DNA from: Kribbella sp. NBC_00382 | GTDB taxonomy: Bacteria > Actinomycetota > Actinomycetes > Propionibacteriales > Kribbellaceae | NCBI RefSeq assembly: GCF_036067295.1 | Contig: NZ_CP107954.1 | Coordinates: forward strand, 2,542,001 to 2,606,000 | Reading direction: 5' to 3' | DNA length: 64,000 bases | Part shown: positions 1-64,000 of the stretch, in pieces | How the letters are laid out: each line of letters opens with the position of its first letter | Numbering within the stretch: position 1 is the stretch's first letter | The notes under the pieces: model-generated | What the model was told of the DNA's origin: nothing | What the model saw: the letters and a program-made list of their open reading frames with translations, nothing else | The model's database searches: none | Position numbers and translations under genes: made by a program

Positions 1-126
1 CGCGCCTCGATCAGCCCCACCAACGCCGCCTCCCTCGCGACCATCGCCGGCTTCGGTTTCCTCGAGGCGGGCGAGCAGTGGGATGAGGAAGACGGCCTGG
101 AGTTGCTCTTCGAGCGGTCGGTCTGA
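1..126 (+). CDS. GNAT-family N-acetyltransferase, C-terminal end (partial)
   Basis: The first 41 codons run open from the window edge to a TGA at 124-126. The peptide contains an N-x-x-S-L-A-T-I-x-x-F-G-F-x-E-A-G pattern, which matches the end of the GNAT fold where the last helix precedes the final strands. The acetyl-CoA site lies outside the window, so substrate and subfamily cannot be judged. The gene ends just before the promoter of the next gene and does not overlap it. Confidence 0.5.
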   Translation, partial: RASISPTNAASLATIAGFGFLEAGEQWDEEDGLELLFERSV

Positions 127-130
127 CTAC

Positions 131-158
131 TTGACACCGGATACCCGGAAGCTAATAT
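131..158 (+). promoter_or_regulatory. sigma-70-type promoter of the PadR gene
   Basis: A perfect TTGACA (131-136) is followed after 16 nt by TAATAT (153-158). This places transcription start about 30 nt before the ATG at 195, so the mRNA has a leader carrying the GAGGAGG ribosome site. It is one of the few consensus -35/-10 pairs in the window. Confidence 0.7.
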
Positions 159-194
159 TCGGTTTCGAGTAATCGAGATCGAGGAGGTGTCCGT

Positions 195-890
195 ATGGCC
201 AAGCGCAAAGTGGCGAACCCGTTGGCGTTCGCCGTGCTCGGCAGCCTCGGTGAGCGGTCGATGCACCCGTACGAGATCTCGACCATGCTCAAGACCCGCG
301 GCAAGGACCTGAGCATCAAGCTCAATTACGGCTCGCTCTACTCGGTCGTCGCCGCGCTCGAGAAGAACGGTTTCATCGAGGCGGTCGAGACCGTGCGCGA
401 CGGCAATCGCCCGGAGAAGACCGTCTACGCGATCACCGCCGCCGGCCGGGACGAGTTCGCCGACTGGCTGGCCGAGCTGCTCGGCAGTCCGGAGCGGGAG
501 TACAGCCAGCTGGAAGCGGGCCTGGCCTACCTTCCGGCGTTCTCGCCGGACCGGGTCGTCGAGTTGCTCGACCAGCGGATCGAGGCGCTGGCCGCCGAGA
601 TCGAGAAGCTGGAGACCACGCACGCGGAGATGGCGTCGAACCAGTTCCCGCGGATCTTCTGGGTCGAGTCCGAGTTCCGGCTCGCCCTTGTCCAGGCGGA
701 GATCACCTACACCCGCAAGCTGGTCCGGGCGATCCGGACCGACGAGCTGGAGGGTTCGGCCTTCTGGCGCAAGGGATTCGAGGCCGTCGAGAAGTACGGC
801 ATCCAGCCGGCCGACCTGTTCAAGGACCCGGTCAAGTACTTCGGAGAGGAGCTCCCCTGGCTGCAGGAGATCCCACCGGAAAGTAGATAA
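195..890 (+). CDS. PadR-family transcriptional regulator
   Basis: A 231-residue protein. Residues 10-90 form the PadR winged helix, with the family signature H-P-Y-E-I near residue 24, the recognition region (LNYGSLYSVVAALEKNGFIE) and a wing that ends in YAITAAGRDEF. Residues 125-150 are a charged coiled coil (DQRIEALAAEIEKLE) typical of the PadR C-terminal dimerisation helix. An SD (GAGGAGG) lies 8 nt before the ATG. The next two genes encode an ABC exporter, so the usual PadR logic of ligand-relieved repression of a drug exporter is likely. The ligand is unknown. Confidence 0.9.
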   Translation: MAKRKVANPLAFAVLGSLGERSMHPYEISTMLKTRGKDLSIKLNYGSLYSVVAALEKNGFIEAVETVRDGNRPEKTVYAITAAGRDEFADWLAELLGSPEREYSQLEAGLAYLPAFSPDRVVELLDQRIEALAAEIEKLETTHAEMASNQFPRIFWVESEFRLALVQAEITYTRKLVRAIRTDELEGSAFWRKGFEAVEKYGIQPADLFKDPVKYFGEELPWLQEIPPESR

Positions 891-1003
891 GCACGGCCCT
901 CGACCAGGGAGCGGCAACTCCCGGGCCAAGGGCCGCAGTTCCTCGAGTCGATCCCGCAAGCGAGACCTGACACCCAAGGCGCACTGGTCAGGATAGCCGG
1001 GTC

Positions 1004-1031
1004 GACTCCTCATCACTCAGCAAGAGGAGTC
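1004..1031 (+). promoter_or_regulatory. inverted repeat covering the ribosome site of the ABC ATPase gene
   Basis: GACTCCTC (1004-1011) and GAGGAGTC (1024-1031) are perfect complements separated by 12 nt. The right arm is itself the Shine-Dalgarno sequence of the gene starting at 1040. In RNA this would be a hairpin that hides the ribosome site. In DNA it could instead be an operator. Confidence 0.5.
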
Positions 1032-1039
1032 ACGTCACC

Positions 1040-2029
1040 ATGGCATCACCCCCTGCCCTCGAGGCAGCAGAACTGGTCAAGACCTATCCCGCCGGCCGCA
1101 AGAAGCCGCCGCTGCGGGCGCTCGACGGACTGAGCTTCACGGTCCCGGAGGGCGTAGTACTGGGATTGCTCGGGCCGAACGGCGCGGGCAAGTCCACCAC
1201 CGTGAAGATCCTCACCACCTTGTCGCGGGCCGACTCCGGTACCGCGCGGGTGGCCGGCTTCGACGTCGTCAAGCAGCAGGCCGAGGTCCGGCATGCGATC
1301 GGCTACGTGCCGCAGAAGTCCAGCTCGGACCCGATGGCGACCGGCGTCGAGAACCTCGTCCTGTCCGGCCGCATCTACGGCCTGTCCAGGCAGGAGTCGG
1401 TACGCCGTGCCGCCGAACTCCTCGCCCGTTTCGACCTCACAGAGGCCGCCTCGAGGCAGGTCCGCACGTACTCAGGCGGCATGCAGCGCAAGCTCGACGT
1501 CGCGCTCGGACTCGTCCACCGCCCGCGCGTGCTCTTCCTCGACGAGCCGACCACCGGCCTCGACCCAGAAGCCCGCGCGGACCTGTGGAACGAGGTCGAG
1601 AGACTCTCCGGCACCGAAGGCCTCACCGTCCTCCTGACGACCCACTACCTGGAGGAAGCCGACCGACTGGCCGACCAGCTAGCGATCGTCGACCACGGCA
1701 AGATCGTTGCCGAAGGCACCCCTGAAGCGCTGAAGGCCGAGCTGCGCGGCGACTCGGTACAGGTCGAGCTGGTGGACGCCGACCTCGACGGCACGGTCAC
1801 CAGGCTGCTGGCCACCCTGCCTGGGGTCGGCGAGATCGTTGTCGACGGCAACACTTTGCGGGCACGCGTCGACCGTGGCGCGACCGCGGTTCCCGCAGTA
1901 CTGGGAGCCCTTGAGGAGAAGGCGATTCCGGTCACCGCGGTCACGGTGTCGCGGCCGTCTCTCGATGATGTCTATCTGCAGTACACGGGTCGCTCGTTCA
2001 AGACGGCGGAGAAGGAGCAGGCGGCATGA
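1040..2029 (+). CDS. DrrA-type ABC transporter ATP-binding protein
   Basis: A 329-residue ATPase that would power the membrane partner encoded next. Walker A GPNGAGKS is at 45-52, the Q-loop region YVPQ at 89-92, signature YSGGMQ at 144-149, Walker B VLFLDEP at 164-170 and the switch histidine in LLTTHYLEEA near 202. Residues 225-329 are the DUF4162 tail seen in DrrA (daunorubicin and doxorubicin exporter) proteins. All catalytic residues are present. The gene lies 149 nt after the PadR gene and overlaps the permease start by 4 nt (ATGA), so the two products are translationally coupled. The transported compound cannot be inferred. Confidence 0.92.
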   Translation: MASPPALEAAELVKTYPAGRKKPPLRALDGLSFTVPEGVVLGLLGPNGAGKSTTVKILTTLSRADSGTARVAGFDVVKQQAEVRHAIGYVPQKSSSDPMATGVENLVLSGRIYGLSRQESVRRAAELLARFDLTEAASRQVRTYSGGMQRKLDVALGLVHRPRVLFLDEPTTGLDPEARADLWNEVERLSGTEGLTVLLTTHYLEEADRLADQLAIVDHGKIVAEGTPEALKAELRGDSVQVELVDADLDGTVTRLLATLPGVGEIVVDGNTLRARVDRGATAVPAVLGALEEKAIPVTAVTVSRPSLDDVYLQYTGRSFKTAEKEQAA

Positions 2030-2850
2030 GCACGCTGACAGCAGATCGAGTCACCACATCCAGCCCTGCACGCCGGGGCGGCTTCCTCACTCACACCGCG
2101 TTCATCACCGGCCGCTGGCTGCGAGCGCAGTACCGGTCTCCCGCCCTGATCGCCTTCACACTGGTGCAACCGGCGATCTGGTTGCTGCTCTTCGGCCAGC
2201 TGTTCAAAGGTGTTGTCGCGCTGCCGGGCTGGAGCGACTCGTCGTACATCGCGTTCCTCACCCCCGGCATCGTGATGATGACCGCCCTGATGACGAGCGG
2301 CTGGAACGGCACCACCTTCATCGCCGACATGGAACGTGGCGTCATGGACCGGATGCTCACCTCGCCGGTCCGCCGAGGCGCCCTGATGGCCGGCCAGTTG
2401 ATCAGCAACGGCACCACCACCGTCATCCAGACGATCCTCGTCTTCGCCATCGGCTTCGCAGCCGGCGCCCGCTACGACGGCGGCGTCCTCGGCTACGCGG
2501 TAACGATCCTCGTCTCCATGCTGGTAGGCACCGCCTTCGGCTCCCTCTCCAACGCGGTCGCCCTCCTAACCCGCCAACAAGAAGCCTTGATCGGCATCTC
2601 CCAATTCATCTCCCTCCCCCTGACCTTCATGTCCTCGATCATGCTCGACCCCAAACTCGCCCCCCACTGGGTAGCCGTAGCAGCCCGCTACAACCCAGTC
2701 GACTGGGCCGCCATCACCGCCCGCCAAGCCCTCTCAGCCACCCCCGACTGGAACTCAGCCACCCGCCACGGCCTCTACCTCCTGGCCTTCACCCTCATAG
2801 TCGGCTACCTCTCAACCCGAGCCTTCCGCACGTACCAACGCTCGGTCTAG
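2026..2850 (+). CDS. DrrB-type ABC-2 permease
   Basis: A 274-residue membrane protein of the ABC-2 type, with about six hydrophobic segments. One is near residue 50 (LIAFTLVQPAIWLLLFGQLF) and others lie at roughly 80-100, 125-150, 160-185 and 255. It contains the conserved loop MERGVMDRMLTSPVRR, the coupling region of DrrB-like permeases. It starts inside the stop of the ATPase gene. Its own stop TAG shares the tetramer CTAG with the stop of the convergent GNAT gene. The last 300 nt are unusually rich in A and C on the coding strand. Confidence 0.9.
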   Translation: MSTLTADRVTTSSPARRGGFLTHTAFITGRWLRAQYRSPALIAFTLVQPAIWLLLFGQLFKGVVALPGWSDSSYIAFLTPGIVMMTALMTSGWNGTTFIADMERGVMDRMLTSPVRRGALMAGQLISNGTTTVIQTILVFAIGFAAGARYDGGVLGYAVTILVSMLVGTAFGSLSNAVALLTRQQEALIGISQFISLPLTFMSSIMLDPKLAPHWVAVAARYNPVDWAAITARQALSATPDWNSATRHGLYLLAFTLIVGYLSTRAFRTYQRSV

Positions 2851-3269
2851 AGCGGCTTGACCCAGCGGGACCAGTTCGGTTGGGCGGCGTACCCGGCCGC
2901 GCTCCAGGCGCGATGGGCCTCGGCATTCGCATCGAGGACCATCGCGTCGGCCCGCCGTCCGCCGTACTCCGCGAAGCGGCTCTCGGCCAATGCGACGAGA
3001 GCGCGGCCGATCCCGCGCCGGCGGTGACTCGGCGCGACGGCGAGACGATACAGATGGCACCGCCAGCCGTCCCAACCGGCGATCACCGAGCCGACCAGCT
3101 TCCCGTCGTCCTCGGCGAGCAGCAGGGCGGCGGGATCGCGGGCGATCAGTCGCACGACCGCCTCGGGTGAGTCCGGCGGCCGATCCGAGTCTTCGGCCGC
3201 ATCGGCCCAGAAGGCCAGCACGCCAGGCGCATCCGCCGCTGTCGCCACCCGAAAGTCGATCGCCGCCAT
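2847..3269 (-). CDS. GNAT-family N-acetyltransferase
   Basis: A complete 140-residue GNAT protein. The acetyl-CoA pyrophosphate loop R-R-R-G-I-G-R-A (83-90) follows the strand LYRLAVAP, and the terminal NAEAHRAWSAAGY (115-127) is the usual last-helix signature. The substrate is unknown. I start it at the ATG at 3269 because TACGAT sits 7 nt upstream and no SD is present, which fits a leaderless transcript. It converges on the DrrB gene, and the two stop codons share CTAG at 2847-2850. Confidence 0.85.
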   Translation of the reverse strand: MAAIDFRVATAADAPGVLAFWADAAEDSDRPPDSPEAVVRLIARDPAALLLAEDDGKLVGSVIAGWDGWRCHLYRLAVAPSHRRRGIGRALVALAESRFAEYGGRRADAMVLDANAEAHRAWSAAGYAAQPNWSRWVKPL

Positions 3270-3276
3270 CTGAGCG

Positions 3277-3282
3277 ATCGTA
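3277..3282 (-). promoter_or_regulatory. leaderless-type -10 element, GNAT gene
   Basis: TACGAT on the minus strand lies 7 nt before the ATG at 3269, with no SD between. Confidence 0.45.
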
Positions 3283-3295
3283 CCTACGGCCCGTG

Positions 3296-4249
3296 TCAGC
3301 CTGCGGTTTGGAAGGTTCGGCGGTAGTCCTGGGGTGGGACGCCTACTACTCGGCGGAAGTGGTGGCGGAGTAGGGCTGCGGTGCCGAAGCCGGCTTCGGT
3401 GGCGATCTGTTCGATGCCTAGTTTCGTCTGCTCCAGCAGGGTTCTGGCGTGCAGGACTCGTTGGGTGGTGACCCATTTGAGGGGGGTGGTGCCGGTTTCG
3501 GCGACGAAGCGGCGGGCGAAGGTTCGGTCGGACATCTGCGCTCGGCGGGCGAGCTCGGGGACGGTGTGTTCGATGGTGAGGTTGTCGACCATCCAGTCCA
3601 GGACCGGTTGCAGGCTTTCGCCGGACTGTTCGGGGACCGGTACTTCGACGTACTGGCGTTGGCCGCCGTCCCGTTGCGGCGGGACGACCATCCGGCGGGC
3701 GATGCGGGTCGCCACCGCACTGCCGAGTTCGCGGCGGACGAGGTGGAGGCAGGCGTCGATGCCGGCGGCGGTACCGGCGCTGGTGATGATGTCGCCGTCG
3801 TCGACGAACAGCACGTCCGCGTCGAGCTTGGCCTCGGGGAACTGTTCGCGGAACTTGTCCGCATACCGCCAGTGAGTCGCGCAGCAGCGCCCGTCGAGCA
3901 GGCCGGCCGCGCCGAGCACGAAGGCGCCCGAGCAGACCGTCAGCAGGATCGCGCCCCGGGCGTGCGCTGTCCGGAGGGCGTCCAGGATGCGTTCGTCGTA
4001 CGCCCCGCGCCAGGTGGTGGCGGGCAGCGCGACCAGGTCGGCGTCCTCCAGCTCCTCCAGCCCGTACGGCGCGATGACGGACGAGTGGCTGCTGGTGAGC
4101 AGCGGCTCGCCCGGCGTGGTCGAGCACACCTTGAAGTCGAAGGCCGGTACGCCGTCGTCGGTCCGGTCGATCCCGAACACCTCCGAGACCACCCCGAACT
4201 CGAACAAAGCGACGTCCTCCATCAGGACGACAGCGATCTTCCGCAGCAT
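3296..4249 (-). CDS. GlxA-family transcriptional regulator (DJ-1/PfpI + AraC HTH)
   Basis: A 317-residue fusion. Residues 1-175 are a DJ-1/PfpI amidotransferase-like domain with the nucleophile-elbow cysteine at 106 (LLTVCSGAFVLGAAGLLDG). Residues 215-317 carry two AraC helix-turn-helix units (ELARRAQMSDRTFARRF and IEQIATEAGFGTAALLRHHF). This is the architecture of GlxA/FtrA-like activators, in which the first domain is thought to sense a small molecule. Neighbours give no clear target. CATACT lies 7 nt before the ATG and TTGACT 19 nt further up, so the promoter is probably leaderless. Confidence 0.9.
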   Translation of the reverse strand: MLRKIAVVLMEDVALFEFGVVSEVFGIDRTDDGVPAFDFKVCSTTPGEPLLTSSHSSVIAPYGLEELEDADLVALPATTWRGAYDERILDALRTAHARGAILLTVCSGAFVLGAAGLLDGRCCATHWRYADKFREQFPEAKLDADVLFVDDGDIITSAGTAAGIDACLHLVRRELGSAVATRIARRMVVPPQRDGGQRQYVEVPVPEQSGESLQPVLDWMVDNLTIEHTVPELARRAQMSDRTFARRFVAETGTTPLKWVTTQRVLHARTLLEQTKLGIEQIATEAGFGTAALLRHHFRRVVGVPPQDYRRTFQTAG

Positions 4250-4332
4250 GTGAGCCAGTATGGCAGAAATTTGTGGGTGACAGTCAATAGTGCCAATTGT
4301 GGCTGGATGTGGTTGGTAGCATGATTACTGCC

Positions 4333-4602
4333 ATGAACGGAATCATCGTCCTCGCAGTACTCGCGCTGGTAGTGATCGCGGCTCTCGAAGGCAGCAGCAG
4401 GCGGAACGCCGCCGGACTCGGACACGGGCCCGATGGCAGCTGGGTTGCCGACGACCGCGACACCGCCAGGTCCAAGCTCGACCTGCTCGCCCTCGGTGGC
4501 GCCGCAGAGCCGTTCTCCCACAAGCCCGTCGCCAACACCGGCAGCGTCGTCAGCATCCGCCGCGCCCGGGTCCTCCACTCACACGGCCGCCACGCGGCCT
4601 GA
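4333..4602 (+). CDS. small single-span membrane protein of unknown function
   Basis: An 89-residue protein beginning MNGIIVLAVLALVVIAAL, one hydrophobic helix (3-20). A polar tail of about 65 residues follows, containing DGSWVADDRD and ending basic. An upstream in-frame ATG at 4321 overlaps a possible -10 (TAGCAT, 4317-4322), so I prefer 4333. A strong terminator follows 14 nt after the stop, which supports a real transcription unit. I do not recognise the family. The tail would be cytoplasmic under a signal-anchor topology. Confidence 0.6.
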   Translation: MNGIIVLAVLALVVIAALEGSSRRNAAGLGHGPDGSWVADDRDTARSKLDLLALGGAAEPFSHKPVANTGSVVSIRRARVLHSHGRHAA

Positions 4603-4616
4603 CGAGCAGCACGCAA

Positions 4617-4646
4617 ATGGCCGGGGAGACCACTCTCCCCGGCCAT
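4617..4646 (+). terminator. rho-independent-type terminator
   Basis: A perfect 12-bp stem (ATGGCCGGGGAG / CTCCCCGGCCAT) with a 6-nt loop follows the stop of the small membrane protein. There is no U-run, as is usual in high-GC actinobacteria. Confidence 0.75.
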
Positions 4647-4740
4647 CGCTATGGAGCTGCTAGGCGGGTCTTCCGGCGTGGTCAACCACAGCAGCGGTAA
4701 GAATTTGTCAAGCAATTCGACTCGGATCGAAAGTTGACCC

Positions 4741-4778
4741 CGTCGGTTGGCAGGGTGGATGGTCCATCCCGACCGACG
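4741..4778 (+). promoter_or_regulatory. nested dyad just upstream of the ribosome site of the secreted protein gene
   Basis: CGTCGGT (4741-4747) pairs with ACCGACG (4772-4778), and inside it GGATGG (4757-4762) mirrors CCATCC (4764-4769). The right arm runs directly into the SD GGAGGA (4778-4783). It may be a 5'-UTR hairpin or an operator. Confidence 0.4.
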
Positions 4779-4791
4779 GAGGATCAGATCG

Positions 4792-5733
4792 ATGGAGCGC
4801 AGGACCCTACTTCTCGGCCTGGCCGCGGCGCCGGCGGCAGCAGTCCTGGGGCAGCAGCAGGCACAGGCTGCGGCGACGGCGAGCTACTACGTCGGGACCA
4901 CTGAGCAGACGCAGAACAAGGTGATGGTCTTCGACAAGAGCAAGGCATTCAGCGACGCGAACCGGCACTGGAGTTTCAGTCCGGGTGGTGGCGCCTGGGC
5001 CAACCTGTCGGACGTGAAGTTCCGGGCGACCGAGGCGCAGGGCTGGATCGCGCTGGTGGCCGCGTCGGGTGGCAAGGCCGGGATCGTCAACATCGGCAGC
5101 GAGAAGGACACCGAGCTGAACGACCTGTCCTGGTCGGCGACGCCGGGTGGCAATCCGCACGCGATCGAGCGCGTACCGGGCAACGGCTCGGTGATCGTCG
5201 CCAGCTCGGACGGCAAGTTGACCGTGTACGCGCCGAGCAGTGTCGCCAACCTGGGCAGCCTGGCGAAGGTACAGACCATCGACTATGCCGGGGCGCATGG
5301 CGTCCTGTGGGACCCCACCTACTCGCTGCTCTGGGTGGTCGGCAAGAACCGGTTCAGCCACTACGCGGTGACCGGGAGCAAGCGCAGTACGCGGCTGAAG
5401 TACGCCGCGCACTTCAGCCTGGGCAGTGGAAATCTCGGGCACGATCTGCAGCCCGACTACACCAACCACCAGAAGATGTTGATCACGGCAACTAAAGGCG
5501 TGTACGAGCTGCTCACCGACGGCGGGACGTTCCGCAGCCGGCAGATCTCCACCGAGCGCAGCGTGAAGTCGTACGTGAAGCACTCGTCGGGCGAAGTCGT
5601 CTCGATCAAGGGCGACGGCACCCAGCCGCGCGACTGGGCGAACAAGACGGTCCGCTTCTCCGCGTCGGCCGACCGGACCCGTACCGGCGCCCAGTTCTAC
5701 AAGGCACGGATCTGGACCACCGCCTTCCAGTAG
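4792..5733 (+). CDS. secreted beta-propeller-like protein (resembles DUF6528)
   Basis: A 313-residue exported protein. The N-terminus MERRTLLLGLAAAPAAAVLG has a twin arginine followed by a hydrophobic stretch and an Ala-rich cleavage region near AQAAATA, so Tat export is likely. The mature part has repeated short strands with motifs such as HGVLWDPTYSLLWVVGK and LGHDLQPDYTNHQKMLIT, suggesting a YncE-like propeller. No catalytic residues stand out. The ATG at 4792 is 8 nt after GGAGGA, so I chose it over an ATG 45 nt upstream. The DUF6528 assignment is from memory and uncertain. Confidence 0.75.
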   Translation: MERRTLLLGLAAAPAAAVLGQQQAQAAATASYYVGTTEQTQNKVMVFDKSKAFSDANRHWSFSPGGGAWANLSDVKFRATEAQGWIALVAASGGKAGIVNIGSEKDTELNDLSWSATPGGNPHAIERVPGNGSVIVASSDGKLTVYAPSSVANLGSLAKVQTIDYAGAHGVLWDPTYSLLWVVGKNRFSHYAVTGSKRSTRLKYAAHFSLGSGNLGHDLQPDYTNHQKMLITATKGVYELLTDGGTFRSRQISTERSVKSYVKHSSGEVVSIKGDGTQPRDWANKTVRFSASADRTRTGAQFYKARIWTTAFQ

Positions 5734-5778
5734 GAAAACCACAGGCGTGGTCCGGGAACCTATGTCACAGTCGGGCTC

Positions 5779-6600
5779 ATGGACGACTACCGCACGGTGA
5801 ACCGGGCCAGCTGGGATGAGCGGGTGTCGGCGCATGCCGCGTCACCCGACTACATGCTGGACAAATTCGCAGACCCGGAGTACCTGAGTCAGGTCGTGCA
5901 GTTCGACGTGCCGCGGCTGGGGGACATCGCCGGGTTGCGGGGCGTGCACCTGCAGTGCCACATCGGTACCGACACGGTGTCGCTCGCGCGGCTCGGTGCG
6001 CGGATGAGTGGGCTGGACTTCTCCGCGCCCGCAATCGAGCAGGCGCAGAAGTTCGCCGACGGGCTCGGGCACGAGATCGACTTCCACCAGGCCGACGTGT
6101 ACGACGCTGTCGAGGTGCTCGGCGAAGCGCAGTACGACCTGGTCTTCACCGGGATCGGCGCGATCGGCTGGCTGCCGAGCATCCAGCGCTGGGCCGACGT
6201 CGTGGCGGGGCTGCTGAAGCCGGGCGGGCGGCTGTTCATCCGCGAGGGGCACCCGATGCTGTGGTCGCTCGGCGTCTCCAAGACGAGTGGCGAGATCGTG
6301 CTCGACGCGCCGTACTTCGAGACCGAGGCGCCGCAGATCTGGGACGAGGGCGGTACCTACGTCGAGACCGACGCCGAGTTCAGCCACAACACCACCCACG
6401 AGTGGAACCACGGGCTCGGGGAGATCTTCACGGCGCTGACGAAGGCCGGCCTCGACGTCACCGACCTCGAGGAGCACGACAGTGCTCCGTGGATGCCGCT
6501 GGCGGGTCACATGACGCGCGACGAGCAGGGCGAGTGGCGCCTCACGGATCAACCGGAGCGTCTCCCCGCCACCTACACCCTGCAAGCGCGTCGCCGCTAG
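5779..6600 (+). CDS. class I SAM-dependent methyltransferase
   Basis: A 273-residue protein. The SAM-binding motif I region is VHLQCHIGTDTVSLARLGAR (about 57-76), followed by the acidic strand end GLDFS and the motif IV region YDLVFTGIGAIGWLPSI. The later segment LLKPGGRLFIREGHPMLW is a typical post-core strand. The substrate is unknown. It stands alone between a secreted protein gene and a convergent small gene. No clear SD is visible; CACAGT 7 nt before the ATG could be a leaderless -10. Confidence 0.87.
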   Translation: MDDYRTVNRASWDERVSAHAASPDYMLDKFADPEYLSQVVQFDVPRLGDIAGLRGVHLQCHIGTDTVSLARLGARMSGLDFSAPAIEQAQKFADGLGHEIDFHQADVYDAVEVLGEAQYDLVFTGIGAIGWLPSIQRWADVVAGLLKPGGRLFIREGHPMLWSLGVSKTSGEIVLDAPYFETEAPQIWDEGGTYVETDAEFSHNTTHEWNHGLGEIFTALTKAGLDVTDLEEHDSAPWMPLAGHMTRDEQGEWRLTDQPERLPATYTLQARRR

Positions 6601-6621
6601 GACGGTGCTCCTACCGGGTGC

Positions 6622-6765
6622 TTAGTGCGCGCTCCGGCGCTGCTGCACCTTCTGGAACATCTCCTTGGCCTTGCGCTGGTTCTCGGGCTTGCTGAGCTCA
6701 CGCTGCGCGACCTGCAGCAGCTTGGCGACCACAGCGCCCTTGACCAGTGTCTTCACGAAACCCAT
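6622..6765 (-). CDS. 47-residue basic amphipathic protein
   Basis: A short gene with a strong SD (AGAAGGAGG, 7 nt before the ATG at 6765). The product begins MGFVKTLVKGAVVAKLLQVA and ends in a highly charged helix rich in Gln, Lys and Arg (about residues 20-45), with no cysteine. The first half is hydrophobic enough to lie on a membrane surface. Function is unknown. The good ribosome site and codon pattern make it more than a chance reading frame. Confidence 0.6.
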   Translation of the reverse strand: MGFVKTLVKGAVVAKLLQVAQRELSKPENQRKAKEMFQKVQQRRSAH

Positions 6766-6845
6766 TGGGGGCCTCCTTCTCTACTTCTTACGAAGGTAGC
6801 GGTACCCACAACCAATCCCCATGGGTGATCCCCCGCAGTCGTCCC

Positions 6846-7340
6846 TCAGACGTGGTCGGCGTAGGCCAGGTGGGTGCCGCAGTGCAGGCAGCGGAACAGG
6901 TAACCGGTCGCCTCGCCGGTCGCCGACAGGGCGGTCGCGGGCTGGTTGATCATCTCCAGTGCTTCGGGGACGACCAGTAGGTCCTCGTAGCCGACCTTGC
7001 CCAGGTACGCCGCTGCGTCGGCGCAGTGGAACATCCAGTGCTCCTGCTGCCACCCACTGAACCCAGGGGTCCGGGTGAGCACCTCGGTGAGAACCGGCTG
7101 GGGCACGTCGTCCGGGACGTCGAGGACGGCAGTGAGCTCGGCCTCGAACAGGGTTGCCGCCGAGCCGTCCGAGATGCACCACAGGCAGAGCTCCTCGACC
7201 ACCTCGTCCTCGCTGTAGACCGGCCCGGTGTACATCAGCCCGCGGTGCCGGCCGCAGCAGCGGCAGGGCGCATCGCTGGTGATCACCTCACCAGTGCCCA
7301 CCGGATCGGGGTGGTAGCGGAACGTCGGTACGTCGGTCAC
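6846..7340 (-). CDS. CbrC-family (UPF0167) protein
   Basis: A 164-residue soluble protein with three cysteine pairs: CRCC near residue 26, CLWC near 52 and CLHC near the C-terminus. The order FRYHPDPVGTG, then CCGRHRG, then the Trp-rich GWQQEHW and a final CLHCGTH matches CbrC/UPF0167 proteins, named after an E. coli colicin E2 tolerance factor. The biochemical role is unknown; the cysteines suggest zinc binding. The start is GTG at 7340, with CAAGGT 6 nt upstream, so it may be leaderless. It diverges from the Fpg gene. Confidence 0.8.
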   Translation of the reverse strand: MTDVPTFRYHPDPVGTGEVITSDAPCRCCGRHRGLMYTGPVYSEDEVVEELCLWCISDGSAATLFEAELTAVLDVPDDVPQPVLTEVLTRTPGFSGWQQEHWMFHCADAAAYLGKVGYEDLLVVPEALEMINQPATALSATGEATGYLFRCLHCGTHLAYADHV

Positions 7341-7473
7341 ACCCAGACCTTGGCGGACCGGCGTACCGGGTGCAAGTCAGCCCGCCTCTTCCCTTGCCTT
7401 GTACTGTCCCCGCTCGCTCCCCCTCCGCTTTCCTTCCCTTGCTCTGTCCGTGCCGTAAGGCACACTTGGGGGC

Positions 7474-8331
7474 GTGCCCGAGTTGCCGGAGGTTGAGTCG
7501 CTGACGGGGTTCCTGCGGGAACGTGCCGTCGAGCGGGCGTTCGTGCGCGCCGACATCACCGCGATCAGCGCGCTGAAGACCTACGACCCGCCGATCTCGT
7601 CGCTGGTGGGCCTGCTGATCGACGACGTGCAGCGGCACGGCAAGTTCATCGACATCTCCGCGCAGGGCATCCACCTGATCATCCACCTGGCCCGCGCCGG
7701 CTGGCTGCGCTGGCGCGAGGAGCAGTCCACCGGCTTGGTCCGGCCTGGCAAGGGCCCGATCGCCTGCCGGGTGGCATTCGACGACGGCTCCGGCTTCGAC
7801 CTGACCGAGGCCGGCACCCAGAAGAAGCTCGCCGTGTACGTCGTCCGCGACCCCGCCGAGGTGCCCGGCATCGCCAAGCTCGGGCCGGATCCGTTCACGC
7901 TGACCACCGAGGAGTTCGGCGACATCCTGAAGGCGGCCGGCCGGGTCCAGCTGAAGGGCGTCCTGCGCAACCAGTCGATCATCGCCGGCATCGGCAACGC
8001 GTACTCCGACGAGATCCTGCACGTCGCGAAGATGAGCCCGTTCAAGCCGGCCTCCAACCTGTCCGCCGACGAGCTCCAGCAACTCTTCGACGCGATGCAG
8101 GAGACCCTGCGCGACGCGGTCACCCGCTCGGCCGGCCTCGCAGTACAGGACCTCAAGTCGGAGAAAAAGAGCGGCATGCGGGTGCACGGTCGTACCGGCC
8201 AGAAGTGCCCGGTCTGCGGCGACATCGTCCGCGAAGTCAGCTTCGCCGACTCGTCCCTGCAGTACTGCGCCACCTGCCAGACAGGCGGCAAGCCGCTTGC
8301 CGACCGCCGCCTGTCCAAGCTCCTCAAATGA
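7474..8331 (+). CDS. Fpg/Nei-family DNA glycosylase/AP lyase
   Basis: A 285-residue base-excision repair enzyme. After Met removal, Pro2 would be the Schiff-base nucleophile (PELPEVE, 2-8), and Lys57 in RHGKF is the conserved catalytic lysine. The helix-two-turn-helix region includes NQSIIAGIGNAYSDEILHVA. A C-terminal zinc finger has CPVC and CATC pairs followed by the basic loop. The recognition loop is too variable to decide between 8-oxoguanine and oxidised pyrimidine as substrate, so I give no gene symbol. The start is GTG, with CACACT 7 nt upstream. Confidence 0.9.
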   Translation: MPELPEVESLTGFLRERAVERAFVRADITAISALKTYDPPISSLVGLLIDDVQRHGKFIDISAQGIHLIIHLARAGWLRWREEQSTGLVRPGKGPIACRVAFDDGSGFDLTEAGTQKKLAVYVVRDPAEVPGIAKLGPDPFTLTTEEFGDILKAAGRVQLKGVLRNQSIIAGIGNAYSDEILHVAKMSPFKPASNLSADELQQLFDAMQETLRDAVTRSAGLAVQDLKSEKKSGMRVHGRTGQKCPVCGDIVREVSFADSSLQYCATCQTGGKPLADRRLSKLLK

Positions 8332-8332
8332 T

Positions 8333-9325
8333 TCAGGTCATCTGGTTGAACATGTCCAGTACTTCGGAATTGAACGGCGTGGCCAACAGGATCTGAGGAC
8401 CACTGGTGGTCCGTCGCGACGTCGCGGCGAAGATGTAGCCGAGGTTCTGGTCGATCCGGTCCTTCAGCCACGGGCCGCCGCTCGCGCCGCCGTTCATGGT
8501 GCAGCCGAGGGCCGCGTCGGTCGAGCCCGAGGCGGACGTGGTGCCGTCGCAGTAGTACGGGACCTCACCGTTGAACGGCGGCTCGGCCGGCCAGCCCCAG
8601 ATCCGGGTGCCCGGTTGGCTGCGGCTGTTGTTGATGGCCAGACCGTTGCCGCCGACCGTGTCGATCAGGCTCCGGTTGTTACGCGGCCAGACCGTGAAGA
8701 ACGCCTGGTCGTAGCTGAAGTTGCTGTTGTTGATCCAGGCGTTGAACGTCCGGGCAGCCGCCCAGTTCCACAGCCCGGCACCGGACTGGCCGTTGTAGTA
8801 GGACGGTGCGAAGGCGATGTTCGAGTGCCAGTTGCCGCCCTGCCCGCTGTGGATGCAGTGGCCGGCGGTGACGACGAGGTTCTTGTAGTTGTTGTTGACC
8901 GCGGCCGCGGAGCAGACGTAGTTCAGGCCGTTGTCGGAGAAGAAGACCTTGCCCGCGGTGCTTGGGACCGGGTCGTTGAGTGTCGTCCGGCCCACCGGCG
9001 CGACCGGGTGTGAAGCGATGCTCGGCGGTCCAGTCCGCGGTGCGGGATCCTGGCTCGCGGGCAGCTTCGGGTCATTCGGCAGGTCGGCGGGGATCGCGTT
9101 CCGCAGCTTCTCGGCGGTCCAATAGCCGGTCGGCTCCAGCGCACCGGCCGGCGCCTTCGACGGCAGAGCAGGCGCCTGTACTGCGGACGTCGCGGCCGGG
9201 CTGGTCGCTGCCGGCGCATCGGTGGGAGTGGCGGCGAAGGCCGATCCGGTGGCGGCGGTGGTGAGCAGGAAGCCAGCGACGGCCAGCTTCAGTGATCGTT
9301 TTCCGGGCAGGCTGAAAGTGCGCAT
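8333..9325 (-). CDS. secreted trypsin-like serine peptidase
   Basis: A 330-residue exported protease. Residues 1-31 are a Sec signal peptide (GKRSLKLAVAGFLL...GSAFA). A Pro/Ala-rich pro-region extends to about 115. The chymotrypsin-fold triad is His156 (VVTAGHC), Asp206 (SYDQAFF) and Ser282 (GGASGGP). The arrangement resembles V8/Glu-specific-like actinobacterial peptidases. Two cysteines flank the active-site serine region (C259 and C275). Its stop is 1 nt beyond the end of the convergent glycosylase gene. The target is unknown. Confidence 0.88.
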   Translation of the reverse strand: MRTFSLPGKRSLKLAVAGFLLTTAATGSAFAATPTDAPAATSPAATSAVQAPALPSKAPAGALEPTGYWTAEKLRNAIPADLPNDPKLPASQDPAPRTGPPSIASHPVAPVGRTTLNDPVPSTAGKVFFSDNGLNYVCSAAAVNNNYKNLVVTAGHCIHSGQGGNWHSNIAFAPSYYNGQSGAGLWNWAAARTFNAWINNSNFSYDQAFFTVWPRNNRSLIDTVGGNGLAINNSRSQPGTRIWGWPAEPPFNGEVPYYCDGTTSASGSTDAALGCTMNGGASGGPWLKDRIDQNLGYIFAATSRRTTSGPQILLATPFNSEVLDMFNQMT

Positions 9326-9464
9326 GGTGGCTCCTCATTCGGGGCGGAACAGAGTCACTGCGTGATCACTGACAGTAGAGGGGAAACGTTCCCAATCGGC
9401 AAGGCCTCGGCCGATCTGCGGACCAGGGGGCGCGGTGGGCGGCCGGGGCTGCGATGATCACTGC

Positions 9465-9782
9465 ATGACTCCGGAGATTCCCGCAGTGGTGGTTGCCGAC
9501 GTCGACGACGCGTTGCTCGCCGAGGCGTTCGTGCTCGACGTCCGCGAACCCGACGAGTGGGCCCGCGGGCACATCGAGAACGCGGTGCACATCCCGCTCG
9601 GCCAGCTGCAGGAGCGGGTCGGCGAGGTGCCGCTCGGGCAGAAGGTGCTCTGCGTCTGCGCGGTCGGTGGCCGGTCCTCGATGGCGACCCAGTTCCTGGC
9701 GTCCCAGGGCCGCGACGCGATCAACCTCGACGGCGGTATGACGGCCTGGGAAGGCGCCGGCCGGCCGGTCTCGCTCGACTGA
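9465..9782 (+). CDS. rhodanese-like domain protein
   Basis: A 105-residue single rhodanese domain. It has the conserved LDVREPDEWARGHIENAVHIP (24-44) and the active-site loop C65-A-V-G-G-R-S71, with the catalytic cysteine intact. Such proteins carry persulfide sulfur in the cytoplasm. GATGAT lies 6 nt before the ATG and there is no SD, so a leaderless start is likely. It stands alone between the secreted protease and a large exported hydrolase. Confidence 0.87.
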   Translation: MTPEIPAVVVADVDDALLAEAFVLDVREPDEWARGHIENAVHIPLGQLQERVGEVPLGQKVLCVCAVGGRSSMATQFLASQGRDAINLDGGMTAWEGAGRPVSLD

Positions 9783-9922
9783 TTCCAGACAATAATCTTC
9801 CGGTCTCCGATCAAAGACGTTACTTTGTCACCGATCGGTTGACCGGCGTACACCCGCGCCTCACACGGCGGTAGGGCTCGCGGCGTCGGATGGCCGCGTC
9901 CGTCCACGCCGAGGAGGCCGTT

Positions 9923-12900
9923 GTGTCGTTCCGTCGCGTTGCCGTTTGTCTCACCGCAGGTGGCCTGATTCTCGGTACTACGATCAGCCCGGCCTTCGCC
10001 CGATCCGTAGCGCAGCACCAACCGCTCCCCGATGCCGCCATCGCCGGCGACGGCTTGGTGACGAGCCGGCAGGACGACCCGATAGCGCCCGGCGTCGACC
10101 ACACCGCGTTCGAGCGGCTGGACGCTCGCGGCTGGCTGCGCGGCGACATCATCGTGGCCGATCTCGACAAGCACGGCGTCACCGTCGACTACGTGAACAC
10201 CGGCAAGGTCTCAGGCGGCCAGCCGCTCAGCCAGCAACTCGCAAGCAAGGGCGCGATCGCCGGCGTCAACGGCGACTTCTTCGACATCAACGACACCACC
10301 GCGCCCCTCGGCGTCGGCATCGAGCGCAACGGCAACAACACGGCCGGCCGGCTGATCAACGCCCCCGCCGCCGGCCACAACGACACCGCGGTGATCGGCA
10401 AGGACGGCCTCGGCCGGATCGCCCAGGTCTTCCTGCAGGGCACGGCGACCGACGACGACGCCACCAAGCTCGACCTGACCAACCTCAACTCACCCGGCGT
10501 CAACGCCGACGGCATCGGCCTCTACACCCCAGAGTGGGGCGCCGCACCCCTCACGAGAACAGTCGACGGCGTACCCAACGTCCGCGAGGTCCTGCTCCGC
10601 GACGGCGCAGTCGTCTCCTCGACGACCACCCCCGGTACTACGCGGCTAGCGGCCAACGAGCTGGCCCTGATCGGCCGTGATGCAGGCGCCACCTCCCTCA
10701 ACGCCTTCGAACCCGGCGACAAGGTGGACATCCAATACGGCCCGCGCCCAGACGCACTCGACGCCGCCGTCGCGATCAGCGGCAACGTCCAACTAGCCCA
10801 CGACGGCAAGGTCCCGGATGACGTACCCGATGCCGACCTCGCCCCGCGAACAGCAGTCGGCTTCACCGAGAACGGCCGCCGCATGGTCCTCCTCACCGTC
10901 GACGGTCGCGCGACCGGCTCCCGCGGCCTCTCCCTCAAGGAGATGGGCCAGCTGATGATCGGCCTCGGCGCCGACGACGTCCTCAACCTCGACGGCGGCG
11001 GCTCCTCCACGATGCTCGCCCGCTCACCCGGCGAGGCCGCCCCCGAGGTGGTCAATGACCCGTCCGACGGCGGCGAGCGACTGATCCCGAACGGCCTCGG
11101 ACTCCTTCCCACCAAGGGATCCGGCAAGCTCAAGGGCTTCCAGCTCGAAGCAACCGGTACTGCGGCCGAGGACGCCGACACCGACGTCTCCAAGAGCTCC
11201 CGCGTCCTCACCGGCCTCACCCGAGTACTGACCGCCAAGGGCCACGACGAAACCTACACACCAGCCACCGGTACGCCGAACTGGTCCACCGGCAGCAATG
11301 CGAGCGTCACCAGCAAGGGAGTCGTCACGGGCCGCCGCGCAGGCGATGTCATCGTCACCGCCGCGAAGGGCTCGGCACGCGGCCGCTTCCCGATGACAGT
11401 CCTCGGTACTCCGATCCGCCTCGCCCCCTCGACTCGCCAGGTCTCGTTGCCCGACGCAACCGCCAAGGGCTTCTTCACCGTCAACGGCTACGACGCGGAC
11501 GGCTTCTCCACCTGGGTCGAACCGCGGGACGTCAAGCTCACCTACGATCCCGCATTGGTGACCGTTGTTGCGCGAGGCAACGGCTTCGACGTGAAGGCGA
11601 TCGGTACCGACGCCGTCTCGACCGTCGTCACCGCGAAGGTCGGCCAGCTCACCACGCAACTCAGTGTCACCGCAGGGCTGACCAGCCAGATCGTGGATGA
11701 GGTCGACGACCCGGCCAAGTGGGTTGCGAACGCAGTACCGGTTGGTGCCTCGACGGCATCGAGATCCGTTGCCGAGGGCCACGATGGTGGGCAGGCGATC
11801 GCGCTCGACTACTCGTTGACGGGCAGCACCGCGACGCGGGCGGCGTACCTGTCGGAGACTCCGCAGCAGACGCTGCCCGGCCAGCCGCAGAAGCTCGGCG
11901 CGTGGATCTACGGTGACGGCAAGGGCGCCTGGTTGCGCGCGAACGCCTACGACGGCGCGGGCGGCTCGGCCCAGACCCTCAACCTGGCGGCGACAGTCGA
12001 CTGGACCGGCTGGAAGTACGTTGAGGCGGACATCCCGCCCGGGCTGACGATGCCGCTGCGGTTCTGGCGGATCTACGTCGTCGAGACGGTGCCGACCCGG
12101 CAGTACTCCGGCCGGATCGTGATCGACGATCTGACCGTCCGCGGCGCCCCGCCGGTGACGATCGCGCCGCCGGCCAAGGTGATCGACCCGATGGTGGTCA
12201 CGGACGGCAGCGCGACCGGCGGCGGACGCTGGAAGTTCGCCGTGATGTCGGACGCGCAGTTCACCGCCGACGACCCGAACTCGGACTTCGTGAAGCAGGC
12301 CCGCCGGACGATCCGGGAGGCGCTCGCGCAGAACCCGGACTTCCTGGTGATCAACGGCGACTTCGTCGACCGTGGGTTCGCTCAGGACATCGCGCTGGCG
12401 AAGAAGATCATCGACGAGGAGGTCGCCGGCAAGGTGCCGGTGCACTACGTGCCGGGCAACCACGAGAGCTACGGGCCGGGCGACCTGTCCGAGTGGACCA
12501 AGGTGTTCGGCGCGCCGACCAGCACGTTCGACCACAAGGGCACCCGGTTCATCCTGCGCGACTCGTCGCTCGGATCGCTGCGGGCCGGTGGGTTCGCGCA
12601 GATCCTCGACCTTCGGCAGCAGCTCGACGACGCTTCCCGCAACAAGGCGATCAAGAACGTCGTGGTGATGGCCCACCACCCGATCGACGACCCGTCGCCG
12701 ACGCAGAACTCGCAGCTCGGCGATCGCAAGGAGGCTGAGCTGCTGGTCCGCTGGCTCGCGGACTTCCGCGCATCGACGGGCAAGGGCGCGGCCTACATGG
12801 CGGCTCACGCGGGCACCTTTGCGGCGACTCGGACCGACGGAGTGCTACTGCCGCTGACGGGCAACTCGGGCAAGGGCCCGGCGGCTGCTCCGGACGCTGG

Positions 12901-13312
12901 TGGGTTCACCGGGTGGGCGCTGGTGGGGATCGACCCGTCAGCGAAGGAGGCGGCGGCTGGTGAGCGCCACTGGTCGGCTCCTGAGCGGGACTGGTTCCAG
13001 GTGGAGCTGCGGGCGCATGTGGACTCGCTGGAGCTGTCGGCGCCGGCAGTGCTCAAGCTGGGCAAGACAGGGGCGGTGGCGGCGACCGTAGTACAGGAGA
13101 ACCGGCGAGTGCCGGTGTCGTTCCCGGTCTCGGCCGACTGGTTCGGATCGTCTCTCCTGCACATCGGCTCCATCCGTACCGCGCCCTTCTGGGCAGTGGC
13201 CTCCTATGACCCGGCCACTGGCACTCTGACCGGCCTGCGCCCCGGCACAGTCCAGCTAGGCGTGACAGTCAACGGCACCAGCAAGAGCACGACCGTGCAG
13301 GTCAACTGGTAG
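9923..13312 (+). CDS. secreted phosphodiester glycosidase / metallophosphoesterase multidomain protein
   Basis: A 1129-residue exported protein. I use GTG 9923 because GAGGAG lies 6 nt upstream and the signal peptide (VSFRRVAVCLTAGG...AFA) starts there. Residues 60-395 are an NAGPA/DUF2233 domain (GAIAGVNGDFFDIND and LNLDGGGSSTML). Residues 400-560 hold an Ig-like/BIG region and 590-740 a jelly-roll region. Residues 770-1000 are a calcineurin-like phosphoesterase with NGDFVDRG, PGNHES and MAHHP. Its first motif is SDAQ instead of D-x-H, and the usual GHxH is replaced by AAHAGT, so metal binding may differ. It probably acts on cell-surface or environmental phosphodiesters. Confidence 0.85.
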   Translation: MSFRRVAVCLTAGGLILGTTISPAFARSVAQHQPLPDAAIAGDGLVTSRQDDPIAPGVDHTAFERLDARGWLRGDIIVADLDKHGVTVDYVNTGKVSGGQPLSQQLASKGAIAGVNGDFFDINDTTAPLGVGIERNGNNTAGRLINAPAAGHNDTAVIGKDGLGRIAQVFLQGTATDDDATKLDLTNLNSPGVNADGIGLYTPEWGAAPLTRTVDGVPNVREVLLRDGAVVSSTTTPGTTRLAANELALIGRDAGATSLNAFEPGDKVDIQYGPRPDALDAAVAISGNVQLAHDGKVPDDVPDADLAPRTAVGFTENGRRMVLLTVDGRATGSRGLSLKEMGQLMIGLGADDVLNLDGGGSSTMLARSPGEAAPEVVNDPSDGGERLIPNGLGLLPTKGSGKLKGFQLEATGTAAEDADTDVSKSSRVLTGLTRVLTAKGHDETYTPATGTPNWSTGSNASVTSKGVVTGRRAGDVIVTAAKGSARGRFPMTVLGTPIRLAPSTRQVSLPDATAKGFFTVNGYDADGFSTWVEPRDVKLTYDPALVTVVARGNGFDVKAIGTDAVSTVVTAKVGQLTTQLSVTAGLTSQIVDEVDDPAKWVANAVPVGASTASRSVAEGHDGGQAIALDYSLTGSTATRAAYLSETPQQTLPGQPQKLGAWIYGDGKGAWLRANAYDGAGGSAQTLNLAATVDWTGWKYVEADIPPGLTMPLRFWRIYVVETVPTRQYSGRIVIDDLTVRGAPPVTIAPPAKVIDPMVVTDGSATGGGRWKFAVMSDAQFTADDPNSDFVKQARRTIREALAQNPDFLVINGDFVDRGFAQDIALAKKIIDEEVAGKVPVHYVPGNHESYGPGDLSEWTKVFGAPTSTFDHKGTRFILRDSSLGSLRAGGFAQILDLRQQLDDASRNKAIKNVVVMAHHPIDDPSPTQNSQLGDRKEAELLVRWLADFRASTGKGAAYMAAHAGTFAATRTDGVLLPLTGNSGKGPAAAPDAGGFTGWALVGIDPSAKEAAAGERHWSAPERDWFQVELRAHVDSLELSAPAVLKLGKTGAVAATVVQENRRVPVSFPVSADWFGSSLLHIGSIRTAPFWAVASYDPATGTLTGLRPGTVQLGVTVNGTSKSTTVQVNW

Positions 13313-13348
13313 CCCTCACACGATCAGGACTGCGGCCGTTCAACGGGT

Positions 13349-13987
13349 ATGAAGCGAATCGTTGAGCCCAAGGTCCTGTACTTCGGAACGCCAGTGGTAC
13401 TCATCAGCTCGCAGAACCCGGACGGCAGCACCAACCTCGCGCCGATGTCCTCTGCTTGGTGGTTGCACAACACGGCGATGCTGGGGATGGCCGTCGCGTC
13501 GCAGACCGTACAGAACCTGACAGAGCGGCCGGACTGCATCCTCAATCTGGTCGAGCCGGCGATGGTCGCCGGCCTCGACCGGATCGCGCTGCTGACCGGG
13601 TCCGAGCAGATCCCCGAGCCCAAGCGGGCTCGCGGCTACCGCTACGAGCCGGACAAGTTCGCAGCGGCCGGGTGGAGCAGGATGCCCGGAACTCTGGTCG
13701 AGGTCGACGCCGTCGAGGAAAGCCCGATCAACCTCGAAGGGCGGATCGAGGCGATCCACACCGTCGGCGGACCCGACTCCACCCTGCGGGCGATGGAGAT
13801 GTCGGTCCGTCGCGTGCACGTGCGGGAGGACCTGCTGATGAACGACGACCGCTACATCGACCCGCTGCGCTGGGACCCGCTGATCATGAAGTTCACCGAG
13901 TACTTCGCCGGCGGCGCACCGGCGTACGAGTCCTCCCTCGCCCGCGGCTGGCAGATGCCGGCGCTGCAGGTAGCGTCTGGTGCATGA
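13349..13987 (+). CDS. flavin reductase-like (FMN-binding split barrel) protein
   Basis: A 212-residue protein that opens with VLYFGTPVVLISSQNPDGSTNLAPMSSAWWL, the usual first strand pair of the flavin reductase-like family. The segment PDCILNLVEP is the next family strand. It would bind FMN in the cytoplasm as a dimer. Its stop overlaps the start of the LD-carboxypeptidase gene by 4 nt (ATGA), so the two may be co-translated, though no functional link is obvious. Confidence 0.85.
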   Translation: MKRIVEPKVLYFGTPVVLISSQNPDGSTNLAPMSSAWWLHNTAMLGMAVASQTVQNLTERPDCILNLVEPAMVAGLDRIALLTGSEQIPEPKRARGYRYEPDKFAAAGWSRMPGTLVEVDAVEESPINLEGRIEAIHTVGGPDSTLRAMEMSVRRVHVREDLLMNDDRYIDPLRWDPLIMKFTEYFAGGAPAYESSLARGWQMPALQVASGA

Positions 13988-14901
13988 CTGACGTGAGGCG
14001 CCCGCGGCGGCTGCAGAGTGGGGATCGTGTCGCCGTGGTGGCACCGGCCGGGCCGCTGGTGGCCGAGCGGTTGGAGACGGGGTCCAAGCATCTCCGCGAG
14101 TGGGGGCTGGAGCTCGACATCATGCCGGCCGTGCTGACCCGGCATGAGCGGTTCCCCTACCTCGCCGGTGATGACGCTGCACGTGCGGCGGACTTCCGGG
14201 CCGCGTGGCTGGACCCGCAGTACGCAGCAGTGTTCTGCGGGCGCGGCGGCTATGGCGTGCAGCGGTTGCTGCAGCATCTGGACCTGGATGAGCTCGCTGG
14301 CGTCGACAAGGTGCTGGTCGGCTTCAGCGACATCACCGCGTTGCACGAGGCCCTCAACGCTCAGGGGCTGGTCACCGTTCACGGTCCGATGGCTGCGGCC
14401 GTCGAGCAACTCGGTGCACTCGAAGGGCGCGAGCGGCTGCATGACCTGCTGTTCGAGCCCGAATCCGTCAAGGACCTGCTGGCGCCACGTGCTGCTCGGA
14501 CCGTGGTGCCCGGTACTGCGGAGGGTCGGCTGCTGGGTGGCAACCTAGCCCTGCTTGCCTCCAGCCTGGGCACTCCGACGTCAGTACGGCCGGACGGCAT
14601 CGTCGTGCTCGAAGACGTGAGCGAGGACGGCTACCGGGTCGATCGCCTGCTCACCCAATTGCTGCGGGCCGGCTGGTTCGACCAGGTGACCGGTCTGGTG
14701 ATCGGTGACTTCAGCGAGCCTGACGATCAGGGGCTGGTCACTGACGTGGTGCGTGAGCGGCTCGAGCCACTCGGCGTACCGATGGTCGAGGGCGCGGCGA
14801 TCGGGCACGAAGAGGTCAACCTGGCTGTCCCGCTTGGTCTTCCGGTTCGTCTGGACGCGACGGCCAGCACGCTCACGCCACTGCTGCCTGCCTTCAGCTA
14901 G
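13984..14901 (+). CDS. LD-carboxypeptidase (peptidase family S66)
   Basis: A 305-residue enzyme of the S66 family, which removes the terminal D-alanine from peptidoglycan tetrapeptides (LdcA) or cleaves related L-D bonds (MccF). The nucleophile is Ser115 in GFSDIT, with Glu210 (VVLEDV) and His275 (IGHEEVNL) completing the triad. There is no signal peptide, which fits cytoplasmic wall recycling. TAGCGT lies 7 nt before the ATG inside the upstream gene, so an internal leaderless promoter is possible. It overlaps the convergent peptidase gene by 8 nt. Confidence 0.9.
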   Translation: MTDVRRPRRLQSGDRVAVVAPAGPLVAERLETGSKHLREWGLELDIMPAVLTRHERFPYLAGDDAARAADFRAAWLDPQYAAVFCGRGGYGVQRLLQHLDLDELAGVDKVLVGFSDITALHEALNAQGLVTVHGPMAAAVEQLGALEGRERLHDLLFEPESVKDLLAPRAARTVVPGTAEGRLLGGNLALLASSLGTPTSVRPDGIVVLEDVSEDGYRVDRLLTQLLRAGWFDQVTGLVIGDFSEPDDQGLVTDVVRERLEPLGVPMVEGAAIGHEEVNLAVPLGLPVRLDATASTLTPLLPAFS

Positions 14902-16684
14902 ACAAATGCTCGCGCAGGAAGGCGAACGCCTGCGGGTAGGCGTCGAGGCGGTTGGCGCGTTTGGCCAGGCCGTGGCCCTCGTCCGGGTAGACCAGCAGCT
15001 GACACGGAACGTCTCGCTTGCTGAGTGCCTCGACGATCTGCTCCGCCTCTGACAACGGCACCCGCGGATCGTTCGCGCCATGGATGACGAACAGCGGCGC
15101 CCGGATGTCGTCCACCCGGTTCAGCGGACTGGCCTTCTCGAGGAACTCACGGTCCTCCGCCAGTACGCCGTACTCCCGCTCGCGAGCCACTCGCCGGTAC
15201 GCCGACGTGTTCTCCAGGAACGTGACCAGCGAGGCGACCCCGACGACATCCACCCCCGCCGCCCAGCGCTCTGGCTGGAACGCGAGCCCAGCCAGCACCA
15301 TGTAGCCGCCGTACGATCCGCCCCACAACGCGGTGCGCTGGGGATCGACGTCGATCGACGGCAGCCAGTCGTGAATCGCCGCGAGGTCCTTCACCGAGTC
15401 GAGCCGCAACTCCTTGTCGTCCAGGGCGTACCACCGCTTCCCGTACGCCGCTGAGCCGCGCACGTTGGGCACGATGACGGTATGGCCCTCCGCGGCCAGC
15501 GCCGTGACCACTGGGTTCCAGATGCGCATCGCCATCATCTCCGGGCCGCCATGTATCCACACCACGGCCGAGCCGTCCCCACTGCCGTCAACAGGCCGGT
15601 ACACGAACACAGGGACCTGCTCGCCGTCGAAGGACGTCACTCGATGGCTCTCGGGATGCTTGAGCCCCTGTGGAAGCGCAGTACTCACCGGCGACTGGAC
15701 GGCGACGACCTCACCCGTCGCCAGCGTGTAGCGGAACACGGACAGCGGGTCGATCGGTGAACTGTGGTTGAGCAGCGCGTAGCTGCCATCGGCCGACCAG
15801 AGCGGGTCCGGAGCCACGATGAGCCGCGCTGCGCAGCCACCGATCGGCAGGTCGAGCTGTGCGACGTACGAGGCGTCCTTGAGCTTGTGCAGCGCCATGG
15901 TGACGACGCCGTCGTCAGTGGTCCCGACCAGCAGGTGTTCGCCGTCGGGGCAGACCCATCCGGCCAGGTCGTGCCTCTCGTCGACCAGGAGATCGGTCCA
16001 GCTCGCAGTACCGACGTCGTACCGCCGTAAGGCCAGCCGCTCGCGCCCTGCATCGCTGGCGACGACGAACCCGGACGAGTCGGGCAGCCACGAAGCTCCT
16101 TCGTGGTAAGTCGGGTCGTCGTAGCCAGTGAGCTCAGTGACCGACTGTGCGGCCACATCGACCAGTAGGAGCTGTACCGAGTTGCCCGGGCCACCGGCGA
16201 GCGCGACCACCGCCCAGCGCTCGTCGGGGGACACGGTTGCTGACGTCAGGAAGCCGCCACCGTCGTACAGCGTGGTCTCGTCGCCACTGGCCAGGTTGAG
16301 CATCACCAGGTCGAAGTCGACCTCGTTGCGGCGGTTGGTGGTGAAGAAAACCCTGCCTGGCTTGGCATCCACGAGGTGATGGAAGTAGGCGAGGTCATGC
16401 GTGAGTGGAGAGAGCACCGCATTGCTGTCATCCAGATCGAGCACGGACAGCTGGCCACGCTCGTCACCGCCACTGTCGTGCTCGACGACCACTAGCTGGC
16501 CACCGGGCACGAACCGCGCCGACCGAGCTGTGTCGTTCAAGGCCGTCAGCGCACGCCAGGAACCATCCACGGCCACCAGATGGATCTGGCGGATCCCACT
16601 CTCGTCGTACCCGACGAGCAGATTGCCCGCCGGATCCACGTCGAAGGCCATCACGGTCGGCAGCGAGAGCAGCGTCGTCAGCAC
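14894..16684 (-). CDS. S9-family (prolyl oligopeptidase-like) serine peptidase
   Basis: A 596-residue protein. Residues 1-340 are a WD/TolB-like propeller with repeated blades (DERWAVVALAGG and WSADGSYALLNH). Residues 350-596 are the alpha/beta-hydrolase domain with nucleophile GGSYGGYM, the acid in GANDPRVP and the histidine in DEGHGL. It lacks a signal peptide. I start at GTG 16684 (VLTTLLSLPTVMAFD), because residues predicted further upstream do not resemble the family and the length then fits S9C peptidases. It probably trims oligopeptides in the cytoplasm. Confidence 0.85.
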   Translation of the reverse strand: MLTTLLSLPTVMAFDVDPAGNLLVGYDESGIRQIHLVAVDGSWRALTALNDTARSARFVPGGQLVVVEHDSGGDERGQLSVLDLDDSNAVLSPLTHDLAYFHHLVDAKPGRVFFTTNRRNEVDFDLVMLNLASGDETTLYDGGGFLTSATVSPDERWAVVALAGGPGNSVQLLLVDVAAQSVTELTGYDDPTYHEGASWLPDSSGFVVASDAGRERLALRRYDVGTASWTDLLVDERHDLAGWVCPDGEHLLVGTTDDGVVTMALHKLKDASYVAQLDLPIGGCAARLIVAPDPLWSADGSYALLNHSSPIDPLSVFRYTLATGEVVAVQSPVSTALPQGLKHPESHRVTSFDGEQVPVFVYRPVDGSGDGSAVVWIHGGPEMMAMRIWNPVVTALAAEGHTVIVPNVRGSAAYGKRWYALDDKELRLDSVKDLAAIHDWLPSIDVDPQRTALWGGSYGGYMVLAGLAFQPERWAAGVDVVGVASLVTFLENTSAYRRVAREREYGVLAEDREFLEKASPLNRVDDIRAPLFVIHGANDPRVPLSEAEQIVEALSKRDVPCQLLVYPDEGHGLAKRANRLDAYPQAFAFLREHLSS

Positions 16685-16882
16685 GCTCCAATCCTCACAC
16701 GCAGGCAAGTCCTCCGGACAGCACCTTGCTGCAGCCCAGCCGGCGACGGAAGTCAAGAGTGACGACCTCTTGTTGATGACGCAGGGTAATCGTAATCTCG
16801 CAGAGGGGCATGATGCCACTGGCCGCAGGGGTGAGTCAGTGCGGACCGGCATCGATTTCATCAACCGCCGAAGGGGTCTGCC

Positions 16883-17482
16883 ATGCCAAAAATCTCTGCA
16901 CGTCTCCGTCGCACCACTCTTGCCACCGCACTGCTCGTCGCACTGTCGGCCGCATCAGGCTTCGTCAGCGCTGGTCCGGCGGCCGCCGTGACCACAACGT
17001 TCGCCGACAGCTTCGAGAACCCGGTGATCAACGTCGACTTCGTCGACTACGTGGCCGGCCAGCAGGTCGGCCCCTGGAAGGTCGTCTCGGGCAGCGTCGA
17101 CCTGACCACCGACTGGCAGCACGCCCAAGGGCGTCAGTCCCTGGACCTCAACGGCTCGAATCCAGGGGCTGTCTCGCACACCGTTTCCACGACTCTGCTC
17201 ACCACCTACCGGGTGACCTACGCGCTGGCGGCCAACCCCGACGCCGGTCAGGCGATCCGCACCGGGAATGTCAAGGTGAACGGGCAGTTGCTCGACTCGT
17301 TCAGCTTCGACAGCACCGGCAAGACCGTCTCCGCCATGGGCTGGGTCTACCGGACCTTCTACTTCACCAACACCCTCGCCGCGTCCGCGGACCTACAGTT
17401 CGCCAGTACGACGCCGAGCGCGTGGGGCCCGGTCATCGATGACGTGCGGGTGGAGAGCTGTCTGCTCGTGCTCTGCTTGTGA
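16883..17482 (+). CDS. secreted choice-of-anchor C / DUF642-like protein
   Basis: A 199-residue exported protein. The signal peptide is about residues 1-36 (RRTTLATALLVALSAASGF...AAA). The mature region has NPVINVDFVDYVAGQQVGPWKVVSGSVDL and ends with GPVIDDVRVESC, the pattern of a DUF642-like galactose-binding beta-sandwich. The last six residues CLLVLCL are hydrophobic, with two cysteines. It probably binds carbohydrate or the cell surface. A bidirectional terminator follows immediately. Confidence 0.78.
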   Translation: MPKISARLRRTTLATALLVALSAASGFVSAGPAAAVTTTFADSFENPVINVDFVDYVAGQQVGPWKVVSGSVDLTTDWQHAQGRQSLDLNGSNPGAVSHTVSTTLLTTYRVTYALAANPDAGQAIRTGNVKVNGQLLDSFSFDSTGKTVSAMGWVYRTFYFTNTLAASADLQFASTTPSAWGPVIDDVRVESCLLVLCL

Positions 17483-17488
17483 GGCCGG

Positions 17489-17517
17489 GGTGAGGGGCAG
17501 ACAGCCTGCCCCTCACC
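17489..17517. terminator. bidirectional terminator between convergent genes
   Basis: A perfect 12-bp stem (GGTGAGGGGCAG / CTGCCCCTCACC) with a 5-nt loop fills the gap between the secreted protein gene and the convergent ABC exporter operon. Confidence 0.75.
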
Positions 17518-17523
17518 GTCGGA

Positions 17524-19302
17524 TCAGCGTTCGCCGTGCCAGGAGTGCCACAGCGCTGCGTAGGGGCCCTGGGCTCCTACCAGTTCGTCGTGGCCGCCGA
17601 GTTCGACGATGCGGCCGTCCTCGACCACCGCGATCACGTCCGCGTCGTGCGCGGTGTGCAACCGGTGGGCGATCGCGACGACCGTCCTGCCTTCCAGTAC
17701 TCCGGCCAGCGACCTCTCCAGATGACGGGCCGCGCGTGGGTCCATCAGCGAGGTCGCCTCGTCCAGCACCAGCGTGTGCGGGTCAGCCAGGACCAGCCGC
17801 GCCAACGCGACCTGCTGAGCCTGTGCCGGAGTCAGCGAGACCCCGCCCGACCCGACCTCCGTGTCGAGGCCGTGCTCGAACCCAGCCACCCACGCGTGCG
17901 CATCGACGGCCCGCAAGGCAGTCCACAGCTCTGCGTCGGTAGCGCCGGTCCGCGCCAGCCGCAGGTTGTCCCGGACGCTACCGACGAACACATGGTGCTC
18001 CTGGTTCACCAGCGCCACATGGCTCCGCACCTGCTCGGCAGACATCTTGTCCAGCGCCGCGCCGCCCAAGGTGATGTCACCCACCCGTGGCGAGTAGATA
18101 CCGGCGAGCAGCCGGCCGAGCGTCGATTTCCCTGCTCCAGAAGGGCCGACGAGCGCAACGCGGGCACCAGGCTCAACGGTCAACGTGACGCCGTGCAGCA
18201 CGTCACGGCCTTCCAGATATCCGAACCGAACCTCGTCGGCCAGTACGGTCCGGCCCTCCGGCTCGTCCTGGTGACCGGCCTGCTCCTCTTCGATCTCCCG
18301 TACGCCGACCAGTCGCGCCAGCGAGACCTGAGCCACCTGCAGCTCGTCGTACCAGCGGATCATCATGTTGACCGGCTCGACCAGCATCTGGATGTAGAGC
18401 GCACCAGTGGTCAGCGCGCCGACAGTGATCCAGCCCTTGATCGACAGCCCACCACCGATCACCAGTACTGCGGCCAGCGCGACCGTGTGAGTCATGTTGA
18501 TCACCGGGAACAGCACCATCCGCAGGTACAGCGTGTAGCGCTCCCAGGCGACCCACTGGCCGATCCGGGTGTCACCCATCTTCACCCGGCGGTTGCCGAG
18601 CCGGTGCGACTCGACGGTCCGCCCTGCGTCGACAGTCTCGGCCAGCGCGGAGGCGACGGCCGCATAGCCCGCAGCCTCCGACCGGTACGCCGATGGCGCG
18701 CGGCGGAAGTACCAGCGGCCACCGATGATCAGGATCGGTGCAGCGATGACGATGGCCACCGCCAGCTCCGGTGCCGTCACGATCAGGGCGCCGATCAGCA
18801 GTCCGGCCCAGATCACCGCGATGGTCAGCTGCGGAACCGCATCCCGCATGGCATGCGAGAGACGGTCGACGTCGGTGGTGATCCGGGACAGCAGGTCACC
18901 CGTGCCGGCGCGCTCCAGCACACCCGGCGGCAGTGCGACCGCCCGGACCAGGAAGTCCTCGCGCAGGTCGGCGAGCATCTCCTCGCCCAGTACCGCGCCA
19001 CGGAGCCGGGTGAGCCGGACGAAGACCGTCTGCACTGCAAGGGCGATCAGGAAGCCCAGCACCACGTAGGGAAGGTTGACGTCCTTCTCACCGAGCGACA
19101 GCTTCTCCACGACGTTGCCGAGCAGGTAGGGCCCGACCATGCCGCTCAGAGCCGCCGCCGCGTTGACCAGGGTCAGCCAGCCGAAGGCACGCCGGTGCCT
19201 GCGGAACAGGGTCTTCAGATAGGCCGACACCGTTGCTGTGCCGGCCACCGGCAGGCGAGCCGCCTCCTGCGGGGCTGCCGGGTCGTACTCGGGGCGCTTC
19301 AC
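17524..19302 (-). CDS. ABC exporter half-transporter with canonical Walker A and degenerate signature
   Basis: A 592-residue fusion of six membrane helices (about 35-320) and a nucleotide-binding domain. Walker A GPSGAGKST is near 385 and Walker B TLVLDEATSLMD is intact. The signature motif near 487 reads LTPAQAQQ instead of LSGGQ. The partner encoded just upstream has the reverse defects, so together they should form one working and one degenerate ATP site, as in heterodimeric exporters such as TM287/288 or TmrAB. The start overlaps the partner's stop (ATGA). The substrate is unknown. Confidence 0.92.
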   Translation of the reverse strand: MKRPEYDPAAPQEAARLPVAGTATVSAYLKTLFRRHRRAFGWLTLVNAAAALSGMVGPYLLGNVVEKLSLGEKDVNLPYVVLGFLIALAVQTVFVRLTRLRGAVLGEEMLADLREDFLVRAVALPPGVLERAGTGDLLSRITTDVDRLSHAMRDAVPQLTIAVIWAGLLIGALIVTAPELAVAIVIAAPILIIGGRWYFRRAPSAYRSEAAGYAAVASALAETVDAGRTVESHRLGNRRVKMGDTRIGQWVAWERYTLYLRMVLFPVINMTHTVALAAVLVIGGGLSIKGWITVGALTTGALYIQMLVEPVNMMIRWYDELQVAQVSLARLVGVREIEEEQAGHQDEPEGRTVLADEVRFGYLEGRDVLHGVTLTVEPGARVALVGPSGAGKSTLGRLLAGIYSPRVGDITLGGAALDKMSAEQVRSHVALVNQEHHVFVGSVRDNLRLARTGATDAELWTALRAVDAHAWVAGFEHGLDTEVGSGGVSLTPAQAQQVALARLVLADPHTLVLDEATSLMDPRAARHLERSLAGVLEGRTVVAIAHRLHTAHDADVIAVVEDGRIVELGGHDELVGAQGPYAALWHSWHGER

Positions 19303-21062
19303 AGCGACTCCTCAAGAGTTGGCTCTTCTTCACGGGTGACGACAGCGCGGTACCGCGGGTTGGTGTGCAGCAGCTCGTGGTGGGTGCCGACGGCGTCGAC
19401 CCGGCCGTCCGGTACGAACACGACCCGCTCGGCCCGGTCCAGCATCAGCGGGCTCGAGGTGAACACCACGGTCGTCCGGCCCGACCGGAGGAACCGCAGG
19501 CTGTCCGCGATTCGTGCCTCCGTGTGGGCGTCCACGGCACTCGTCGGCTCGTCGAGCACGAGCACCGCGGGATCGACGTACAGGGACCGGGCCAGTGCGA
19601 CCCGCTGCCGCTGTCCACCGGACAGGGACCGGCCGCGCTCGGTCAGGACGGCTGCTGTTGCGTCAGTGCCACCGTCGGGCAGCGACTGACGCAGTACGTC
19701 GAGGATGTCGGCGCACTGAGCAGCGTCGAGGGCCCGCTCGACCGAGACGGCTCCACTCGCCGGTACGTCGAACAGCTCACGGACGGTGCCTGAGAGCAGT
19801 ACCGGGTCCTTGTCCTGCACGAGCACTGCGGTCCTTGCGGAGTACAGCGGGAGGTCGTCCAGCGCGACGCCACCCAGCAGGACAGACAAGTCATCTGGCT
19901 CGGCCTCGGGACTGTGGCCGCCCAGACGATCCGCGAGCAGACCGCCGGCATCCGGGTTGCCGCAGACGACAGCCGTGAAGCTCCCGGTCGGCACAGTCAG
20001 CCCGGACATCGGGTCGACCAGGTCACCGTGCGGCACCTCGGCCTCCGCCGTGCCCTTGGAGTCGTCCATCCGCTGCAGCGACAGCACCCGAGCAGCACGC
20101 CGCGCGGACACCTTGGAGAAGATGAACGCGCTCGCCGTCTCCTCGAACGTGTGCAGCGGAACGAGCATGAAGGTGATGAACCCGTACGTCGTGACGAGCT
20201 CGCCCACGCTGATGTGCCCGTCGGTGACCAGCCCGACGCCCATCCACACGATCAGCACCAGGAACAGCCCGAACAGCAGCACCTGGATGGCCGCGATCAG
20301 CGACCACATCCGCGCACTGCGGACCGCGCTCTGCCGGTACTCCTGGGAGGCCGACCGGTAGCGGTCGAGGAAGAGCTGCTCGCCACCGATGCCGCGCAGC
20401 ACCCGCAGGCCGGCGACCGTGTCGGCGGCCAGTTCGGTGGCGCGACCGCCCTTGGCCCGCTGGGCGTCGGCGCGACGCTCGGCGGGACCCATCAGCGGCA
20501 CGATCGAGAAGGCCAGGATCGGGACCGCGATCAGCACGACCAGGCCGAGCCGCGGCTCGTAGAAGAGCAGCCCGATGACGACCGCGAAGCAGGTCAGCAG
20601 CGCGGCCGCGAACCGGCCGAGCACCTCGACGAACCAGCCGATCTTCTCCACGTCACCGCTGCTCACCGCGACCACCTCGCCGGCGGCGATCCGCCGGGTC
20701 AGCATCGAGCCCAGCTCAGCGGCCTTGCGGGACAGCAGTTGCTGCAGGCGGGACGCGGTGGCGATCCAGTTGGTGACGACGGCCTTGTGGAAGAAGGAGT
20801 CGGCGCCGGCCTTGGCAGCGCCCATCGCCAGCAGCAACAGGCCGGCCAGGAACAGTCGTGGCCAGGACTTGTCGATCACGGCCTGGACGGCCAGCCCGAC
20901 CGCGACGGGCGCGGCGGCGATGCCACCGAAGTACAGCAGACCCCAGCAGAGCGCCACGGCCTGACCGCGTAGCTGCTGGTGTTCGAGCCAGAGAATGAGA
21001 CGGAGGCCGGACCGGGTGTCTGGCACACCCGGATCGGCGAACGGAATGAGGCGCAGCGACAT
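19299..21062 (-). CDS. ABC exporter half-transporter with degenerate Walker A and canonical signature
   Basis: A 587-residue half-transporter, first gene of the pair. The transmembrane domain spans about 35-320. The Walker A position near 365 reads CGNPDAGGLLA and lacks the catalytic lysine, while the signature LSGGQRQRVALARSL near 477 and Walker B VLVLDEPTSAVD are intact. It would therefore supply the good signature to its partner's good Walker A. The divergent MFS gene lies 190 nt away, with a CCTGATCAGG palindrome in the gap. Confidence 0.92.
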   Translation of the reverse strand: MSLRLIPFADPGVPDTRSGLRLILWLEHQQLRGQAVALCWGLLYFGGIAAAPVAVGLAVQAVIDKSWPRLFLAGLLLLAMGAAKAGADSFFHKAVVTNWIATASRLQQLLSRKAAELGSMLTRRIAAGEVVAVSSGDVEKIGWFVEVLGRFAAALLTCFAVVIGLLFYEPRLGLVVLIAVPILAFSIVPLMGPAERRADAQRAKGGRATELAADTVAGLRVLRGIGGEQLFLDRYRSASQEYRQSAVRSARMWSLIAAIQVLLFGLFLVLIVWMGVGLVTDGHISVGELVTTYGFITFMLVPLHTFEETASAFIFSKVSARRAARVLSLQRMDDSKGTAEAEVPHGDLVDPMSGLTVPTGSFTAVVCGNPDAGGLLADRLGGHSPEAEPDDLSVLLGGVALDDLPLYSARTAVLVQDKDPVLLSGTVRELFDVPASGAVSVERALDAAQCADILDVLRQSLPDGGTDATAAVLTERGRSLSGGQRQRVALARSLYVDPAVLVLDEPTSAVDAHTEARIADSLRFLRSGRTTVVFTSSPLMLDRAERVVFVPDGRVDAVGTHHELLHTNPRYRAVVTREEEPTLEESL

Positions 21063-21096
21063 GACGTCCCAAAGGAACTAGAGGGGCTTGTTCGGA

Positions 21097-21106
21097 CCTG
21101 ATCAGG
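21097..21106. promoter_or_regulatory. candidate operator between ABC exporter and MFS genes
   Basis: CCTGATCAGG is a perfect 10-bp palindrome located 34 nt before the ABC gene start, in the divergent promoter region. No bound regulator is evident nearby except possibly the ArsR-type protein encoded at 22737. Confidence 0.25.
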
Positions 21107-21253
21107 CGAATAGATCCAGACTAGGTGGGGCCGCCGACAGTGCGCCAAGGCTTTTCCCGCGGGCTGGATCGGGCCTTCTGGAGACGGTTCCGGCCGCGGC
21201 CGTCGCGGTACTGGGTAGTACAGTCTTCAACAGGTCCGGAGCGAGGGAGACGA

Positions 21254-22684
21254 GTGCAGGAGCTGAGTCGGCGGCGTCGGTTGCTGGTGCTGGCGATCTG
21301 TTGCCTGAGCCTGTTCATCGTCGGCCTCGACACGACCGTGGTGAACCTGGCGCTGCCCTCGATCCGGTCCGAGCTGAACGCCTCGGTCTCCAAACTGCAG
21401 TGGACGATCGACGCCTACACGCTGGTGATCGCCAGCCTGCTGATGCTGTCCGGCTCGACCGCGGACCGGATCGGCCGGCGGCGGACCTTCCAGGCCGGGC
21501 TGGTGCTGTTCGGGCTCGGCTCGCTGGCCTGCGGGTTCGCGCCGACGGTCGACCTGCTGATCGCGTTCCGGATGGTGCAGGCGATCGGCGGCTCGATGCT
21601 CAACCCGGTGGCGATGTCGATCATCACCAACACCTTCACGAATCCGCGCGAGCGGGCCCAGGCGATCGGGGTCTGGGGTGGCGTGGTCGGGCTGAGCATG
21701 TCGGTCGGCCCGGTGGTCGGCGGCGCGCTGGTCGACTCGGCCGGCTGGCGGTTCATCTTCTTCGTGAACGTGCCGGTGGTGCTGGTCGCGTTGGTGCTGA
21801 CCGCGTTCTTCGTGCCCGAGTCGCGGGCGGCGGTCGCGCGCCGGCTCGATCCGGTCGGGCAGTCGCTGGTGATCCTGTTCCTGATCGGGCTGACGTACGG
21901 GATCATCGAGGGCCGGTCGGCCGGCTGGGGTTCGCCGCTGATCGTCTCGTGCTTCGTCGTCGTGGTGCTGTCGCTGGTCGCCTTGGTCTTCTACGAGCGA
22001 CGGCGCGAGCAACCGCTGCTCGATCCGCGGTTCTTCCGGAGCGCGCCGTTCTCGGGTGCGACGCTGATCGCGGTCGCCGGGTTCTCGGCACTGTCCGGCT
22101 TTCTGTTCCTGAATTCCCTTTATCTACAAGAGGTTCGGGGTTTCACGGCACTGCATGCCGGTCTGCTGACGCTGCCGATGGCGGCGATGACGGTGATCTT
22201 CGCGCCGGTCTCCGGCTGGCTCGTCGGCAACCGTGGGCCGCGGCTGCCGCTGGTGGTAGCCGGCACGATGCTGGCCTTGAGCGGCTTGATCCTCGCCCAG
22301 TTGACCGCGAGTACCGCGGTCCCGTTGCTGCTGCTCGGGTACCTGATCTTCGGTCTCGGCTTCGGCATGCTCAACTCGCCGATCACCAACGCGGCCGTCT
22401 CCGGGATGCCTCGCTCGCAGGCCGGGGTGGCTGCGGCGATCGCCTCGACGTGTCGTCAGGTCGGCGCTTCGCTGGGAGTTGCGATCGTCGGCACGGTGCT
22501 GACCGCTCGATTGACCGGCCCGCTGGAGACCGGCTTCGTCTCGGCGGCTCGGCTCGGGTGGTACATCATCGCGGGCTGCGGCGTACTGGTCCTCTGCTTC
22601 GGCCTGCTCACCACCGGCCGCTGGGCGCGCAGTACGGCGGCCCGCGTCGCCGCAGACATTGAGTCGCCGGCCCGAATTGCTTGA
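21254..22684 (+). CDS. DHA2-family (EmrB/QacA-type) MFS drug transporter
   Basis: A 476-residue integral membrane protein with about 14 hydrophobic helices. Motif A is GSTADRIGRRR (loop 2-3). The first helix ends IVGLDTTVVNLALPSI, the D1 motif of DHA2 proteins. The motif C region GGVVGLSMSVGPVVGGALV is typical of antiporters. The GTG at 21254 follows GAGGGAG, and the length matches 14-helix members. It probably exports hydrophobic or cationic compounds using the proton gradient. The downstream gene encodes a regulator in the same direction. Confidence 0.9.
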   Translation: MQELSRRRRLLVLAICCLSLFIVGLDTTVVNLALPSIRSELNASVSKLQWTIDAYTLVIASLLMLSGSTADRIGRRRTFQAGLVLFGLGSLACGFAPTVDLLIAFRMVQAIGGSMLNPVAMSIITNTFTNPRERAQAIGVWGGVVGLSMSVGPVVGGALVDSAGWRFIFFVNVPVVLVALVLTAFFVPESRAAVARRLDPVGQSLVILFLIGLTYGIIEGRSAGWGSPLIVSCFVVVVLSLVALVFYERRREQPLLDPRFFRSAPFSGATLIAVAGFSALSGFLFLNSLYLQEVRGFTALHAGLLTLPMAAMTVIFAPVSGWLVGNRGPRLPLVVAGTMLALSGLILAQLTASTAVPLLLLGYLIFGLGFGMLNSPITNAAVSGMPRSQAGVAAAIASTCRQVGASLGVAIVGTVLTARLTGPLETGFVSAARLGWYIIAGCGVLVLCFGLLTTGRWARSTAARVAADIESPARIA

Positions 22685-22736
22685 CAGGCCGTCGCCGCTC
22701 GCCTTCGATCTGTAGTCGAGGCCGACTGGGGGCGAC

Positions 22737-23708
22737 ATGCTGCGAGTGATCTTCACCGAAAGCGACCTCTCCCAGGTCCGGGTCGTCCCTGCCGCCGACC
22801 CGCTGTGGGAGATAGCCAACAGCCTTGACCGCTTGCAGACCCGCCGCGGCCGGTGGGCCTACGCGTCCTGGTACCGCGCTGCCTCCGAGACCCTCACCGA
22901 CCCGGTACTGCGCAAGCAGGTCACCTCGATGCTGCTGCCGCTCTTCCCTCGGGCGGCCTACTTCCCGGACTTCCTCACTCCACCTGCTGCACGCGGCGGC
23001 CTCGAGGCGGGCATCGGCGCTCTGCTGGCGACTCCTGCCGAGCGGGTCACCGATGAGCTCAAGACCCTGGCGCTGGTCCACCAAGCGCCGTCGTGGGGTC
23101 CCCGGCTGGCGGACGGCGACCTGCGGCCCGACCTTGGAGCCGCCCTGCGGACGTACCACCAGAAGGTGATCGAGCCGCACGACGAGCTGATCTCCGCAGA
23201 GCTCGCAGCCGACCGGGCAATCCGCGCCCGGGCACTGGCCCGAGGTGGTCCCGACAGACTGCTGAGCAGCTTCCAGCCCCTGATGCGCTGGCGCTCGCCG
23301 GTCCTCGAGGTCCGCTACCCCATCAACCGAACCATCCACCTGGCCGGCCGCGGCCTCCACCTGATCCCGTCCTACTTCTGCTGGCAGAACGCCATCACCC
23401 TGGCAGACAACGACCTCTCCCCAGTCCTCGTCTATCCCGTACTACGTGAGCCCCCAGGCCCCAAGGATGGAGAGGTAACGGCCGCGGCCCTACTCGGCAA
23501 GACCAGAGCCGCCGTACTCCGCGCCACCGCGTCCGGCCTGACCGCTGGTGAGATAGCCGCCCAGATAGGCATCGGCGCCCCCACCACCAGCCACCACCTG
23601 ACAGTGCTCCGCGACAGCGGCCTGATCGCGACCCACCGCGCCGACAAGACAGTGCTGCACGTACTCACCCCACTCGGCGCAGCACTACTCCGCCAGCGGC
23701 CCCGCTAG
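22737..23708 (+). CDS. ArsR-like winged-helix regulator with N-terminal DUF5937-like domain
   Basis: A 323-residue protein. Residues 1-240 are an alpha/beta region (WEIANSLDRLQ, then YPINRTIHLAGRGLHLIPSYFCW) seen in actinobacterial regulators of the DUF5937 type. Residues 245-323 are a winged helix of ArsR type: RAAVLRATASGLTAGEIAAQ, then APTTSHHLTVLRDSGLI, then the wing RADKTVLHVLTPLG. It lacks the metal-binding cysteines of classic ArsR. It follows the MFS gene by 52 nt and may control it. Its stop shares CTAG with the convergent RelA/SpoT-domain gene. Confidence 0.82.
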   Translation: MLRVIFTESDLSQVRVVPAADPLWEIANSLDRLQTRRGRWAYASWYRAASETLTDPVLRKQVTSMLLPLFPRAAYFPDFLTPPAARGGLEAGIGALLATPAERVTDELKTLALVHQAPSWGPRLADGDLRPDLGAALRTYHQKVIEPHDELISAELAADRAIRARALARGGPDRLLSSFQPLMRWRSPVLEVRYPINRTIHLAGRGLHLIPSYFCWQNAITLADNDLSPVLVYPVLREPPGPKDGEVTAAALLGKTRAAVLRATASGLTAGEIAAQIGIGAPTTSHHLTVLRDSGLIATHRADKTVLHVLTPLGAALLRQRPR

Positions 23709-24733
23709 CCCTCGAGCAGTCCCGCGCGGACCAGTGCCTTCAGGCGGCCGCGGAGGATCTTCTGCCGGCGCTCCTCAGCGGGGAAGAGATCCACGTACTC
23801 CGAACCCCTAGCCGCCAGCAGGTCGTCGTCGAGTCTGCGGACCGTACCGGCTGGGAAGCGATGCGTCATCGCGGCCTGCACGGCCTTGCTGTCGATGTCC
23901 TGCAGCAATGCGGTTAGCTGGTCCTCGGTGGTGACGCCGAGTTGGGCCAGGATGCCGAGGATCCACGCGTAGTGGTTCGTCTTGGCATGCGGCGCGTCCG
24001 GGTAGCGCCTGGTCAGGTACGTGGTGAGCGTCGCCGTCGTCAGGTCCATCGGCGCCGCGTCGGGCTCGGCGGCCGCCAGCTCCCGGTAGAGCTTGTCGAT
24101 CTCGGCGAACTCGTTGTCCGCCAGCTCCATCAGCGCCGCCGCGAGCAGGAAGCGCCGGTCGAACTCGGGCTTGCGGTCGGGCGGGATGTCCAGCTTGTAC
24201 CGGATGTCGTGCTCGAATTCGGCCCACGCGTGCTGGACCGCGGTACGGACCTGGATCTCCATCGTCAGGTTCTTCAGCACCGCGTACTCCGGCAGCTCAC
24301 GGCGGTGGGCGTTCAGGCGTACCAGGTAGTGCTTGCTCGCGTACCCGAAGGCACCCTGCGCGCGGGTGTGCGCGCCCATGTCGGTGTGCTCGACGATCTC
24401 GAACTCGGACTCGATCACCTCGCAGACGCGATCGACGGCCTCGACCAGGAAGGTGATGATCCGGGCCGCGACCAGGTCGGTGATCTGGTTCAGCGGATCG
24501 TCGTACTTCGGTTTGGTGGGATCGTCCGGACGCGGTTTGGAGGCCTTCGCCAGGAACGACTCGGGATCCTTGGCCCGGGCCGTCGCGCTGAGGTAGTTGA
24601 TGCCCTCTTCCTCGCCGATCAGCTCGTTGATCAGCGCTTCCAGCTTGCGGGCGCCGCCGACGTACTGCTGATGCGTCCGCTCGTACTGCGCAGCCGCCTG
24701 CACCGTCCAGTCCTGCAGTTCAGCCCCACCCAT
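23705..24733 (-). CDS. RelA/SpoT-domain (p)ppGpp synthetase-like protein
   Basis: A 342-residue stand-alone synthetase-like protein with no HD hydrolase domain. Residues 50-64 (ATARAKDPESFLAKA), 86-93 (DLVAARII), 130-138 (GYASKHYLV) and 159-180 (EIQVRT, then QHAWAEFEHDIRYK) are the conserved synthetase blocks, apparently intact. Residues 185-342 form an alpha-helical C-terminal extension that I do not recognise. TAAGGT lies 6 nt before the ATG, so it is probably leaderless. It diverges from an AAA ATPase gene with paired inverted repeats between them. It could be a small alarmone synthetase or a toxic variant. Confidence 0.85.
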   Translation of the reverse strand: MGGAELQDWTVQAAAQYERTHQQYVGGARKLEALINELIGEEEGINYLSATARAKDPESFLAKASKPRPDDPTKPKYDDPLNQITDLVAARIITFLVEAVDRVCEVIESEFEIVEHTDMGAHTRAQGAFGYASKHYLVRLNAHRRELPEYAVLKNLTMEIQVRTAVQHAWAEFEHDIRYKLDIPPDRKPEFDRRFLLAAALMELADNEFAEIDKLYRELAAAEPDAAPMDLTTATLTTYLTRRYPDAPHAKTNHYAWILGILAQLGVTTEDQLTALLQDIDSKAVQAAMTHRFPAGTVRRLDDDLLAARGSEYVDLFPAEERRQKILRGRLKALVRAGLLEG

Positions 24734-24739
24734 GCGCAG

Positions 24740-24745
24740 ACCTTA
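24740..24745 (-). promoter_or_regulatory. leaderless-type -10 element, RelA/SpoT gene
   Basis: TAAGGT on the minus strand lies 6 nt before the ATG at 24733. No SD is present. Confidence 0.5.
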
Positions 24746-24780
24746 GTGCTGATCGCGGTTCCTAGGCTGCGCTACGCGTG

Positions 24781-24806
24781 TCTAGCACTTTCTAGTGTTT
24801 TCGCTA
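24781..24806 (+). repeat. left copy of a 26-bp inverted repeat in the divergent promoter region
   Basis: An A/T-richer element that begins TCTAGCACTTTC and ends TTTCGCTA. The reverse complement of 24864-24889 matches it at 19 of 26 positions, with TCTAGC, TTTC and TTTCGCTA identical. It lies between the RelA/SpoT and ATPase genes and is probably a regulator-binding site. Confidence 0.55.
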
Positions 24807-24863
24807 TACGGGCGCAGAGGGTGGCAGATGATTGTCGCGGCAGCGACACGCGATCGGGTTGGC

Positions 24864-24889
24864 TAGCGAAATCTAAGGAAAACGCTAGA
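24864..24889 (-). repeat. right copy of the 26-bp inverted repeat, next to the ATPase promoter
   Basis: On the minus strand it begins TCTAGCGTTTTC and ends TTTCGCTA. It lies over the expected -35 region of the ATPase promoter (-10 at 24898-24903), so a protein bound here would be placed to block or recruit polymerase. Confidence 0.55.
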
Positions 24890-24897
24890 GAGCCTCA

Positions 24898-24903
24898 TAG
24901 AGT
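24898..24903 (+). promoter_or_regulatory. leaderless-type -10 element, AAA ATPase gene
   Basis: TAGAGT lies 7 nt before the ATG at 24911 and no SD is present. This supports that ATG over a GTG 9 nt upstream. Confidence 0.5.
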
Positions 24904-24910
24904 GAAATGC

Positions 24911-26104
24911 ATGGATCCGATCCGGAATCCCTATGCGCCCGGCGCCGGCCAGCGCCCGCCCGAGCTGGCCGGACGCGACACCGAGGTACGGCAGTTCGAG
25001 GTGGTACTCGAACGCGTCGCGGCGGGACGGCCGGAGCGCAGCCTGGTGCTGTCGGGGCTGCGCGGGGTCGGCAAGACGGTGCTGCTCAACACGCTGCGGA
25101 GCCAGGCGATCAAGCGCGCCTGGGGTACCGGCAAGATCGAGGCCCGGCCAGACCAGAGCATCCGGCTGCCGATCGCCCAGGCTCTGCATACGGCCATGCG
25201 CGAGCTCGGGCACCGGCACCGGGACTCCGAGCGGGTGGACGAGTTCAGCGCAGTACTGAAGGCCTTTGCCCTGCGTACCGCCCAGAACGATCGCAAGGGC
25301 ATCCGCTGGCATCCCCCGGTCGACGTGGTCGCCGCGAAGGGCCGGGCCGACTCGGGCGACCTCGAGATGGACCTGATCGAGCTGTTCGCGGATGCGGCCG
25401 ACCTGGCCGGCGACCTGTCGGTGGGGGTCGGTCTGTTCATCGACGAGATGCAGGACATCAGCGCCGACGACCTGTCCGCCCTGTGCGCCGCCTGCCACGA
25501 GATCAGCCAGCAGAGCGCCGCACTGGTCGTAGTAGGAGCAGGCCTCCCGCATCTGCCCGCCGTACTGTCCGCCAGCAAGTCGTACTCCGAGCGCCTCTTC
25601 CGCTACGTCCGCGTCGACCGCCTCTCCCGTGAGGCCTGCGACCGGGCGCTGATGATCCCCGCCGAAACCGAAGGCGTCGTCTTCGAAGAGGAAGCCCTCG
25701 ACGAGCTCTACGCCCAAACCGACGGCTACCCGTACTTCGTCCAAGCCTTCGCCCACGCCACCTGGGACCACGCCCCCGCCAGCCCCATCACCATCAAGGA
25801 CGTAGCAGTCGCCGCCCCCGAGGCCTCAGCCGAGCTGACCGTCGGCTTCTTCGGCTCCCGCTACGAACGCGCGACTCCGGCCGAACGCGAGTACATGCGA
25901 GCCATGGCCGAGCTCGGCATCACGGCCGACGACGGCCCGGTCAACACCGCCGAGGTCGCCACCACCCTCAACCGCAAACCCCAATCCCTCTCACCGGCCC
26001 GAGACGGCCTGATCAAGAAGGGCTTGGTCTTCTCCGCCGAACGAGGCACCGTCGCCTTCACCGTCCCCCACTTCGGCAAATTCCTCCGCACGCGGACGGC
26101 CTAG
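24911..26104 (+). CDS. AAA-type ATPase with C-terminal winged helix
   Basis: A 397-residue protein. The P-loop GLRGVGKT is at 49-56 and Walker B LFIDEMQD near 177-184. A sensor-like region VVVGAGLPHLP is near 215. The C-terminal part (about 320-397) has TPAEREYMRAMAEL and RKPQSLSPARDGLIKKGLV, a winged-helix-like domain. The order resembles Orc1/Cdc6-like or STAND-type archaeal/bacterial ATPases of unknown role. The divergent partner is a RelA/SpoT-domain gene. The 3' third is rich in A and C on the coding strand. Function is not known. Confidence 0.8.
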   Translation: MDPIRNPYAPGAGQRPPELAGRDTEVRQFEVVLERVAAGRPERSLVLSGLRGVGKTVLLNTLRSQAIKRAWGTGKIEARPDQSIRLPIAQALHTAMRELGHRHRDSERVDEFSAVLKAFALRTAQNDRKGIRWHPPVDVVAAKGRADSGDLEMDLIELFADAADLAGDLSVGVGLFIDEMQDISADDLSALCAACHEISQQSAALVVVGAGLPHLPAVLSASKSYSERLFRYVRVDRLSREACDRALMIPAETEGVVFEEEALDELYAQTDGYPYFVQAFAHATWDHAPASPITIKDVAVAAPEASAELTVGFFGSRYERATPAEREYMRAMAELGITADDGPVNTAEVATTLNRKPQSLSPARDGLIKKGLVFSAERGTVAFTVPHFGKFLRTRTA

Positions 26105-26151
26105 GTCGATCTCCATGGAAGTTGCTCTTTTGTGATGTAACTGGGAGTCGA

Positions 26152-26157
26152 TAGGGT
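26152..26157 (+). promoter_or_regulatory. leaderless-type -10 element, DUF3152 gene
   Basis: TAGGGT lies 8 nt before the ATG at 26166, with no SD. A possible -35 is TTGTGA at 26130-26135, spaced 16 nt. Confidence 0.5.
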
Positions 26158-26165
26158 TAGGCGAG

Positions 26166-27020
26166 ATGGCTACCGGACGGAGTGGGCGGCGTTCGGGGAG
26201 TGGTGCGCGCCGACGGAAGTCAAGGCACAGCCGGACCAAGTCGTACAAGGCGCAGTGGTTCTCGGTGACCGCGCTCGCGGTGCTCGGGATCGTCATGGTG
26301 GTTCATCCAGTTGCCACTCAGGAGCGCAATCTCGCCGCGCAGTTCAGCGGCAGCGTGGTGGCCAAGAGCGAGCCGACCCAAGTACCGGTCGCTAAGCCGA
26401 CGCAGGTGCCGACGCCGACGGCGACGTTCACCACGCCGTTGCGTCCGGCACCGACTTTGACGCGGCGACCCAAGGGCTCCAAGCCGAACGTGACGGTGTC
26501 GACCGGACAGCTGCTGGTGGTCGCCGGGTTCGCGAAGGCGACCGGGCCGAACAACAAGCTGACCTACCGGGTCGAGATCGAGGACGGGCTGTCGCTCAAC
26601 GGCGAGAAGGTCGCGGCCGAGATCCACAAGACGCTCACCGATCCGCGCGGGTGGCAAGCGCTGGGGCCGGTACGGTTCGAGCGGACCGACAAGGTCGACG
26701 CCGACCTGCGCGTGATCGTGGCGACGCCGACGCTGACCGACAAGCTGTGCCTGCCGCTCGATACCGGCGGTGAGGTCTCCTGCCGGGTCGAGAACCGGGT
26801 CGTGCTCAACGCCAAGCGCTGGATGTACGCCGTCCCCGCGTACGCCGGCAAGGTCGACCTGTACCGCAGCTACCTGGTCAACCACGAGGTGGGCCACGCC
26901 CTCGGCCACGGCCACTCGACCTGCGCCAAGCCGAACACCCCGGCGCCGGTGATGATGCAGCAGACGAAGGGCCTGGCCGGCTGTCTGCCCAACGCATGGC
27001 CGACGATCAAAGCCACCTAG
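26166..27020 (+). CDS. DUF3152 membrane-anchored putative zinc metallopeptidase
   Basis: A 284-residue protein. A basic N-terminus (1-28) is followed by one signal-anchor helix (WFSVTALAVLGIVMVV, about 31-46), then a Pro/Thr-rich linker to residue 115. The outer domain ends with the metzincin-like zinc motif NHEVGHALGHGH (HExGHxxGxxH), with the catalytic glutamate in place. Two cysteine pairs probably form disulfides. DUF3152 proteins are widespread in actinobacteria but their substrate is unknown. It is probably extracytoplasmic. Confidence 0.85.
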   Translation: MATGRSGRRSGSGARRRKSRHSRTKSYKAQWFSVTALAVLGIVMVVHPVATQERNLAAQFSGSVVAKSEPTQVPVAKPTQVPTPTATFTTPLRPAPTLTRRPKGSKPNVTVSTGQLLVVAGFAKATGPNNKLTYRVEIEDGLSLNGEKVAAEIHKTLTDPRGWQALGPVRFERTDKVDADLRVIVATPTLTDKLCLPLDTGGEVSCRVENRVVLNAKRWMYAVPAYAGKVDLYRSYLVNHEVGHALGHGHSTCAKPNTPAPVMMQQTKGLAGCLPNAWPTIKAT

Positions 27021-27081
27021 AACGACCTCGCCCGTGAGAACCTGTCCGGAGACGGTCCGAGTGAGCGGGAGGGTGTAGCGA

Positions 27082-27855
27082 ATGTCGTCACAGGACTTCC
27101 CCACCTACGGCCGGGGCGACAACCCCGACGAGTCCCGCGAGGACCAGCACTACGCCAAGCCAGTTCCCTACGGCCAGCCGCAGTACGGGCAACCGGCGCA
27201 GCCGCAGTACGGCGTACCGAACCAGTACGCCGAACAGCCACCACCGGCCGCTTACAACCAGCCACCGGCCTACCGCCCCGGCGCCCCCTACGGCCCACCG
27301 GCGAATCCGCAGCCGCACGAGCTACCCACCTACGGCCGCCCAGCCCGCCGTGACCCGCGCGCAGCCCGGGTAGTCCTCCTAGCCGCGATCATCGCCGGCA
27401 TCTACGGACTCCTGGTCATCTCCGTCCAGCGCATCTCGCTCCGGGAGATCTCCCAGCTCCCCGGCTCACCCCTGAACCACCCGCTCCGTACGGACGCCAT
27501 CGACACCATCGGCCAACTCCTGACCCTGGTAGTCGGCGTCGCCGCACTGCTCATGTGGCTGCGCGACGTCGTCAACCGCCGCAAGGAAAACCGCCAGCCA
27601 GACCCGATAGAGCTGACCGGCCTAGGCCTGGTCGCCCTGTCTCTCATCCCGATCCTGGTCTGGTTCGTGATGGTCCTGACCACCGGCATGGGCGCCATCG
27701 ACGACTCCCTGCACCGCCTCCCCACGGCGTACGCCTGGGGCGGTACCGGCCTCCTGATCCTCGCTGTCGGCCTGGCCCTCGGCTACCGCGAGCTCAAGCC
27801 GGAGGTACGCAACCCAGTCGTCCAGCAAGCCCCGGACCGCCCGCCTTGGGAGTGA
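27082..27855 (+). CDS. four-helix membrane protein with Gln/Tyr/Pro-rich N-terminus
   Basis: A 257-residue protein. Residues 25-95 are low-complexity with repeated P-Q-Y-G-Q-P and Y-G-x-P motifs. Four hydrophobic segments follow at about 98-118, 145-163, 178-205 and 220-238. A good SD (GGGAGG) lies before the ATG. The disordered cytoplasmic head plus four helices is a common but uncharacterised actinobacterial layout. Its stop overlaps the GTG start of the next gene (GTGA), so the two are coupled. Confidence 0.75.
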   Translation: MSSQDFPTYGRGDNPDESREDQHYAKPVPYGQPQYGQPAQPQYGVPNQYAEQPPPAAYNQPPAYRPGAPYGPPANPQPHELPTYGRPARRDPRAARVVLLAAIIAGIYGLLVISVQRISLREISQLPGSPLNHPLRTDAIDTIGQLLTLVVGVAALLMWLRDVVNRRKENRQPDPIELTGLGLVALSLIPILVWFVMVLTTGMGAIDDSLHRLPTAYAWGGTGLLILAVGLALGYRELKPEVRNPVVQQAPDRPPWE

Positions 27856-28511
27856 CCCAGGTCGTACTGGTTCCCGGGCTTGGCCTCGGGCCGGAGTCCT
27901 ATGCCCCGACCGTCGAACACCTCACCACGCCGTACCAGGTCATCACCCTCCCCGGGTACGGCGAACCCGCCGACCCCGACGATGACCTCCACACCGAAGC
28001 CCTAGCCAACCGCTTGCTCGACCAGGTCGACGGCCCGGCGGTCCTGGTCGGCCACTCGGCCAGCTGCCAGATAGTGGTCGCAGCAGCCCTGGCCCAGCCT
28101 GACCGGGTGAAGGGCCTGGTGCTGATTGGGCCTACGGGTGACGTCACCGCCTCGGACTGGCCGACGCTCGCCGCCAGGTGGATCCGCTCGGCAGTGTGGG
28201 AGTCGCCGAGCGTCGTGCCCATCCTGGCTCCGCAGTACGCCCGTACCGGCCTGGTGTCGATGGCACGCGCGATGGAGGTCGCCAGACGCTACGACCTCGC
28301 CGAAGCGATTCGCGGAGTCACGTGCCCGACAGCAGTCGTCCGCAGCGAACACGACCGCCTCTCCCCGGCCGACTGGGCCCAGAGAATCGCCGACCTCGCA
28401 GGCGCGCAGGCCTGGACTCTGCCGACCGGCGCTCACATGCCGGTGCTGACGAACGGCGAAGAGGTTGTGACCTTCATCAAGCGGGTAGCCGGTGTATACA
28501 ACGGGCAATGA
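27852..28511 (+). CDS. alpha/beta hydrolase
   Basis: A 219-residue alpha/beta-hydrolase. The first strand VVLVPGLGLGPESYAP gives the oxyanion region. The nucleophile elbow is GHSAS (near 75), where the second glycine of G-x-S-x-G is replaced by serine. The acid is in VVRSEHDRLSP and the histidine in LPTGAHMPVL. The start is GTG, overlapping the membrane protein stop. The substrate is unknown; perhaps a small ester. A TPP riboswitch begins about 27 nt after its stop. Confidence 0.82.
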   Translation: MTQVVLVPGLGLGPESYAPTVEHLTTPYQVITLPGYGEPADPDDDLHTEALANRLLDQVDGPAVLVGHSASCQIVVAAALAQPDRVKGLVLIGPTGDVTASDWPTLAARWIRSAVWESPSVVPILAPQYARTGLVSMARAMEVARRYDLAEAIRGVTCPTAVVRSEHDRLSPADWAQRIADLAGAQAWTLPTGAHMPVLTNGEEVVTFIKRVAGVYNGQ

Positions 28512-28537
28512 CGAGCTATCGTTGACGAAGTAACAAA

Positions 28538-28650
28538 ACCTCCGCGGGAGCTCGCGCCGATCAGCGGGCTGAGAGGGCGACGAGCTGTAGAACCAGCCGG
28601 GTCGCCGACCGCCTGAACCTGACCGGGTAATGCCGGCGTAGGGAGCAGGT
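28538..28650 (+). ncRNA. TPP (THI-element) riboswitch
   Basis: The conserved thi-box blocks are present: GCGGGCTGAGAGG near 28564, CCTGAACCTGACCGGGTAAT near 28612, and GCCGGCGTAGGGAG at 28632-28645. They match the pyrimidine- and pyrophosphate-sensing helices of TPP aptamers. The final GGGAG is also the SD of the gene at 28656 (10 nt before ATG), and the CTCC near 28539 could pair with it in P1. Ligand binding should therefore directly block translation. Confidence 0.93.
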
Positions 28651-28655
28651 CAGCC

Positions 28656-29984
28656 ATGACCACTACCGCTGCACGCACGTCCACCGCCACCGAGGCGCCG
28701 CTCGTCCTGACCACGGACGCGCCCCGCACCTTGGGGTTCCTCGACCAGTTCACGCTCTGGGGCAACTTCGGCATCTCGCTGTTCGGCCCGGTGACCGGCG
28801 CGCTCGTCGCGGCGTACACGGGTTCGCTGGTGAAGGGCCTGATCGCCGTCGTCGTCGGCTGCGGGATCGGCGCTCTGGTACTCGGCGGCGCCGCCGTCTT
28901 CGGCTCGCACACCGGCGCACCCGCGATGGCCAGCCTGCGTGGGCTGTTCGGCCGCCGTGGCTCGATGGCGCCGACGGTGCTCAACATCGCGCAGAACATC
29001 GGCTGGGCCACGATGGAGATCATCGTGATCTCGCAAGCGGCCGTGGCGGTGACGAGCGAGAGCTGGCGCTGGCTGTTCGTCCTGATCGCCGGCTTCATCG
29101 CGACCGCGATGGCCGTCCGGCCGCTCGGCAGCGTGAAGATCCTGCGCAAGTTCATGGTCTGGCTGGTCCTGCTGGCCTCGGTCTACCTGTTCATCCAGGT
29201 ACTCAGCAAGCCGGTCCACGACCTGCCGCAGGACAGCGTCTTCGGCTTCTGGCCGGGTGTCGACCTCGCCGCGGCCGGCGTTGTCTCGTTCGCGCCGCTC
29301 GCCGCCGACTACACCAGGCACTCGCGTACCAACAAGGCCGCCTTCGCCGGTTCGGCCCTCGGCTACGGCCTCGCCGCGATCCTGTACTACGCACTCGGGG
29401 TGATCGCCGTCGCCACCCTGCAGACCAACAGCACCGACGTGATCACCGCGCTGGTCACCCTGCCGGCCGGCGCGATCGCGTTGTTCGTCCTGCTGGTCGA
29501 CGAGGTGGACGAGGCCTACGCGAACGTGTACTCGACCACGATGGCCGCGCACAACCTGATCGGCCACATCGACCGGCGCTGGATCTCCGTTGCCATCGGC
29601 ATCCTCGCCACCGTGCTCGCGCTCTTCGTTGACCTGGGCAACTACACCCAGTTCCTGTACCTGATCGGATCGGTCTTCATCCCGTTGTTCGCGGTCGCGA
29701 TCGCCGACTTCTTCGTGGTCAGCAAGATGAACTGGGACGTCTCCGACACCGCCAAGTTCCGCTGGCAACCCACCCTGGCCTGGGTCTTCGGCTTCGTCGC
29801 CTACCAACTCGTCAACCCCGGCACGGTCGAAGGCTGGTCCCCGTTCTGGCTCGACCTCCAGCAGTCCCTCTTCAACAACCAGCCGGTACCGGGCTGGCTC
29901 GGCGCGACGTACACGTCGATCGTGGTGTCGATGGTCGCGGCGATCCTGTTCGGCCGGCTGGGACGGGCCAAGCAGACCGTCTAG
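28656..29984 (+). CDS. cytX: NCS1-family permease, CytX-like (thiamine pyrimidine precursor uptake)
   Basis: A 442-residue membrane protein of the nucleobase-cation-symport-1 family with about 12 helices. The first helix region FLDQFTLWGNFGISLFGPV and the segment NIAQNIGWATMEIIVI match the substrate-site helices 1 and 3 of NCS1 proteins. A TPP riboswitch immediately upstream points to uptake of hydroxymethylpyrimidine (CytX) instead of cytosine. No thi biosynthesis gene is adjacent. Its TAG stop shares CTAG with the stop of the convergent flavodoxin-fold gene. Confidence 0.85.
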   Translation: MTTTAARTSTATEAPLVLTTDAPRTLGFLDQFTLWGNFGISLFGPVTGALVAAYTGSLVKGLIAVVVGCGIGALVLGGAAVFGSHTGAPAMASLRGLFGRRGSMAPTVLNIAQNIGWATMEIIVISQAAVAVTSESWRWLFVLIAGFIATAMAVRPLGSVKILRKFMVWLVLLASVYLFIQVLSKPVHDLPQDSVFGFWPGVDLAAAGVVSFAPLAADYTRHSRTNKAAFAGSALGYGLAAILYYALGVIAVATLQTNSTDVITALVTLPAGAIALFVLLVDEVDEAYANVYSTTMAAHNLIGHIDRRWISVAIGILATVLALFVDLGNYTQFLYLIGSVFIPLFAVAIADFFVVSKMNWDVSDTAKFRWQPTLAWVFGFVAYQLVNPGTVEGWSPFWLDLQQSLFNNQPVPGWLGATYTSIVVSMVAAILFGRLGRAKQTV

Positions 29985-30691
29985 CGGTACTCCGGATTCT
30001 CGAAGTCGAAGCGTGAACCGGCGTCCCATTCGGAGCGTTGGTTGCCGTAGGCAGGGATGCCGCCGGCGTCCTTCAGCATCCTTGCCAGGTGCAACAGGTT
30101 CCAGGTCATGAAGGTCGTGTTCCGGTTGGTGAAGTCGTTGTCCGGGCCACCCGATCCCTCGTCCAGGTACGACGGACCCGGGCCGGCCTCGCCGATCCAG
30201 CCGGCATCGGCCTGGGGTGGAATCGTGTAGCCGAGGTGCTGCAGGCTGTAGAGCACGTTCATCGCACAGTGCTTGACGCCGTCCTCGTTGCCGGTGATCA
30301 CGCAGCCGCCGACCCGGCCGTAATACGCGTACTGCCCAGCGGAGTTGAGGATCGAGGAGTTGGCGTAGAGCCGCTCGATCACCTTCTTGGTCACCGAGCT
30401 GTTGTCGCCGAGCCAGATCGGCCCGGCGATCACCAGGATGTCGGCCGCCATCACCTTCTCCTGAAGGGCCGGCCACTCGTCGGTCGCCCAGCCGTGCTCG
30501 GTCATGTCCGGCCAGACGCCGGTGGCGATGTCGTGGTCGATGGCTCTGATCACCTCGACCGCCACGCCCTGCTTGTCCAGGATGTGCTTGCTCACGTCGA
30601 TCAAACCCTCGGTGTTGCTGCGCTCGGGGGATCGCTTGAGCGTGCAGTTGATGAACAAGGCCCGCAGGTCGTCGTACCGGGTGGTGGACAT
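29981..30691 (-). CDS. flavodoxin-fold NAD(P)H-dependent oxidoreductase
   Basis: A 236-residue protein. The FMN phosphate loop is NCTLKRSPERSNTEGL (about 15-30). ILVIAGPIWLGDNSSVTKKVIERL (about 85-108) is the second flavin-contacting region, and YYGRVGGCVITGNEDG the third. This is the NADPH-dependent FMN reductase / flavodoxin-like family. Its electron acceptor is unknown. An SD (GGAGAG) lies before the ATG. It is convergent with the CytX gene and divergent from a methyltransferase gene. Confidence 0.85.
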   Translation of the reverse strand: MSTTRYDDLRALFINCTLKRSPERSNTEGLIDVSKHILDKQGVAVEVIRAIDHDIATGVWPDMTEHGWATDEWPALQEKVMAADILVIAGPIWLGDNSSVTKKVIERLYANSSILNSAGQYAYYGRVGGCVITGNEDGVKHCAMNVLYSLQHLGYTIPPQADAGWIGEAGPGPSYLDEGSGGPDNDFTNRNTTFMTWNLLHLARMLKDAGGIPAYGNQRSEWDAGSRFDFENPEYR

Positions 30692-30845
30692 GGCTCTCCT
30701 TCGGCGAATCGTTGCTGTGGCTCAGTGTCACGGGCCGCACCGGCGGTGCACGAGAGCGGCGCGATTACCGTTCGCCGACTTCGAGAAGGTCTCGATCCGG
30801 TTCCCGATACTGACAGTGACCCAGCGTGGCCGGGATACTGGCGCA

Positions 30846-31526
30846 ATGCTGAACTCTGCACTGCGCAGCCGGGCCGAGTACGAAGAACTCGGGGTCGAGG
30901 GGCTGGCCAGTCGCACCACGCCGGAAAGTGACGCCGCCATCGTCCAGGCCGTCGAAGAACTCTTGGCGGGCCGCGAGTCCGTACTGGACCTGTGCTGTGG
31001 CTACGGCCGGATCAGCCTGCCGCTGCGGCGGGCGGGCAAGACCGTGCGTGCCCTGGACATCTCCCCGAACCTGGTCGAGGCCGGCCAGGCCAAGGCGCGA
31101 GAAGAAGAGCTGTCGATCGACTGGGCGATCGGGTCGATGACGGACCTGCCGTACAAGTCGGACTCCTTCGACGCGGTGATCTGCCTGTGGACGGCGTTCC
31201 ACGAGCTGTTCGCCGAGGACGAGCAGATGTCGACGATCTGGGAGATCTCCCGGGTACTACGGCCCGGCGGGCTGGCTGTGATCGAGGGGCCGGTCTGGGG
31301 GCCGGCGACCGCCTCGGAGATCGCCAACGGACTGCGGCAGGGACCGGAGCACCGGATCGTCACCACCGAGCACTACGGCACCAGCAGCGTCCACTACATC
31401 CACGACGAGGCCAGCTACGGCCGGCTCTGCTCAGCCGCGGGAATCAAGGACTACAAGGTCTACAAACGCGAATGGGGCGGCCGCCGTCGCCTCATCCTCG
31501 AAATCCGTCAACCGGGTAACGAATAG
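30846..31526 (+). CDS. class I SAM-dependent methyltransferase
   Basis: A 226-residue Methyltransf_11/25-type enzyme. Motif I is VLDLCCGYGRISLPL (about 46-60), motif II LDISPNLVEAG, motif IV SFDAVICLWTAFHEL, and post-motif RVLRPGGLAVIEGP. The acceptor is unknown. GATACT lies 6 nt before the ATG with no SD, so it is probably leaderless. A strong terminator follows 5 nt after the stop, making this a single-gene transcript. Confidence 0.88.
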   Translation: MLNSALRSRAEYEELGVEGLASRTTPESDAAIVQAVEELLAGRESVLDLCCGYGRISLPLRRAGKTVRALDISPNLVEAGQAKAREEELSIDWAIGSMTDLPYKSDSFDAVICLWTAFHELFAEDEQMSTIWEISRVLRPGGLAVIEGPVWGPATASEIANGLRQGPEHRIVTTEHYGTSSVHYIHDEASYGRLCSAAGIKDYKVYKREWGGRRRLILEIRQPGNE

Positions 31527-31531
31527 AAAAA

Positions 31532-31565
31532 CAGCAGGTCCCCACTCCACATTGGGGACCTGCTG
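31532..31565 (+). terminator. rho-independent-type terminator
   Basis: A 13-bp perfect stem (CAGCAGGTCCCCA / TGGGGACCTGCTG) with an 8-nt loop, followed by CTTTC, lies directly after the methyltransferase gene. It may also serve the convergent Ogt gene. Confidence 0.8.
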
Positions 31566-31606
31566 CTTTCCCCCAGCATAAAGAAAACGATCGACCGCCG
31601 GAAAAG

Positions 31607-32173
31607 TTAACTTTTCGATTCCAGGTTCAGCAGGAATCGCTTGGCGTCCAGGCCGCCCGCGTAGCCGGTGAGCGCGCCGCTCGCGCCGATCACCCGATGG
31701 CAGGGAATCACCACGCACAAAGGGTTCGCGCCGAGCGCCGTGCCGACGGCCCGGGCCGCCTTCGGCCGGTCGATCTCGCCGGCCACCCGTCCGTACGTCG
31801 TCGTCTTGCCGTAGCTCGTGTGATCGGGCAGATCGGTCAGCACCAGTCGCTGGAATGGCGTCGCGAGAGTCAAATCAACAGTTAAATCAAACGCCTTTCG
31901 CTGACCGGTCAGGTATTCGTCCAATTGCCGCCGGACGTCGTCCAGCGGCCCGGGCTGGCGGAGTACGCGCGGGGAGATCGCCCGGGCGAGGCGGTCGGTC
32001 AGCGACTCCTCGTCGCCGAAGGAGCTGGCCACCACCCGGTCGCCCGCGACTGCGAGCAGCAGAGTGCCGATGGGGGTGTCGTGCAGGGTGTAGGAGACGT
32101 CGGCGGTCGGCAGGACCGGCGGGCGGGCGCCTCCCGGGGTGAGCCGGCTCAGCCGGCCTTCGAGGTCAGTCAT
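31607..32173 (-). CDS. ogt: methylated-DNA--protein-cysteine methyltransferase
   Basis: A 188-residue suicide repair protein that takes alkyl groups from O6-alkylguanine. The acceptor is Cys158 in IPCHRV, preceded by LGANPLCVV, and the arginine-finger helix region is TPFQRLVLTDLP with TSYGKTTTYGRVA. I choose the second ATG (32173) because GGAGTAAATG places the SD 6 nt upstream. The gene begins inside the 3' end of the ECF sigma gene, so the two are translationally coupled. Confidence 0.92.
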   Translation of the reverse strand: MTDLEGRLSRLTPGGARPPVLPTADVSYTLHDTPIGTLLLAVAGDRVVASSFGDEESLTDRLARAISPRVLRQPGPLDDVRRQLDEYLTGQRKAFDLTVDLTLATPFQRLVLTDLPDHTSYGKTTTYGRVAGEIDRPKAARAVGTALGANPLCVVIPCHRVIGASGALTGYAGGLDAKRFLLNLESKS

Positions 32174-32660
32174 CATTTACTCCGAGTTTGGTACGCAAGG
32201 TCGCGAGCGCATCGCTGACGAGTCGGCGGGATGCGGCGGGCGTGGTGTCCAGAGCGGCGGCCACGCCATGGTGGTCCAGGTCGCCGACGTACTTGAGCGT
32301 GACGGCGACGCGTTGCCGTTCGGGCAGGTCCTGCACGGCCTGCCAGAGCTCCGGATCGGGGAAGTCGGCGGCCTCCGGGCCGTCGACGGCGATCGGGGGC
32401 GCGTCGTCGAGGGGTGTCTGCGGTTTGCGGGCGCGGTACATGTCGGTGGCGCAGCGGGCGGTGATGGTGAGCAGCCAGCTGCGCAGGTTCTGCGCCGAGG
32501 TCAGGTTCGGGTACGCGGCGAAGGCCTTCTCCCAGGCGCGCTGGGCCACGTCGTCGCCGTCCACCGGTCCGGCCAGCGCCCGCGCGAGCCTGGCGACGTC
32601 GCGCCAGTGATCGTCGATGAGCGCCTGGAACGGCGGCAGCCTGACCTTCTCCGAAACCAT
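32166..32660 (-). CDS. ECF-type RNA polymerase sigma factor
   Basis: A 164-residue sigma factor. Region 2 contains DDVAQRAWEKAFAAYPNL and the -10-recognition helix NLRSWLLTITARCATDMYRARK. Region 4 has LPERQRVAVTLKYVGDLDHHGVAAALDTTPAASRRL, ending in the helix-turn-helix. No anti-sigma gene is adjacent; the next gene, overlapping by 8 nt, is ogt. An alkylation or DNA-damage response is plausible but inferred. The start at 32660 (MVSEKVRL) fits the family; in-frame ATGs at 32678 and 32702 are alternatives. Confidence 0.83.
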   Translation of the reverse strand: MVSEKVRLPPFQALIDDHWRDVARLARALAGPVDGDDVAQRAWEKAFAAYPNLTSAQNLRSWLLTITARCATDMYRARKPQTPLDDAPPIAVDGPEAADFPDPELWQAVQDLPERQRVAVTLKYVGDLDHHGVAAALDTTPAASRRLVSDALATLRTKLGVNDD

Positions 32661-32773
32661 CACGCCAGTAGAACGCATGCACACCCGGCCGTGTGAGGGC
32701 ACTCCGTGGACCGTCGTTTCGAATACCGAGATTGTCTAGTTTTCCAGTGGACTTTGATGAGAGAGTCGTTGAC

Positions 32774-32866
32774 ATGACGACGAACCTGCCGGTGCTGATC
32801 AGCAGTCTGCTGACGCGCCGTCGCGTCATCGACCAGATGCGCACCTCCAGCGCAACCTGTCGCTAG
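32774..32866 (+). CDS. leader peptide of the sulfur operon (30 codons)
   Basis: The peptide starts MTTNLPVLIS and ends LTRRRVIDQMRTSSATCR, then TAG. This fits the L-T-x-R-R-x-I-D-x-x-R-x-x-S-A-x-C-R consensus of the short putative leader peptides found before sulfur-uptake operons in actinobacteria. The only cysteine is the second-last codon. GAGAG lies 8-12 nt before the ATG. The stop is 154 nt before the flavin reductase gene. A CCGGC/GCCGG hairpin at 32912-32927 lies between them. It probably senses cysteine supply by ribosome stalling. Confidence 0.72.
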   Translation: MTTNLPVLISSLLTRRRVIDQMRTSSATCR

Positions 32867-33020
32867 TACCTCCGTACTGCCGCTCGTCGTGTGACTGAGC
32901 GAAGACGCCTCCCGGCCTGAGAGCCGGCTGTAACCCCACCCGCCCGGTCGCGGTCCAAAGAACTGACAGAGCCCTGCCTGTCCGCTGCCGGTCGTCCCTG
33001 CCCCGTCCCGAGGGAGAGAC

Positions 33021-33584
33021 ATGTCCGTCCATGCGATCCACCCTGCCCTGCCCAGCCGCCCCGGCCTCACCGTCGTACCGGACCCACAGGATGTCGAACG
33101 GACCGTCGACGCCGACATCTTCCGGTCGGTGTTCCGCCGGCACGCGGCCGGCGTGGTCGTGATCACCGCGGACGCGGGCAACGGCCCGGCCGGCTTCACC
33201 GCGACCTCGCTCGTCTCGGTCAGCCTGCTGCCGCCGCTGGTGTCGTTCTCGATCGCCACCACCGCGTCCAGCTGGCCGACGGTCCACCGGGCCGACAGCC
33301 TGGTGATCAACTTCCTCGACGCCGGCCAGCACGAGATCGCCGGGCGGTTCGCCACCAGCGGCGTCGACCGGTTCGCCGAGCCGACCCGCTGGTCCCGGCT
33401 GCGGACCGGAGAGCCCGTACTGGACGAGGCGCCCAGCTACTTGCGCGGACTCGTCGAACACCGCTTCGCAGTCGCCGATCACCACATCGTCGTGGTCCGG
33501 CTCGCCACCCATGCCGAACGCCGCGACCACGAGCCGTTGCTGTACCACGACGGCCGCTACGCGACCACCGACCGGCCCTCCTGA
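33021..33584 (+). CDS. flavin reductase of the sulfonate/organosulfur operon
   Basis: A 187-residue FMN-binding split-barrel reductase. The conserved blocks are FRRHAAGVVVITA (about 38-50), GPAGFTATSLVSVSLLPPLVSFSI (54-77) and HRADSLVINFLDAGQ. It would supply reduced FMN to the monooxygenase encoded four genes on. A strong SD (GAGGGAGAG) precedes the ATG. It is the first structural gene after the leader peptide. Confidence 0.88.
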   Translation: MSVHAIHPALPSRPGLTVVPDPQDVERTVDADIFRSVFRRHAAGVVVITADAGNGPAGFTATSLVSVSLLPPLVSFSIATTASSWPTVHRADSLVINFLDAGQHEIAGRFATSGVDRFAEPTRWSRLRTGEPVLDEAPSYLRGLVEHRFAVADHHIVVVRLATHAERRDHEPLLYHDGRYATTDRPS

Positions 33585-33596
33585 ACCCCTGTCTGG

Positions 33597-34664
33597 ATGA
33601 AGCTCATGCCTAAGAAATCCCTTGCTGTACTAGCCGCCGCGGCACTGGCCGCCGTCACCCTGCTCTCCGGTTGCGGCGGCGACGCCCAGGCCGGCGGGAC
33701 CGGCGCGAAGCTCGCGCTCGACGCACCGCTGCCGACCGAAGTACCGGACGGCGTGAAGATCGTCGTCGGCGATCCGGCCACCCAGGTGGCGTTCAAGCTG
33801 TCGGGCCAGCTCGACAAGGTCTCGAAGTACACCACCTTCGCCAACCTCAGCGGTGGTCCACAGACCACCGAGGCGTTCCGCGCGCACGCGCTGGACCTCG
33901 GCTCGGTCGCGGAGATCCCGTCGATCCACGCCACCTGGACCGGGCTGCACGTCAAGATCGTCGCCTCCAAATTCCGGCTGGACCCGATCAATCACCCGAT
34001 CTACGAGCTCGGCGTGGCACCCGGCGTACAGGTGAAGACGCTGGCCGACCTGCGCGGCAAGAAGATCGCGTACAGCCCCGGCCAGGCGCAGGGCGCGCTG
34101 GTGCTCAAGGTGCTGAAGAAGGCGGGGCTGACCAAGGAGGACGTCAAGCTCGTCGAGCTGCCGAGCACCGGGGACATCTACCCGAACGCGCTCGCGGCCA
34201 AGCAGGTCGACGTCGCGCCGATCGGCGGCGTCTCGATCAAGCGGTACCTGACGAAGTACGGCAAAGACGGCGGGACCACGATCCAGCACGGGCTGCGCGA
34301 TGACGCCGGTCACCTCTACGGGCCGACCGAGTCGCTCGAGGACGCGGGCAAGGCGGCCGCGATCCGGGCGTACGTCGCGGCCTGGGGCGTCGCTCAGGAC
34401 TGGATCGACAAGCACCCCAAGGAATGGATCGAGGGGTACTACGTGAAGGACCAGGGACTCACCGAGGCGGACGGCCAGTGGCTGGTCGACAACGCCGGCC
34501 ACCCGGACATCAGCGGTGACTGGAGCGACGCGATCAAGCGGCAGCAGGAGACCATCGAACTGCTCGCCAAGGAGACCGGCAAGCCGGTGATCCAGGCCAA
34601 GGACCTGTACGACCTGCGCTTCCAGACCGTGGCGTCCGATGCGATCAAGGCGGCGGCCAAGTGA
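33597..34664 (+). CDS. SsuA-type ABC substrate-binding lipoprotein
   Basis: A 355-residue periplasmic-type binding protein anchored as a lipoprotein (lipobox LLSGC, about 22-26). The NMT1/SsuA fold is seen in KIVVGDPATQVAFKLSGQLDKV and in LADLRGKKIAYSPGQAQGALVLKVLKKAGL. It should capture an alkane- or arylsulfonate or similar organosulfur compound. The ATG at 33606 is an alternative start. It overlaps the permease gene by 4 nt (GTGA). Confidence 0.88.
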   Translation: MKLMPKKSLAVLAAAALAAVTLLSGCGGDAQAGGTGAKLALDAPLPTEVPDGVKIVVGDPATQVAFKLSGQLDKVSKYTTFANLSGGPQTTEAFRAHALDLGSVAEIPSIHATWTGLHVKIVASKFRLDPINHPIYELGVAPGVQVKTLADLRGKKIAYSPGQAQGALVLKVLKKAGLTKEDVKLVELPSTGDIYPNALAAKQVDVAPIGGVSIKRYLTKYGKDGGTTIQHGLRDDAGHLYGPTESLEDAGKAAAIRAYVAAWGVAQDWIDKHPKEWIEGYYVKDQGLTEADGQWLVDNAGHPDISGDWSDAIKRQQETIELLAKETGKPVIQAKDLYDLRFQTVASDAIKAAAK

Positions 34665-35512
34665 CGCAGCTGGCGATTCCAGGCATCCGGACGGGGGAGC
34701 GGGAGCAACGCGCTGTCGCTCAACCGCTCCGTCGGCGCCGGCGGCTCGGGCCGGGCAAGCAGCTCAAGTTCGGCGCCGCTCTCGGCCCGATCCTCCTCCT
34801 GGTGATCTGGTCGATCGGGTCCGCGACCGGGGTGCTCGATCCGCGCGTACTCTCGGCGCCGTGGACGGTCGTCACCACGACCGGCGACCTGATCGCGGAC
34901 GGCCGGCTCCAGTCGAACCTGTGGACGTCTGCGCAGCGAGCCTTCGCAGGCCTCGGCATCGGCGTCCTGCTCGGCACGGTCCTGGCGCTCTTCTCGGGCC
35001 TGAGCCGGCTGGGCGAGGCGATCCTCGACGGTCCGATCCAGATCAAGCGGGCGATCCCGTCGCTCGCCCTGCTCCCGCTGCTGATCCTCTGGCTCGGCAT
35101 CGGTGAGTCGATGAAGATCACCACCATCACGCTCGGCGTCTTCGTGCCGATCTACATTCACACCCACAACGGCCTGCGCACGATCGACAGTCGGTACGTC
35201 GAACTTGCTGAGACGGTCGGGCTGTCCCGCTGGGAGTTCATCCGCTGGGTGGTACTGCCCGGCGCGCTGCCCGGCTTCCTGCTCGGCCTGCGCTTCGCCG
35301 TGACGGCTGCCTGGCTGTCGCTGGTGGTCGTCGAGCAGATCAACTCGACCAGCGGCATCGGCTACATGATGGAGCTGGCCCGCACCTACGGACAGACCGA
35401 CATCATCATCGTCGGGCTGGTCCTGTACGGCGCGCTCGGCCTGCTCTCCGACGGCGTGGTCCGACTGGTCCAGAGGAGGACGCTGTCATGGCGACGCACA
35501 CTGGCGGACTGA
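34661..35512 (+). CDS. SsuC-type ABC permease
   Basis: A 283-residue BPD-type permease. A basic N-terminus (to about 40) precedes six helices. The EAA loop reads VELAETVGLSRWEFIRWVVLPGALPGFLLGLRF (about 180-215), which contacts the ATPase. It begins at GTG inside the stop of the binding-protein gene and overlaps the ATPase gene by 25 nt, an unusually long overlap that strengthens coupling. Confidence 0.9.
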   Translation: MTQLAIPGIRTGEREQRAVAQPLRRRRRLGPGKQLKFGAALGPILLLVIWSIGSATGVLDPRVLSAPWTVVTTTGDLIADGRLQSNLWTSAQRAFAGLGIGVLLGTVLALFSGLSRLGEAILDGPIQIKRAIPSLALLPLLILWLGIGESMKITTITLGVFVPIYIHTHNGLRTIDSRYVELAETVGLSRWEFIRWVVLPGALPGFLLGLRFAVTAAWLSLVVVEQINSTSGIGYMMELARTYGQTDIIIVGLVLYGALGLLSDGVVRLVQRRTLSWRRTLAD

Positions 35513-36210
35513 CGCTGGATCACACCGTCGAGGTCAGAGGACTGACCCGGCGGTACGACGACCGCGCAGTACTCGACAACCTCGACCTCAGCATCAAGCC
35601 CGGCGAATTCGTTGCCCTGCTGGGAAAGAGCGGCTCGGGCAAGAGCACGTTGCTGCGTGCGCTCGCCGGGCTGGACTACGACGTCGCTGGCTCTGGCGAA
35701 CTCGTCGTACCTGGGAACGTCTCCGTCGTCTTCCAGGACTCGCGATTGTTGCCCTGGGCACGGGTCCTCGACAATGTCGTACTGGGTCTGCGCGGCGCTG
35801 ACGACCGAGGACGCGAAAGCCTTGCCGAGGTGGGATTGGCGGGGCGTGAGAAGGCCTGGCCGAACGAGTTGTCCGGCGGTGAGCAGCAGCGGGTCGCCCT
35901 GGCGCGTTCGTTGGTACGGGAGCCCGCGTTGCTGTTGGCGGATGAGCCGTTCGGGGCGCTGGACGCGCTGACCCGGCTGAAGATGCATGTTCTGCTGAGG
36001 AAACTCTGCGCGGCGCATCAGCCGGCCGTGCTGCTCGTCACCCATGACGTGGACGAGTCGATCGTGCTCGCCGACCGGGTGATCGTGCTCGACGAGGGCC
36101 GGATCGTTGCGGAGGAACAGATCGAGCTCGCCGAGCCGCGCAGCCCGGCGGATCCCGGGTTCGCTGCCGTCCGTACCAGACTTCTTGATGCGTTGGGAGT
36201 ATCGCTGTGA
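35488..36210 (+). CDS. SsuB-type ABC ATPase
   Basis: A 240-residue ATPase. Walker A GKSGSGKST is near 47, the Q-loop is VVFQDSRLLPWARVLDNV, the signature LSGGEQQRVALARSLV is near 127, and Walker B is ALLLADEPFGALDAL. The LLPW after the Q-loop is typical of nitrate/sulfonate/taurine importers. A strong SD (GAGGAGG, 8 nt before ATG) lies inside the permease gene. The stop overlaps the monooxygenase GTG (GTGA). Confidence 0.92.
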   Translation: MATHTGGLTLDHTVEVRGLTRRYDDRAVLDNLDLSIKPGEFVALLGKSGSGKSTLLRALAGLDYDVAGSGELVVPGNVSVVFQDSRLLPWARVLDNVVLGLRGADDRGRESLAEVGLAGREKAWPNELSGGEQQRVALARSLVREPALLLADEPFGALDALTRLKMHVLLRKLCAAHQPAVLLVTHDVDESIVLADRVIVLDEGRIVAEEQIELAEPRSPADPGFAAVRTRLLDALGVSL

Positions 36211-37544
36211 GCCGTCATCTGCACTTGAACGCGTTCTTGATGAGCACCGGGCACCACGAGGCGTCGTGGCGGCTGCCGGAGAGCAACCCGGTCGCGAACA
36301 CGGACGTGGCGCATTACCAGAACCTGGCCCGGATCGCGGAGCGCGGCAAGTTCGACTCGGTCTTCTTCGCCGACTCGCCCCAGCTGATCGGCGACATCGG
36401 GCGCCGCCCGGCCGGCGCCTTGGAGCCGACCGTGCTGTTGACCGCGATCGCGGCGGCCACTTCACGGATCGGGCTGATCGCTACCGCCAGTACGACGTAC
36501 AACGATCCGTACAACCTGGCGCGACGCTTCGCGAGCGTCGACCACGTGAGCGGTGGGCGTGCCGGCTGGAACGTCGTCACCACCGCTGGCCCGGATGCGG
36601 CGAAGAACTTCAACCTGGCCGATCAGCCTGCGCATGCCGAGCGGTACGACCGGGCAGCCGAGTTCCTTGAGGTCGCCTACAAGCTGTGGGACTCCTGGGA
36701 GGACGACGCAACCCTTGCTGACAAGGAATCCGGCGTCTGGGGCGACAACGCCAAGGTCCAGCCGATCGAACACGTCGGCCGCCACTTCCAGGTCCACGGC
36801 GCCCTCAACCTGCCCCGCTCACCGCAAGGTCATCCCCTGATCGTGCAGGCCGGGTCGTCCGAGGACGGCAAGGGCCTGGCTGCCCGCTACGCCGAGGCCG
36901 TCTTCACCGCACAGCAGACGTTGGAAGACGCTCAAGCCTTCTACGCCGACCTCAAAGCCCGTACCGCCGCGCTCGGCCGCGACCCGTCCACGCTCAAGAT
37001 CCTCCCCGGCATCGTCCCCGTGATCGGTGACACCGAAGCCGAAGCCCTGCGGTTGGAACGCGAACTCGACGACCTGATCAAACCCGAGTACGCCCGCCAG
37101 CAACTGGCCAAGACGCTGCGGGTCAAGCCGGAGGACCTGCCGCTCGACCAGCAACTCCCGGCCGATCTTCCCGACGAGGACGAGATCGAGGGCGCCAAGA
37201 GCCGCTACACGCTCATCGTCACCCTGGCCCGCCGCGAGAAGCTCACCGTCCGCCAACTGATCGGCCGCCTGGGCGGAGGCCGAGGCCACCGAACCTTCAG
37301 CGGCACCCCGGAACAGGTGGCCGACGCGATCCAGGAATGGTTCGACGCCGACGCGGCCGACGGCTTCAACATCATGCCTGCGGTCCTACCGTCCGGCCTG
37401 GAAGCCTTCGCCGACCACGTGGTCCCGATCCTGCAAGCACGCGACTTGTTCCGCACCGACTACACCGGCACAACCCTCCGAGACCACTACGGCTTGGCGC
37501 GTCCCACCGGCCGTACCAAGTCCCTACAGGAAGCCGTCAGCTAA
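36207..37544 (+). CDS. NtaA/SnaA/DszA-type FMN-dependent monooxygenase
   Basis: A 445-residue luciferase-like (LLM) flavin monooxygenase. The start HLHLNAFLMSTGHHEASWRLPE and the blocks FADSPQLIGDI, EPTVLLTAIAAATSRIGLIATASTTYNDPYNLARRFAS and GRAGWNVVTT are diagnostic of the NtaA/DszA/DmoA branch. With the operon's reductase it probably cleaves a C-S or C-N bond of the imported compound. DszA-type members act on sulfones and DmoA on dimethyl sulfide. It is the last gene before a 14-bp terminator. Confidence 0.9.
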   Translation: MSRHLHLNAFLMSTGHHEASWRLPESNPVANTDVAHYQNLARIAERGKFDSVFFADSPQLIGDIGRRPAGALEPTVLLTAIAAATSRIGLIATASTTYNDPYNLARRFASVDHVSGGRAGWNVVTTAGPDAAKNFNLADQPAHAERYDRAAEFLEVAYKLWDSWEDDATLADKESGVWGDNAKVQPIEHVGRHFQVHGALNLPRSPQGHPLIVQAGSSEDGKGLAARYAEAVFTAQQTLEDAQAFYADLKARTAALGRDPSTLKILPGIVPVIGDTEAEALRLERELDDLIKPEYARQQLAKTLRVKPEDLPLDQQLPADLPDEDEIEGAKSRYTLIVTLARREKLTVRQLIGRLGGGRGHRTFSGTPEQVADAIQEWFDADAADGFNIMPAVLPSGLEAFADHVVPILQARDLFRTDYTGTTLRDHYGLARPTGRTKSLQEAVS

Positions 37545-37550
37545 AAAGAC

Positions 37551-37586
37551 TTGCCCACCGCGTCTCCTGCAGGACGCGGTGGGCAA
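37551..37586 (+). terminator. strong terminator of the sulfur operon
   Basis: A perfect 14-bp stem (TTGCCCACCGCGTC / GACGCGGTGGGCAA) with an 8-nt loop begins 7 nt after the monooxygenase stop and lies before the convergent secreted-protein gene. Confidence 0.85.
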
Positions 37587-37599
37587 CCAGCTCAGGAAG

Positions 37600-38529
37600 T
37601 CACTCGCCGAGAAGCTGCGGGCCGTCGCTCTGGGTGCGGAGGAGGCGGACACTGCTGGCCTTCGAGTGGAGCTCGACGGTGCCGAGAGGGTTGATCACGG
37701 TCTTGGTGCCGTTGGCGTGGCTGACGGCGTAGGCGGTCGCCACCTGGCTGGTCTTGCTGAGCCCGGCGAGCATGGTGCTGCTCGCGCCACACCGCTGGGC
37801 GACCAGATAGTCGTACGCCTTGAAGCCGGTCGAGCGGACCAGCTTGAGGGTTGCCTTGAACGGCGCGGTGACCGGGATGTGGATGGTCCACAGAGCGCCG
37901 GCCTTGGTGCTGGCCAGCAGGGTGTCGTACGCCGCCGTCTCGGAGATCACCGTGATCGCCTTGAATCCTGAGTAGCCAGGTGCCGACCCGTAGGACTTCA
38001 CCGCGCCGGTGGTGACGTTGTACCGGTACAGCGAACCGTTGCCGTGCAGGCCGTAGAGGAACTTGTGTCCCTTCGAACCCAGCACGTTGGAGGTCGCGAT
38101 GGTGCTGAACCCAGCCCAACCGGTGCCGACCCGCTGGGCTGTCGGTGCGGTGGCATCGCCGAACTCGTAGTTCGCCCTGGCGAGGTAGAGGTTCGCGCCC
38201 TGCAGGACGTACGCGCTGTAGTACGACTTGGGCGTGGTGCGACCCGTGTAGTACCAAGTGGCGCTGGCACGGATCGGGAAGTACTTGAAGTCCATCGGCC
38301 CGCCCGCGGTCAGCGGTTTGGTTGCGTAGATGGCATCTGCGCTGGCCTCTCCGGTGTTGTCCACCGCGCCGACCTGTACGTTGCACGCCCCCGCCGCTTG
38401 CGCCTTGACGGCTGCCGCAAACTCGGGCCCGGGCTTGCCCTGTACTCCGGCGGTGGCCTGGCCGGCCACCGTGGCTCCGGTGACCAGGCTGAGCCCGGCC
38501 ACCGCAAGAGCAAATCGACGAATCTTCAT
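37600..38529 (-). CDS. secreted propeller-like protein (tachylectin-like)
   Basis: A 309-residue exported protein. The signal peptide is 1-28 (MKIRRFALAVAGLSLVTGATVAG...A). The mature part has repeats of about 45 residues with W/F-x-x-G-x-x-x-Y-x-Y motifs, for example FLYGLHGNGSLYRYNVTTGAVK and GYSGFKAITVIS. These resemble tachylectin-2-like blades, so carbohydrate binding is plausible. Two cysteines are present (near 49 and 262). A GGGGAG SD lies 10 nt upstream of the ATG. No partner gene is evident. Confidence 0.75.
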   Translation of the reverse strand: MKIRRFALAVAGLSLVTGATVAGQATAGVQGKPGPEFAAAVKAQAAGACNVQVGAVDNTGEASADAIYATKPLTAGGPMDFKYFPIRASATWYYTGRTTPKSYYSAYVLQGANLYLARANYEFGDATAPTAQRVGTGWAGFSTIATSNVLGSKGHKFLYGLHGNGSLYRYNVTTGAVKSYGSAPGYSGFKAITVISETAAYDTLLASTKAGALWTIHIPVTAPFKATLKLVRSTGFKAYDYLVAQRCGASSTMLAGLSKTSQVATAYAVSHANGTKTVINPLGTVELHSKASSVRLLRTQSDGPQLLGE

Positions 38530-38630
38530 CAGCAGAGTTCTCCCCTTGGTACCTCGATGCCCGCCCCGCGCACCGCCGAATGTCGGGCACACCCTACAGA
38601 TCCGGCCACCTGATGAGCAGCAAAATTGCA

Positions 38631-39614
38631 TCAACCTGCAACGGATACGACCAACTTGCCGACTGCTTCGCCGTTCTCCATGATCCGGTGGGCCTCGGCG
38701 ATCTCGTCGAGGGTGAAGACGCGGTCGATCCGGATCGGGAGCTTGCCTGCGGCAACCAGGTCGATGTAGCGCTGGAGGGCGACGGCGGGGAGGTCGCTGG
38801 ACTCGCCGCCGTAGGCGGTCAGGCGGACGCCGTTGGGGAGGTAGCCGATCGGGTAGAAGTCGGGGATGGTCCAGGCGTCGCTCAGCATGCCGGTGAAGCA
38901 GACGGTGCCGTGGACGGCAGTGGCTTTGAGGGTGTCGGGGAGGACGTTGGTACCGACCAGTTCGAGGGCCGCGTTGACGCCTTCGGGGAGGATCGCCCGG
39001 ACCTGTGCCGCGACGTTGCCGTTGTCGACCAGTGGGTGGTCGACACCCAGCTCTCGCAGCATGTCCAGGCGCTTGGGGTTGCGGGTCGTGGAGAAGACCG
39101 TCAGGCCTTGCTCCTTGGCCAGTATGGCGGCAGCCACGCCGACCGACGAGGTGCCGCCGCGGACCAGGATCGACTGCCCCGCTTGGATCGCGAGCCCGGT
39201 GTGCAGCGAGCCGTGGGCCGTCTGGAGCATCTCCGGCAAGGCGCCGAGAGTCGCCCAGTCGAGGTCGGTGGTCACCGGCACGACCGAGCTCGCCGGTACG
39301 ACGGTGTACTCCGCGTACCCGCCGTCGAACTCGCGCCCCATCCCGCCCATCATCGCGACCACCTGCTGCCCGACCGCGAACTCGCCACCCGGCGCCAGGT
39401 CCACCGTGCCGGTCGCCTCGATCCCCGGGATGATCGGGAACTTCGCGTTCGTCGCCATCCCCGCCCGGAGGTGGTACTCGGACCGGTTCAGCCCGAACGC
39501 CTCGACCTTGATCCGCACCCATCCGTCGCGCGGCTCGGGCCGCTCGACCAGGCTGACCTTCAACGACTCCGGCGGCCCAGGCTCGGTCAGGACAACTGCT
39601 CGCATCTGCGTCAC
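38631..39614 (-). CDS. zinc-independent MDR-type quinone oxidoreductase
   Basis: A 327-residue medium-chain reductase. The GroES-like domain has GLNRSEYHLRAG and PIIPGIEATGTV. The Rossmann motif is VRGGTSSVGVAAAILAKEQG (about 148-167). The zinc-site cysteine of alcohol dehydrogenases is absent. It would reduce quinones or enones with NADPH. It begins at GTG 39614 with CAGACT 6 nt upstream and lies 14 nt after the next-listed NADP-binding protein gene, so the two may form an operon under the divergent HxlR regulator. Confidence 0.87.
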   Translation of the reverse strand: MTQMRAVVLTEPGPPESLKVSLVERPEPRDGWVRIKVEAFGLNRSEYHLRAGMATNAKFPIIPGIEATGTVDLAPGGEFAVGQQVVAMMGGMGREFDGGYAEYTVVPASSVVPVTTDLDWATLGALPEMLQTAHGSLHTGLAIQAGQSILVRGGTSSVGVAAAILAKEQGLTVFSTTRNPKRLDMLRELGVDHPLVDNGNVAAQVRAILPEGVNAALELVGTNVLPDTLKATAVHGTVCFTGMLSDAWTIPDFYPIGYLPNGVRLTAYGGESSDLPAVALQRYIDLVAAGKLPIRIDRVFTLDEIAEAHRIMENGEAVGKLVVSVAG

Positions 39615-39628
39615 CCGGCCAGTCTGAC

Positions 39629-40273
39629 CTACCCCACCCGCACATCCGGTACAGCCGACCGCGGGTTGTAGCCCGCAGCCACCACCCGCATCACAAACCC
39701 GGCTGCCTCCTCCAGTTGCCGAGCGCTACTCAGATCGCCGACGACCGCCGTCTCGCCTCCGAGGTCGCCGATGAGGGTCGCGGCGACCTCGAGAGCACCT
39801 CCGTCGTCGCCGCACACGGCCACAACCGCCCGCTCGACCCCGGCGTCGGCCGCCCCGCCGTTTCGCCCCGGCCAAGACGTTCCGGCGAAGAGGTGCAGTG
39901 CCTTCACCACGTGGGCACCGGGTGCCAGCGAGGCGACCAGCGCCGCGGCCGACCCGCTCTCCGGCTTCAACCGTCCAGTCGCGTAGTCGACCGCATTGGT
40001 GCAATCGATCACCGTCTTCCCCGCGAACGCACCGTCCGGCGCCCCCGCGAGCGACAGCATCGACGGCAGCCCTTCCCACGCCACAGCGACCACGATCACG
40101 TCGGCCACCGCAGCCAGTCCGGCCGGCTCGATCGGCGTACCGGAGAAGGCCGCGGCGGCCTTTGCCGAATTGTCCGACGATCGGCCCGCGACAAAGATCT
40201 CGTGCCCGGCCGCCGCCCACACCTTGCCGAGCGCAACGGCCAGGTTCCCGGTCCCCAGAAAGGCAATCTTCAT
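39629..40273 (-). CDS. NADPH-binding F420-reductase-like oxidoreductase
   Basis: A 214-residue protein with a single N-terminal Rossmann motif KIAFLGTGNLAVALGKVWAAAGHEIFVAGR (about 2-31), matching the NADP_F420 family. TVIDCTNAVDY and VVKALHLFAG are family blocks. It probably transfers hydride between NADPH and an unknown partner; coenzyme F420 use cannot be judged. It is the first gene of a two-gene unit with the quinone oxidoreductase, divergent from an HxlR regulator, a pattern common for redox-stress genes. Confidence 0.85.
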   Translation of the reverse strand: MKIAFLGTGNLAVALGKVWAAAGHEIFVAGRSSDNSAKAAAAFSGTPIEPAGLAAVADVIVVAVAWEGLPSMLSLAGAPDGAFAGKTVIDCTNAVDYATGRLKPESGSAAALVASLAPGAHVVKALHLFAGTSWPGRNGGAADAGVERAVVAVCGDDGGALEVAATLIGDLGGETAVVGDLSSARQLEEAAGFVMRVVAAGYNPRSAVPDVRVG

Positions 40274-40331
40274 TTGATCAAATCCTCCACTCGTCCAGAT
40301 TTCTGCAATTCACGCTAGGCGCCGTTCTCCG

Positions 40332-40341
40332 ACCGATCGGT
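40332..40341. promoter_or_regulatory. candidate HxlR operator
   Basis: ACCGATCGGT is a perfect 10-bp palindrome in the 94-nt gap between the HxlR regulator and the divergent oxidoreductase genes. The same decamer occurs at 9830-9839 before the large secreted phosphoesterase, so it may be a more general site or chance. Confidence 0.35.
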
Positions 40342-40367
40342 AGGGAACTTCCTGCCACAATCGGGCT

Positions 40368-40721
40368 GTGGACAACGGCGGCTGTGAGACCTTCGTGGCG
40401 GACTGCCGCCTGCGCCAGGCGACCGAGCTGATCGCGCACGCCTGGGACCCGCTCGTCCTGATGGCGCTCAGGCGCGGTACTACCCGCCGCCGCGACCTCC
40501 TGGCCGGGATCGGCGGGGTCAGCGACAAGGTGCTCAGCCAGGCCCTCATGCGCCTCACCAAGCACGGCCTGATCACGCGTACCGCGGTGCCCGCCGACCA
40601 TCGAGGCGTCGCCTACGAGCTCACCCCCACGGGCTCCTCGCTCGCCGCCGGCCCGCTGGCGGCGCTGGCGCAATGGGCTGCCGACAACGGCGAGGCGATC
40701 CTTCCCGCCGCGCCCGCCTAG
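40368..40721 (+). CDS. HxlR-family winged-helix regulator
   Basis: A 117-residue HxlR/MarR-like DNA-binding protein. HAWDPLVLMALRRGTTRRRDLLAGIGGVSDKVLSQALMRLTKHGLI is the winged-helix core, followed by the wing VAYELTPTGSSL. A cysteine pair near the N-terminus (C6 and C13) could act as a redox sensor, as in HxlR/HypR-type proteins. The start is GTG, with CACAAT 6 nt upstream. It is divergent from two oxidoreductase genes and probably controls them. Confidence 0.88.
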   Translation: MDNGGCETFVADCRLRQATELIAHAWDPLVLMALRRGTTRRRDLLAGIGGVSDKVLSQALMRLTKHGLITRTAVPADHRGVAYELTPTGSSLAAGPLAALAQWAADNGEAILPAAPA

Positions 40722-40800
40722 CCGCGCGACCGGTCAGCGTTTTGCAGAGGTTGGCGTGCCTGCGGGAGTTGTTGACGAGTGAGCATGTCAGAGTTGGTTC

Positions 40801-41682
40801 ATGGCGAAACGCCCCAGCGTGGTGGCCCATCGCGGCGCCAGCGAAGTCAGTCCCGAGCACACGCTGGCGGCGTACCGCCGGGCGGTCGAAGCAGGCGCTG
40901 ACGGACTGGAGTGTGACGTCCGGCTGACCGCCGACGGCCACCTGGTCTGCGTCCACGACCGGCGGATCGACCGCACCTCCAACGGGCGCGGCGTGCTGTC
41001 CACGATGAGCCTCGAGGAGCTGGACGGCTTCGACTGGGGATCGTGGAAGAACCCCTGGGCCGAGCTCGACGACGAGGCCGAGCTGCCCGACCCCGACCTG
41101 ACCAAGGTGCTCACCCTCGAGCGGCTGCTGGAGACCGTACGGGACGCCGGCCGGCCGCTCGAGCTGGCGATCGAGACCAAACACCCGACCCGGTACGCCG
41201 GGCTGGTGGAGCGCCGCCTGATCGAGATGCTCGACCGGTTCGGCTGGGCGCACCCGAAGATCGGCACGGAGTCACCCATCCGCGTGATGAGCTTCTCCTG
41301 GCTCTCGCTGCGCCGCATGCGCGTCCTGGCGCCCGGCCTCCGCACGGTGCTGCTGATGGATCGCGTCCCGCTCCGCTTCCGTGACGGCTCCCTGCCCACT
41401 GGCGTCTCGTACGCCGGTCCGAGCCTGGAGATCGTCACCGCCCACCCGGAGTACGTCGATCGTGCCCACAAACACGGCCACCAGGTGCACGTCTGGACCG
41501 TGAACACCGAGCAGGACGTCCGGCACTGTCAGGACATCGGCGTCGACGCCCTGATCAGCGACCGCCCCGAGCTGGCCATCCAGACCCTCGCGAGCCCTCC
41601 GCAGACCTCACCGGCCCTCCCCAGCCAGCCCTCCCGCCGCAAGCTCCACCTCCCGCTCCGCCGGTCCCACCGCCCCGACTGA
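40801..41682 (+). CDS. glycerophosphodiester phosphodiesterase
   Basis: A 293-residue GDPD enzyme that cleaves glycerophosphodiesters to glycerol-3-phosphate and an alcohol. AHRGASEVSPEHTLAAYRRAVEAGADGLECDVRLTADGHLVCVHD (about 9-52) holds the catalytic histidines and the metal-binding E-x-D. The later block VHVWTVNTEQDVRHCQDIGVDALISDRP is also conserved. There is no signal peptide, so it is cytoplasmic. The last 40 residues are Pro/Ser/Arg-rich and probably disordered. Confidence 0.92.
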   Translation: MAKRPSVVAHRGASEVSPEHTLAAYRRAVEAGADGLECDVRLTADGHLVCVHDRRIDRTSNGRGVLSTMSLEELDGFDWGSWKNPWAELDDEAELPDPDLTKVLTLERLLETVRDAGRPLELAIETKHPTRYAGLVERRLIEMLDRFGWAHPKIGTESPIRVMSFSWLSLRRMRVLAPGLRTVLLMDRVPLRFRDGSLPTGVSYAGPSLEIVTAHPEYVDRAHKHGHQVHVWTVNTEQDVRHCQDIGVDALISDRPELAIQTLASPPQTSPALPSQPSRRKLHLPLRRSHRPD

Positions 41683-41934
41683 GGGCATTCGGTCCCCGCT
41701 CATTCGAGCGCGGTGGTTGCGGAGCGTTTGTGGGGTGCGTCTCACTTTGTCCGCCTGCGTGACGAGCCGAATGCGAACTGTTATTTGCACGTTCAATTCC
41801 GTCCGAATTGTCTCGGTTTCTCTGCTAAACGTGTGATCTTCGGCGCCGCTATGTAACGGAATACCTGCGAGGGTTTTCCCGGCCCTGATCGGGGGCAGAA
41901 GTGGGAGTGTTGTTCCGACCTGAGGAGACCCTGC

Positions 41935-42351
41935 TTGTCCTCTGCGACCTTGCCCGCCGACGTGAGCATTGTGGACGTCGTACTGCCGCACGAAGTGTCT
42001 GCGGTAGCAGATGCCCGCCGCCGTCTGGTCGGCTATCTGAAGCGGCACCGGGTGACGGAGCACGCCTGCGACGATGCGCAGCTGGTCCTCTCGGAGCTGC
42101 TCTCCAACGCGATCCGGTACGCGCCTCCGCTGCCGGGTGGTGAGGTGCGTGCCGCCTGGTGGATCGACAAGGCCGGAATCCATCTGGAGGTCGTCGACGG
42201 CCGCGGCGACACCGAGCCGCGGCGGGTCGTCGACGCTCACCCCGGAGCGGTCGGTGGCCGGGGCCTGGCGATCGTGGACATCCTGACGTCCGAGTGGGGT
42301 GTCCGGACCACGTCCGCCCGCCGGACCGTGTACGCCGTCGTCCCGCGCTGA
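41935..42351 (+). CDS. HATPase-fold ATP-binding protein (RsbW/SpoIIAB-like)
   Basis: A 138-residue single GHKL ATPase domain. The N box is LVLSELLSNAIRYAPP (about 49-64), and the G boxes are VVDGRGD and GAVGGRGLAIVDIL. Such proteins act as anti-sigma factor kinases or regulatory histidine-kinase-like switches in actinobacteria. I start at TTG 41935 because GAGGAG lies 7 nt upstream and no ATG or GTG fits. No sigma or anti-anti-sigma gene is adjacent, so the partner is unknown. Confidence 0.82.
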   Translation: MSSATLPADVSIVDVVLPHEVSAVADARRRLVGYLKRHRVTEHACDDAQLVLSELLSNAIRYAPPLPGGEVRAAWWIDKAGIHLEVVDGRGDTEPRRVVDAHPGAVGGRGLAIVDILTSEWGVRTTSARRTVYAVVPR

Positions 42352-42396
42352 CCGCGGGTTGGTGACCGCTGGCCCGATACTGCAAGACTGCGGGGT

Positions 42397-43371
42397 ATGG
42401 GAAAGAAGTCGCGCAACCGCGCCAACAACACCACGACCACGACCGTCACGCTGGACCCGGCCGACCTGGTCGACGTCGGCCCGCGCGAACCCTGCCCGTG
42501 TGGCTCCGGCAAGCGGTTCAAGCAGTGCCACGGCCGTGAGCAGGCGCAGGCGGCCGACACCTTCGTGGTCCGCCCGTTCGAGGGCCTGCCGTCCGAATGC
42601 GACCTGATCGCCTTCCGCGAGATCGTCCCCGCCGGTACTGCGGAGCTGACGCTGGCCGGCGAACACAAGGGCAAGACCGTCAACCTGGTCACCCTGCTGC
42701 CGATGGCGATGCCCGGGCTGGTCCGCGACGACGAGACGATCTGGATCGGCCTGCAGACGCACGCCTCGTCCGGTGACCCGAGCCGCGACGTCGCTCACGC
42801 GATCACGGCGGCGCTGGCGACCGAGCCGGGCAACCCGATCCAGCTGGGCGACCTGCTCAAGGACGGTCCGCGACTGCAGGACCTGATCGACACCTCCAAG
42901 CCGATCACCGTCAAGGTGCACGAGGGCTTCGACTACTGGGTCGGCGAGAACGTCGACGACCCGACCGGTGAGGTGGCGGCCGGGCTCGAGCGCGCCAACG
43001 CGGCGGCTGCTCCGACCGTACGGCTGGATTCGGTCGAAGCGGCGTACTGGACGCAGATCGGCGACCGCCGGTACCTGCGCTGGGTGCTGCCGCACGCGGA
43101 GGACACCGTGCTCGACGCGCTCGCCAGGCTCCACGCGGCCGGCTCGTCCGCGCTGACCGAGGGAAGCCGGCTGATCGGCTCCTTCCGCGCGCTCGGCGTA
43201 CTGGCGCCGGTGTGGGAGCTGCCGGCCGACGCCGAGGCCGCCGACCTGGAGAAGCCGGCTGCCGAGTTCGCCGTCGCGCTCGACAAGGCACTCGCCACCG
43301 AGGCCGCACTGACCACTGAAGAGCGGGCCGCCCGCGCTGGTCTGGCGAGCCGTCAGTTGACGATCCGTTAG
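42397..43371 (+). CDS. DUF5926-family protein with N-terminal SEC-C zinc motif
   Basis: A 324-residue cytoplasmic protein. A basic start (MGKKSRNRANN) is followed by the SEC-C zinc motif PCPCGSGKRFKQCHG (about 32-46), as found at the end of SecA. The remaining 270 residues match the actinobacterial DUF5926 layout (IAFREIVPAGTAELTL, HEGFDYWVGE). Function is unknown. AAGACT lies 7 nt before the ATG with no SD, so the transcript may be leaderless. A strong bidirectional terminator follows. Confidence 0.85.
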   Translation: MGKKSRNRANNTTTTTVTLDPADLVDVGPREPCPCGSGKRFKQCHGREQAQAADTFVVRPFEGLPSECDLIAFREIVPAGTAELTLAGEHKGKTVNLVTLLPMAMPGLVRDDETIWIGLQTHASSGDPSRDVAHAITAALATEPGNPIQLGDLLKDGPRLQDLIDTSKPITVKVHEGFDYWVGENVDDPTGEVAAGLERANAAAAPTVRLDSVEAAYWTQIGDRRYLRWVLPHAEDTVLDALARLHAAGSSALTEGSRLIGSFRALGVLAPVWELPADAEAADLEKPAAEFAVALDKALATEAALTTEERAARAGLASRQLTIR

Positions 43372-43380
43372 GACAGAACA

Positions 43381-43415
43381 AAAGGGCCCCGCACTCATCG
43401 AGTGCGGGGCCCTTT
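43381..43415. terminator. bidirectional 16-bp terminator
   Basis: A perfect 16-bp stem with a 3-nt loop (left arm AAAGGGCCCCGCACTC, right arm ending GGGCCCTTT). It carries A and T runs at its ends, so it can stop transcription from both the DUF5926 gene and the convergent arginine deiminase gene. Confidence 0.88.
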
Positions 43416-43601
43416 CACGTGGACGGCCCAAGTCCTGCTGACGGGGGAGCAACAGGGCCTGGGCCTAGGCATGAAGAGTACTCATAACCGGCCCGGTCGA
43501 CAACCCCCGATTTCACTCCGCGTGTCGTCACCTGTACTTGCGTTGTCAGGTACCTCTCCTGATGCGGCATCGCTGCCACATCCGGACCCGTACTGCGGGC
43601 G

Positions 43602-44804
43602 TCAGGCGACGGTCACGGGGTCCCGGAGTACCGGGCAGGACATGCAGCGAGGGCCGCCTCGGCCGGAGCCCAGCTCGGAGCCGGCGATGCGGATGACCTC
43701 GACGCCGGACTCCTCCAGCCGCTGGTTCGTCTCGACCGTCCGCTCGTAGGCGATGCAGACGCGCGGTGCGAGCGCGAGGGTGTTGTTGCCGTCGTCCCAC
43801 TGTTCGCGTTCGGCGGTGACCGGGTCCAGGCCGGTGTCGATCCGGCGCAGGGTGTCGATACCGAGCGCCTTGGCCGCGGCGACCAGGAACGGCTCGGACT
43901 CCGCGACATGCAACTCTTCGCCTTCGGCGGTGACCGCGAGAGCGCGCATCTCCTCGGCCATGTTCGGGTACATCAGCACGGCGTCGACATCGACCATCGT
44001 GCAGATGGTGTCGAGGTGCATCGTCGCCCGCTGCTGTGCGATCGGCACGGCGAGGACGGTGTGCGCCAAACCCTTTGCGAACACCCGTCGCGCGAGTCGC
44101 TCGACCCCCGCCGGCGTGGTCCGCTCACCGACGCCTACGGCCAGTACTCCGGGCCCGAGGGCGAGGATGTCGCCACCCTCGACGTGCTCCAGGCTGTGGT
44201 CGTACACCTTCTCCGCGCCGGCGAAGCGTGGGTGGTACGTGTAGATCAGCTCGGTCAGTTGCGACTCGCGCACGCGAGCCGGCATCGCCAGCGAGGTGAC
44301 GGCGACGTTGTCATGGATCCAGACGCTCGAATCGCGCGTGAACAGCAGGTTCGGCAGCGGGTCGATCAGGAAGTCCTCGTGGGCCAGCAGCGACGTGACG
44401 AGCCCACCCCCGGCCCGTACTTCGTCGTTGCGCACGCCGGCCATCAACGCCTCGGCCAGTTGCTCCGGGTCGAGTGCGGTCAGCCCTGCGTGCAGGTAGG
44501 TGCGCAGCGTGTCGCCGAGTCGCAGGTCCTCGGTCGCGCCGTTGACCGCCACCGCGCGGGCGGCCGGGTCGCTGAGTGCCTCGGCGAGCAGCTTGTGGAG
44601 GTACAGGACCTCGACGCCGCGGTCACGAAGTACCTGGGCGAACGCGTCGTGCTCGTCCTGCGCGCGGCCGACCCAAGGGAGTCCGTCGAAGAGCAGCTTG
44701 TCGTTGTTCCGCGGTGTCAGCCGGCGGAGCTCGTTGCCCGGCCGGTGCAGCATCACAGTTCGCAGCGGCCCGACCTCGCTGTCGACGCCATACGCCTCGG
44801 TCAT
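43602..44804 (-). CDS. arcA: arginine deiminase
   Basis: A 400-residue guanidino-modifying enzyme that hydrolyses L-arginine to citrulline and ammonia. Key blocks are [39 protein letters not shown] (catalytic His), [12 protein letters not shown] and the C-terminal [16 protein letters not shown], with the nucleophile cysteine in R-C-M. Length is normal. No ornithine carbamoyltransferase, carbamate kinase or antiporter gene is next to it, so it is not in a classic arc operon here. An ATTGTCCGACAAT dyad lies 85 nt upstream. Confidence 0.94.
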
Positions 44805-44888
44805 CTGCCTGCCCTCTCGTCCGGATCCCGTCCCCACCAAGCTACGGCAGCGCGCGGTTGAGCGTGCAGGCCGTTGTGATTCTGTCTG

Positions 44889-44901
44889 ATTGTCCGACAA
44901 T
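44889..44901. promoter_or_regulatory. candidate operator upstream of arginine deiminase
   Basis: ATTGTCCGACAAT is a perfect odd palindrome (6-bp arms) in an A/T-richer patch, 85 nt before the arcA start and 120 nt before the divergent GT2 start. Confidence 0.35.
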
Positions 44902-45006
44902 TTCTGCGGATTTCCAACTTGAGCAGCCGGCCGCCGGGGATCGGTCGAAAGGACGAGATATCCACAGGGCGCGGGGACGGAGGCGGGGGATCGGCTGCCG
45001 AACAAC

Positions 45007-45012
45007 TAGGCT
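45007..45012 (+). promoter_or_regulatory. leaderless-type -10 element, GT2 gene
   Basis: TAGGCT lies 8 nt before the GTG at 45021. An almost identical string, TAGGCTGCGGTGC, precedes the DUF4446 gene at 50013. Confidence 0.5.
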
Positions 45013-45020
45013 GCGGTGCT

Positions 45021-45821
45021 GTGTCCGGTACTGATCTGCCTCCCGTCGAGCCAGCCCGGGGATCCGTCGCGTGCGTGATCCCGGCCAAGGACGAGGTCGA
45101 GCGGATCGGCGCGACGATCGACGCGGTCCGCAAGATCGCCGGCGTCGACCTGGTCGTGGTCGTGGACGACGGCTCCACCGACGGCACCGCGGAGGCTGCT
45201 GAGCGCGCCGGGGCGACCGTAGTACGGCACCCGCGCAACCGCGGCAAAGCCGCCGCGATGGAGACGGGCGCAGCTGCCGTCGCCAAGCTGGACGCTGGTG
45301 CTGGTGCTGGTGCTGGTGCTGGTGCTGGTGCTGGTGCTGCGCAGCCGCGCCACCTGCTGTTCCTCGACGCAGACCTCGCCGACTCCGCGACCGGTGCCGA
45401 GCCGTTGATCGAGCCGGTACTGGCCGGACGCGCCGACATGACGATCGGCACCCTGCCCGCCCAGCTCCGTCCCGACGGCAGCAAGCCCGGCGGCCACGGC
45501 TTCGTAGTACGCCTGGCCCGCTCCGGTATCGAGCAAGCCACCGGTTGGGCCCCTGAGCAGCCGCTCTCCGGCCAGCGCTGCCTGACCCGGGTCGCCCTCG
45601 AAGCAGCCCTTCCGCTGGCCCCGGGCTTCGGCGTGGAAGCAGCCCTGAGCATCGACCTCGGCCGCAAGGGCTTCCGCATCCTCGAGATCCCCATCGACGT
45701 CCGCCATCGAGCCAGCGGCACTGACCTCCGCGGCCAGCTACACCGCGCCCGCCAATACCTCCACCTCCGCCGGGCCCTCTCCGCACGCAACGCCCTACCC
45801 TCCCGCGGACCCAGCAAATGA
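45021..45821 (+). CDS. family 2 glycosyltransferase with a variable Ala-Gly tract
   Basis: A 266-residue GT-A glycosyltransferase. VACVIPAKDEVERIG is the first strand and loop, VVVDDGSTDGTAEAA the nucleotide-binding DDGS, and LLFLDADLAD the metal-binding D-x-D-like motif. An inserted (Ala-Gly)7 run near residues 92-106 is encoded by a hexanucleotide repeat. The start GTG 45021 is supported by the -10 element; a TTG further up is possible. It overlaps a mannosyltransferase-like gene (ATGA), so it may make or move a lipid-linked sugar. Confidence 0.85.
   Translation: MSGTDLPPVEPARGSVACVIPAKDEVERIGATIDAVRKIAGVDLVVVVDDGSTDGTAEAAERAGATVVRHPRNRGKAAAMETGAAAVAKLDAGAGAGAGAGAGAGAAQPRHLLFLDADLADSATGAEPLIEPVLAGRADMTIGTLPAQLRPDGSKPGGHGFVVRLARSGIEQATGWAPEQPLSGQRCLTRVALEAALPLAPGFGVEAALSIDLGRKGFRILEIPIDVRHRASGTDLRGQLHRARQYLHLRRALSARNALPSRGPSK
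45294..45338 (+). repeat. GCTGGT hexanucleotide tandem repeat inside the GT2 gene
   Basis: Seven exact copies of GCTGGT plus a partial unit encode alternating Ala and Gly. Gain or loss of units keeps the frame, so the tract could vary in length between strains without breaking the gene. Confidence 0.9.
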
Positions 45822-47434
45822 CCACCGACAAAGACGCCACCCCGCCCCCCACCAGCGAGGCGCCCGCCCACCTTCCGCCCGCCGGCGAGGCCGTAGCTCA
45901 TTCATCGGGCGCCGATCGCGACGGTCGCCGGGCGGTTGGTTTGTATCTGGCGTCGACGGTTCTGATTGTTGCTGCGGGGTTGCTCGGGCCTTCGGTGGTT
46001 GTGCTGACGTTGACGAATCGGCACGCGTGGTTGCCGTCGTACTGGTTCACCACGAAGCCGAACGACTGGCTCGTGACGCTGATGATCTACGTCGCGATCC
46101 TGCTCGGCGGCTACGGAGTTTTCCTTGCCGCGCGAGCGATCAAGAACGGCTGGGCCCCCCGCGTCAGCCGATTAGTTGCCCTAGGCATCGGTACGACGGC
46201 GGCCGTCACGCTGGTACCTCCGATGGCCTCCGGCGACGTGCTGATCTACGCGGCGTACGGGCGGATCATGTCGCTCGGCGGCAATCCGTACACGACAGCG
46301 CCCGCCGACACCATCCGCCTCGGCTACGACCCGGTGATCGCCGCGACCGAGCGCCCATGGCAGGGCGCGAAGAGCGTCTACGGCCCGATCGCGACCTGGG
46401 TGCAGTGGTTCTCGTCCTGGGTAGGCGGCGACTCGATGCAGCTCACCGTCTGGATGCTGCAGCTGTCCGTCGCGATCAGCCTGATCGTCTCCGGCCTGCT
46501 CCTCATGAAGCTGGTCGGCCCGAGCCTGCCCGCCAAGCGGCGCGTCGCAATGCTCGCCCTCGGCAACCCGCTGCTGCTCTGGACCGTACTGGCCGGCGCG
46601 CACAACGACGCGATCGCCGTGATGTTCGCGGTCATCGCGCTGGTGCTCTTCCGCCGACACATCTTCTGGGCCGGCATCATGCTCGGCATCGCGGGCTGTA
46701 CGAAGCTGTCGATCGGCCTGGTCGGCGTCGCCATGCTCTGGTCGCTGCGCTCCGACCGCCGCAAGGTGATCATGTTCTGCATCGGCGGCGCGGTCTCGAT
46801 GGCCGGCCTGTACGCCGTCGTCGGCCTCCAAGCATTGCAGCAGGCCCGGTCGAACAGCTCGTTCATCTCGACCGGTACGCCGCACAAGGTGCTGCTCAGC
46901 TTCTTCACCCTGTTCCTGCCGAACGGCCTGGTCCGGACGGTGCTCGCGATCGCCGCCTGGGCCGGCCTGATCGTGCTGGGGATCCTGCTCTCCCAGGTCT
47001 TCCCGAAGTCGCTCGTCCCACGCACGCATCCGGACGACCACACCCCCGAGGCGATCCGCTACACCGCGATCTACGGCATCGCCTGGATCGTCACGGCGAT
47101 GTACTCCCTGCCCTGGTACGACGTGATCGCGTGGGTCGCACTGGCCGCGGTCGCCGCATCCAAGGTCGACAAGTGGATGGTCATCCGCACCACGATGATC
47201 GCGATCGCCTACGTCCCCGGCCGCGATCCGAACGCACGCCAGGTCGCACCCTTCCTGTCCGACTCGCTCGAGTGGTTCAGCACCCGTCTCCGTGACACCG
47301 TCTGCCCCGCGATCGAGCTCGCCGTCCTGATCGGCCTGATCGTCTGGGCCCGCCGAGGCGGCGCCCAGTGGTGGCCGTACGACTGGCCCAAGCGCAAGGC
47401 AAAGCCAGAGCCTCAGAAGGTCTCCACGCCCTAG
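45818..47434 (+). CDS. polyprenol-phosphate-mannose-dependent mannosyltransferase-like membrane protein
   Basis: A 538-residue GT-C-type membrane enzyme with about 13 helices. After a Pro-rich cytoplasmic head (1-35), the first outer loop holds PPMASGDVLIYAAYGRIMSLGGNPYTTAP, where the acidic G-D-V-L-x-Y motif is typical of MptB-like alpha-1,6-mannosyltransferases. Later, GNPLLLWTVLAGAHNDAIAVMF is a conserved helix pair. It would use a lipid-linked mannose made by a GT2 like its neighbour and add it to a cell-envelope glycan. The two genes overlap. Confidence 0.82.
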   Translation: MTTDKDATPPPTSEAPAHLPPAGEAVAHSSGADRDGRRAVGLYLASTVLIVAAGLLGPSVVVLTLTNRHAWLPSYWFTTKPNDWLVTLMIYVAILLGGYGVFLAARAIKNGWAPRVSRLVALGIGTTAAVTLVPPMASGDVLIYAAYGRIMSLGGNPYTTAPADTIRLGYDPVIAATERPWQGAKSVYGPIATWVQWFSSWVGGDSMQLTVWMLQLSVAISLIVSGLLLMKLVGPSLPAKRRVAMLALGNPLLLWTVLAGAHNDAIAVMFAVIALVLFRRHIFWAGIMLGIAGCTKLSIGLVGVAMLWSLRSDRRKVIMFCIGGAVSMAGLYAVVGLQALQQARSNSSFISTGTPHKVLLSFFTLFLPNGLVRTVLAIAAWAGLIVLGILLSQVFPKSLVPRTHPDDHTPEAIRYTAIYGIAWIVTAMYSLPWYDVIAWVALAAVAASKVDKWMVIRTTMIAIAYVPGRDPNARQVAPFLSDSLEWFSTRLRDTVCPAIELAVLIGLIVWARRGGAQWWPYDWPKRKAKPEPQKVSTP

Positions 47435-47454
47435 GGCAGGACGACCGCGTGCCC

Positions 47455-47460
47455 TAGTCT
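47455..47460 (+). promoter_or_regulatory. leaderless-type -10 element, cupin gene
   Basis: TAGTCT lies 6 nt before the GTG at 47467, with no SD between. Confidence 0.5.
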
Positions 47461-47466
47461 CACCCG

Positions 47467-47817
47467 GTGCAGAAGATTTCAGGGGCGGGCGAGTTCCAGC
47501 ATGCGCTGCCGAGCCATTACGCCGATCAGTTGGTGACCGAGTCGTTGTCGGTGGGGACGTACTCGATCCCGGTCGGCGGGGTCGATGACCAGCAGCCGCA
47601 CCGGGAGGACGAGATCTACGTCGTCACCACCGGCCGGGCAACCCTGGTCACCCCGTCGCGGACCGAGTTGATCGGCCCCGGCGATGTGCTCTTCGTCCCC
47701 GGCGAAGAGCCTCACCGCTTCGTCGACGTCACCGAAGACCTCGCCCTGTTGGTCTTCTTCGCCCCGGCTTACACCGGCCGCCACCCGGACCTCGTCCACC
47801 CGGACGACGCTTCCTAA
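47467..47817 (+). CDS. cupin-2 domain protein
   Basis: A 116-residue single cupin. The two motifs are QQPHREDEIYVVTTGRATL (metal ligands His, Glu) and GDVLFVPGEEPHRFVDV (His). It is small and soluble and could be a metal-dependent isomerase/dioxygenase-like or sensory protein. The start is GTG with a leaderless -10. It is convergent with larC, with an 18-nt gap. Confidence 0.83.
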   Translation: MQKISGAGEFQHALPSHYADQLVTESLSVGTYSIPVGGVDDQQPHREDEIYVVTTGRATLVTPSRTELIGPGDVLFVPGEEPHRFVDVTEDLALLVFFAPAYTGRHPDLVHPDDAS

Positions 47818-47835
47818 GACGGCGGCCGCGGGGCG

Positions 47836-49170
47836 TCAGCTCCAGAGTTCGTGGCCGGCGGCGATGGCCTTGGCGAGGATGGACTTGATCGGCTTCTTCA
47901 GGACCGAGGCGGCCGCGGCGACGTCGTCGTACTCGGGCTGCACGTTGACCACCTGACCGCCGTACCGGGCGATCTTGACGTGGATGCGCTGGCCCTCGAC
48001 CTCGACGCTGGCGAACTCGCGGTCGGCCGCGTGCTTACGGACCTGCGACTCGCGCAGCCCGATCGCCGACGTCTCCGACAGGATCACCGAGCGGACTTCC
48101 TCGGCGTTCGCGCCGCCGACCAGAACCGACAGGGTGTGCGCCGGCCGGCCCTTCTTCATCAGGATCGGGGTCAGCCACGCGTCCGCCGCGCCGGCCTCCA
48201 TCAGCCGCGCGAGCACCTGCGGCCAGATCCGCGGGTCGAGGTCGTCGACGTTGGTCTCGTAGACGAGCTCGGTGGCCGGCCGCTCGAGCCCGTCACCGAC
48301 GATCACCCGCACAATGTTCGGCACCTCGACCGGGTCGCGCCCGCCCGCGCCGATCCCGGTCTGCTGAATCCGCATCGGCGGCAACGGCCCGAACTCGTCC
48401 GCCAGCGACGCAAGCAGAGCCGCGCCGGTCGGCGTAGTCATCTCGTACGGCGCTGTGCCACCGACAACGGGAGCATCCGCCTCAGCCAAAAGCGCGAGCA
48501 CCGCAGGCCCCGGCACCGGAATCCCCCCATGCTGCCCCCGAACCTGCCGCCCACCCCCCAACGCGATGGTCGATACCACGATCCGATCCAGTTCCAACGC
48601 AACCGAAGCAGCAGCAACCCCAACAATGTCGGCAATCGCATCAAGCGCGCCCACCTCATGAAAATGCACCTCATCCGGCTCCACCCCATGAGCCGCCCCC
48701 TCAGCCCGAGCCAACCGAGCAAAGGTATCCAACGCCCGCTCCCGCACAGCGTCAGCCAACCCAGCCCCCTCAATCAACCGCCGAACCTCAGCCCAAGTCC
48801 GCGTATGCCCGCCAACCTCAGCGTGGCCATGCCCGTGCCCGGCAAGGTCATCCGCATGGCCATGGCCGTGCCCATGGCCAGCACTGGCCGGGTCACCAGC
48901 CTGCCCGGCCTCAACCTGATCCGAAGCGCCGGCGTTAGCCGGCGCCAGGTCCGGGAAGTTCTCTGGGTGGAGCTCTCCGCTGACTCGGACAGATGCCTTT
49001 GTTGCTGCGATCTGGTGTCTCGACGTTCGTTCGACCGTTACCGAGAGGGACGGGTCTACAGCGGCGACAGCCGCGTTGACGACCTCCAGGTCGGCCCCGG
49101 CGGACAGGAAAGCGCCCAGGAGCATGTCGCCGGAGGCGCCGGCTGCGCAGTCGATCCAGGCGATTCTCAC
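47836..49170 (-). CDS. larC: nickel-pincer cofactor nickel insertase LarC
   Basis: A 444-residue LarC that inserts nickel into the pyridinium bis-thiocarboxylate precursor using CTP. The N-terminal block RIAWIDCAAGASGDMLLGAFL and HFHEVGALDAIADIVG are diagnostic, and NVDDLDPRIWPQVLARLMEAGAADAWLTPI marks the second half. Both halves are one continuous frame, unlike the frameshifted larC of lactobacilli. A histidine tract (GHGHGHGH, then GHGHGH) near 98-118 probably stores nickel. The start GTG overlaps the larB stop. The middle has G/T-rich coding. Confidence 0.92.
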   Translation of the reverse strand: MRIAWIDCAAGASGDMLLGAFLSAGADLEVVNAAVAAVDPSLSVTVERTSRHQIAATKASVRVSGELHPENFPDLAPANAGASDQVEAGQAGDPASAGHGHGHGHADDLAGHGHGHAEVGGHTRTWAEVRRLIEGAGLADAVRERALDTFARLARAEGAAHGVEPDEVHFHEVGALDAIADIVGVAAASVALELDRIVVSTIALGGGRQVRGQHGGIPVPGPAVLALLAEADAPVVGGTAPYEMTTPTGAALLASLADEFGPLPPMRIQQTGIGAGGRDPVEVPNIVRVIVGDGLERPATELVYETNVDDLDPRIWPQVLARLMEAGAADAWLTPILMKKGRPAHTLSVLVGGANAEEVRSVILSETSAIGLRESQVRKHAADREFASVEVEGQRIHVKIARYGGQVVNVQPEYDDVAAAASVLKKPIKSILAKAIAAGHELWS

Positions 49171-49895
49171 TGCGACTTCACCTCAGTGGGTGCAGCACGT
49201 CGCGCGACCCGAGCAGCGAAGACGCCAGCCCCGAAGCCGTTATCGATGTTCACCACGGTCACCCCAGGCGCACACGAGTTGAGCATGCCCAGCAGGGCAG
49301 CCACCCCACCGAACGAAGCGCCATACCCAACAGATGTCGGTACTGCGACCAGCGGCACTCCAACCAGCCCGCCCACAACGCTAGGCAGCGCGCCCTCCAT
49401 CCCGGCCACCACGATGAGGCAGTCGGCAGCGTCCAACCGCTCGCGAGCGCTCATGATTCGATGCAAGCCGGCCACCCCGACATCGGTGATCAGGTCCACA
49501 TTCGCCCCGAACACCCCGACAGTCGTCGCAGCCTCGGCTGCCACCGGCGCATCCGAAGTACCGGCAGCTACTACCGCCACCGTCCCCCGCAGTACGGGTG
49601 CAGCGCCCAGGACCGCAGTACGGCCTACTGGGTCGACGACTGCTGATGGCAGGGCGGAGGTGACCGCCTCCTGCGCCTCAACGCTCAGGCGGGTCGCCAG
49701 GACGGCATGGCCGGGGTGGGTCTCGTGCAGGGTGCGCAGGAGCTCTACAACCTGCTCGGGCGTCTTCCCCGCTCCGTAGACCACCTCGGCGTCGCCCGTA
49801 CGCTCCAAGCGGTCAGTGTCGAGGCGTGCGTAACCGAGGTCATGCACTCCGGGCAGCGGGCCGGGGTTGTTGCTGGGGTCAGGCAAATGAGTCAC
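49167..49895 (-). CDS. larB: nickel-pincer cofactor biosynthesis carboxylase LarB
   Basis: A 242-residue LarB, which carboxylates and hydrolyses nicotinic acid adenine dinucleotide as the first step of the cofactor. EVVYGAGKTPEQVVELLRTL is the family block in the N-terminal part, and the AIR-carboxylase-like half has VVAAGTSDAPVAAEAATT and VVAGMEGALPSVVGGL. It starts at GTG 49895 with TAGATT 6 nt upstream. The sulfur-transferase gene larE and a larA-like user gene are not in this window. Confidence 0.92.
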   Translation of the reverse strand: MTHLPDPSNNPGPLPGVHDLGYARLDTDRLERTGDAEVVYGAGKTPEQVVELLRTLHETHPGHAVLATRLSVEAQEAVTSALPSAVVDPVGRTAVLGAAPVLRGTVAVVAAGTSDAPVAAEAATTVGVFGANVDLITDVGVAGLHRIMSARERLDAADCLIVVAGMEGALPSVVGGLVGVPLVAVPTSVGYGASFGGVAALLGMLNSCAPGVTVVNIDNGFGAGVFAARVARRAAPTEVKSQ

Positions 49896-49901
49896 CCCGC
49901 G

Positions 49902-49907
49902 AATCTA
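49902..49907 (-). promoter_or_regulatory. leaderless-type -10 element, larB
   Basis: TAGATT on the minus strand lies 6 nt before the GTG at 49895. Confidence 0.5.
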
Positions 49908-50012
49908 CGTGGCGATCCACGGTTCCCCCGATTCGGTCCCCGACGGAGCCCCGCGCTGCCCCGGCAAGGCCCAGTAGTGCGACGCAGCGCAGCCGCTTGA
50001 CCACGCAGCCAT

Positions 50013-50018
50013 TAGGCT
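50013..50018 (+). promoter_or_regulatory. leaderless-type -10 element, DUF4446 gene
   Basis: TAGGCT lies 7 nt before the GTG at 50026. Confidence 0.5.
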
Positions 50019-50025
50019 GCGGTGC

Positions 50026-50541
50026 GTGTCTTCGACGTTAGCCGCTGGTTTCGGTATCGCCGCTCTGTTCGTGGCGGTGCTCGCCCTCGTGTTCGCCATT
50101 CAGGCGCTGAGGGCGCAGTCCGGCACGCCCAAGGCCGCCGCCAAGCTGCCCGCCACGCCCCAACCGCAGCCCCAGACCGAGCCGCAGCCCGCTCAGCCCG
50201 AGGCCAAGCCGGGCACGGTCAAGTCGGAGCTCCGCAGGCTGAGCAAGGAGCTGGAGGACGCCCGCAGCGAGCTCCGCGAGACGCTGCAGCACCTCGCGGT
50301 CGTCCGCTACGACGCGTACGGCGACATGGGCGGCCGGCTCTCCTGGTCGATGGCGCTGCTCGACGACAAGGGCGACGGCGTCGTCCTCACCTCGATCAAC
50401 AGCCGCAACGACGCCCGCTCGTACGCCAAAGAGGTCAAGTCCTTCGAAAGCGACGCCAAACTGTCGCCGGAGGAAGAAGAAGCCCTCGAAACCCTCCGCA
50501 AAGAAGCCGCCCAACCCCGCGACACCCCAGCACCCCAGTGA
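50026..50541 (+). CDS. DUF4446 membrane-anchored protein
   Basis: A 171-residue protein with one N-terminal helix (AAGFGIAALFVAVLALVFAI). A Pro/Gln-rich linker (40-65) follows, then a coiled coil (SELRRLSKELEDARSELRETLQH). The DUF4446 core is AVVRYDAYGDMGGRLSWSMALLDDKGDGVVLTSINSR (about 92-128), with later family residues YAKEV and LSPEEEEAL. Function is unknown; the family occurs in firmicutes and actinobacteria. Three hairpins follow the stop. Confidence 0.87.
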   Translation: MSSTLAAGFGIAALFVAVLALVFAIQALRAQSGTPKAAAKLPATPQPQPQTEPQPAQPEAKPGTVKSELRRLSKELEDARSELRETLQHLAVVRYDAYGDMGGRLSWSMALLDDKGDGVVLTSINSRNDARSYAKEVKSFESDAKLSPEEEEALETLRKEAAQPRDTPAPQ

Positions 50542-50547
50542 CCCACC

Positions 50548-50633
50548 ATTTGAGGGGTTATCCCCTCAAATCGTGGGTTGCCCAGCGAGAATCCGAGGGG
50601 GCAACCCACCGTCTCAGGGGTTAACCCCTGAGA
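50548..50633. repeat. three stacked inverted repeats between convergent genes
   Basis: Hairpin A is ATTTGAGGGG/CCCCTCAAAT (50548-50571, 4-nt loop). Hairpin B is GTGGGTTGCCC/GGGCAACCCAC (50573-50583 and 50599-50609, 15-nt loop). Hairpin C (50612-50633) is a perfect 22-nt palindrome, TCTCAGGGGTT and its complement. A and C share the AGGGGTT-x-CCCCT core. They lie between the DUF4446 and PAP2-kinase genes and could act as a bidirectional terminator. Confidence 0.75.
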
Positions 50634-50656
50634 TGTCGCGGGGCGCAGGTGGGTGG

Positions 50657-52249
50657 TCAGCGGCGTTTGGGGACCCGGACGACCAGGGAGCCGGGCTCGA
50701 CCTCTGCGGTCAGTGTCCGGCCAGGGCCGATGCCGTCGCCGTCGAGTTGACGCTGAACGTCGACCGCCGAGGTGATCTCCACCTTGCGCCCGGTGAAGCG
50801 CTCCAGGTACATCTCCGTCCGCTTCGTCCGCGTCATCACCCGCCAGAACACCAGCGGCCACTGGGTCACCCGCCGCGGCGCGATCACCACGACGTCGATC
50901 AGCCCGTCGTCCGGCCGCGCGTCCGGCAGCAGCGGGATGTTCGCCTGCAGCATCCCCACGTTGCCGACCACGACCGTCCGCACCCGGCGCTCCACCGGCT
51001 CTTCGTCGTCCAGCACGATCCGGACCTTCACCGACGGGTGGTTGATGTTCTTCGCCGCCGAGACCAGGTAGGCCGTCCAGCCGATCTGCGCCTTGAGGAT
51101 CGGCGGCGCCCCGGTGATGATCGCCGCGTCCAGCCCGAGCCCGGCCATCACCGCGAAGTGATCCGTATCGAGCCCGTCGCCGGACACCTTGACCAGGTCG
51201 ATCCGCCGGTCCCGCCCGTCCAGGATCCGCTCCAATGCGTCATCCAGATCCAGCGGGATATGCAGATTCCGAGCGAGCAGATTGCCCGTACCGGCCGGAA
51301 TCACACCAACCGGTATGCCCGTACCTGACAACGCCGCGCAAACCACCCGTACCGTCCCGTCGCCGCCGGCGACCAGCACCAGATCCGACTCGTTCTCGAT
51401 CGCCCGCTTGGCCATCGCGTTGCCCGCATCGTCCTCCCGCGTCTCCAGCCACAGCGGGTCGTCGAACCCACGGACCGCCAGCGCCCGAGTCACCTTCCGC
51501 CGGAACGCCACCCCGTCGCCGACCTTGATCGGGTTGACGATGACGGCTGCCCGCGGCGGTATCGACGTACCGTTCCCGTCTTCCGGCGTACGCCGACGCC
51601 GGCGCCGCAACCCGGGCCTGAGCCCGAACCCGATCGACGTCGCCGTCAGGATCGCCAGCCCGAGCGCCCAGCCACCGAGTACGTCGGACACCCACTGCAC
51701 GTTCAGGAACACCCGGTCCATGGACGCGATCCAGACCACCGCGATCGTCGGCAGCGTCACCAGCAGCCGGAACCGGCGTCGCCAGCCGCGCACTGACGGC
51801 AGCACCACCCCGAGCGCCCCCGCCATCACGAAGGCGGCGGTGGCATGCCCGGAGACGTACGACCAGCCGCCGGACTCGACCAGCATCTGAGTCGGGCGCG
51901 GCCGATCGAAGATGTGCTCGGTCGCCTGGACGAGCCCGAGCTCAGCCCCGGCGGAGACGATCAGCCACACGGTCAGCAGCCGGGCGCGGCGGTGCCACAG
52001 GTAGATGGCGACGACCAGGATCACGGCTCGCGAGGTCCACGGCAGGATCACCGCGCCGACCACCTGCCAGACGTCCACCATGTTGTCGTGCGCCGCGCCG
52101 TACGAGAACACCCGCGAGGCGACCGACTCATCCCAGCGCCGCAACGGCGGCCACTCCCCGAAGACCAGCAGGGTCACCACGATGAACGGCAACGCACCCA
52201 GCACAACCGTCAGCGCACGGCCAACGTGAGTCGGTGGATGGTGGTTCAT
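50657..52249 (-). CDS. PAP2-like / diacylglycerol kinase fusion with altered phosphatase residues
   Basis: A 530-residue fusion. Residues 15-205 are a PAP2-type membrane domain with about six helices. Its motifs are EHIFDRPRP (111-119, Glu in place of the usual Lys), SGH (133-135, intact) and DRVFLNVQWVSD (178-189, Gln185 where the nucleophile histidine of motif 3 is expected). Residues 232-530 are a DAGK catalytic domain with GGDGT (295-299) and PAGTGN (318-323). The kinase looks active on a lipid, while the phosphatase part may be dead. It diverges from serS. Confidence 0.85.
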   Translation of the reverse strand: MNHHPPTHVGRALTVVLGALPFIVVTLLVFGEWPPLRRWDESVASRVFSYGAAHDNMVDVWQVVGAVILPWTSRAVILVVAIYLWHRRARLLTVWLIVSAGAELGLVQATEHIFDRPRPTQMLVESGGWSYVSGHATAAFVMAGALGVVLPSVRGWRRRFRLLVTLPTIAVVWIASMDRVFLNVQWVSDVLGGWALGLAILTATSIGFGLRPGLRRRRRRTPEDGNGTSIPPRAAVIVNPIKVGDGVAFRRKVTRALAVRGFDDPLWLETREDDAGNAMAKRAIENESDLVLVAGGDGTVRVVCAALSGTGIPVGVIPAGTGNLLARNLHIPLDLDDALERILDGRDRRIDLVKVSGDGLDTDHFAVMAGLGLDAAIITGAPPILKAQIGWTAYLVSAAKNINHPSVKVRIVLDDEEPVERRVRTVVVGNVGMLQANIPLLPDARPDDGLIDVVVIAPRRVTQWPLVFWRVMTRTKRTEMYLERFTGRKVEITSAVDVQRQLDGDGIGPGRTLTAEVEPGSLVVRVPKRR

Positions 52250-52270
52250 ACCGGCTGATTTCCCCCTTTA

Positions 52271-52432
52271 GAGGCTCGTGAGTGGTGTGGATCGACGCTG
52301 GAGGCGCCCAGGCACGCACCTCGCGGCACCTGAGCAGCATCCACGATGCTCCGCATCGAGGACGCTCCTCACGCACCGCGATGCACGCACCTGGCCACCT
52401 CCATCGTTCGATCCACACCACTCACGAGCCTC
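52271..52432. repeat. 162-nt palindromic element with perfect 25-bp ends
   Basis: The outer arms 52271-52295 and 52408-52432 are perfect complements (left begins GAGGCTCGTGAGTGG). Inside, 40 of 54 arm positions still pair, with the centre at GATGC-TCC-GCATC (52345-52357). The whole element is close to one long hairpin. It lies alone in the 257-nt gap between the divergent PAP2-kinase gene and serS. I see no flanking target-site duplication. Confidence 0.85.
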
Positions 52433-52494
52433 GATGACGTACTGGTGCCAGCTCATCATCCCGAATAGACTTCGCCGCCGCTGACACGCCCCGA

Positions 52495-52500
52495 TACCCT
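52495..52500 (+). promoter_or_regulatory. leaderless-type -10 element, serS
   Basis: TACCCT lies 6 nt before the GTG at 52507 and there is no SD. The palindrome therefore ends 62 nt upstream of this -10 and would not be in the serS mRNA. Confidence 0.5.
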
Positions 52501-52506
52501 GCACCT

Positions 52507-53781
52507 GTGATCGATGCCAAATTGCTCCGTGAGAACCCCGATGTCGTCCGCGCGTCCCTGACCAAGCGTGGCGAGAGTACCGACCTGGTCGACCAGGTCC
52601 TGGCGGCCGACGGTGATCGTCGATCGTCCATCGCGGCGTTCGAGTCGTTGCGCTCGGAGCAGAAAGGCCTCGGCAAGCAGGTCGCGCAGGCCAAGGGCGA
52701 CGAGCGCACCGCGCTGCTCGAGCGCACCAAGGCGCTCGCCGCCGAGGTGAAGGCCAATGAGGCCGCCGCAGCCGAGGCCGAGACGCGTTTCGACGAGTTG
52801 GCCGGCAAGCTGCCGAACCTGGTCTCCGACGAGGCCCCGGTCGGCGGCGAGAAGGACTTCACCGTCGTCGAGGAGATCGGCAAGCCGCGCGACTTCGCCG
52901 CCGAGGGCTTCGATCCGAAGGACCACCTCGAGCTGGGCGAGCTGCTCGGCGCGATCGACATGGAGCGCGGCGCGAAGGTGTCCGGCGCCCGGTTCTACTT
53001 CCTCAAGGGCGTCGGCGCGCTGCTCCAGCTCGGCATGCTCCAGCTGGCCATCGCCCAGGCGGTGGAGAACGGCTTCACCCCGATGATCACCCCGTCCCTG
53101 GTCAAGCCCGAGATCATGGGCGGCACCGGCTACCTGAACGCCCACGACGACGTCTACCGGCTGGAAGAGCCCGAGCTCTACCTCGTCGGTACGTCCGAAG
53201 TCCCGCTCGCCGGGTACCACATGGACGAGATCCTCGACGTCTCCGCCGGCCCGATCCGGTACGCCGGCTGGTCGTCGTGCTACCGCCGGGAGGCGGGTTC
53301 TTACGGGAAGGACACCCGCGGGATCATCCGTGTCCACCAGTTCGACAAGGTCGAGATGTTCTCCTACTGCAGCCTCGAAGACGCCGCCGCGGAGCACCAG
53401 CGGCTGCTCGGCTGGGAGAAGGAGATGCTGGACAAGATGGAGCTGGCTTACCGGGTGATCGACACCGCGACGGGTGACCTGGGCGCTTCGGCGTACCGGA
53501 AGTTCGACTGCGAGGCCTGGGTGCCGACCCAGGGCGCGTACCGCGAGCTCACCTCCACCTCGAACTGCACCGACTTCCAGGCCCGCCGGCTGAACATCCG
53601 GCACCGCGACGCCGACGGACGTCCGCGTCCGGTGGCGACGCTGAACGGCACCCTGGCCACCACCCGCTGGCTGGTCGCGATCCTCGAGACGCACCAGCAG
53701 GCGGACGGCTCGGTCCGGGTCCCAGCCGCGCTCCGCCCGTACGTCGGTGGTCGCGAGGTCCTCGAACCGGTGGGCAAATGA
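52507..53781 (+). CDS. serS: serine--tRNA ligase
   Basis: A 424-residue class II synthetase that charges tRNA-Ser. Residues 1-110 are the coiled-coil tRNA-binding arm ([16 protein letters not shown]...[15 protein letters not shown]). Motif 2 is [27 protein letters not shown] (about 259-285). Motif 3 is [20 protein letters not shown] (about 379-398). The start is GTG with a leaderless -10. It overlaps a HAD phosphatase gene by 4 nt (ATGA), an arrangement common in actinobacteria. It is essential in all known bacteria. Confidence 0.97.
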
Positions 53782-54575
53782 CGGACGGCTGGCGGCCGAA
53801 GGCCGTTGCCCTCGACATCGACGGCACGCTGATCGATCACGACGAGCGGCTCTCGCCCGCCGTGATCGACGCAGTGCAGCGGGCCGCTGCCGAGGTGCCG
53901 ATCATCCTGGCCACCGGACGCTCCTGGCAGAGCACCCGGCCGGTGGCGGAGCTGCTCGGCCTGCCACCAGGTTTTGTTGTCTGTAGCAACGGTGCGCGGA
54001 CGTTGCGGCAACCGTCCGGCGAGGTGGTGGACGAGCGGACCTTTGATCCGACGATGGTGATCGCCTCGGTCCGCGAGCACGCTCCGAACGCCCGGATGGC
54101 GGTGGAGGAGGACGACAACACCGGCTACCGGGTGACCGCGCCGTTCCCGCCGGGGGATCTGGGCTCCGACGGCGTGGCGATCAGGGTCGTCTCCGACGCC
54201 GAGCTGGCGCCCGGACACGTGACCCGGTTGATCATCCGGGACCCCGAGGCATCCGAGGCCGACTTCATCGAGCTGGCCGAGCGTCTCGGCCTGCACGGAG
54301 TCAGTTACGCGGTCGGCTGGACCGCCTGGCTCGACATCGCGCCGGAGGGTGTCGACAAGAGCACCGGGCTGAAGGTCGCGCTGGCGCAGTACGGGCTGGA
54401 AGCCGAGGATCTGCTCGCGCTGGGCGATGGCCGCAACGACATCGAGATGCTCGTCTACGCCGGCCTCGGGATCGCTATGGGCTCGGCGCCCGACGAGGTC
54501 AAAGCGAAAGCGGACGAAGTCACCAAATCGGTCAGCGACGACGGTGTCGCCGCAGTGCTCAACCGATATTTCTGA
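53778..54575 (+). CDS. Cof-type HAD hydrolase
   Basis: A 265-residue HAD phosphatase of the Cof subfamily. Motif I is LDIDGTLID with both aspartates (about 11-19), motif [11 protein letters not shown], motif III lysine in [11 protein letters not shown], and motif [17 protein letters not shown]2B-type cap lies between motifs II and III. It should dephosphorylate a sugar phosphate or flavin-like metabolite. It starts in the serS stop codon and is followed by a strong terminator. Confidence 0.9.
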
Positions 54576-54655
54576 AGCTCAGCTGAGAGAACTGTTCGAC
54601 CACAATGCAATAGCCTCCGGAGATAGTTTCACCCGGCAACCAAACTGTGCAACCA

Positions 54656-54697
54656 AAAAGGTCATGGCCCCTGCTGTAGCAAGGGCCATGACCTTTT
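54656..54697 (+). terminator. terminator of the serS-HAD operon
   Basis: A 15-bp perfect stem (AAAAGGTCATGGCCC / GGGCCATGACCTTTT) with a 12-nt loop, ending in TTTT. It resembles a classic factor-independent terminator and can serve the convergent WhiB gene too. Confidence 0.88.
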
Positions 54698-54738
54698 GAT
54701 GACTGACTGATAGTCCGCTGGCGGGCCGAGTATCAGGG

Positions 54739-55380
54739 TCAGGCGACGCGGGTACTGCCGGGACGAGGTGACTGGCAAGGCCGGTCCACCACGGCGTCGA
54801 ACGCGTCCAGGACGGCGCTCAGCTCCGGGCGGGCGCGCGGGGCCTTGGTCGCCGGGCTCTGTCCCCGGCGGGCCCTACGCAGGTGGCGCTTGACGGTGGA
54901 CAGCGAGCAACCCAGTCGCATGGCCAGGGATTCCAGGCTGTCGTTGGGGTACTGCGTCCGCAGGCGCAGGACCTCTTCGTGGCTGACGGGCCGGCGCGTG
55001 CCCCGCGCTCCGGCCAGCTGGTCGAAGTCGTCTGCCTGGACCTCCACGTCCAGCAGGTTCCGCATCGAGCGGCGCTGCGCGGCGGTGGTGCCGGCGACGA
55101 AGCCGCTGACATCGTGCTGGGCGACGGCGCTGAACAGGCAGTCGGTGAACAACGGGCAGGACGCGCAGACGGTCTTGGCCTCACGGACCAACTGGTCGTA
55201 GCGTTCCCGGGTCCGCCGGGTTGCCGAGGCGGGTGGCGGCTCTTCCATCAGGCGGTGCTGGAAGATGTCCGTGCGTGCGGTGCAGCCGGTCATCGCCCCT
55301 TCCACGATGGAAGATGTGTCGACAGCCGCACGAGAGCCGCTGCTCCCTTGCCCCGCTATCTTGGCGCTGTTGACGATCAT
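54739..55380 (-). CDS. WhiB-type iron-sulfur regulator with C-terminal helix-turn-helix
   Basis: A 213-residue protein. Four cysteines (33, 72, 75 and 81 from this start) form the C-x38-CxxC-x5-C pattern that holds a WhiB 4Fe-4S cluster, followed by DVSGFVAGTTAAQRR in place of the usual G-V-W-G-G turn. Residues 130-165 are an HTH unit (SLESLAMRLGCSLSTVKRHLRRARR), which classic WhiB proteins lack. I use the second ATG (55380) because GGGGAG lies 5 nt upstream. It is probably a redox- or stress-responsive transcription factor binding sigma or DNA. Confidence 0.8.
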   Translation of the reverse strand: MIVNSAKIAGQGSSGSRAAVDTSSIVEGAMTGCTARTDIFQHRLMEEPPPASATRRTRERYDQLVREAKTVCASCPLFTDCLFSAVAQHDVSGFVAGTTAAQRRSMRNLLDVEVQADDFDQLAGARGTRRPVSHEEVLRLRTQYPNDSLESLAMRLGCSLSTVKRHLRRARRGQSPATKAPRARPELSAVLDAFDAVVDRPCQSPRPGSTRVA

Positions 55381-55846
55381 CATGGCTCCCCAAGTTCCAG
55401 GGCCCGGGTGAACGAACGATGAATGACGCTCGAACTCCCGAACCCACTAGCTGATGGACCGATCTGTTGCCGACCCACCCTGTCGTCCCGGCGCGGGACG
55501 CACCGATCCATAACTGTTGACGCTGTGGCCGCGGATTTGGTTGCACCCAATTCCACATCGATATGGCGATAAGTGTTTGCAGGGTTGGGGCCGCACCGGA
55601 CCGTGATCCGGAACAGGTCTAGGACGCGGTTGAAACGCCCCCGGTTCCCCGCTCGCCACCGCATGAAATCATGCAGAAACCCTGCTGTGCATGGGAACTG
55701 GCTGCCTTTGCAGCTTCCTGCCGTAACGGTCTGATGACGTTGTTCAACGGTCAATCAGATTGCAGGTTTAGCCAGGTCCAAACGGTTGCGCCCGGGTCTC
55801 TCGAAGAGGTATAGGCGACTCGGTCGCAAGAAGTTACGGTGGTCCG
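55381..55846. other. 466-nt intergenic region between divergent WhiB and HAD genes
   Basis: No coding sequence is convincing here. Apparent frames lack ribosome sites and family resemblance. The part nearest the HAD gene is A/T-richer and has two AACGGTC copies (near 55725 and 55748). Long untranslated leaders are usual for whiB genes, so part of this is probably the whiB 5' UTR and promoter. I could not place a promoter with confidence, except the HAD -10. Confidence 0.5.
55835..55840 (+). promoter_or_regulatory. leaderless-type -10 element, second HAD gene
   Basis: TACGGT lies 6 nt before the GTG at 55847, with no SD. Confidence 0.5.
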
Positions 55847-56662
55847 GTGCCGATCCCCGCAGCAGTCCGCCCGCCCCGTCTGGTCGCGACCGATCTTGAC
55901 GGAACCTTAGTACACAGTGATCGTTCGATCTCGCCACGGACCAAGAAGGCGGTGCTCGCGGTGCAGGAAGCCGGCGCCCAGTTCGTCATGGTCACCGCCC
56001 GGCCGCCACGCTGGCTGCACGACCTCGCCGACCTGGTCGGCGCGCACGGCGTCGCGATCGTTGCCAACGGCGCCATTCTGTACGACGTCGTTGGCCGTAA
56101 GGCGATCCGGACCGCGCTGATCGATCCGGCGGTCGCCCTGGAGGTCGCGCTCGCCATCCGGGCCGAGCTGCCGGACGTCGAGTTCGCGATCGAGCGGACC
56201 GATCGTTACGGACAGGAACCGCACTATCTCAATCGGTGGCCGAAACCCGAGGACACGTTGATCGCGCAGCTCGACGAGTTGCTGTCCGAGCCGGCCGCGA
56301 AGCTGCTGGTTCGCCATCCCAGTTGGCATTCCGACGACCTGCTGGCCACCATCGGTCCACTGGTCGGCACGCGGGTGACGGCCAGCCACAGTGGCGGGAC
56401 CAACCTGGTGGAGATCTCGGCGAGCGGAGTCTCGAAGGCGGCGATGCTCGCCGAATTCGCTGCCGGGCTTGGGATCTCGGCCGATCAGTCGATCGCGTTC
56501 GGCGACTCGCTGAACGATCTGCCGATGCTCGCCTGGGCCGGGACGTCGTACGGGATGGCCAACGCGCACGCCGACGTCCTGGCGATGGTCGACGTCGTCT
56601 GCCCCACAAACGACGAGGACGGTGTCGCCACCGTCCTCGAAGAAATCTTCAACCTCTCATGA
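55847..56662 (+). CDS. Cof-type HAD hydrolase (second copy)
   Basis: A 271-residue paralogue of the protein encoded at 53778. Motif I is ATDLDGTLVHSD, motif II FVMVTARPPRWL, motif III SKAAMLAEFA and motif IV AFGDSLNDLPMLAWAG. All catalytic aspartates and the lysine are present. Sequence in the cap differs strongly from the first copy, so the substrates probably differ. It starts at GTG with a leaderless -10. Its stop is 1 nt from the end of the convergent Bpa gene. Confidence 0.9.
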   Translation: MPIPAAVRPPRLVATDLDGTLVHSDRSISPRTKKAVLAVQEAGAQFVMVTARPPRWLHDLADLVGAHGVAIVANGAILYDVVGRKAIRTALIDPAVALEVALAIRAELPDVEFAIERTDRYGQEPHYLNRWPKPEDTLIAQLDELLSEPAAKLLVRHPSWHSDDLLATIGPLVGTRVTASHSGGTNLVEISASGVSKAAMLAEFAAGLGISADQSIAFGDSLNDLPMLAWAGTSYGMANAHADVLAMVDVVCPTNDEDGVATVLEEIFNLS

Positions 56663-56663
56663 A

Positions 56664-57284
56664 CTACAGGTACATGCCCCCACTGCCCGGTCCGTCGGTC
56701 GTACCGGGCTGAGGCGGGCCGGGGAAGGGCGAACCGTCCTCGGGGCCCTGCATCTGCTGGCCGCCGGGGAGGGCGCGGCGCATCTGCTCCAGTTGCTGGC
56801 GGGCCGCCATCTGCTGGGCGAACAACGCGGTCTGGATGCCGTGGAACAAACCCTCCAGCCATCCCACCAGCTGGGCCTGCGCGATCCGCAACTCCGCCTC
56901 GGTGGGCGTGCTGTCCTCGGTGAAGTCGAGGCTCAGCCGTTCGAGCTCCTCGACCAGCTCCGGCGCCAGGCCGCTCTCGAGCTCCTTGATCGACGCTTCG
57001 TGGATCGCCCGCAGCTGCTGCCGGGAGGCCTCGTCGAGCGGTGCCGCCTTCACCTCGTCGAGCAGCTGCCGGATCATGTTCGCGACCCGCATCACCTTGG
57101 CCGGCTGCTCGACCAGCTCGGTCACCGAGCGCGGCTCGTCGCTGTGCTCGTCCGTCCGCTCGCGCGGCGGGCCTTCGACAGCCATGCCGTCCGGACCGAC
57201 GATCAGGATCTTGCCGTCCTCGGTCTGGGCGCCGGTCATCTGTACTTCCCGCTCGCCCTGGTTCTCGCCGCTGCTCTCGCTCAT
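56664..57284 (-). CDS. bpa: bacterial proteasome activator Bpa
   Basis: A 206-residue protein of the DUF2587 family. The four-helix core has VTELVEQPAKVMRVANMIRQLLDEVKAAPLDEASRQQL and AQAQLVGWLEGLFHGIQTALFAQQMAARQQL. The C-terminus ends G-G-M-Y-L, matching the GxYL tail by which Bpa docks on and opens the 20S proteasome without ATP. The proteasome genes themselves are not in this window. TAGGAT lies 6 nt before the ATG, so it is probably leaderless. Confidence 0.93.
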   Translation of the reverse strand: MSESSGENQGEREVQMTGAQTEDGKILIVGPDGMAVEGPPRERTDEHSDEPRSVTELVEQPAKVMRVANMIRQLLDEVKAAPLDEASRQQLRAIHEASIKELESGLAPELVEELERLSLDFTEDSTPTEAELRIAQAQLVGWLEGLFHGIQTALFAQQMAARQQLEQMRRALPGGQQMQGPEDGSPFPGPPQPGTTDGPGSGGMYL

Positions 57285-57290
57285 ACGCCC

Positions 57291-57296
57291 ATCCTA
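57291..57296 (-). promoter_or_regulatory. leaderless-type -10 element, bpa
   Basis: TAGGAT on the minus strand lies 6 nt before the ATG at 57284. Confidence 0.5.
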
Positions 57297-57316
57297 GGTG
57301 CGTGGGTTCCAACGCT

Positions 57317-57847
57317 TCAGGAGGCCTTCGAGCGATGCCTGCGCACCGCGTCACGGTTCGCACACGCAGGGCTGCAATAGCGCTGACGCCCGCCTCGCGA
57401 CAGATCGGCGTACACGTTCTCGCAGCCGTCCGCCGCGCAACGGCCGAGCCGGGACATCCCGCGGCCGGCCAGGTGCAGCGCAGTACCGGTGCTGATCAGT
57501 GTCGCGACCAGTCGCCCGACCGGTACGCCGTCAGGGCGGTAATGCATGTGCCAGCCATCGCCGGCGTGGTTGGTCAGCCGCGGATGCTCCGTGTACTTCG
57601 CCAGCATCGCGTTCATCAACCGAACCCGGCTGTCCTCATCAGGCGCGTCGACGACCTCCAGCCATTCGTCCAACGCGACCCGTACCGCGGCAAGGTCGGC
57701 GGACGTCACACGTCTGGCTCTCACCAGCCGGCTCTCGACGCCGCTCTCCTCGCATCGTTCGGCCAGCTCGACAGCCGTGGAAGCGGGGTTGGTCACCAGA
57801 TTGACGGCCAGCAGGACCGCGTCCGCGCCGTAAGGGTTGAGATGCAC
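57317..57847 (-). CDS. CGNR zinc-finger (ABATE-domain) regulator
   Basis: A 176-residue protein. The ABATE domain starts at LNPYGADAVLLAVNLVTNP. The C-terminal zinc finger reads GRCAADGCENVYADLSRGGRQRYCSPACANRDAVRRHR, with four cysteines and the CGNR-like C-A-N-R. Such proteins are putative stress transcription regulators in actinobacteria. I start at GTG 57847 because the ABATE domain begins right there; a longer frame up to 57883 is possible. It diverges from a small CxC protein gene only 25 nt away. Confidence 0.82.
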   Translation of the reverse strand: MHLNPYGADAVLLAVNLVTNPASTAVELAERCEESGVESRLVRARRVTSADLAAVRVALDEWLEVVDAPDEDSRVRLMNAMLAKYTEHPRLTNHAGDGWHMHYRPDGVPVGRLVATLISTGTALHLAGRGMSRLGRCAADGCENVYADLSRGGRQRYCSPACANRDAVRRHRSKAS

Positions 57848-57872
57848 AATGCCATTACAGCACGATGGACCC

Positions 57873-58073
57873 ATGACCACCACAGATGAAGCTCACCGGC
57901 ACCGCTGGCACGTCGAGTCCTCACATCCCGTCAGCGAGGGATTGCTCAGCTACCAACGCTGCGCGTGCGGCCAGTGGCGTGTCACCAGTACGCCGCTGCA
58001 CCCGGTCGCCCATCCCGATCTGGCCAGGGTAGGTGCTCAGGGCAACGAGTTGCAGCGGCGTACGGCGTACTAG
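57873..58073 (+). CDS. 66-residue protein with a CxC motif
   Basis: A small soluble protein: HRHRWHVESSHPVSEGLLSY is followed by QRCACGQWRV, where the two cysteines and nearby histidines could bind zinc. The pattern of a Trp/His head, a Cys-x-Cys-Gly centre and a short tail is seen in unnamed actinobacterial proteins. It is divergent from the CGNR gene, and its TAG shares CTAG with the stop of the ABC permease gene. Function is unknown. Confidence 0.6.
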   Translation: MTTTDEAHRHRWHVESSHPVSEGLLSYQRCACGQWRVTSTPLHPVAHPDLARVGAQGNELQRRTAY

Positions 58074-60709
58074 TCGACCCGGCTGACCATCGGCAGCCGG
58101 GACCTGGTCAGCAACCAGGCCAGCAGTCCCGCGAACAAAGGCACGACGATCACGATGCCGCCGATCTCCCGCCAGGGGATCATGAACTGCGGTGACCCGA
58201 AGGCCGCGTGAGCTGTGTAGCCGTACAAAGCGCCGACTCCCACGCCCAGCAGACATCCCAGCTCACCCAGGATCCACGCCTGCGCGGCGGCCAGACTGCG
58301 CCGTCGCCGTGGCGGAGCGCCGACCGCGGCCAACGTCGCGAGGTCTGCGCGCCCCTCCGCCGCAGACAACGAGACCGAGATGGCCACTCCGAGCAACGTG
58401 ACGATGGTCGCCGCTGCCATCAACCCGAGGAACCACAGCCGCGCTGGGCTCTCATAGCCCTTCTCGATATGCAGGTAGTCGTCGTGCCCGAGGATCTTGG
58501 CCACGGCGGCGAGTTCGGCGCTGGTCGGCTCGCGTTCGAGCTGGTAGATCGCCAGGTACGGATCGACGGTGCCGAGCTTTCTGGCTGCCGCCGGGCTGAT
58601 GATCGCCGTGGTCGACAGCTGAGCCGTCATCGGCGCGGAAGGAACCGAAGTCGCCGGAAAGCTGACGGCCGACTTGCTCTCGGGGTCGCCGTCCGAGCTC
58701 AACGGAACGGTTCCGCCCTTGATCCCGGCCGGCGAGGGAAGCACGATCTTGCCGGCCCGCAACTCCGCGGCGGCTTGCGGGCCGTAGCCGGGGAAGCGCG
58801 CGACGTACGCCGGGTCGACGGCCATAAGGTTGTAGCCGTTCTGCTGGTCCGTCGGCGTTGTGACCACTGCGAGCGTAGGGATATACGGACCGTTTCGCTT
58901 CGCGCCCGTCGGGATGATCTGGCCGATCTCGTAGGTCTGCTCGACCGGCAGGGCGGCGGCCACCTTCTTCACGGTCGCCGGTGAGTTCGTGACGCCACCG
59001 GGCGAGAAGCGCAGGACGGCGTCACCGGGCAGGCTCTCGGGGACGTAGTCCTCGGCGTCGGCCGCGATCGAGTTGGAGATCGCGAAGGCGATCGCCGCGG
59101 TCGCGCCGACCGACATCATGATGGCGGCCGCGGCAGGCCCGGTGCGGTGCCGATGGCGGGCAGCGTCGCGCAGCGCGAGCCGTCCGCTCAGCGGCAGGAA
59201 CCGGGCGAACCCGGCCAGCTTGGCCACCAGGTTCGGCAGCATCCAGACCAGGCCGACGACGGTCGCCGTGATGCCCAGCAGAACCAGCGCGATCGGCCCA
59301 GTAGGCGTCACGGTGGCCCGGTAGTGCTCGCCCTGTTGAGCGACCTGTCGCTGAGCCTCCTCGAGCGCCCTCGACATCCAGATGCTGCCGAGGATCGTGC
59401 TGGCCACACCGAAGACGACCAGCCAGATCGCCGGCTTGCGCAGTCTGACCACTCCGCCGGCCGCGGCGAATCGCCCACTGAGTGCGGCCAATGGTGTCTG
59501 CCTTCCGGCGCTGACCGCAGGCACGATCGCCGCGGCCAGGCCGGCCAGCAACCCCAGTGCAGCGATCGGTACGAGCCTGAGCCAGGGAATCTCCGTGCTG
59601 ACGATCAGCGTCGACAGCATCTTCTCCCACAGCGGCCGTCCCGCAAGGACTGCCAGGATCGCGAGCAGCAGTCCGCCGCCGGCCCCGATCGCACCCATGA
59701 ACAAGCCCTGCGCCAAGACGATCCGGCGGATGTCGCGTGGCGTCCCGCCGGCCGCGGTGACCAGGCCCAGATCGCGGGTTTGCCGCCGAGCGATGACGGC
59801 GAACGCAGTACCGGCGAGCAGGACGATCTCGAGGATGCCGAAACCGATCACCAGCGCCATCACGGCGACCGCCCCGGCATCGGTGGAGGCGCCGTACGGG
59901 TCCGGTGGCGGATCGACGATGTTTGCCCGAGGCAACAGCATGAGCCCGTTGCTGAGCAGGTTGTCGCTCAGGGCGTCGGCGTCGGTACCGGCCGGGAGGT
60001 CGGCGAGGTAGACGACCGGAGCGATCGGGTCGATGGTCGCCAGTGGCGTGTCCGGAGTACCGAAGACTGTGCGCAGGCTGGGGTCGCTGAAGGTGCGGGC
60101 CAGTCCGACGACCTGGTACTTCTGGTCGTTCGCCGCGGTCAGCGTGGCACCGGCCTTCAGCTTGCCGTCGTCGAGGAGCCCGAGGTAGTCCGCGAGTGAT
60201 GGCGAAACGGCCACCTCGGTGGACTTGCCCGGATACTGCCCGCCGTCGAGCCGGAAGGTACCCGCGGTCAGCTTGCTCTGGCCGGCGCCGGTGACGAGGC
60301 TGACCGAGGTGTCGGCCTCTGGTCCGCGGATATCGACCTGCCCGGCCTCTTGGAGTGCGCGGGCCGTCGTACTGCCCGTCGGCAGCAAGGGCAGCGGATC
60401 GACCTTGCTGGTATCGCGCGGCTGCTGGTCGGTGCCCTCCAGCATCCCCGGTCCGCCGGTCAGCAGACTCGGCCGCGACGGCCAGGGATTCAGCTTCGCG
60501 TACTCCGCAACGGTGACCTGCGCGTCTGCCTGGCCGATCGTAGTCCGGGCCAGCGTCTCGCCGGTCGGGCTCTGCGCCTTGTCCATCAACCCGATCCACG
60601 ACGCCGCGAAGACCGGTACGCCGATAAGCGCGGCGACGAGCAGAGTCCTCCCCAAGGAACGCCGGGCCGTTCGCCGGGCGATCCGGAGTGGGGGTCCCCA
60701 GCCCGCCAT
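58070..60709 (-). CDS. FtsX/MacB-type ABC permease (long form)
   Basis: An 879-residue membrane protein with two FtsX-type permease units. An N-terminal helix (about 14-38) precedes a 230-residue outer domain, then helices near 280-305, 330-365 and 375-400, a linker helix near 430, and a second unit with helices near 475, 535, 765 and 830-865. It has no ATPase domain and would work with the next-listed ATPase, moving envelope substrates or transducing signals. Its ATG overlaps the ATPase stop by 1 nt. Confidence 0.9.
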   Translation of the reverse strand: MAGWGPPLRIARRTARRSLGRTLLVAALIGVPVFAASWIGLMDKAQSPTGETLARTTIGQADAQVTVAEYAKLNPWPSRPSLLTGGPGMLEGTDQQPRDTSKVDPLPLLPTGSTTARALQEAGQVDIRGPEADTSVSLVTGAGQSKLTAGTFRLDGGQYPGKSTEVAVSPSLADYLGLLDDGKLKAGATLTAANDQKYQVVGLARTFSDPSLRTVFGTPDTPLATIDPIAPVVYLADLPAGTDADALSDNLLSNGLMLLPRANIVDPPPDPYGASTDAGAVAVMALVIGFGILEIVLLAGTAFAVIARRQTRDLGLVTAAGGTPRDIRRIVLAQGLFMGAIGAGGGLLLAILAVLAGRPLWEKMLSTLIVSTEIPWLRLVPIAALGLLAGLAAAIVPAVSAGRQTPLAALSGRFAAAGGVVRLRKPAIWLVVFGVASTILGSIWMSRALEEAQRQVAQQGEHYRATVTPTGPIALVLLGITATVVGLVWMLPNLVAKLAGFARFLPLSGRLALRDAARHRHRTGPAAAAIMMSVGATAAIAFAISNSIAADAEDYVPESLPGDAVLRFSPGGVTNSPATVKKVAAALPVEQTYEIGQIIPTGAKRNGPYIPTLAVVTTPTDQQNGYNLMAVDPAYVARFPGYGPQAAAELRAGKIVLPSPAGIKGGTVPLSSDGDPESKSAVSFPATSVPSAPMTAQLSTTAIISPAAARKLGTVDPYLAIYQLEREPTSAELAAVAKILGHDDYLHIEKGYESPARLWFLGLMAAATIVTLLGVAISVSLSAAEGRADLATLAAVGAPPRRRRSLAAAQAWILGELGCLLGVGVGALYGYTAHAAFGSPQFMIPWREIGGIVIVVPLFAGLLAWLLTRSRLPMVSRVD

Positions 60710-61428
60710 CAGCGGGTTTCCAGCAGGATGTCGACCTCGGGCAGCGGACCCGACTGGCCTACCAGGACACCATCACGCAGGTAGACGACGCGATCGGCCC
60801 AGGCTGCGTGCCTGGCGTCATGGGTGACGAGGACGCCGGCGATGCCGTGCTGGTCGCAACGGTCGCGAATGAGTTGGAGGACTGCCTCGCCGGTCTCCGA
60901 GTCGAGGGCGCCGGTGGGCTCGTCGGCGAGCAGGATGCGGCGTTCTCCGACGATGGCCCGGGCGATCGCGACGCGTTGGCGCTGTCCGCCGGACATCTCG
61001 TCGGGAAATCGGTCGGCGAGCTCCGCGATGCCCACCTCCGCCAGCGCGGCATCGGCGTACTTGCGGGCAGTACGGGCGCGAGTGCCGTCCAGCTCGAGCG
61101 GCAGCATCACGTTCTCGGCGGCGGTCAGGGCCGGGATCAGGTTGAAGTCCTGGAAGACGTACCCGATCCGGCGCCGGCGCAGGGCGGCGACCGCCTTGGC
61201 GTTCAGGGTGGCCAGGTCGTTGCCGTCGACAAGGATCTCGCCACTGCTCGGCCGGTCGAGTCCGCCGGCGCAGGTGAGCAGCGTGGACTTGCCCGAGCCG
61301 GACGGGCCCATCACGGCGACGAGCTCGCCGGCCGCGACTGCCAGGTCGACGCCGCGCAGCGCATGCACGGCCTGCTCGCCGGTGCCGTGCACCCGGGTGA
61401 GATTGCGGATATCGAGGATCGTGCTCAT
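60709..61428 (-). CDS. MacB/LolD-type ABC ATPase
   Basis: A 239-residue ATPase. Walker A GPSGSGKST is near 42-50, the Q-loop IGYVFQDFNLIPALTAAENVMLPL, the signature MSGGQRQRVAIARAIV near 145, and Walker B ILLADEPTGALDSETGEAVL. This matches the MacB/LolD/FtsE group, which pairs with FtsX-type permeases. It lies between the permease gene and a PadR gene, with stop-start overlaps on both sides, so all three are one transcript. Confidence 0.92.
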   Translation of the reverse strand: MSTILDIRNLTRVHGTGEQAVHALRGVDLAVAAGELVAVMGPSGSGKSTLLTCAGGLDRPSSGEILVDGNDLATLNAKAVAALRRRRIGYVFQDFNLIPALTAAENVMLPLELDGTRARTARKYADAALAEVGIAELADRFPDEMSGGQRQRVAIARAIVGERRILLADEPTGALDSETGEAVLQLIRDRCDQHGIAGVLVTHDARHAAWADRVVYLRDGVLVGQSGPLPEVDILLETR

Positions 61429-61997
61429 CTCGTGGCCTCCGCCTGTTGGTCTTCCTCGGAATGAATCACCGGCGTGCTGGTCTTTCGATGGCGCGACAGC
61501 ATCGACTCGCAGTGGTCCAGCCAGCGGATCTCCGCCTCGGCGCCGAAGATCATCGACTCCAGCACCAGCAGCCAGGAGATCTCACCGTCGCGGCTGCCGC
61601 GCTTGAGCCGAGTCAGCTCCTGCATCGACTGCATGGTCGACGCCCGCTGTCGCTGCAGCACCGCCGTCACGTCGATCCCCGGTACGGCGAGCGCGAGGGC
61701 CAGCTTGATCGCCAGCTCGTCCCGCGGCCGCGACTCCCGGGTCACCGGCGTCTCGAACCACTTCGCCAGCTCGTCCCGGCCGGCCTGGGTGATCTCGTAC
61801 AGCGACCGGCCGTCGTCGTCCTGGCCGGCGCTGGCCTGCACCAGTCCGTCGCGTTCGAGCCGGGTCAGGGTCGTGTAGACCTGCCCGATGTTGAGCGGCC
61901 AGGTCGAGTTGGTGGCCGCCTCGAACTCCCCGCGCAGTTGGTACCCGTACTTCGGCTCCGTCCGGAGCAGCGCCAGCAAACCGTGCTTGATCGACAT
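61425..61997 (-). CDS. PadR-family regulator of the MacB/FtsX-type system
   Basis: A 190-residue PadR (subfamily with C-terminal Vir-like helices). The winged helix is MSIKHGLLALLRTEPKYGYQLRGEFEAATNSTWPLNIGQVYTTLTRLERDGLV, the wing RSLYEITQAGRDELAKWF. The C-terminal half is helical. It is the first gene of the operon. A 24-bp palindrome made of two ATACTnAGTAT boxes starts 2 nt before its ATG, so it almost certainly represses itself and the ABC genes. Confidence 0.92.
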   Translation of the reverse strand: MSIKHGLLALLRTEPKYGYQLRGEFEAATNSTWPLNIGQVYTTLTRLERDGLVQASAGQDDDGRSLYEITQAGRDELAKWFETPVTRESRPRDELAIKLALALAVPGIDVTAVLQRQRASTMQSMQELTRLKRGSRDGEISWLLVLESMIFGAEAEIRWLDHCESMLSRHRKTSTPVIHSEEDQQAEATR

Positions 61998-61999
61998 AG

Positions 62000-62023
62000 A
62001 TACTGAGTATGCATACTCAGTAT
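62000..62023. promoter_or_regulatory. double PadR operator
   Basis: ATACTGAGTAT and ATACTCAGTAT, each an odd palindrome, are joined by GC to give a perfect 24-bp palindrome. It covers the expected promoter: on the minus strand CATACT lies 8 nt before the ATG at 61997. Binding of a PadR dimer here would block transcription. Confidence 0.8.
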
Positions 62024-62059
62024 TCCCTGGTCAACGCCCTTTCGACTGAGGACGAACTG

Positions 62060-62647
62060 TCAGGGGGTGAACAGGCGGGCGAGGTGGGTGTCGAGCGACT
62101 CGGCGAGGAAGGGTGTCCGTGTGTCTTCGGGCATCGCCAGGGATTGGACGACCAGCCCGTCGATGACGGCGAGCAGCAGGGCGGCCTCGGTCTCGGTGTC
62201 GGTCACCTCGGAGAGGTCGCCCTCCGCGGCTGCCGCGTCGAGCAGTCGGGCGAGGGCGATCCGGAGTTCGTTGTCGGTCGCGGCCGCGATCTCCTTGAGG
62301 GTGGGGGAGGTGGTGGCGGCCGCGCTGAAGGCCAGCCGGACTCGGGCGTCGCGGGCGCGCGGCTCGTCGAGCGGCAACCAGAGTTCGAGGGCTTCCCGTA
62401 GTACGCGCCGGGGCGGTTTGGAGAGGTCGATGGAGGCGAGCTTGAGGTCGAACAGCTCGGTGACGTGCCGGAACGCGGCGGCGACGAGGTCTTCCTTGCT
62501 GCGGAAGTAGTACTGGACCTGGGCGAGCGAGATGCCGGCCGAGGCGGCCACGGTGCGCATGGTGGCGGCCTCGAGCCCGCGTTCGGCGATGATGTCGACC
62601 ACTGCCCGCAGGACGTGTGCCCCGCGCCGAACCTGTTCCCCAGTCAC
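62060..62647 (-). CDS. TetR-family transcriptional regulator
   Basis: A 195-residue TetR. The HTH is EAATMRTVAASAGISLAQVQYYFRSKEDLVAAAFRHV (about 24-60) after the helix GAHVLRAVVDIIAERGL. The C-terminal ligand domain has DARVRLAFSAAATTSPTLKEIA and ETEAALLLAVIDGLVVQSLAMPED. I start at GTG 62647 because this leaves room for divergent promoters; ATG 62689 is the alternative and would leave only 12 nt to the VOC gene. It probably controls the VOC gene. Confidence 0.85.
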   Translation of the reverse strand: MTGEQVRRGAHVLRAVVDIIAERGLEAATMRTVAASAGISLAQVQYYFRSKEDLVAAAFRHVTELFDLKLASIDLSKPPRRVLREALELWLPLDEPRARDARVRLAFSAAATTSPTLKEIAAATDNELRIALARLLDAAAAEGDLSEVTDTETEAALLLAVIDGLVVQSLAMPEDTRTPFLAESLDTHLARLFTP

Positions 62648-62701
62648 TGTCCTGACGGTACTAATGTTCAGCGAGTAATCGGCGGACATCCGAGGAGTTG
62701 T

Positions 62702-63124
62702 ATGCAGCCCGCAGCATTCGGCGCGACGGTGGTTACCGCTCGTCCGGCCCAGGTCGCCGCGTTCTACGAGCGGCACTTCGACCTGAAGATCGCCCTCGAC
62801 ATCGGCTGGTTCATCACCCTGCGGCGCGGCGACGCCGACTGGGAGCTGGCGATCACCGAGCGCGGCCATGCGTCGGTGCCGGCCGCTGTTTCGGCGCTGA
62901 CCGAGAGCAGCAACGTCTTCGGCTTCATCGTCGACGATGCCGATCGGGTGGCGGCGGCGCTGGTCGAGGGCGGCGTCACGCTGGAGACCGAGGTGGTCAC
63001 CGAGGTCTGGGGCCAGCGGCACTTCTTCGTCCGCGACCCCGAGGGCACCTGGATCGATGTGATCCAGCTGGTCGCGCCCGACCCTGAGTGGCTGGCGGCC
63101 AACTTCCCGGCCGCCTCGGAGTAG
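62702..63124 (+). CDS. VOC-family (glyoxalase/bleomycin-resistance fold) protein
   Basis: A 140-residue vicinal-oxygen-chelate protein. The two beta-alpha-beta-beta units are VVTARPAQVAAFYERHFDLKIALDIGWFITLRRG and NVFGFIVDDADRVAAALVEGGVTLETEVV, followed by HFFVRDPEGTWIDVIQLV. Metal ligands of true glyoxalases are not all obvious, so it may bind or sequester a small molecule. GAGGAG lies 5 nt before the ATG. It diverges from the TetR gene. Confidence 0.85.
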   Translation: MQPAAFGATVVTARPAQVAAFYERHFDLKIALDIGWFITLRRGDADWELAITERGHASVPAAVSALTESSNVFGFIVDDADRVAAALVEGGVTLETEVVTEVWGQRHFFVRDPEGTWIDVIQLVAPDPEWLAANFPAASE

Positions 63125-63156
63125 CAGCTTGCTCAGCCGCCTGGCCGAGCGAGTCG

Positions 63157-64000
63157 TCAGATGGTCAGCAGGATCTTGCCGATGTGGTTGGACTGCTCGA
63201 GCGCCTCGTGTGCCTGGGCGACCGCTTCGAGCGGGTAGGTGCGCTGGATGACCGGGCGCACCTTCTTGGCGGCGAAGACCGGCCAGACGTGACCGACCAC
63301 CTCGGCGAGGATCTGCCCCTTCTCCACGACTGAGCGGACCCGCAGGCCAGTACCGGTGACGGAGCCGCGCCGCGACATCAGCCGCCCGAGGTCCAGCTCG
63401 CCCTTGGTGCCACCCTGCATCCCGATGATCACCAGGCGGCCGTCGTACGCGAGGGTCTTCACGTTGTCCTGCAGGTACTTCGCGCCCATGATGTCGAGGA
63501 TGACGTCCGCGCCTTGTTTGCCGGTGGCCTCGTTGACCACCGACGCCCACTCGGCTTCCTTGTAGTTGATCGCGACGTCGGCGCCGAGCCGGTGGCAGAA
63601 GTCCATCTTCTCCTTGCTACCGACAGTGCAGAGCACCCGTGCGCCGTGCGCGACCCCGAGCTGGATCGCCATCGTGCCGATCCCGGACGAGCCGCCGTGC
63701 ACGAGCAGCGTCTCGCCTTCCTTGAGATGGGCGGTCATGAACACGTTCGACCAGACCGTCGCGACCACCTCGGGCAGCGCGGCCGCGCTCACCAGGTCGA
63801 CGCCGTCCGGTACGGGCATCACCTGCGGCGCCGGTACGACGACCTTCTCGGCGTACCCGCCGCCCGCGAGCAGCGCGCAGCACTCGTCGCCGACCGACCA
63901 GCCCTCGACCTCGGCGCCGACCGCCGCGATCGTGCCGGACACCTCGAGCCCGATCGTGCCGGGCGCCCCGGGCGGCGGCGGGTAGTGGCCCTGCCGCTGG
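63157..64000 (-). CDS. NADPH:quinone oxidoreductase (partial, 5' end outside window)
   Basis: The 3' 281 codons of an MDR-type reductase related to PIG3-like quinone reductases. SGTIAAVGAEVEGWSVGDECCALLAGGGYAEKV is the end of the GroES-like domain. VHGGSSGIGTMAIQLGVAHGARVLCTVGS is the Rossmann motif. The C-terminus AHEALEQSNHIGKILL is the usual end. No structural-zinc cysteines are present. The frame stays open to the window edge, with a Pro/Gly-rich stretch (HYPPPPGAPGTIGLEV), so the start lies beyond 64000. Confidence 0.88.
   Translation of the reverse strand, partial: QRQGHYPPPPGAPGTIGLEVSGTIAAVGAEVEGWSVGDECCALLAGGGYAEKVVVPAPQVMPVPDGVDLVSAAALPEVVATVWSNVFMTAHLKEGETLLVHGGSSGIGTMAIQLGVAHGARVLCTVGSKEKMDFCHRLGADVAINYKEAEWASVVNEATGKQGADVILDIMGAKYLQDNVKTLAYDGRLVIIGMQGGTKGELDLGRLMSRRGSVTGTGLRVRSVVEKGQILAEVVGHVWPVFAAKKVRPVIQRTYPLEAVAQAHEALEQSNHIGKILLTI

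Follow-up and report, generated by a model that had tools for sequence, protein, structure and literature searches.

The leader frame and the operon behind it

We identified in the window (the whole 64,000-nucleotide stretch of Kribbella sp. NBC_00382 DNA, to which all coordinates refer) a 30-codon frame at 32774-32866 whose C-terminus reads LTRRRVIDQMRTSSATCR and whose sole Cys codon (TGT) is penultimate, exactly as given in the preliminary description of the locus. The frame carries this one Cys codon and no run of consecutive Cys codons. Behind it lie 154 nt free of genes, which hold the hairpin that had also been described (32912-32927), and then the flavin reductase that opens the operon. 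The features are as follows.

32728..32773, + strand: conserved block GAGATTGTCtAGTTN5gTnGACnTTGATG...TGAC, from 35 orthologs, a putative promoter/operator
32774..32866, + strand: leader peptide ORF of 30 aa, MTTNLPVLISSLLTRRRVIDQMRTSSATCR and stop; full-length NF042934 match, present at 35/35 orthologs
32810..32863, + strand: conserved core LTRRRVIDQMRTSSATCR (L-16, R-13, D-9, R-6, C0)
32858..32860, + strand: putative sensor Cys codon (TGT here; nearly always UGU in the family)
32867..33020, + strand: C-rich spacer of fast turnover, with a small hairpin and a predicted occluded Shine-Dalgarno
32912-32927, + strand: short hairpin CCGGCCTGAGAGCCGG inside the spacer
33021..33584, + strand: flavin reductase (PF01613), by profile match
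33597..34664, + strand: SsuA-family substrate-binding lipoprotein (TIGR01728 below cut-off; PF09084)
34661..35512, + strand: SsuC-type ABC permease, by profile match
35488..36210, + strand: SsuB-type ABC ATPase, by profile match
36207..37544, + strand: NtaA/DmoA-family FMN-dependent, luciferase-type monooxygenase, not SsuD (TIGR03860)
37554..37583, 3' of the operon: GC-rich inverted repeat CCCACCGCGTC...GACGCGGTGGG, from the sequence

The gene order (reductase-SsuA-SsuC-SsuB-monooxygenase) agrees with the preliminary description, and the overlapping stops and starts that it reported throughout occur at three of the four junctions, the reductase and SsuA genes being separated by a 12-nt gap. 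The inverted repeat behind the operon is a possible terminator without a U-tract. The monooxygenase scored 566.7 bits against the NtaA/DmoA profile (TIGR03860, cut-off 279.7) and only 50.2 bits against SsuD (TIGR03565), far under the cut-off of 518.2, and its identification as SsuD was rejected on these scores. The desulfonation attributed to the operon is thus unproven. Since the enzyme belongs to the NtaA/DmoA family and not to SsuD, the genes are best read as a putative organosulfur uptake and oxidation operon, the substrate of which is not fixed by sequence. Elsewhere in the window we noted a TPP riboswitch (RF00059, 61.9 bits) at 28534-28661 on the + strand and a strong excess of C over G before + strand genes at 7330-7473 and 52356-52506.

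The preliminary description had made conservation in close relatives a touchstone for the leader, and we found it kept at 35/35 of the same-genus orthologous operons examined, 64-200 nt 5' of the reductase, with SsuA adjoining the reductase in every one. Such retention means that the frame is not a chance one. Over the 18 conserved codons and the stop, pN/pS was 0.20 among the 35 orthologs, and variation reached the third codon position at 15 of 19 codons, the first at 7 and the second at 7; this synonymous-type signal was absent from the other two frames of the leader region in the same orthologs. The whole peptide ranges from 23 to 49 residues among orthologs, and its C-terminal 18 residues hardly vary. 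The ORF at 32774-32866 is, therefore, a real and conserved coding frame. Of 15 reductase homologs that are more distant and come from other families of the order, two have the leader, both with TGT; a recognisable SsuA lies beside the reductase in one of the 15 within the stretch examined, and that one has the leader.

Family NF042934 across the class

The leader matches NF042934, an NCBIfam entry annotated as a putative leader peptide (cis_reg_atten), over profile positions 1-19 with 16.7 bits (E = 0.0043). Because the score falls below the curated cut-off of 27 bits, the leader is classed as a divergent member of the family. It has the residues that are invariant in the family (R-13, D-9, R-6 and Cys0) and the near-invariant L-16, and departs from it in carrying Q for L at -8 and V-I for H-V or A-V at -11/-10. 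As in much of the family, the short ORF sits directly 5' of a gene of sulfur metabolism and is read from the same strand as that gene. The earlier view of a cysteine-type leader of a known actinobacterial style before an organosulfur operon is thus borne out by conservation and by the full-length profile match: judged by its sequence, the leader belongs to an already catalogued kind of actinobacterial leader peptide.

Leaders of the NF042934 type are widespread in the class. At least one occurred in 199 of 297 genomes sampled, and none was found at the same threshold in 14 control genomes. One family locus (L140) proved to be a false positive and is excluded. The leaders mostly precede sulfur genes; those behind a diverse sample of leaders encode cysteine synthase, sulfite reductase, sulfurtransferase, taurine dioxygenase (TauD), SsuE, sulfatase, O-acetylhomoserine sulfhydrylase, luciferase-type monooxygenase and cysteine dioxygenase, together with a dicarboxylate/amino-acid:cation symporter. 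The cysteine dioxygenase gene lies behind the leaders VRLWRRVHMDLVRYAGCVCRPSC (followed by the stop) of Streptomyces-like genomes (L098-L100, L107-L109 and L115-L117). At two loci (L126 and L127) the gene behind the leader encodes oxoacid:ferredoxin oxidoreductase, which is an iron-sulfur enzyme and not one of sulfur assimilation, and at another (L146) it encodes a ROK-family regulator.

The genome under study holds four more leaders of this type (L001-L004), all with TGT as the putative sensor codon. Named from their translations, the genes behind them encode an SsuA-like binding protein, an amino-acid ABC permease, a sulfite reductase and a DUF4395/sulfurtransferase pair. The peptide core is common to these paralogs despite unrelated flanks, and the five leaders may together constitute a cysteine-leader regulon. 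The single Cys had been put forward as new because it stands in place of a Cys run. Single-Cys leaders are, however, a common form in NF042934, others occur in this same genome, and the claim of novelty does not hold.

Poly-Cys leaders are also part of the family (L058-L063, ending in LTKRRAVDLCRVAGCCCCCCSC before the stop). Leaders of this mycobacterial type were predicted in 2005 (Seliverstov et al., PMC1262725), and those of M. smegmatis are reported as cysteine-responsive attenuators (Canestrari 2020, as relayed by the papers that cite it: PMC9031893, PMC13236596, PMC9094748). The leader described here shares with these leaderless short ORFs the LTxRRxxDxxR core before Cys, a start with no Shine-Dalgarno, the lack of a terminator and a sulfur operon behind it. 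It differs in that a single Cys codon, placed two codons ahead of the stop, stands where they have a Cys run, and in preceding an ssu-like rather than a cys operon.

Sequences flanking the leader

The block GAGATTGTCtAGTT...GTnGACnTTGATG directly 5' of the leader ATG is conserved in the 35 orthologs. In all 35 the ATG is preceded by GAC, and in none did we find a Shine-Dalgarno before it; judging from these sequences, translation at 32774 probably starts in near-leaderless fashion. Genome-wide, the only exact match to the block is at this leader, with one 3-mismatch site elsewhere, and an operator common to the five leaders of the genome was rejected on this basis. In one subclade (L021) the block takes the form of a perfect inverted repeat, ATTGTCTA-N9-TAGACAAT, which overlaps the presumed promoter and is possibly an operator. 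Another perfect inverted repeat, ATCGTGAGAT-CGC-ATCTCACGAT, precedes the leader of the sulfite reductase (L003), and similar half-sites precede two of the other leaders of this genome (L001 and L004). Directly upstream of the leader studied here, and divergent from it, lies a gene for an ECF sigma factor (SigE-like; 32166-32702, - strand), with its called start only ~70 nt from the leader ATG.

Between leader and reductase, little is conserved. The spacers of the 35 orthologs, 64-200 nt in length, do not align, and a conserved switch RNA at this position was rejected because their alignment is almost without consensus structure. Nor did the leader and spacer match any Rfam family up to E = 1. 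The hairpin at 32912-32927 is retained, with paired changes, in the closest relatives only (as judged by eye in the spacer alignment), so that of the peptide and hairpins whose conservation upstream of homologous operons had been raised earlier, the peptide is present at all 35 orthologs and the hairpin is not. We found no intrinsic terminator on the + strand before the first gene of the operon. The reductase Shine-Dalgarno, GAGGGAG, immediately before 33021, is predicted to be occluded; its mean predicted probability of being unpaired is 0.17, compared to 0.37 in control genes. Shuffled spacers of the same composition bury it equally strongly, however, and specific sequestration was therefore rejected: the burial follows from the C-rich composition of the spacer, not from specific pairing. 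C exceeds G in the spacers of 35/35 orthologs (mean C 0.42, G 0.28).

A single UGU codon and a fixed peptide

The motif Cys codon is UGU at 87 of 88 class-wide loci in ~34 genera (30/30 plus 57/58; L058-L146), at 35/35 orthologs and in 5/5 leaders of this genome. Among the genes of the window, UGU accounts for 18 of 109 Cys codons (~17%), a usage derived from crude gene calls. Other Cys codons within the 58-locus leader set are nearly all TGC (for example, 24/24 at -7 and 15/15 at -2), and the poly-Cys runs of the L058-L063 type mix TGT and TGC. A Fisher test for the UGU bias gave p ~1e-36 on roughly these counts, under the assumption, which does not hold, that the loci are independent. Upstream of the Cys, 79 distinct leaders from ~34 genera all have R-13, D-9 and R-6, and nearly all have L-16 and L-8; the codons for these residues vary freely. 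A selected hairpin around the UGU codon was rejected, for folding there was not stronger than in synonymously recoded controls (median fraction 0.42). With the residues invariant, their codons varying and no excess of local structure, what is constrained at those positions is the peptide, and at Cys the codon. We found no description or explanation of the UGU lock and the fixed residues in the openly accessible literature; subscription papers, the 2020 study among them, may contain one.

Taken together, the UGU lock and the fixed residues point to a pause that is assisted by the nascent chain and falls at one Cys codon of slow decoding. We consider it probable that the leader is a translated regulatory peptide of the NF042934 type and that it reports the supply of cysteinyl-tRNA through such a pause at UGU; the conserved coding frame, the constraints on peptide and UGU codon and the association with sulfur genes are established, and the pause, its signal and the step that follows are what we infer. 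The ribosome would start at or very near the 5' end of the transcript, without a Shine-Dalgarno, translate the leader and arrive at the single, slow, wobble-decoded UGU with L-16, R-13, D-9 and R-6 in the exit tunnel. With Cys-tRNA in short supply, it would pause there, two codons before the stop, and the nascent chain would prolong the pause enough for a single Cys codon to be sufficient. While paused, the ribosome would keep the operon on, either by holding open RNA that would otherwise bury the reductase Shine-Dalgarno or by shielding the spacer from Rho, and the operon products would import an organosulfur compound, oxidise it and release its sulfur. The corresponding proposal for leaders throughout the class, in which L-16, R-13, D-9 and R-6 would render the ribosome hypersensitive to Cys-tRNA (or to cysteine) at one UGU, is more tentative, and we rate it at somewhat under an even chance. 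A starvation signal fits poorly with cysteine dioxygenase, which consumes cysteine; with those Streptomyces-like leaders, either control acts with a different sign or the signal is something other than simple starvation.

The trp and his leaders are examples of classical attenuation, the Cys-type analog of which would sense codon demand only, and TnaC is an arrest peptide that senses tryptophan in the ribosome. The leader shares with TnaC-type arrest peptides a short length, fixed residues ~6-16 before the pause site and C-rich RNA behind, but its family has the UGU lock and a variable distance to the stop. With classical attenuators such as those of trp, ilvB and leuS in Streptomyces and Corynebacterium (PMC1262725; PMC8079986) it has in common a short ORF that places the relevant codon before an operon; unlike them, it has no terminator/antiterminator pair, its peptide is conserved and its sensor codon is one.

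Against this background, simple stalling at low Cys-tRNA, as proposed at the outset, captures the cysteine-type leader and leaves out the residues fixed up to 16 positions before the Cys; it explains neither the UGU preference nor the fixed peptide sequence. Plain Cys-codon attenuation, in which the leader would act only through its demand for Cys-tRNA at UGU, with the remainder of the peptide as filler, could draw on the near-constant use of UGU, which suits a decoding sensor, and on the existence of poly-Cys relatives that are reported to respond to cysteine in M. smegmatis (as cited in PMC9031893). A lone Cys codon is a weak sensor by itself, however, and the conservation of R-13, D-9 and R-6, with near-fixed L-16 and L-8, in 79 leaders with varying codons is left unexplained, and we regard this explanation as unlikely. 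Less likely still, by analogy with TnaC, the peptide would arrest the ribosome in response to free cysteine or another sulfur metabolite rather than to tRNA charging. The layout, with fixed residues 6-16 before the sensor and a stop codon close behind it, resembles that of ligand-sensing peptides, and such sensing could also serve the cysteine dioxygenase leaders. It would have no need for UGU over UGC, yet UGU is nearly always used, and the distance to the stop ranges from 0 to more than 10 codons, unlike in TnaC. That the leader is not translated and merely results from a conserved element in DNA or RNA, such as a promoter/operator or a structured RNA, is very improbable: the block before the ATG is indeed highly conserved, but the synonymous-type variation is confined to the reading frame, no Rfam family or excess local structure was found, and the peptide core recurs in paralogs with unrelated flanks.

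The part that Rho may play belongs to what follows the pause, so that it can be combined with a nascent-chain-assisted pause at UGU; the alternative to it is occlusion of the Shine-Dalgarno. A ribosome that finishes the leader would free the C-rich spacer for Rho, and a paused one would shield it. The excess of C over G in every ortholog and the lack of an intrinsic terminator are consistent with such control, and the same idea was put forward for mycobacterial cys leaders (PMC1262725). However, two upstream regions elsewhere in the window that are unrelated to this one (7330-7473 and 52356-52506) are equally C-rich, which makes spacer composition weak evidence for Rho, and occlusion of the Shine-Dalgarno is equally compatible with the data. 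Rho control is thus possible, at a little less than an even chance.

What makes the leader of interest is the UGU lock seen across the family, together with the fixed residues presumed to lie in the tunnel, and not its single Cys. Leaders of the NF042934 kind precede much of actinobacterial sulfur metabolism, and the organosulfur operon described here can be placed in a putative cysteine-leader regulon that has five leaders in this genome and reaches two thirds of the class genomes sampled. The UGU lock and the invariant residues bear on how the supply of an amino acid can be sensed through one codon only. If nascent-chain-assisted pausing is the mechanism, one UGU codon would do the work of a Cys run, and the leader would be part arrest peptide, part attenuator.

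Follow-up and report, generated by a model that had tools for sequence, protein, structure and literature searches.

A 162-nt palindrome upstream of serS in Kribbella as a probable MITE-like element, with related hairpins across the actinomycetes

Introduction

The closest described kinds of element to the one considered here are RUP, Correia/NEMIS and ERIC. RUP, from Streptococcus pneumoniae, is a MITE related to IS630-Spn1 that is small, multi-copy, intergenic and without a gene, and which has TA as its target; its ends are like those of an IS630-family element, and mobilisation in trans by an IS630-type transposase has been proposed (PMC2229807). Correia/NEMIS and ERIC are palindromes of ~100-200 bp with TA termini, the transcripts of which would form long stem-loops (PMC2229807).

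The hairpin found beside serS resembles RUP in being small, multi-copy, intergenic and gene-free, with a TA target and IS630-like ends, but differs in that it is one full-length hairpin with a class-wide core and strand-specific covariation, shows replication polarity in one genus, and has no detectable IS630 transposase in its own genome. With Correia/NEMIS and ERIC it shares size, palindromic form, TA termini and deletion variants, although the hosts differ, the arms here vary strongly yet stay paired, and the likeness claimed is one of description. REP/REPIN elements, with their RAYT (Y1) transposases, are hairpin-based small mobile DNAs that act via a folded strand, whereas the serS-type hairpin is much longer and eight of nine genomes tested lack a Y1 transposase. 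Single-strand transposons of the IS200/IS605 type likewise have strand-specific hairpins and an orientation tied to replication; the present hairpin differs from these too in the missing Y1 enzyme, and in having its hairpin strand on the leading-strand template. The family was not found described in the literature searched, a body thin in subscription papers, and is apparently undescribed.

Here, the copy beside serS was examined within a window of 64,000 nucleotides from Kribbella sp. NBC_00382 (contig NZ_CP107954.1; genome G000 below), together with its relatives. The palindrome is probably a non-autonomous, MITE-like mobile element inserted at T^A, which would depend on a TA-targeting transposase supplied in trans, on a folded strand and on a step tied to replication.

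Results

The palindrome at serS

The original prediction, drawn from the letters of the window, described a near-perfect palindrome between a PAP2-kinase gene and serS, and a near-palindrome of 162 nt is indeed present at 52271-52432. The outer arms (52271-52295 and 52408-52432) are 25 nt each, 100% complementary and separated by 112 nt. Alignment of the copy with its own reverse complement gave 80% identity across the 162 nt, with which the earlier hand count of 40 matches in 54 inner positions agrees once one 1-nt bulge is allowed; unshifted, the inner part is out of register and matches at 8/56. Two details require correction. The first is the placement: the palindrome lies upstream of a minus-strand PAP2/diacylglycerol-kinase-like ORF (50657-52249), 21 nt from its start codon, and 74 nt from the serS start at 52507. 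Read on the minus strand, it would therefore form the 5' leader of that ORF. The ORFs that overlap the palindrome are mechanical only, with no transposase gene inside.

RNA folding gave -147.4 kcal/mol (z = -17.3) for the minus strand and -113.4 kcal/mol (z = -12.3) for the plus strand, with 0/200 shuffles as good in either case. This bears on the second detail, which is that the two strands are not equivalent: where the inner part fails to match, the minus strand forms G.U wobbles and the plus strand has A.C mismatches. The features of the copy are as follows.

52271..52432, minus strand: whole element, serS copy; minus is the more stably folding 'hairpin strand'
52408..52432, minus strand: 5' outer arm of the hairpin strand, GAGGCTCGTGAGTGGTGTGGATCGA, perfect complement of the 3' arm
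52271..52295, minus strand: 3' outer arm of the hairpin strand, complementary to the 5' arm
52296..52407, minus strand: conserved hairpin core, with a fixed bulge, mismatches and tandem G.U pairs
52312..52321, plus strand: direct repeat GCACGCACCT, copy 1, which folds into tandem UG/GU wobble pairs; the wobble columns are invariant
52383..52392, plus strand: direct repeat GCACGCACCT, copy 2, on the same basis
52345..52357, minus strand: apical stem-loop, GATGCTCCGCATC in plus-strand reading, from folding and alignment
52269..52270, no strand: TA adjoining the left side of the copy; the right side has GA

With TA on the left and GA on the right, the serS copy is without an intact TA pair. Elsewhere in the window, a TPP riboswitch at 28534-28661 (RF00059, 61.9 bits) was the sole Rfam match at gathering level.

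Copies in the genome and genus

A BLAST search for copies, as the original prediction had proposed, returned 17 close ones in G000 (one contig of 8,486,922 bases), and a covariance model made from 46 copies added three divergent ones, for a total of about 20, of which the serS palindrome is one. Matches were present in 41 of 99 relatives searched, nearly all of the same genus, and most genomes of the genus carry copies. The 46 copies align almost gap-free to a 164-nt unit, AGTG..CACT, in which the apical loop alone varies, by 1-2 bases. The copies have the character of MITEs in being short (162-164 nt), fully inverted, free of a transposase gene and dispersed, several to a genome.

Many insertions in G000 (L010, L012, L014, L016, L021, L022 and L023) overlap stop codons, which is probably due to the scarcity of TA elsewhere in these G+C-rich genomes, and two (L018 and L024) sit inside the loop of a terminator-like hairpin. 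In L020, L341, L348 and L364, the two sides of inner stem segments vary together and still pair (GTGCTTCAGCTCC / GGAGATGTGCAC type), as though they had been exchanged jointly.

Insertion sites and decay

The serS locus was read in 30 genomes, the window's own and those of 29 relatives. The full element is absent from the spacer in 29/29 relatives, most spacers being ~35 bp, and that of G036 retains a short arm-like remnant. In G021 the serS/PAP2 spacer (L064) is occupied by another hairpin of this kind, distinct and divergent, which still has GGCACGCAC..GCACGCACC and the loop GATGCTCCGCATC in common with it, and in G033 the serS spacer (L063) contains the terminal part of a TnpB-like gene, together with an IS605-like right end. 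The serS spacer seems to be an insertion hot spot.

The joined flanks of 14 other copies were searched for empty sites in seven relatives, most of which proved empty at the alignable junctions. The cleanest case reads CACACT^AAGCGG in five relatives, a sixth differing at one base, against CACACT-(element)-AAGCGG; a further empty site, GGCT^AGTGTG, was found in G026, in which the L014 site is a collapsed remnant. Presence and absence thus alternate at orthologous sites, as for MITEs and, because the serS spacer and most other comparable sites are empty in relatives, these alignments indicate that the genome copies are insertions. An unrelated spacer with no other copies, the finding against which the original prediction had set its mobile-element and conserved-RNA readings, is not what the relatives display: their spacer is empty, and many copies exist. 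Among its three readings, that of a MITE-like element is upheld by the 17-20 dispersed copies, the empty sites, TA-type junctions and the likeness of some arms to IS630 ends, whereas that of a cruciform regulatory site is not supported, the element being absent from the serS spacer in the relatives examined and its copies standing beside unrelated genes.

Among 52 copies the element's terminal A and T are nearly fixed, and the T and A next to them occur in only about half. At TA targets the junction reads alike whether a 162-bp element duplicated the TA or a 164-bp element went in cleanly at T^A; fixed termini set against variable flanks lean towards a clean insertion with T^A preference. The likeness of the two junctions, and the flanks, of which about half on either side are TA, count against the MITE-like reading.

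Arm searches also recovered short forms of 91 nt, each equivalent to a deletion running from one GCACGCACCT repeat to the other, along with ~36-nt remnants. A full-length IS with the genus's arm-B ends was considered and rejected, since the single arms proved to belong to deletion remnants or divergent copies, or to be lone ends.

Pairing conserved on one strand

Both sides have changed in 45 of 68 pairs, against 24.9 expected, although related sequences inflate such double-change counts. Paired cells amount to 97.8%, compared with 82.8% after shuffling and 31-48% with the partner slid, a control that retains relatedness. On the hairpin strand, 37 copies of equal length have 350 G.U and 11 A.C oppositions, fixed wobble columns included, and 46 copies have 34 and 4, respectively, in their outermost 25 pairs, which are variable. 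For 68 copies from other genera the corresponding G.U counts are 158 on the hairpin strand and 90 on the opposite strand. In every copy the hairpin strand is the more stable strand, with RNA and DNA parameters alike. Mutation bias at replication was rejected, by inference, as a source of the G.U excess: the C-to-T bias of replication would yield A.C on the hairpin strand.

No Rfam family matched the element at gathering score, and relaxed thresholds gave generic miRNA-type hairpins, all sub-threshold. The structured RNA offered as a third reading is a possibility: one strand keeps its structure with strong covariation, but there is no Rfam fit, and the orientation to neighbouring genes varies. 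It is highly improbable that the copies serve the host, either as genes for structured RNA or as leader elements kept for regulation. Such a role would accord with the strong covariation and strand preference, with the class-wide conservation of the core and with the serS copy's position, from which it would lead the PAP2/kinase-like gene, but presence varies site by site, the Rfam matches are generic and sub-threshold, and orientation to neighbouring genes is inconsistent (tandem and same-sense in 8 cases, tandem and antisense in 6, divergent in 2 and convergent in 1).

Fast arms and a slow core

Arms and core were compared between pairs among the 52 copies of the genus. Where cores differ at 0-2 of 114 nt, left arms differ on average at 8.4/25 and right arms at 8.3/25; with at least 11 core differences, the arms differ at about 11 positions. 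Each copy nevertheless has 0-2 arm mismatches, despite the sequence change. One pair of copies in G028 has identical cores but arms that differ at 7/50 positions. Long-term selection for pairing together with a constrained core could explain the fast arms, as could the renewal of one arm from the other. The young copies of G063 have common arms, as in ordinary MITEs.

Arms, IS630 ends and the mover

Inverted ends flanked by TA were taken from IS630-type (DDE_3) loci and matched to 276 element arms. The L317 end GTGCCGCATCAGGCAACGTT matches the L118 arm at 17/20, both being in G338, and across genomes the L321 end GTCTTCTGAGTCGGGAGTTC matches the L052 arm at 17/20 and the L134 end GTGGTCTGTCTG.. 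the L177 arm at 15/20. With 300 shuffled ends, the best of the 276 arms scored 13-15. L321, being a short fragment, and L134, judged IS630-like by eye from its sequence, are both weaker cases than L317. For some members, then, the likeness exceeds that of shuffled controls: certain arms resemble the ends of IS630 elements, and the element in turn resembles a MITE. The arms of the window's own copy gave no match to a known transposon end.

No IS630 (DDE_3) locus was found in G000, nor in G002, G012, G013, G028 or G035, although G028 holds ~30 copies. IS630 was accordingly rejected as a resident mover in G000, where the mover may have been lost or not recognised, and the lack of a DDE_3 match in both G000 and G028 counts against the MITE-like reading. 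The Y1 (HUH) transposase, PF01797, was absent from 8/9 genomes tested, G000 among them, and Y1/RAYT was rejected as the mover on this basis.

Orientation and replication

Replichores were set with dnaA as origin and its antipode as terminus. Among the matches listed, which under-represent lower-scoring copies, 149/157 copies from 14 genomes have a minus hairpin strand if they lie on the right replichore and a plus one if on the left, and the hairpin strand thus corresponds to the leading-strand template. Within the genus alone the polarity is kept in 136/140 listed copies from 11 genomes (two-sided binomial p ~2e-35, with copies treated as independent, though some may share descent). In G000 it is kept in 20/20, the strand of the 17 close copies being called from sequence and not from G.U pairs, and in three other genomes in 13/17 of the matches listed. 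A number of the exceptions are found close to the terminus or the origin. The orientation of neighbouring genes (8 same-sense, 6 antisense) does not account for the polarity. Copies at 2338495 in G000 and 4394469 in G027, ~3 kb from dnaA, occupy apparently the same site in two species in opposite orientations.

A universal polarity was rejected, since G063, G232 and G042 show opposite orientations within one contig, in G063 just 4 kb apart as confirmed by sequence. The pairs 4 kb apart in G063 hinted at a composite transposon, which was discarded because the DNA between them is not shared.

Palindromic ends offer a DDE transposase no reason to prefer one orientation, which counts against the MITE-like reading, as do the mixed orientations in G063, G232 and G042, and two other accounts bear on this point. 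In the first, copies would insert either way, and those with the stronger hairpin on the lagging-strand template would be deleted or cleaved as unstable palindromes. The genus copies do have their weaker (A.C) strand on the lagging-strand template (DNA folding -60.5 vs -80.9 kcal/mol) and deletion derivatives are common, yet polarity is already present in nearly all high-scoring copies, both orientations persist in G063, and survival alone does not explain the conserved pairing; this account is a possibility, if a somewhat unlikely one. In the second, which is considered quite unlikely, the element would move via a folded single strand, either a DNA hairpin or an RNA copied to DNA, instead of by classical DDE transposition, with forks orienting insertion and self-primed copying of the hairpin renewing the arms, so that pairing survives change. 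It would suit the one-strand pairing preference, the polarity of the 136/140 listed genus copies, seen also in high-scoring and presumably young ones, and arms that differ by ~8/25 per side at 0-2/114 core differences with 0-2 mismatches per copy, as well as the fixed terminal A/T beside unfixed flanking T/A, which fits clean insertion without duplication. Against it stand the lack of a Y1 (HUH) transposase in 8/9 genomes, the likeness of arms to IS630 ends in some genomes, the leading-strand template position, opposite to that predicted by simple insertion of the folded strand into the lagging-strand template, and G063, which is without polarity and whose young copies share arms in ordinary-MITE fashion.

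Spread across the class

Full-length matches occur in 41/297 genomes of the class, G000 included; the matches listed include loci in Streptomyces, Kitasatospora, Microtetraspora, Pseudonocardia, Nocardioides, Rhodococcus, Frankia and others, with hairpins of equal length in Streptomyces, Nocardioides, Frankia, Pseudonocardia and Rhodococcus. A hairpin covariance model can match unrelated hairpins, as the miRNA-type Rfam matches warn, and class-wide members were therefore accepted on the shared core (GCATCGCAAGG.., ..CAACGCNGCGAGG) and not on model score alone. They have in common the core GCATCGCAAGGCGGAGG..GACAACGCNGCGAGG and TA-flanked ends, and the arms differ between subfamilies. The core is present on nine Streptomyces plasmids, and the phage and viral collections searched gave no match.

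In L115, a coreless palindrome of ~60 bp (CTAGGGCCTGTCGTCAAAC..GTTTGACGACAGGCCCTAG, at 1668-1730) directly adjoins a full element, an arrangement suggestive of insertion at that element's end. Streptomyces loci L154, L155, L158, L164, L186 and L216 have an extra small hairpin (GGAGGGGGTACCTCCC..GGGGGAG) within one side of the core.

That these are class-wide mobile hairpins distinct from classical MITEs, with replication-coupled transposition or renewal through a folded strand and arms rewritten as pairs, is regarded as unlikely.

Discussion

In the MITE-like reading, which is preferred here, a transposase that targets TA and resembles those of IS630/Tc1-mariner elements would bind the ends in trans and cleave them. 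At some step the folded single strand (minus in the window), be it RNA or single-stranded DNA, would matter and not the duplex, as suggested by the toleration of G.U but not of A.C, and in this genus that step may be tied to the replication fork. Once inserted, copies would decay through deletions inside the palindrome. Two features are not those of ordinary MITEs, namely arms that change yet stay paired and, in this genus, the agreement of orientation with the direction of replication.

Although long palindromes tend to be unstable, this one has been kept in many genomes of actinomycetes, and one of its strands has retained its pairing. The family is a repeat left unannotated in genomes, those of Streptomyces included, that are intensively searched for natural products. 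If the polarity in the genus, an observed pattern that arises by insertion or by survival, is set at insertion, the family would be a natural, countable record of replication-coupled transposition; if it is set by survival, the family would be a record of palindrome stability at the fork.
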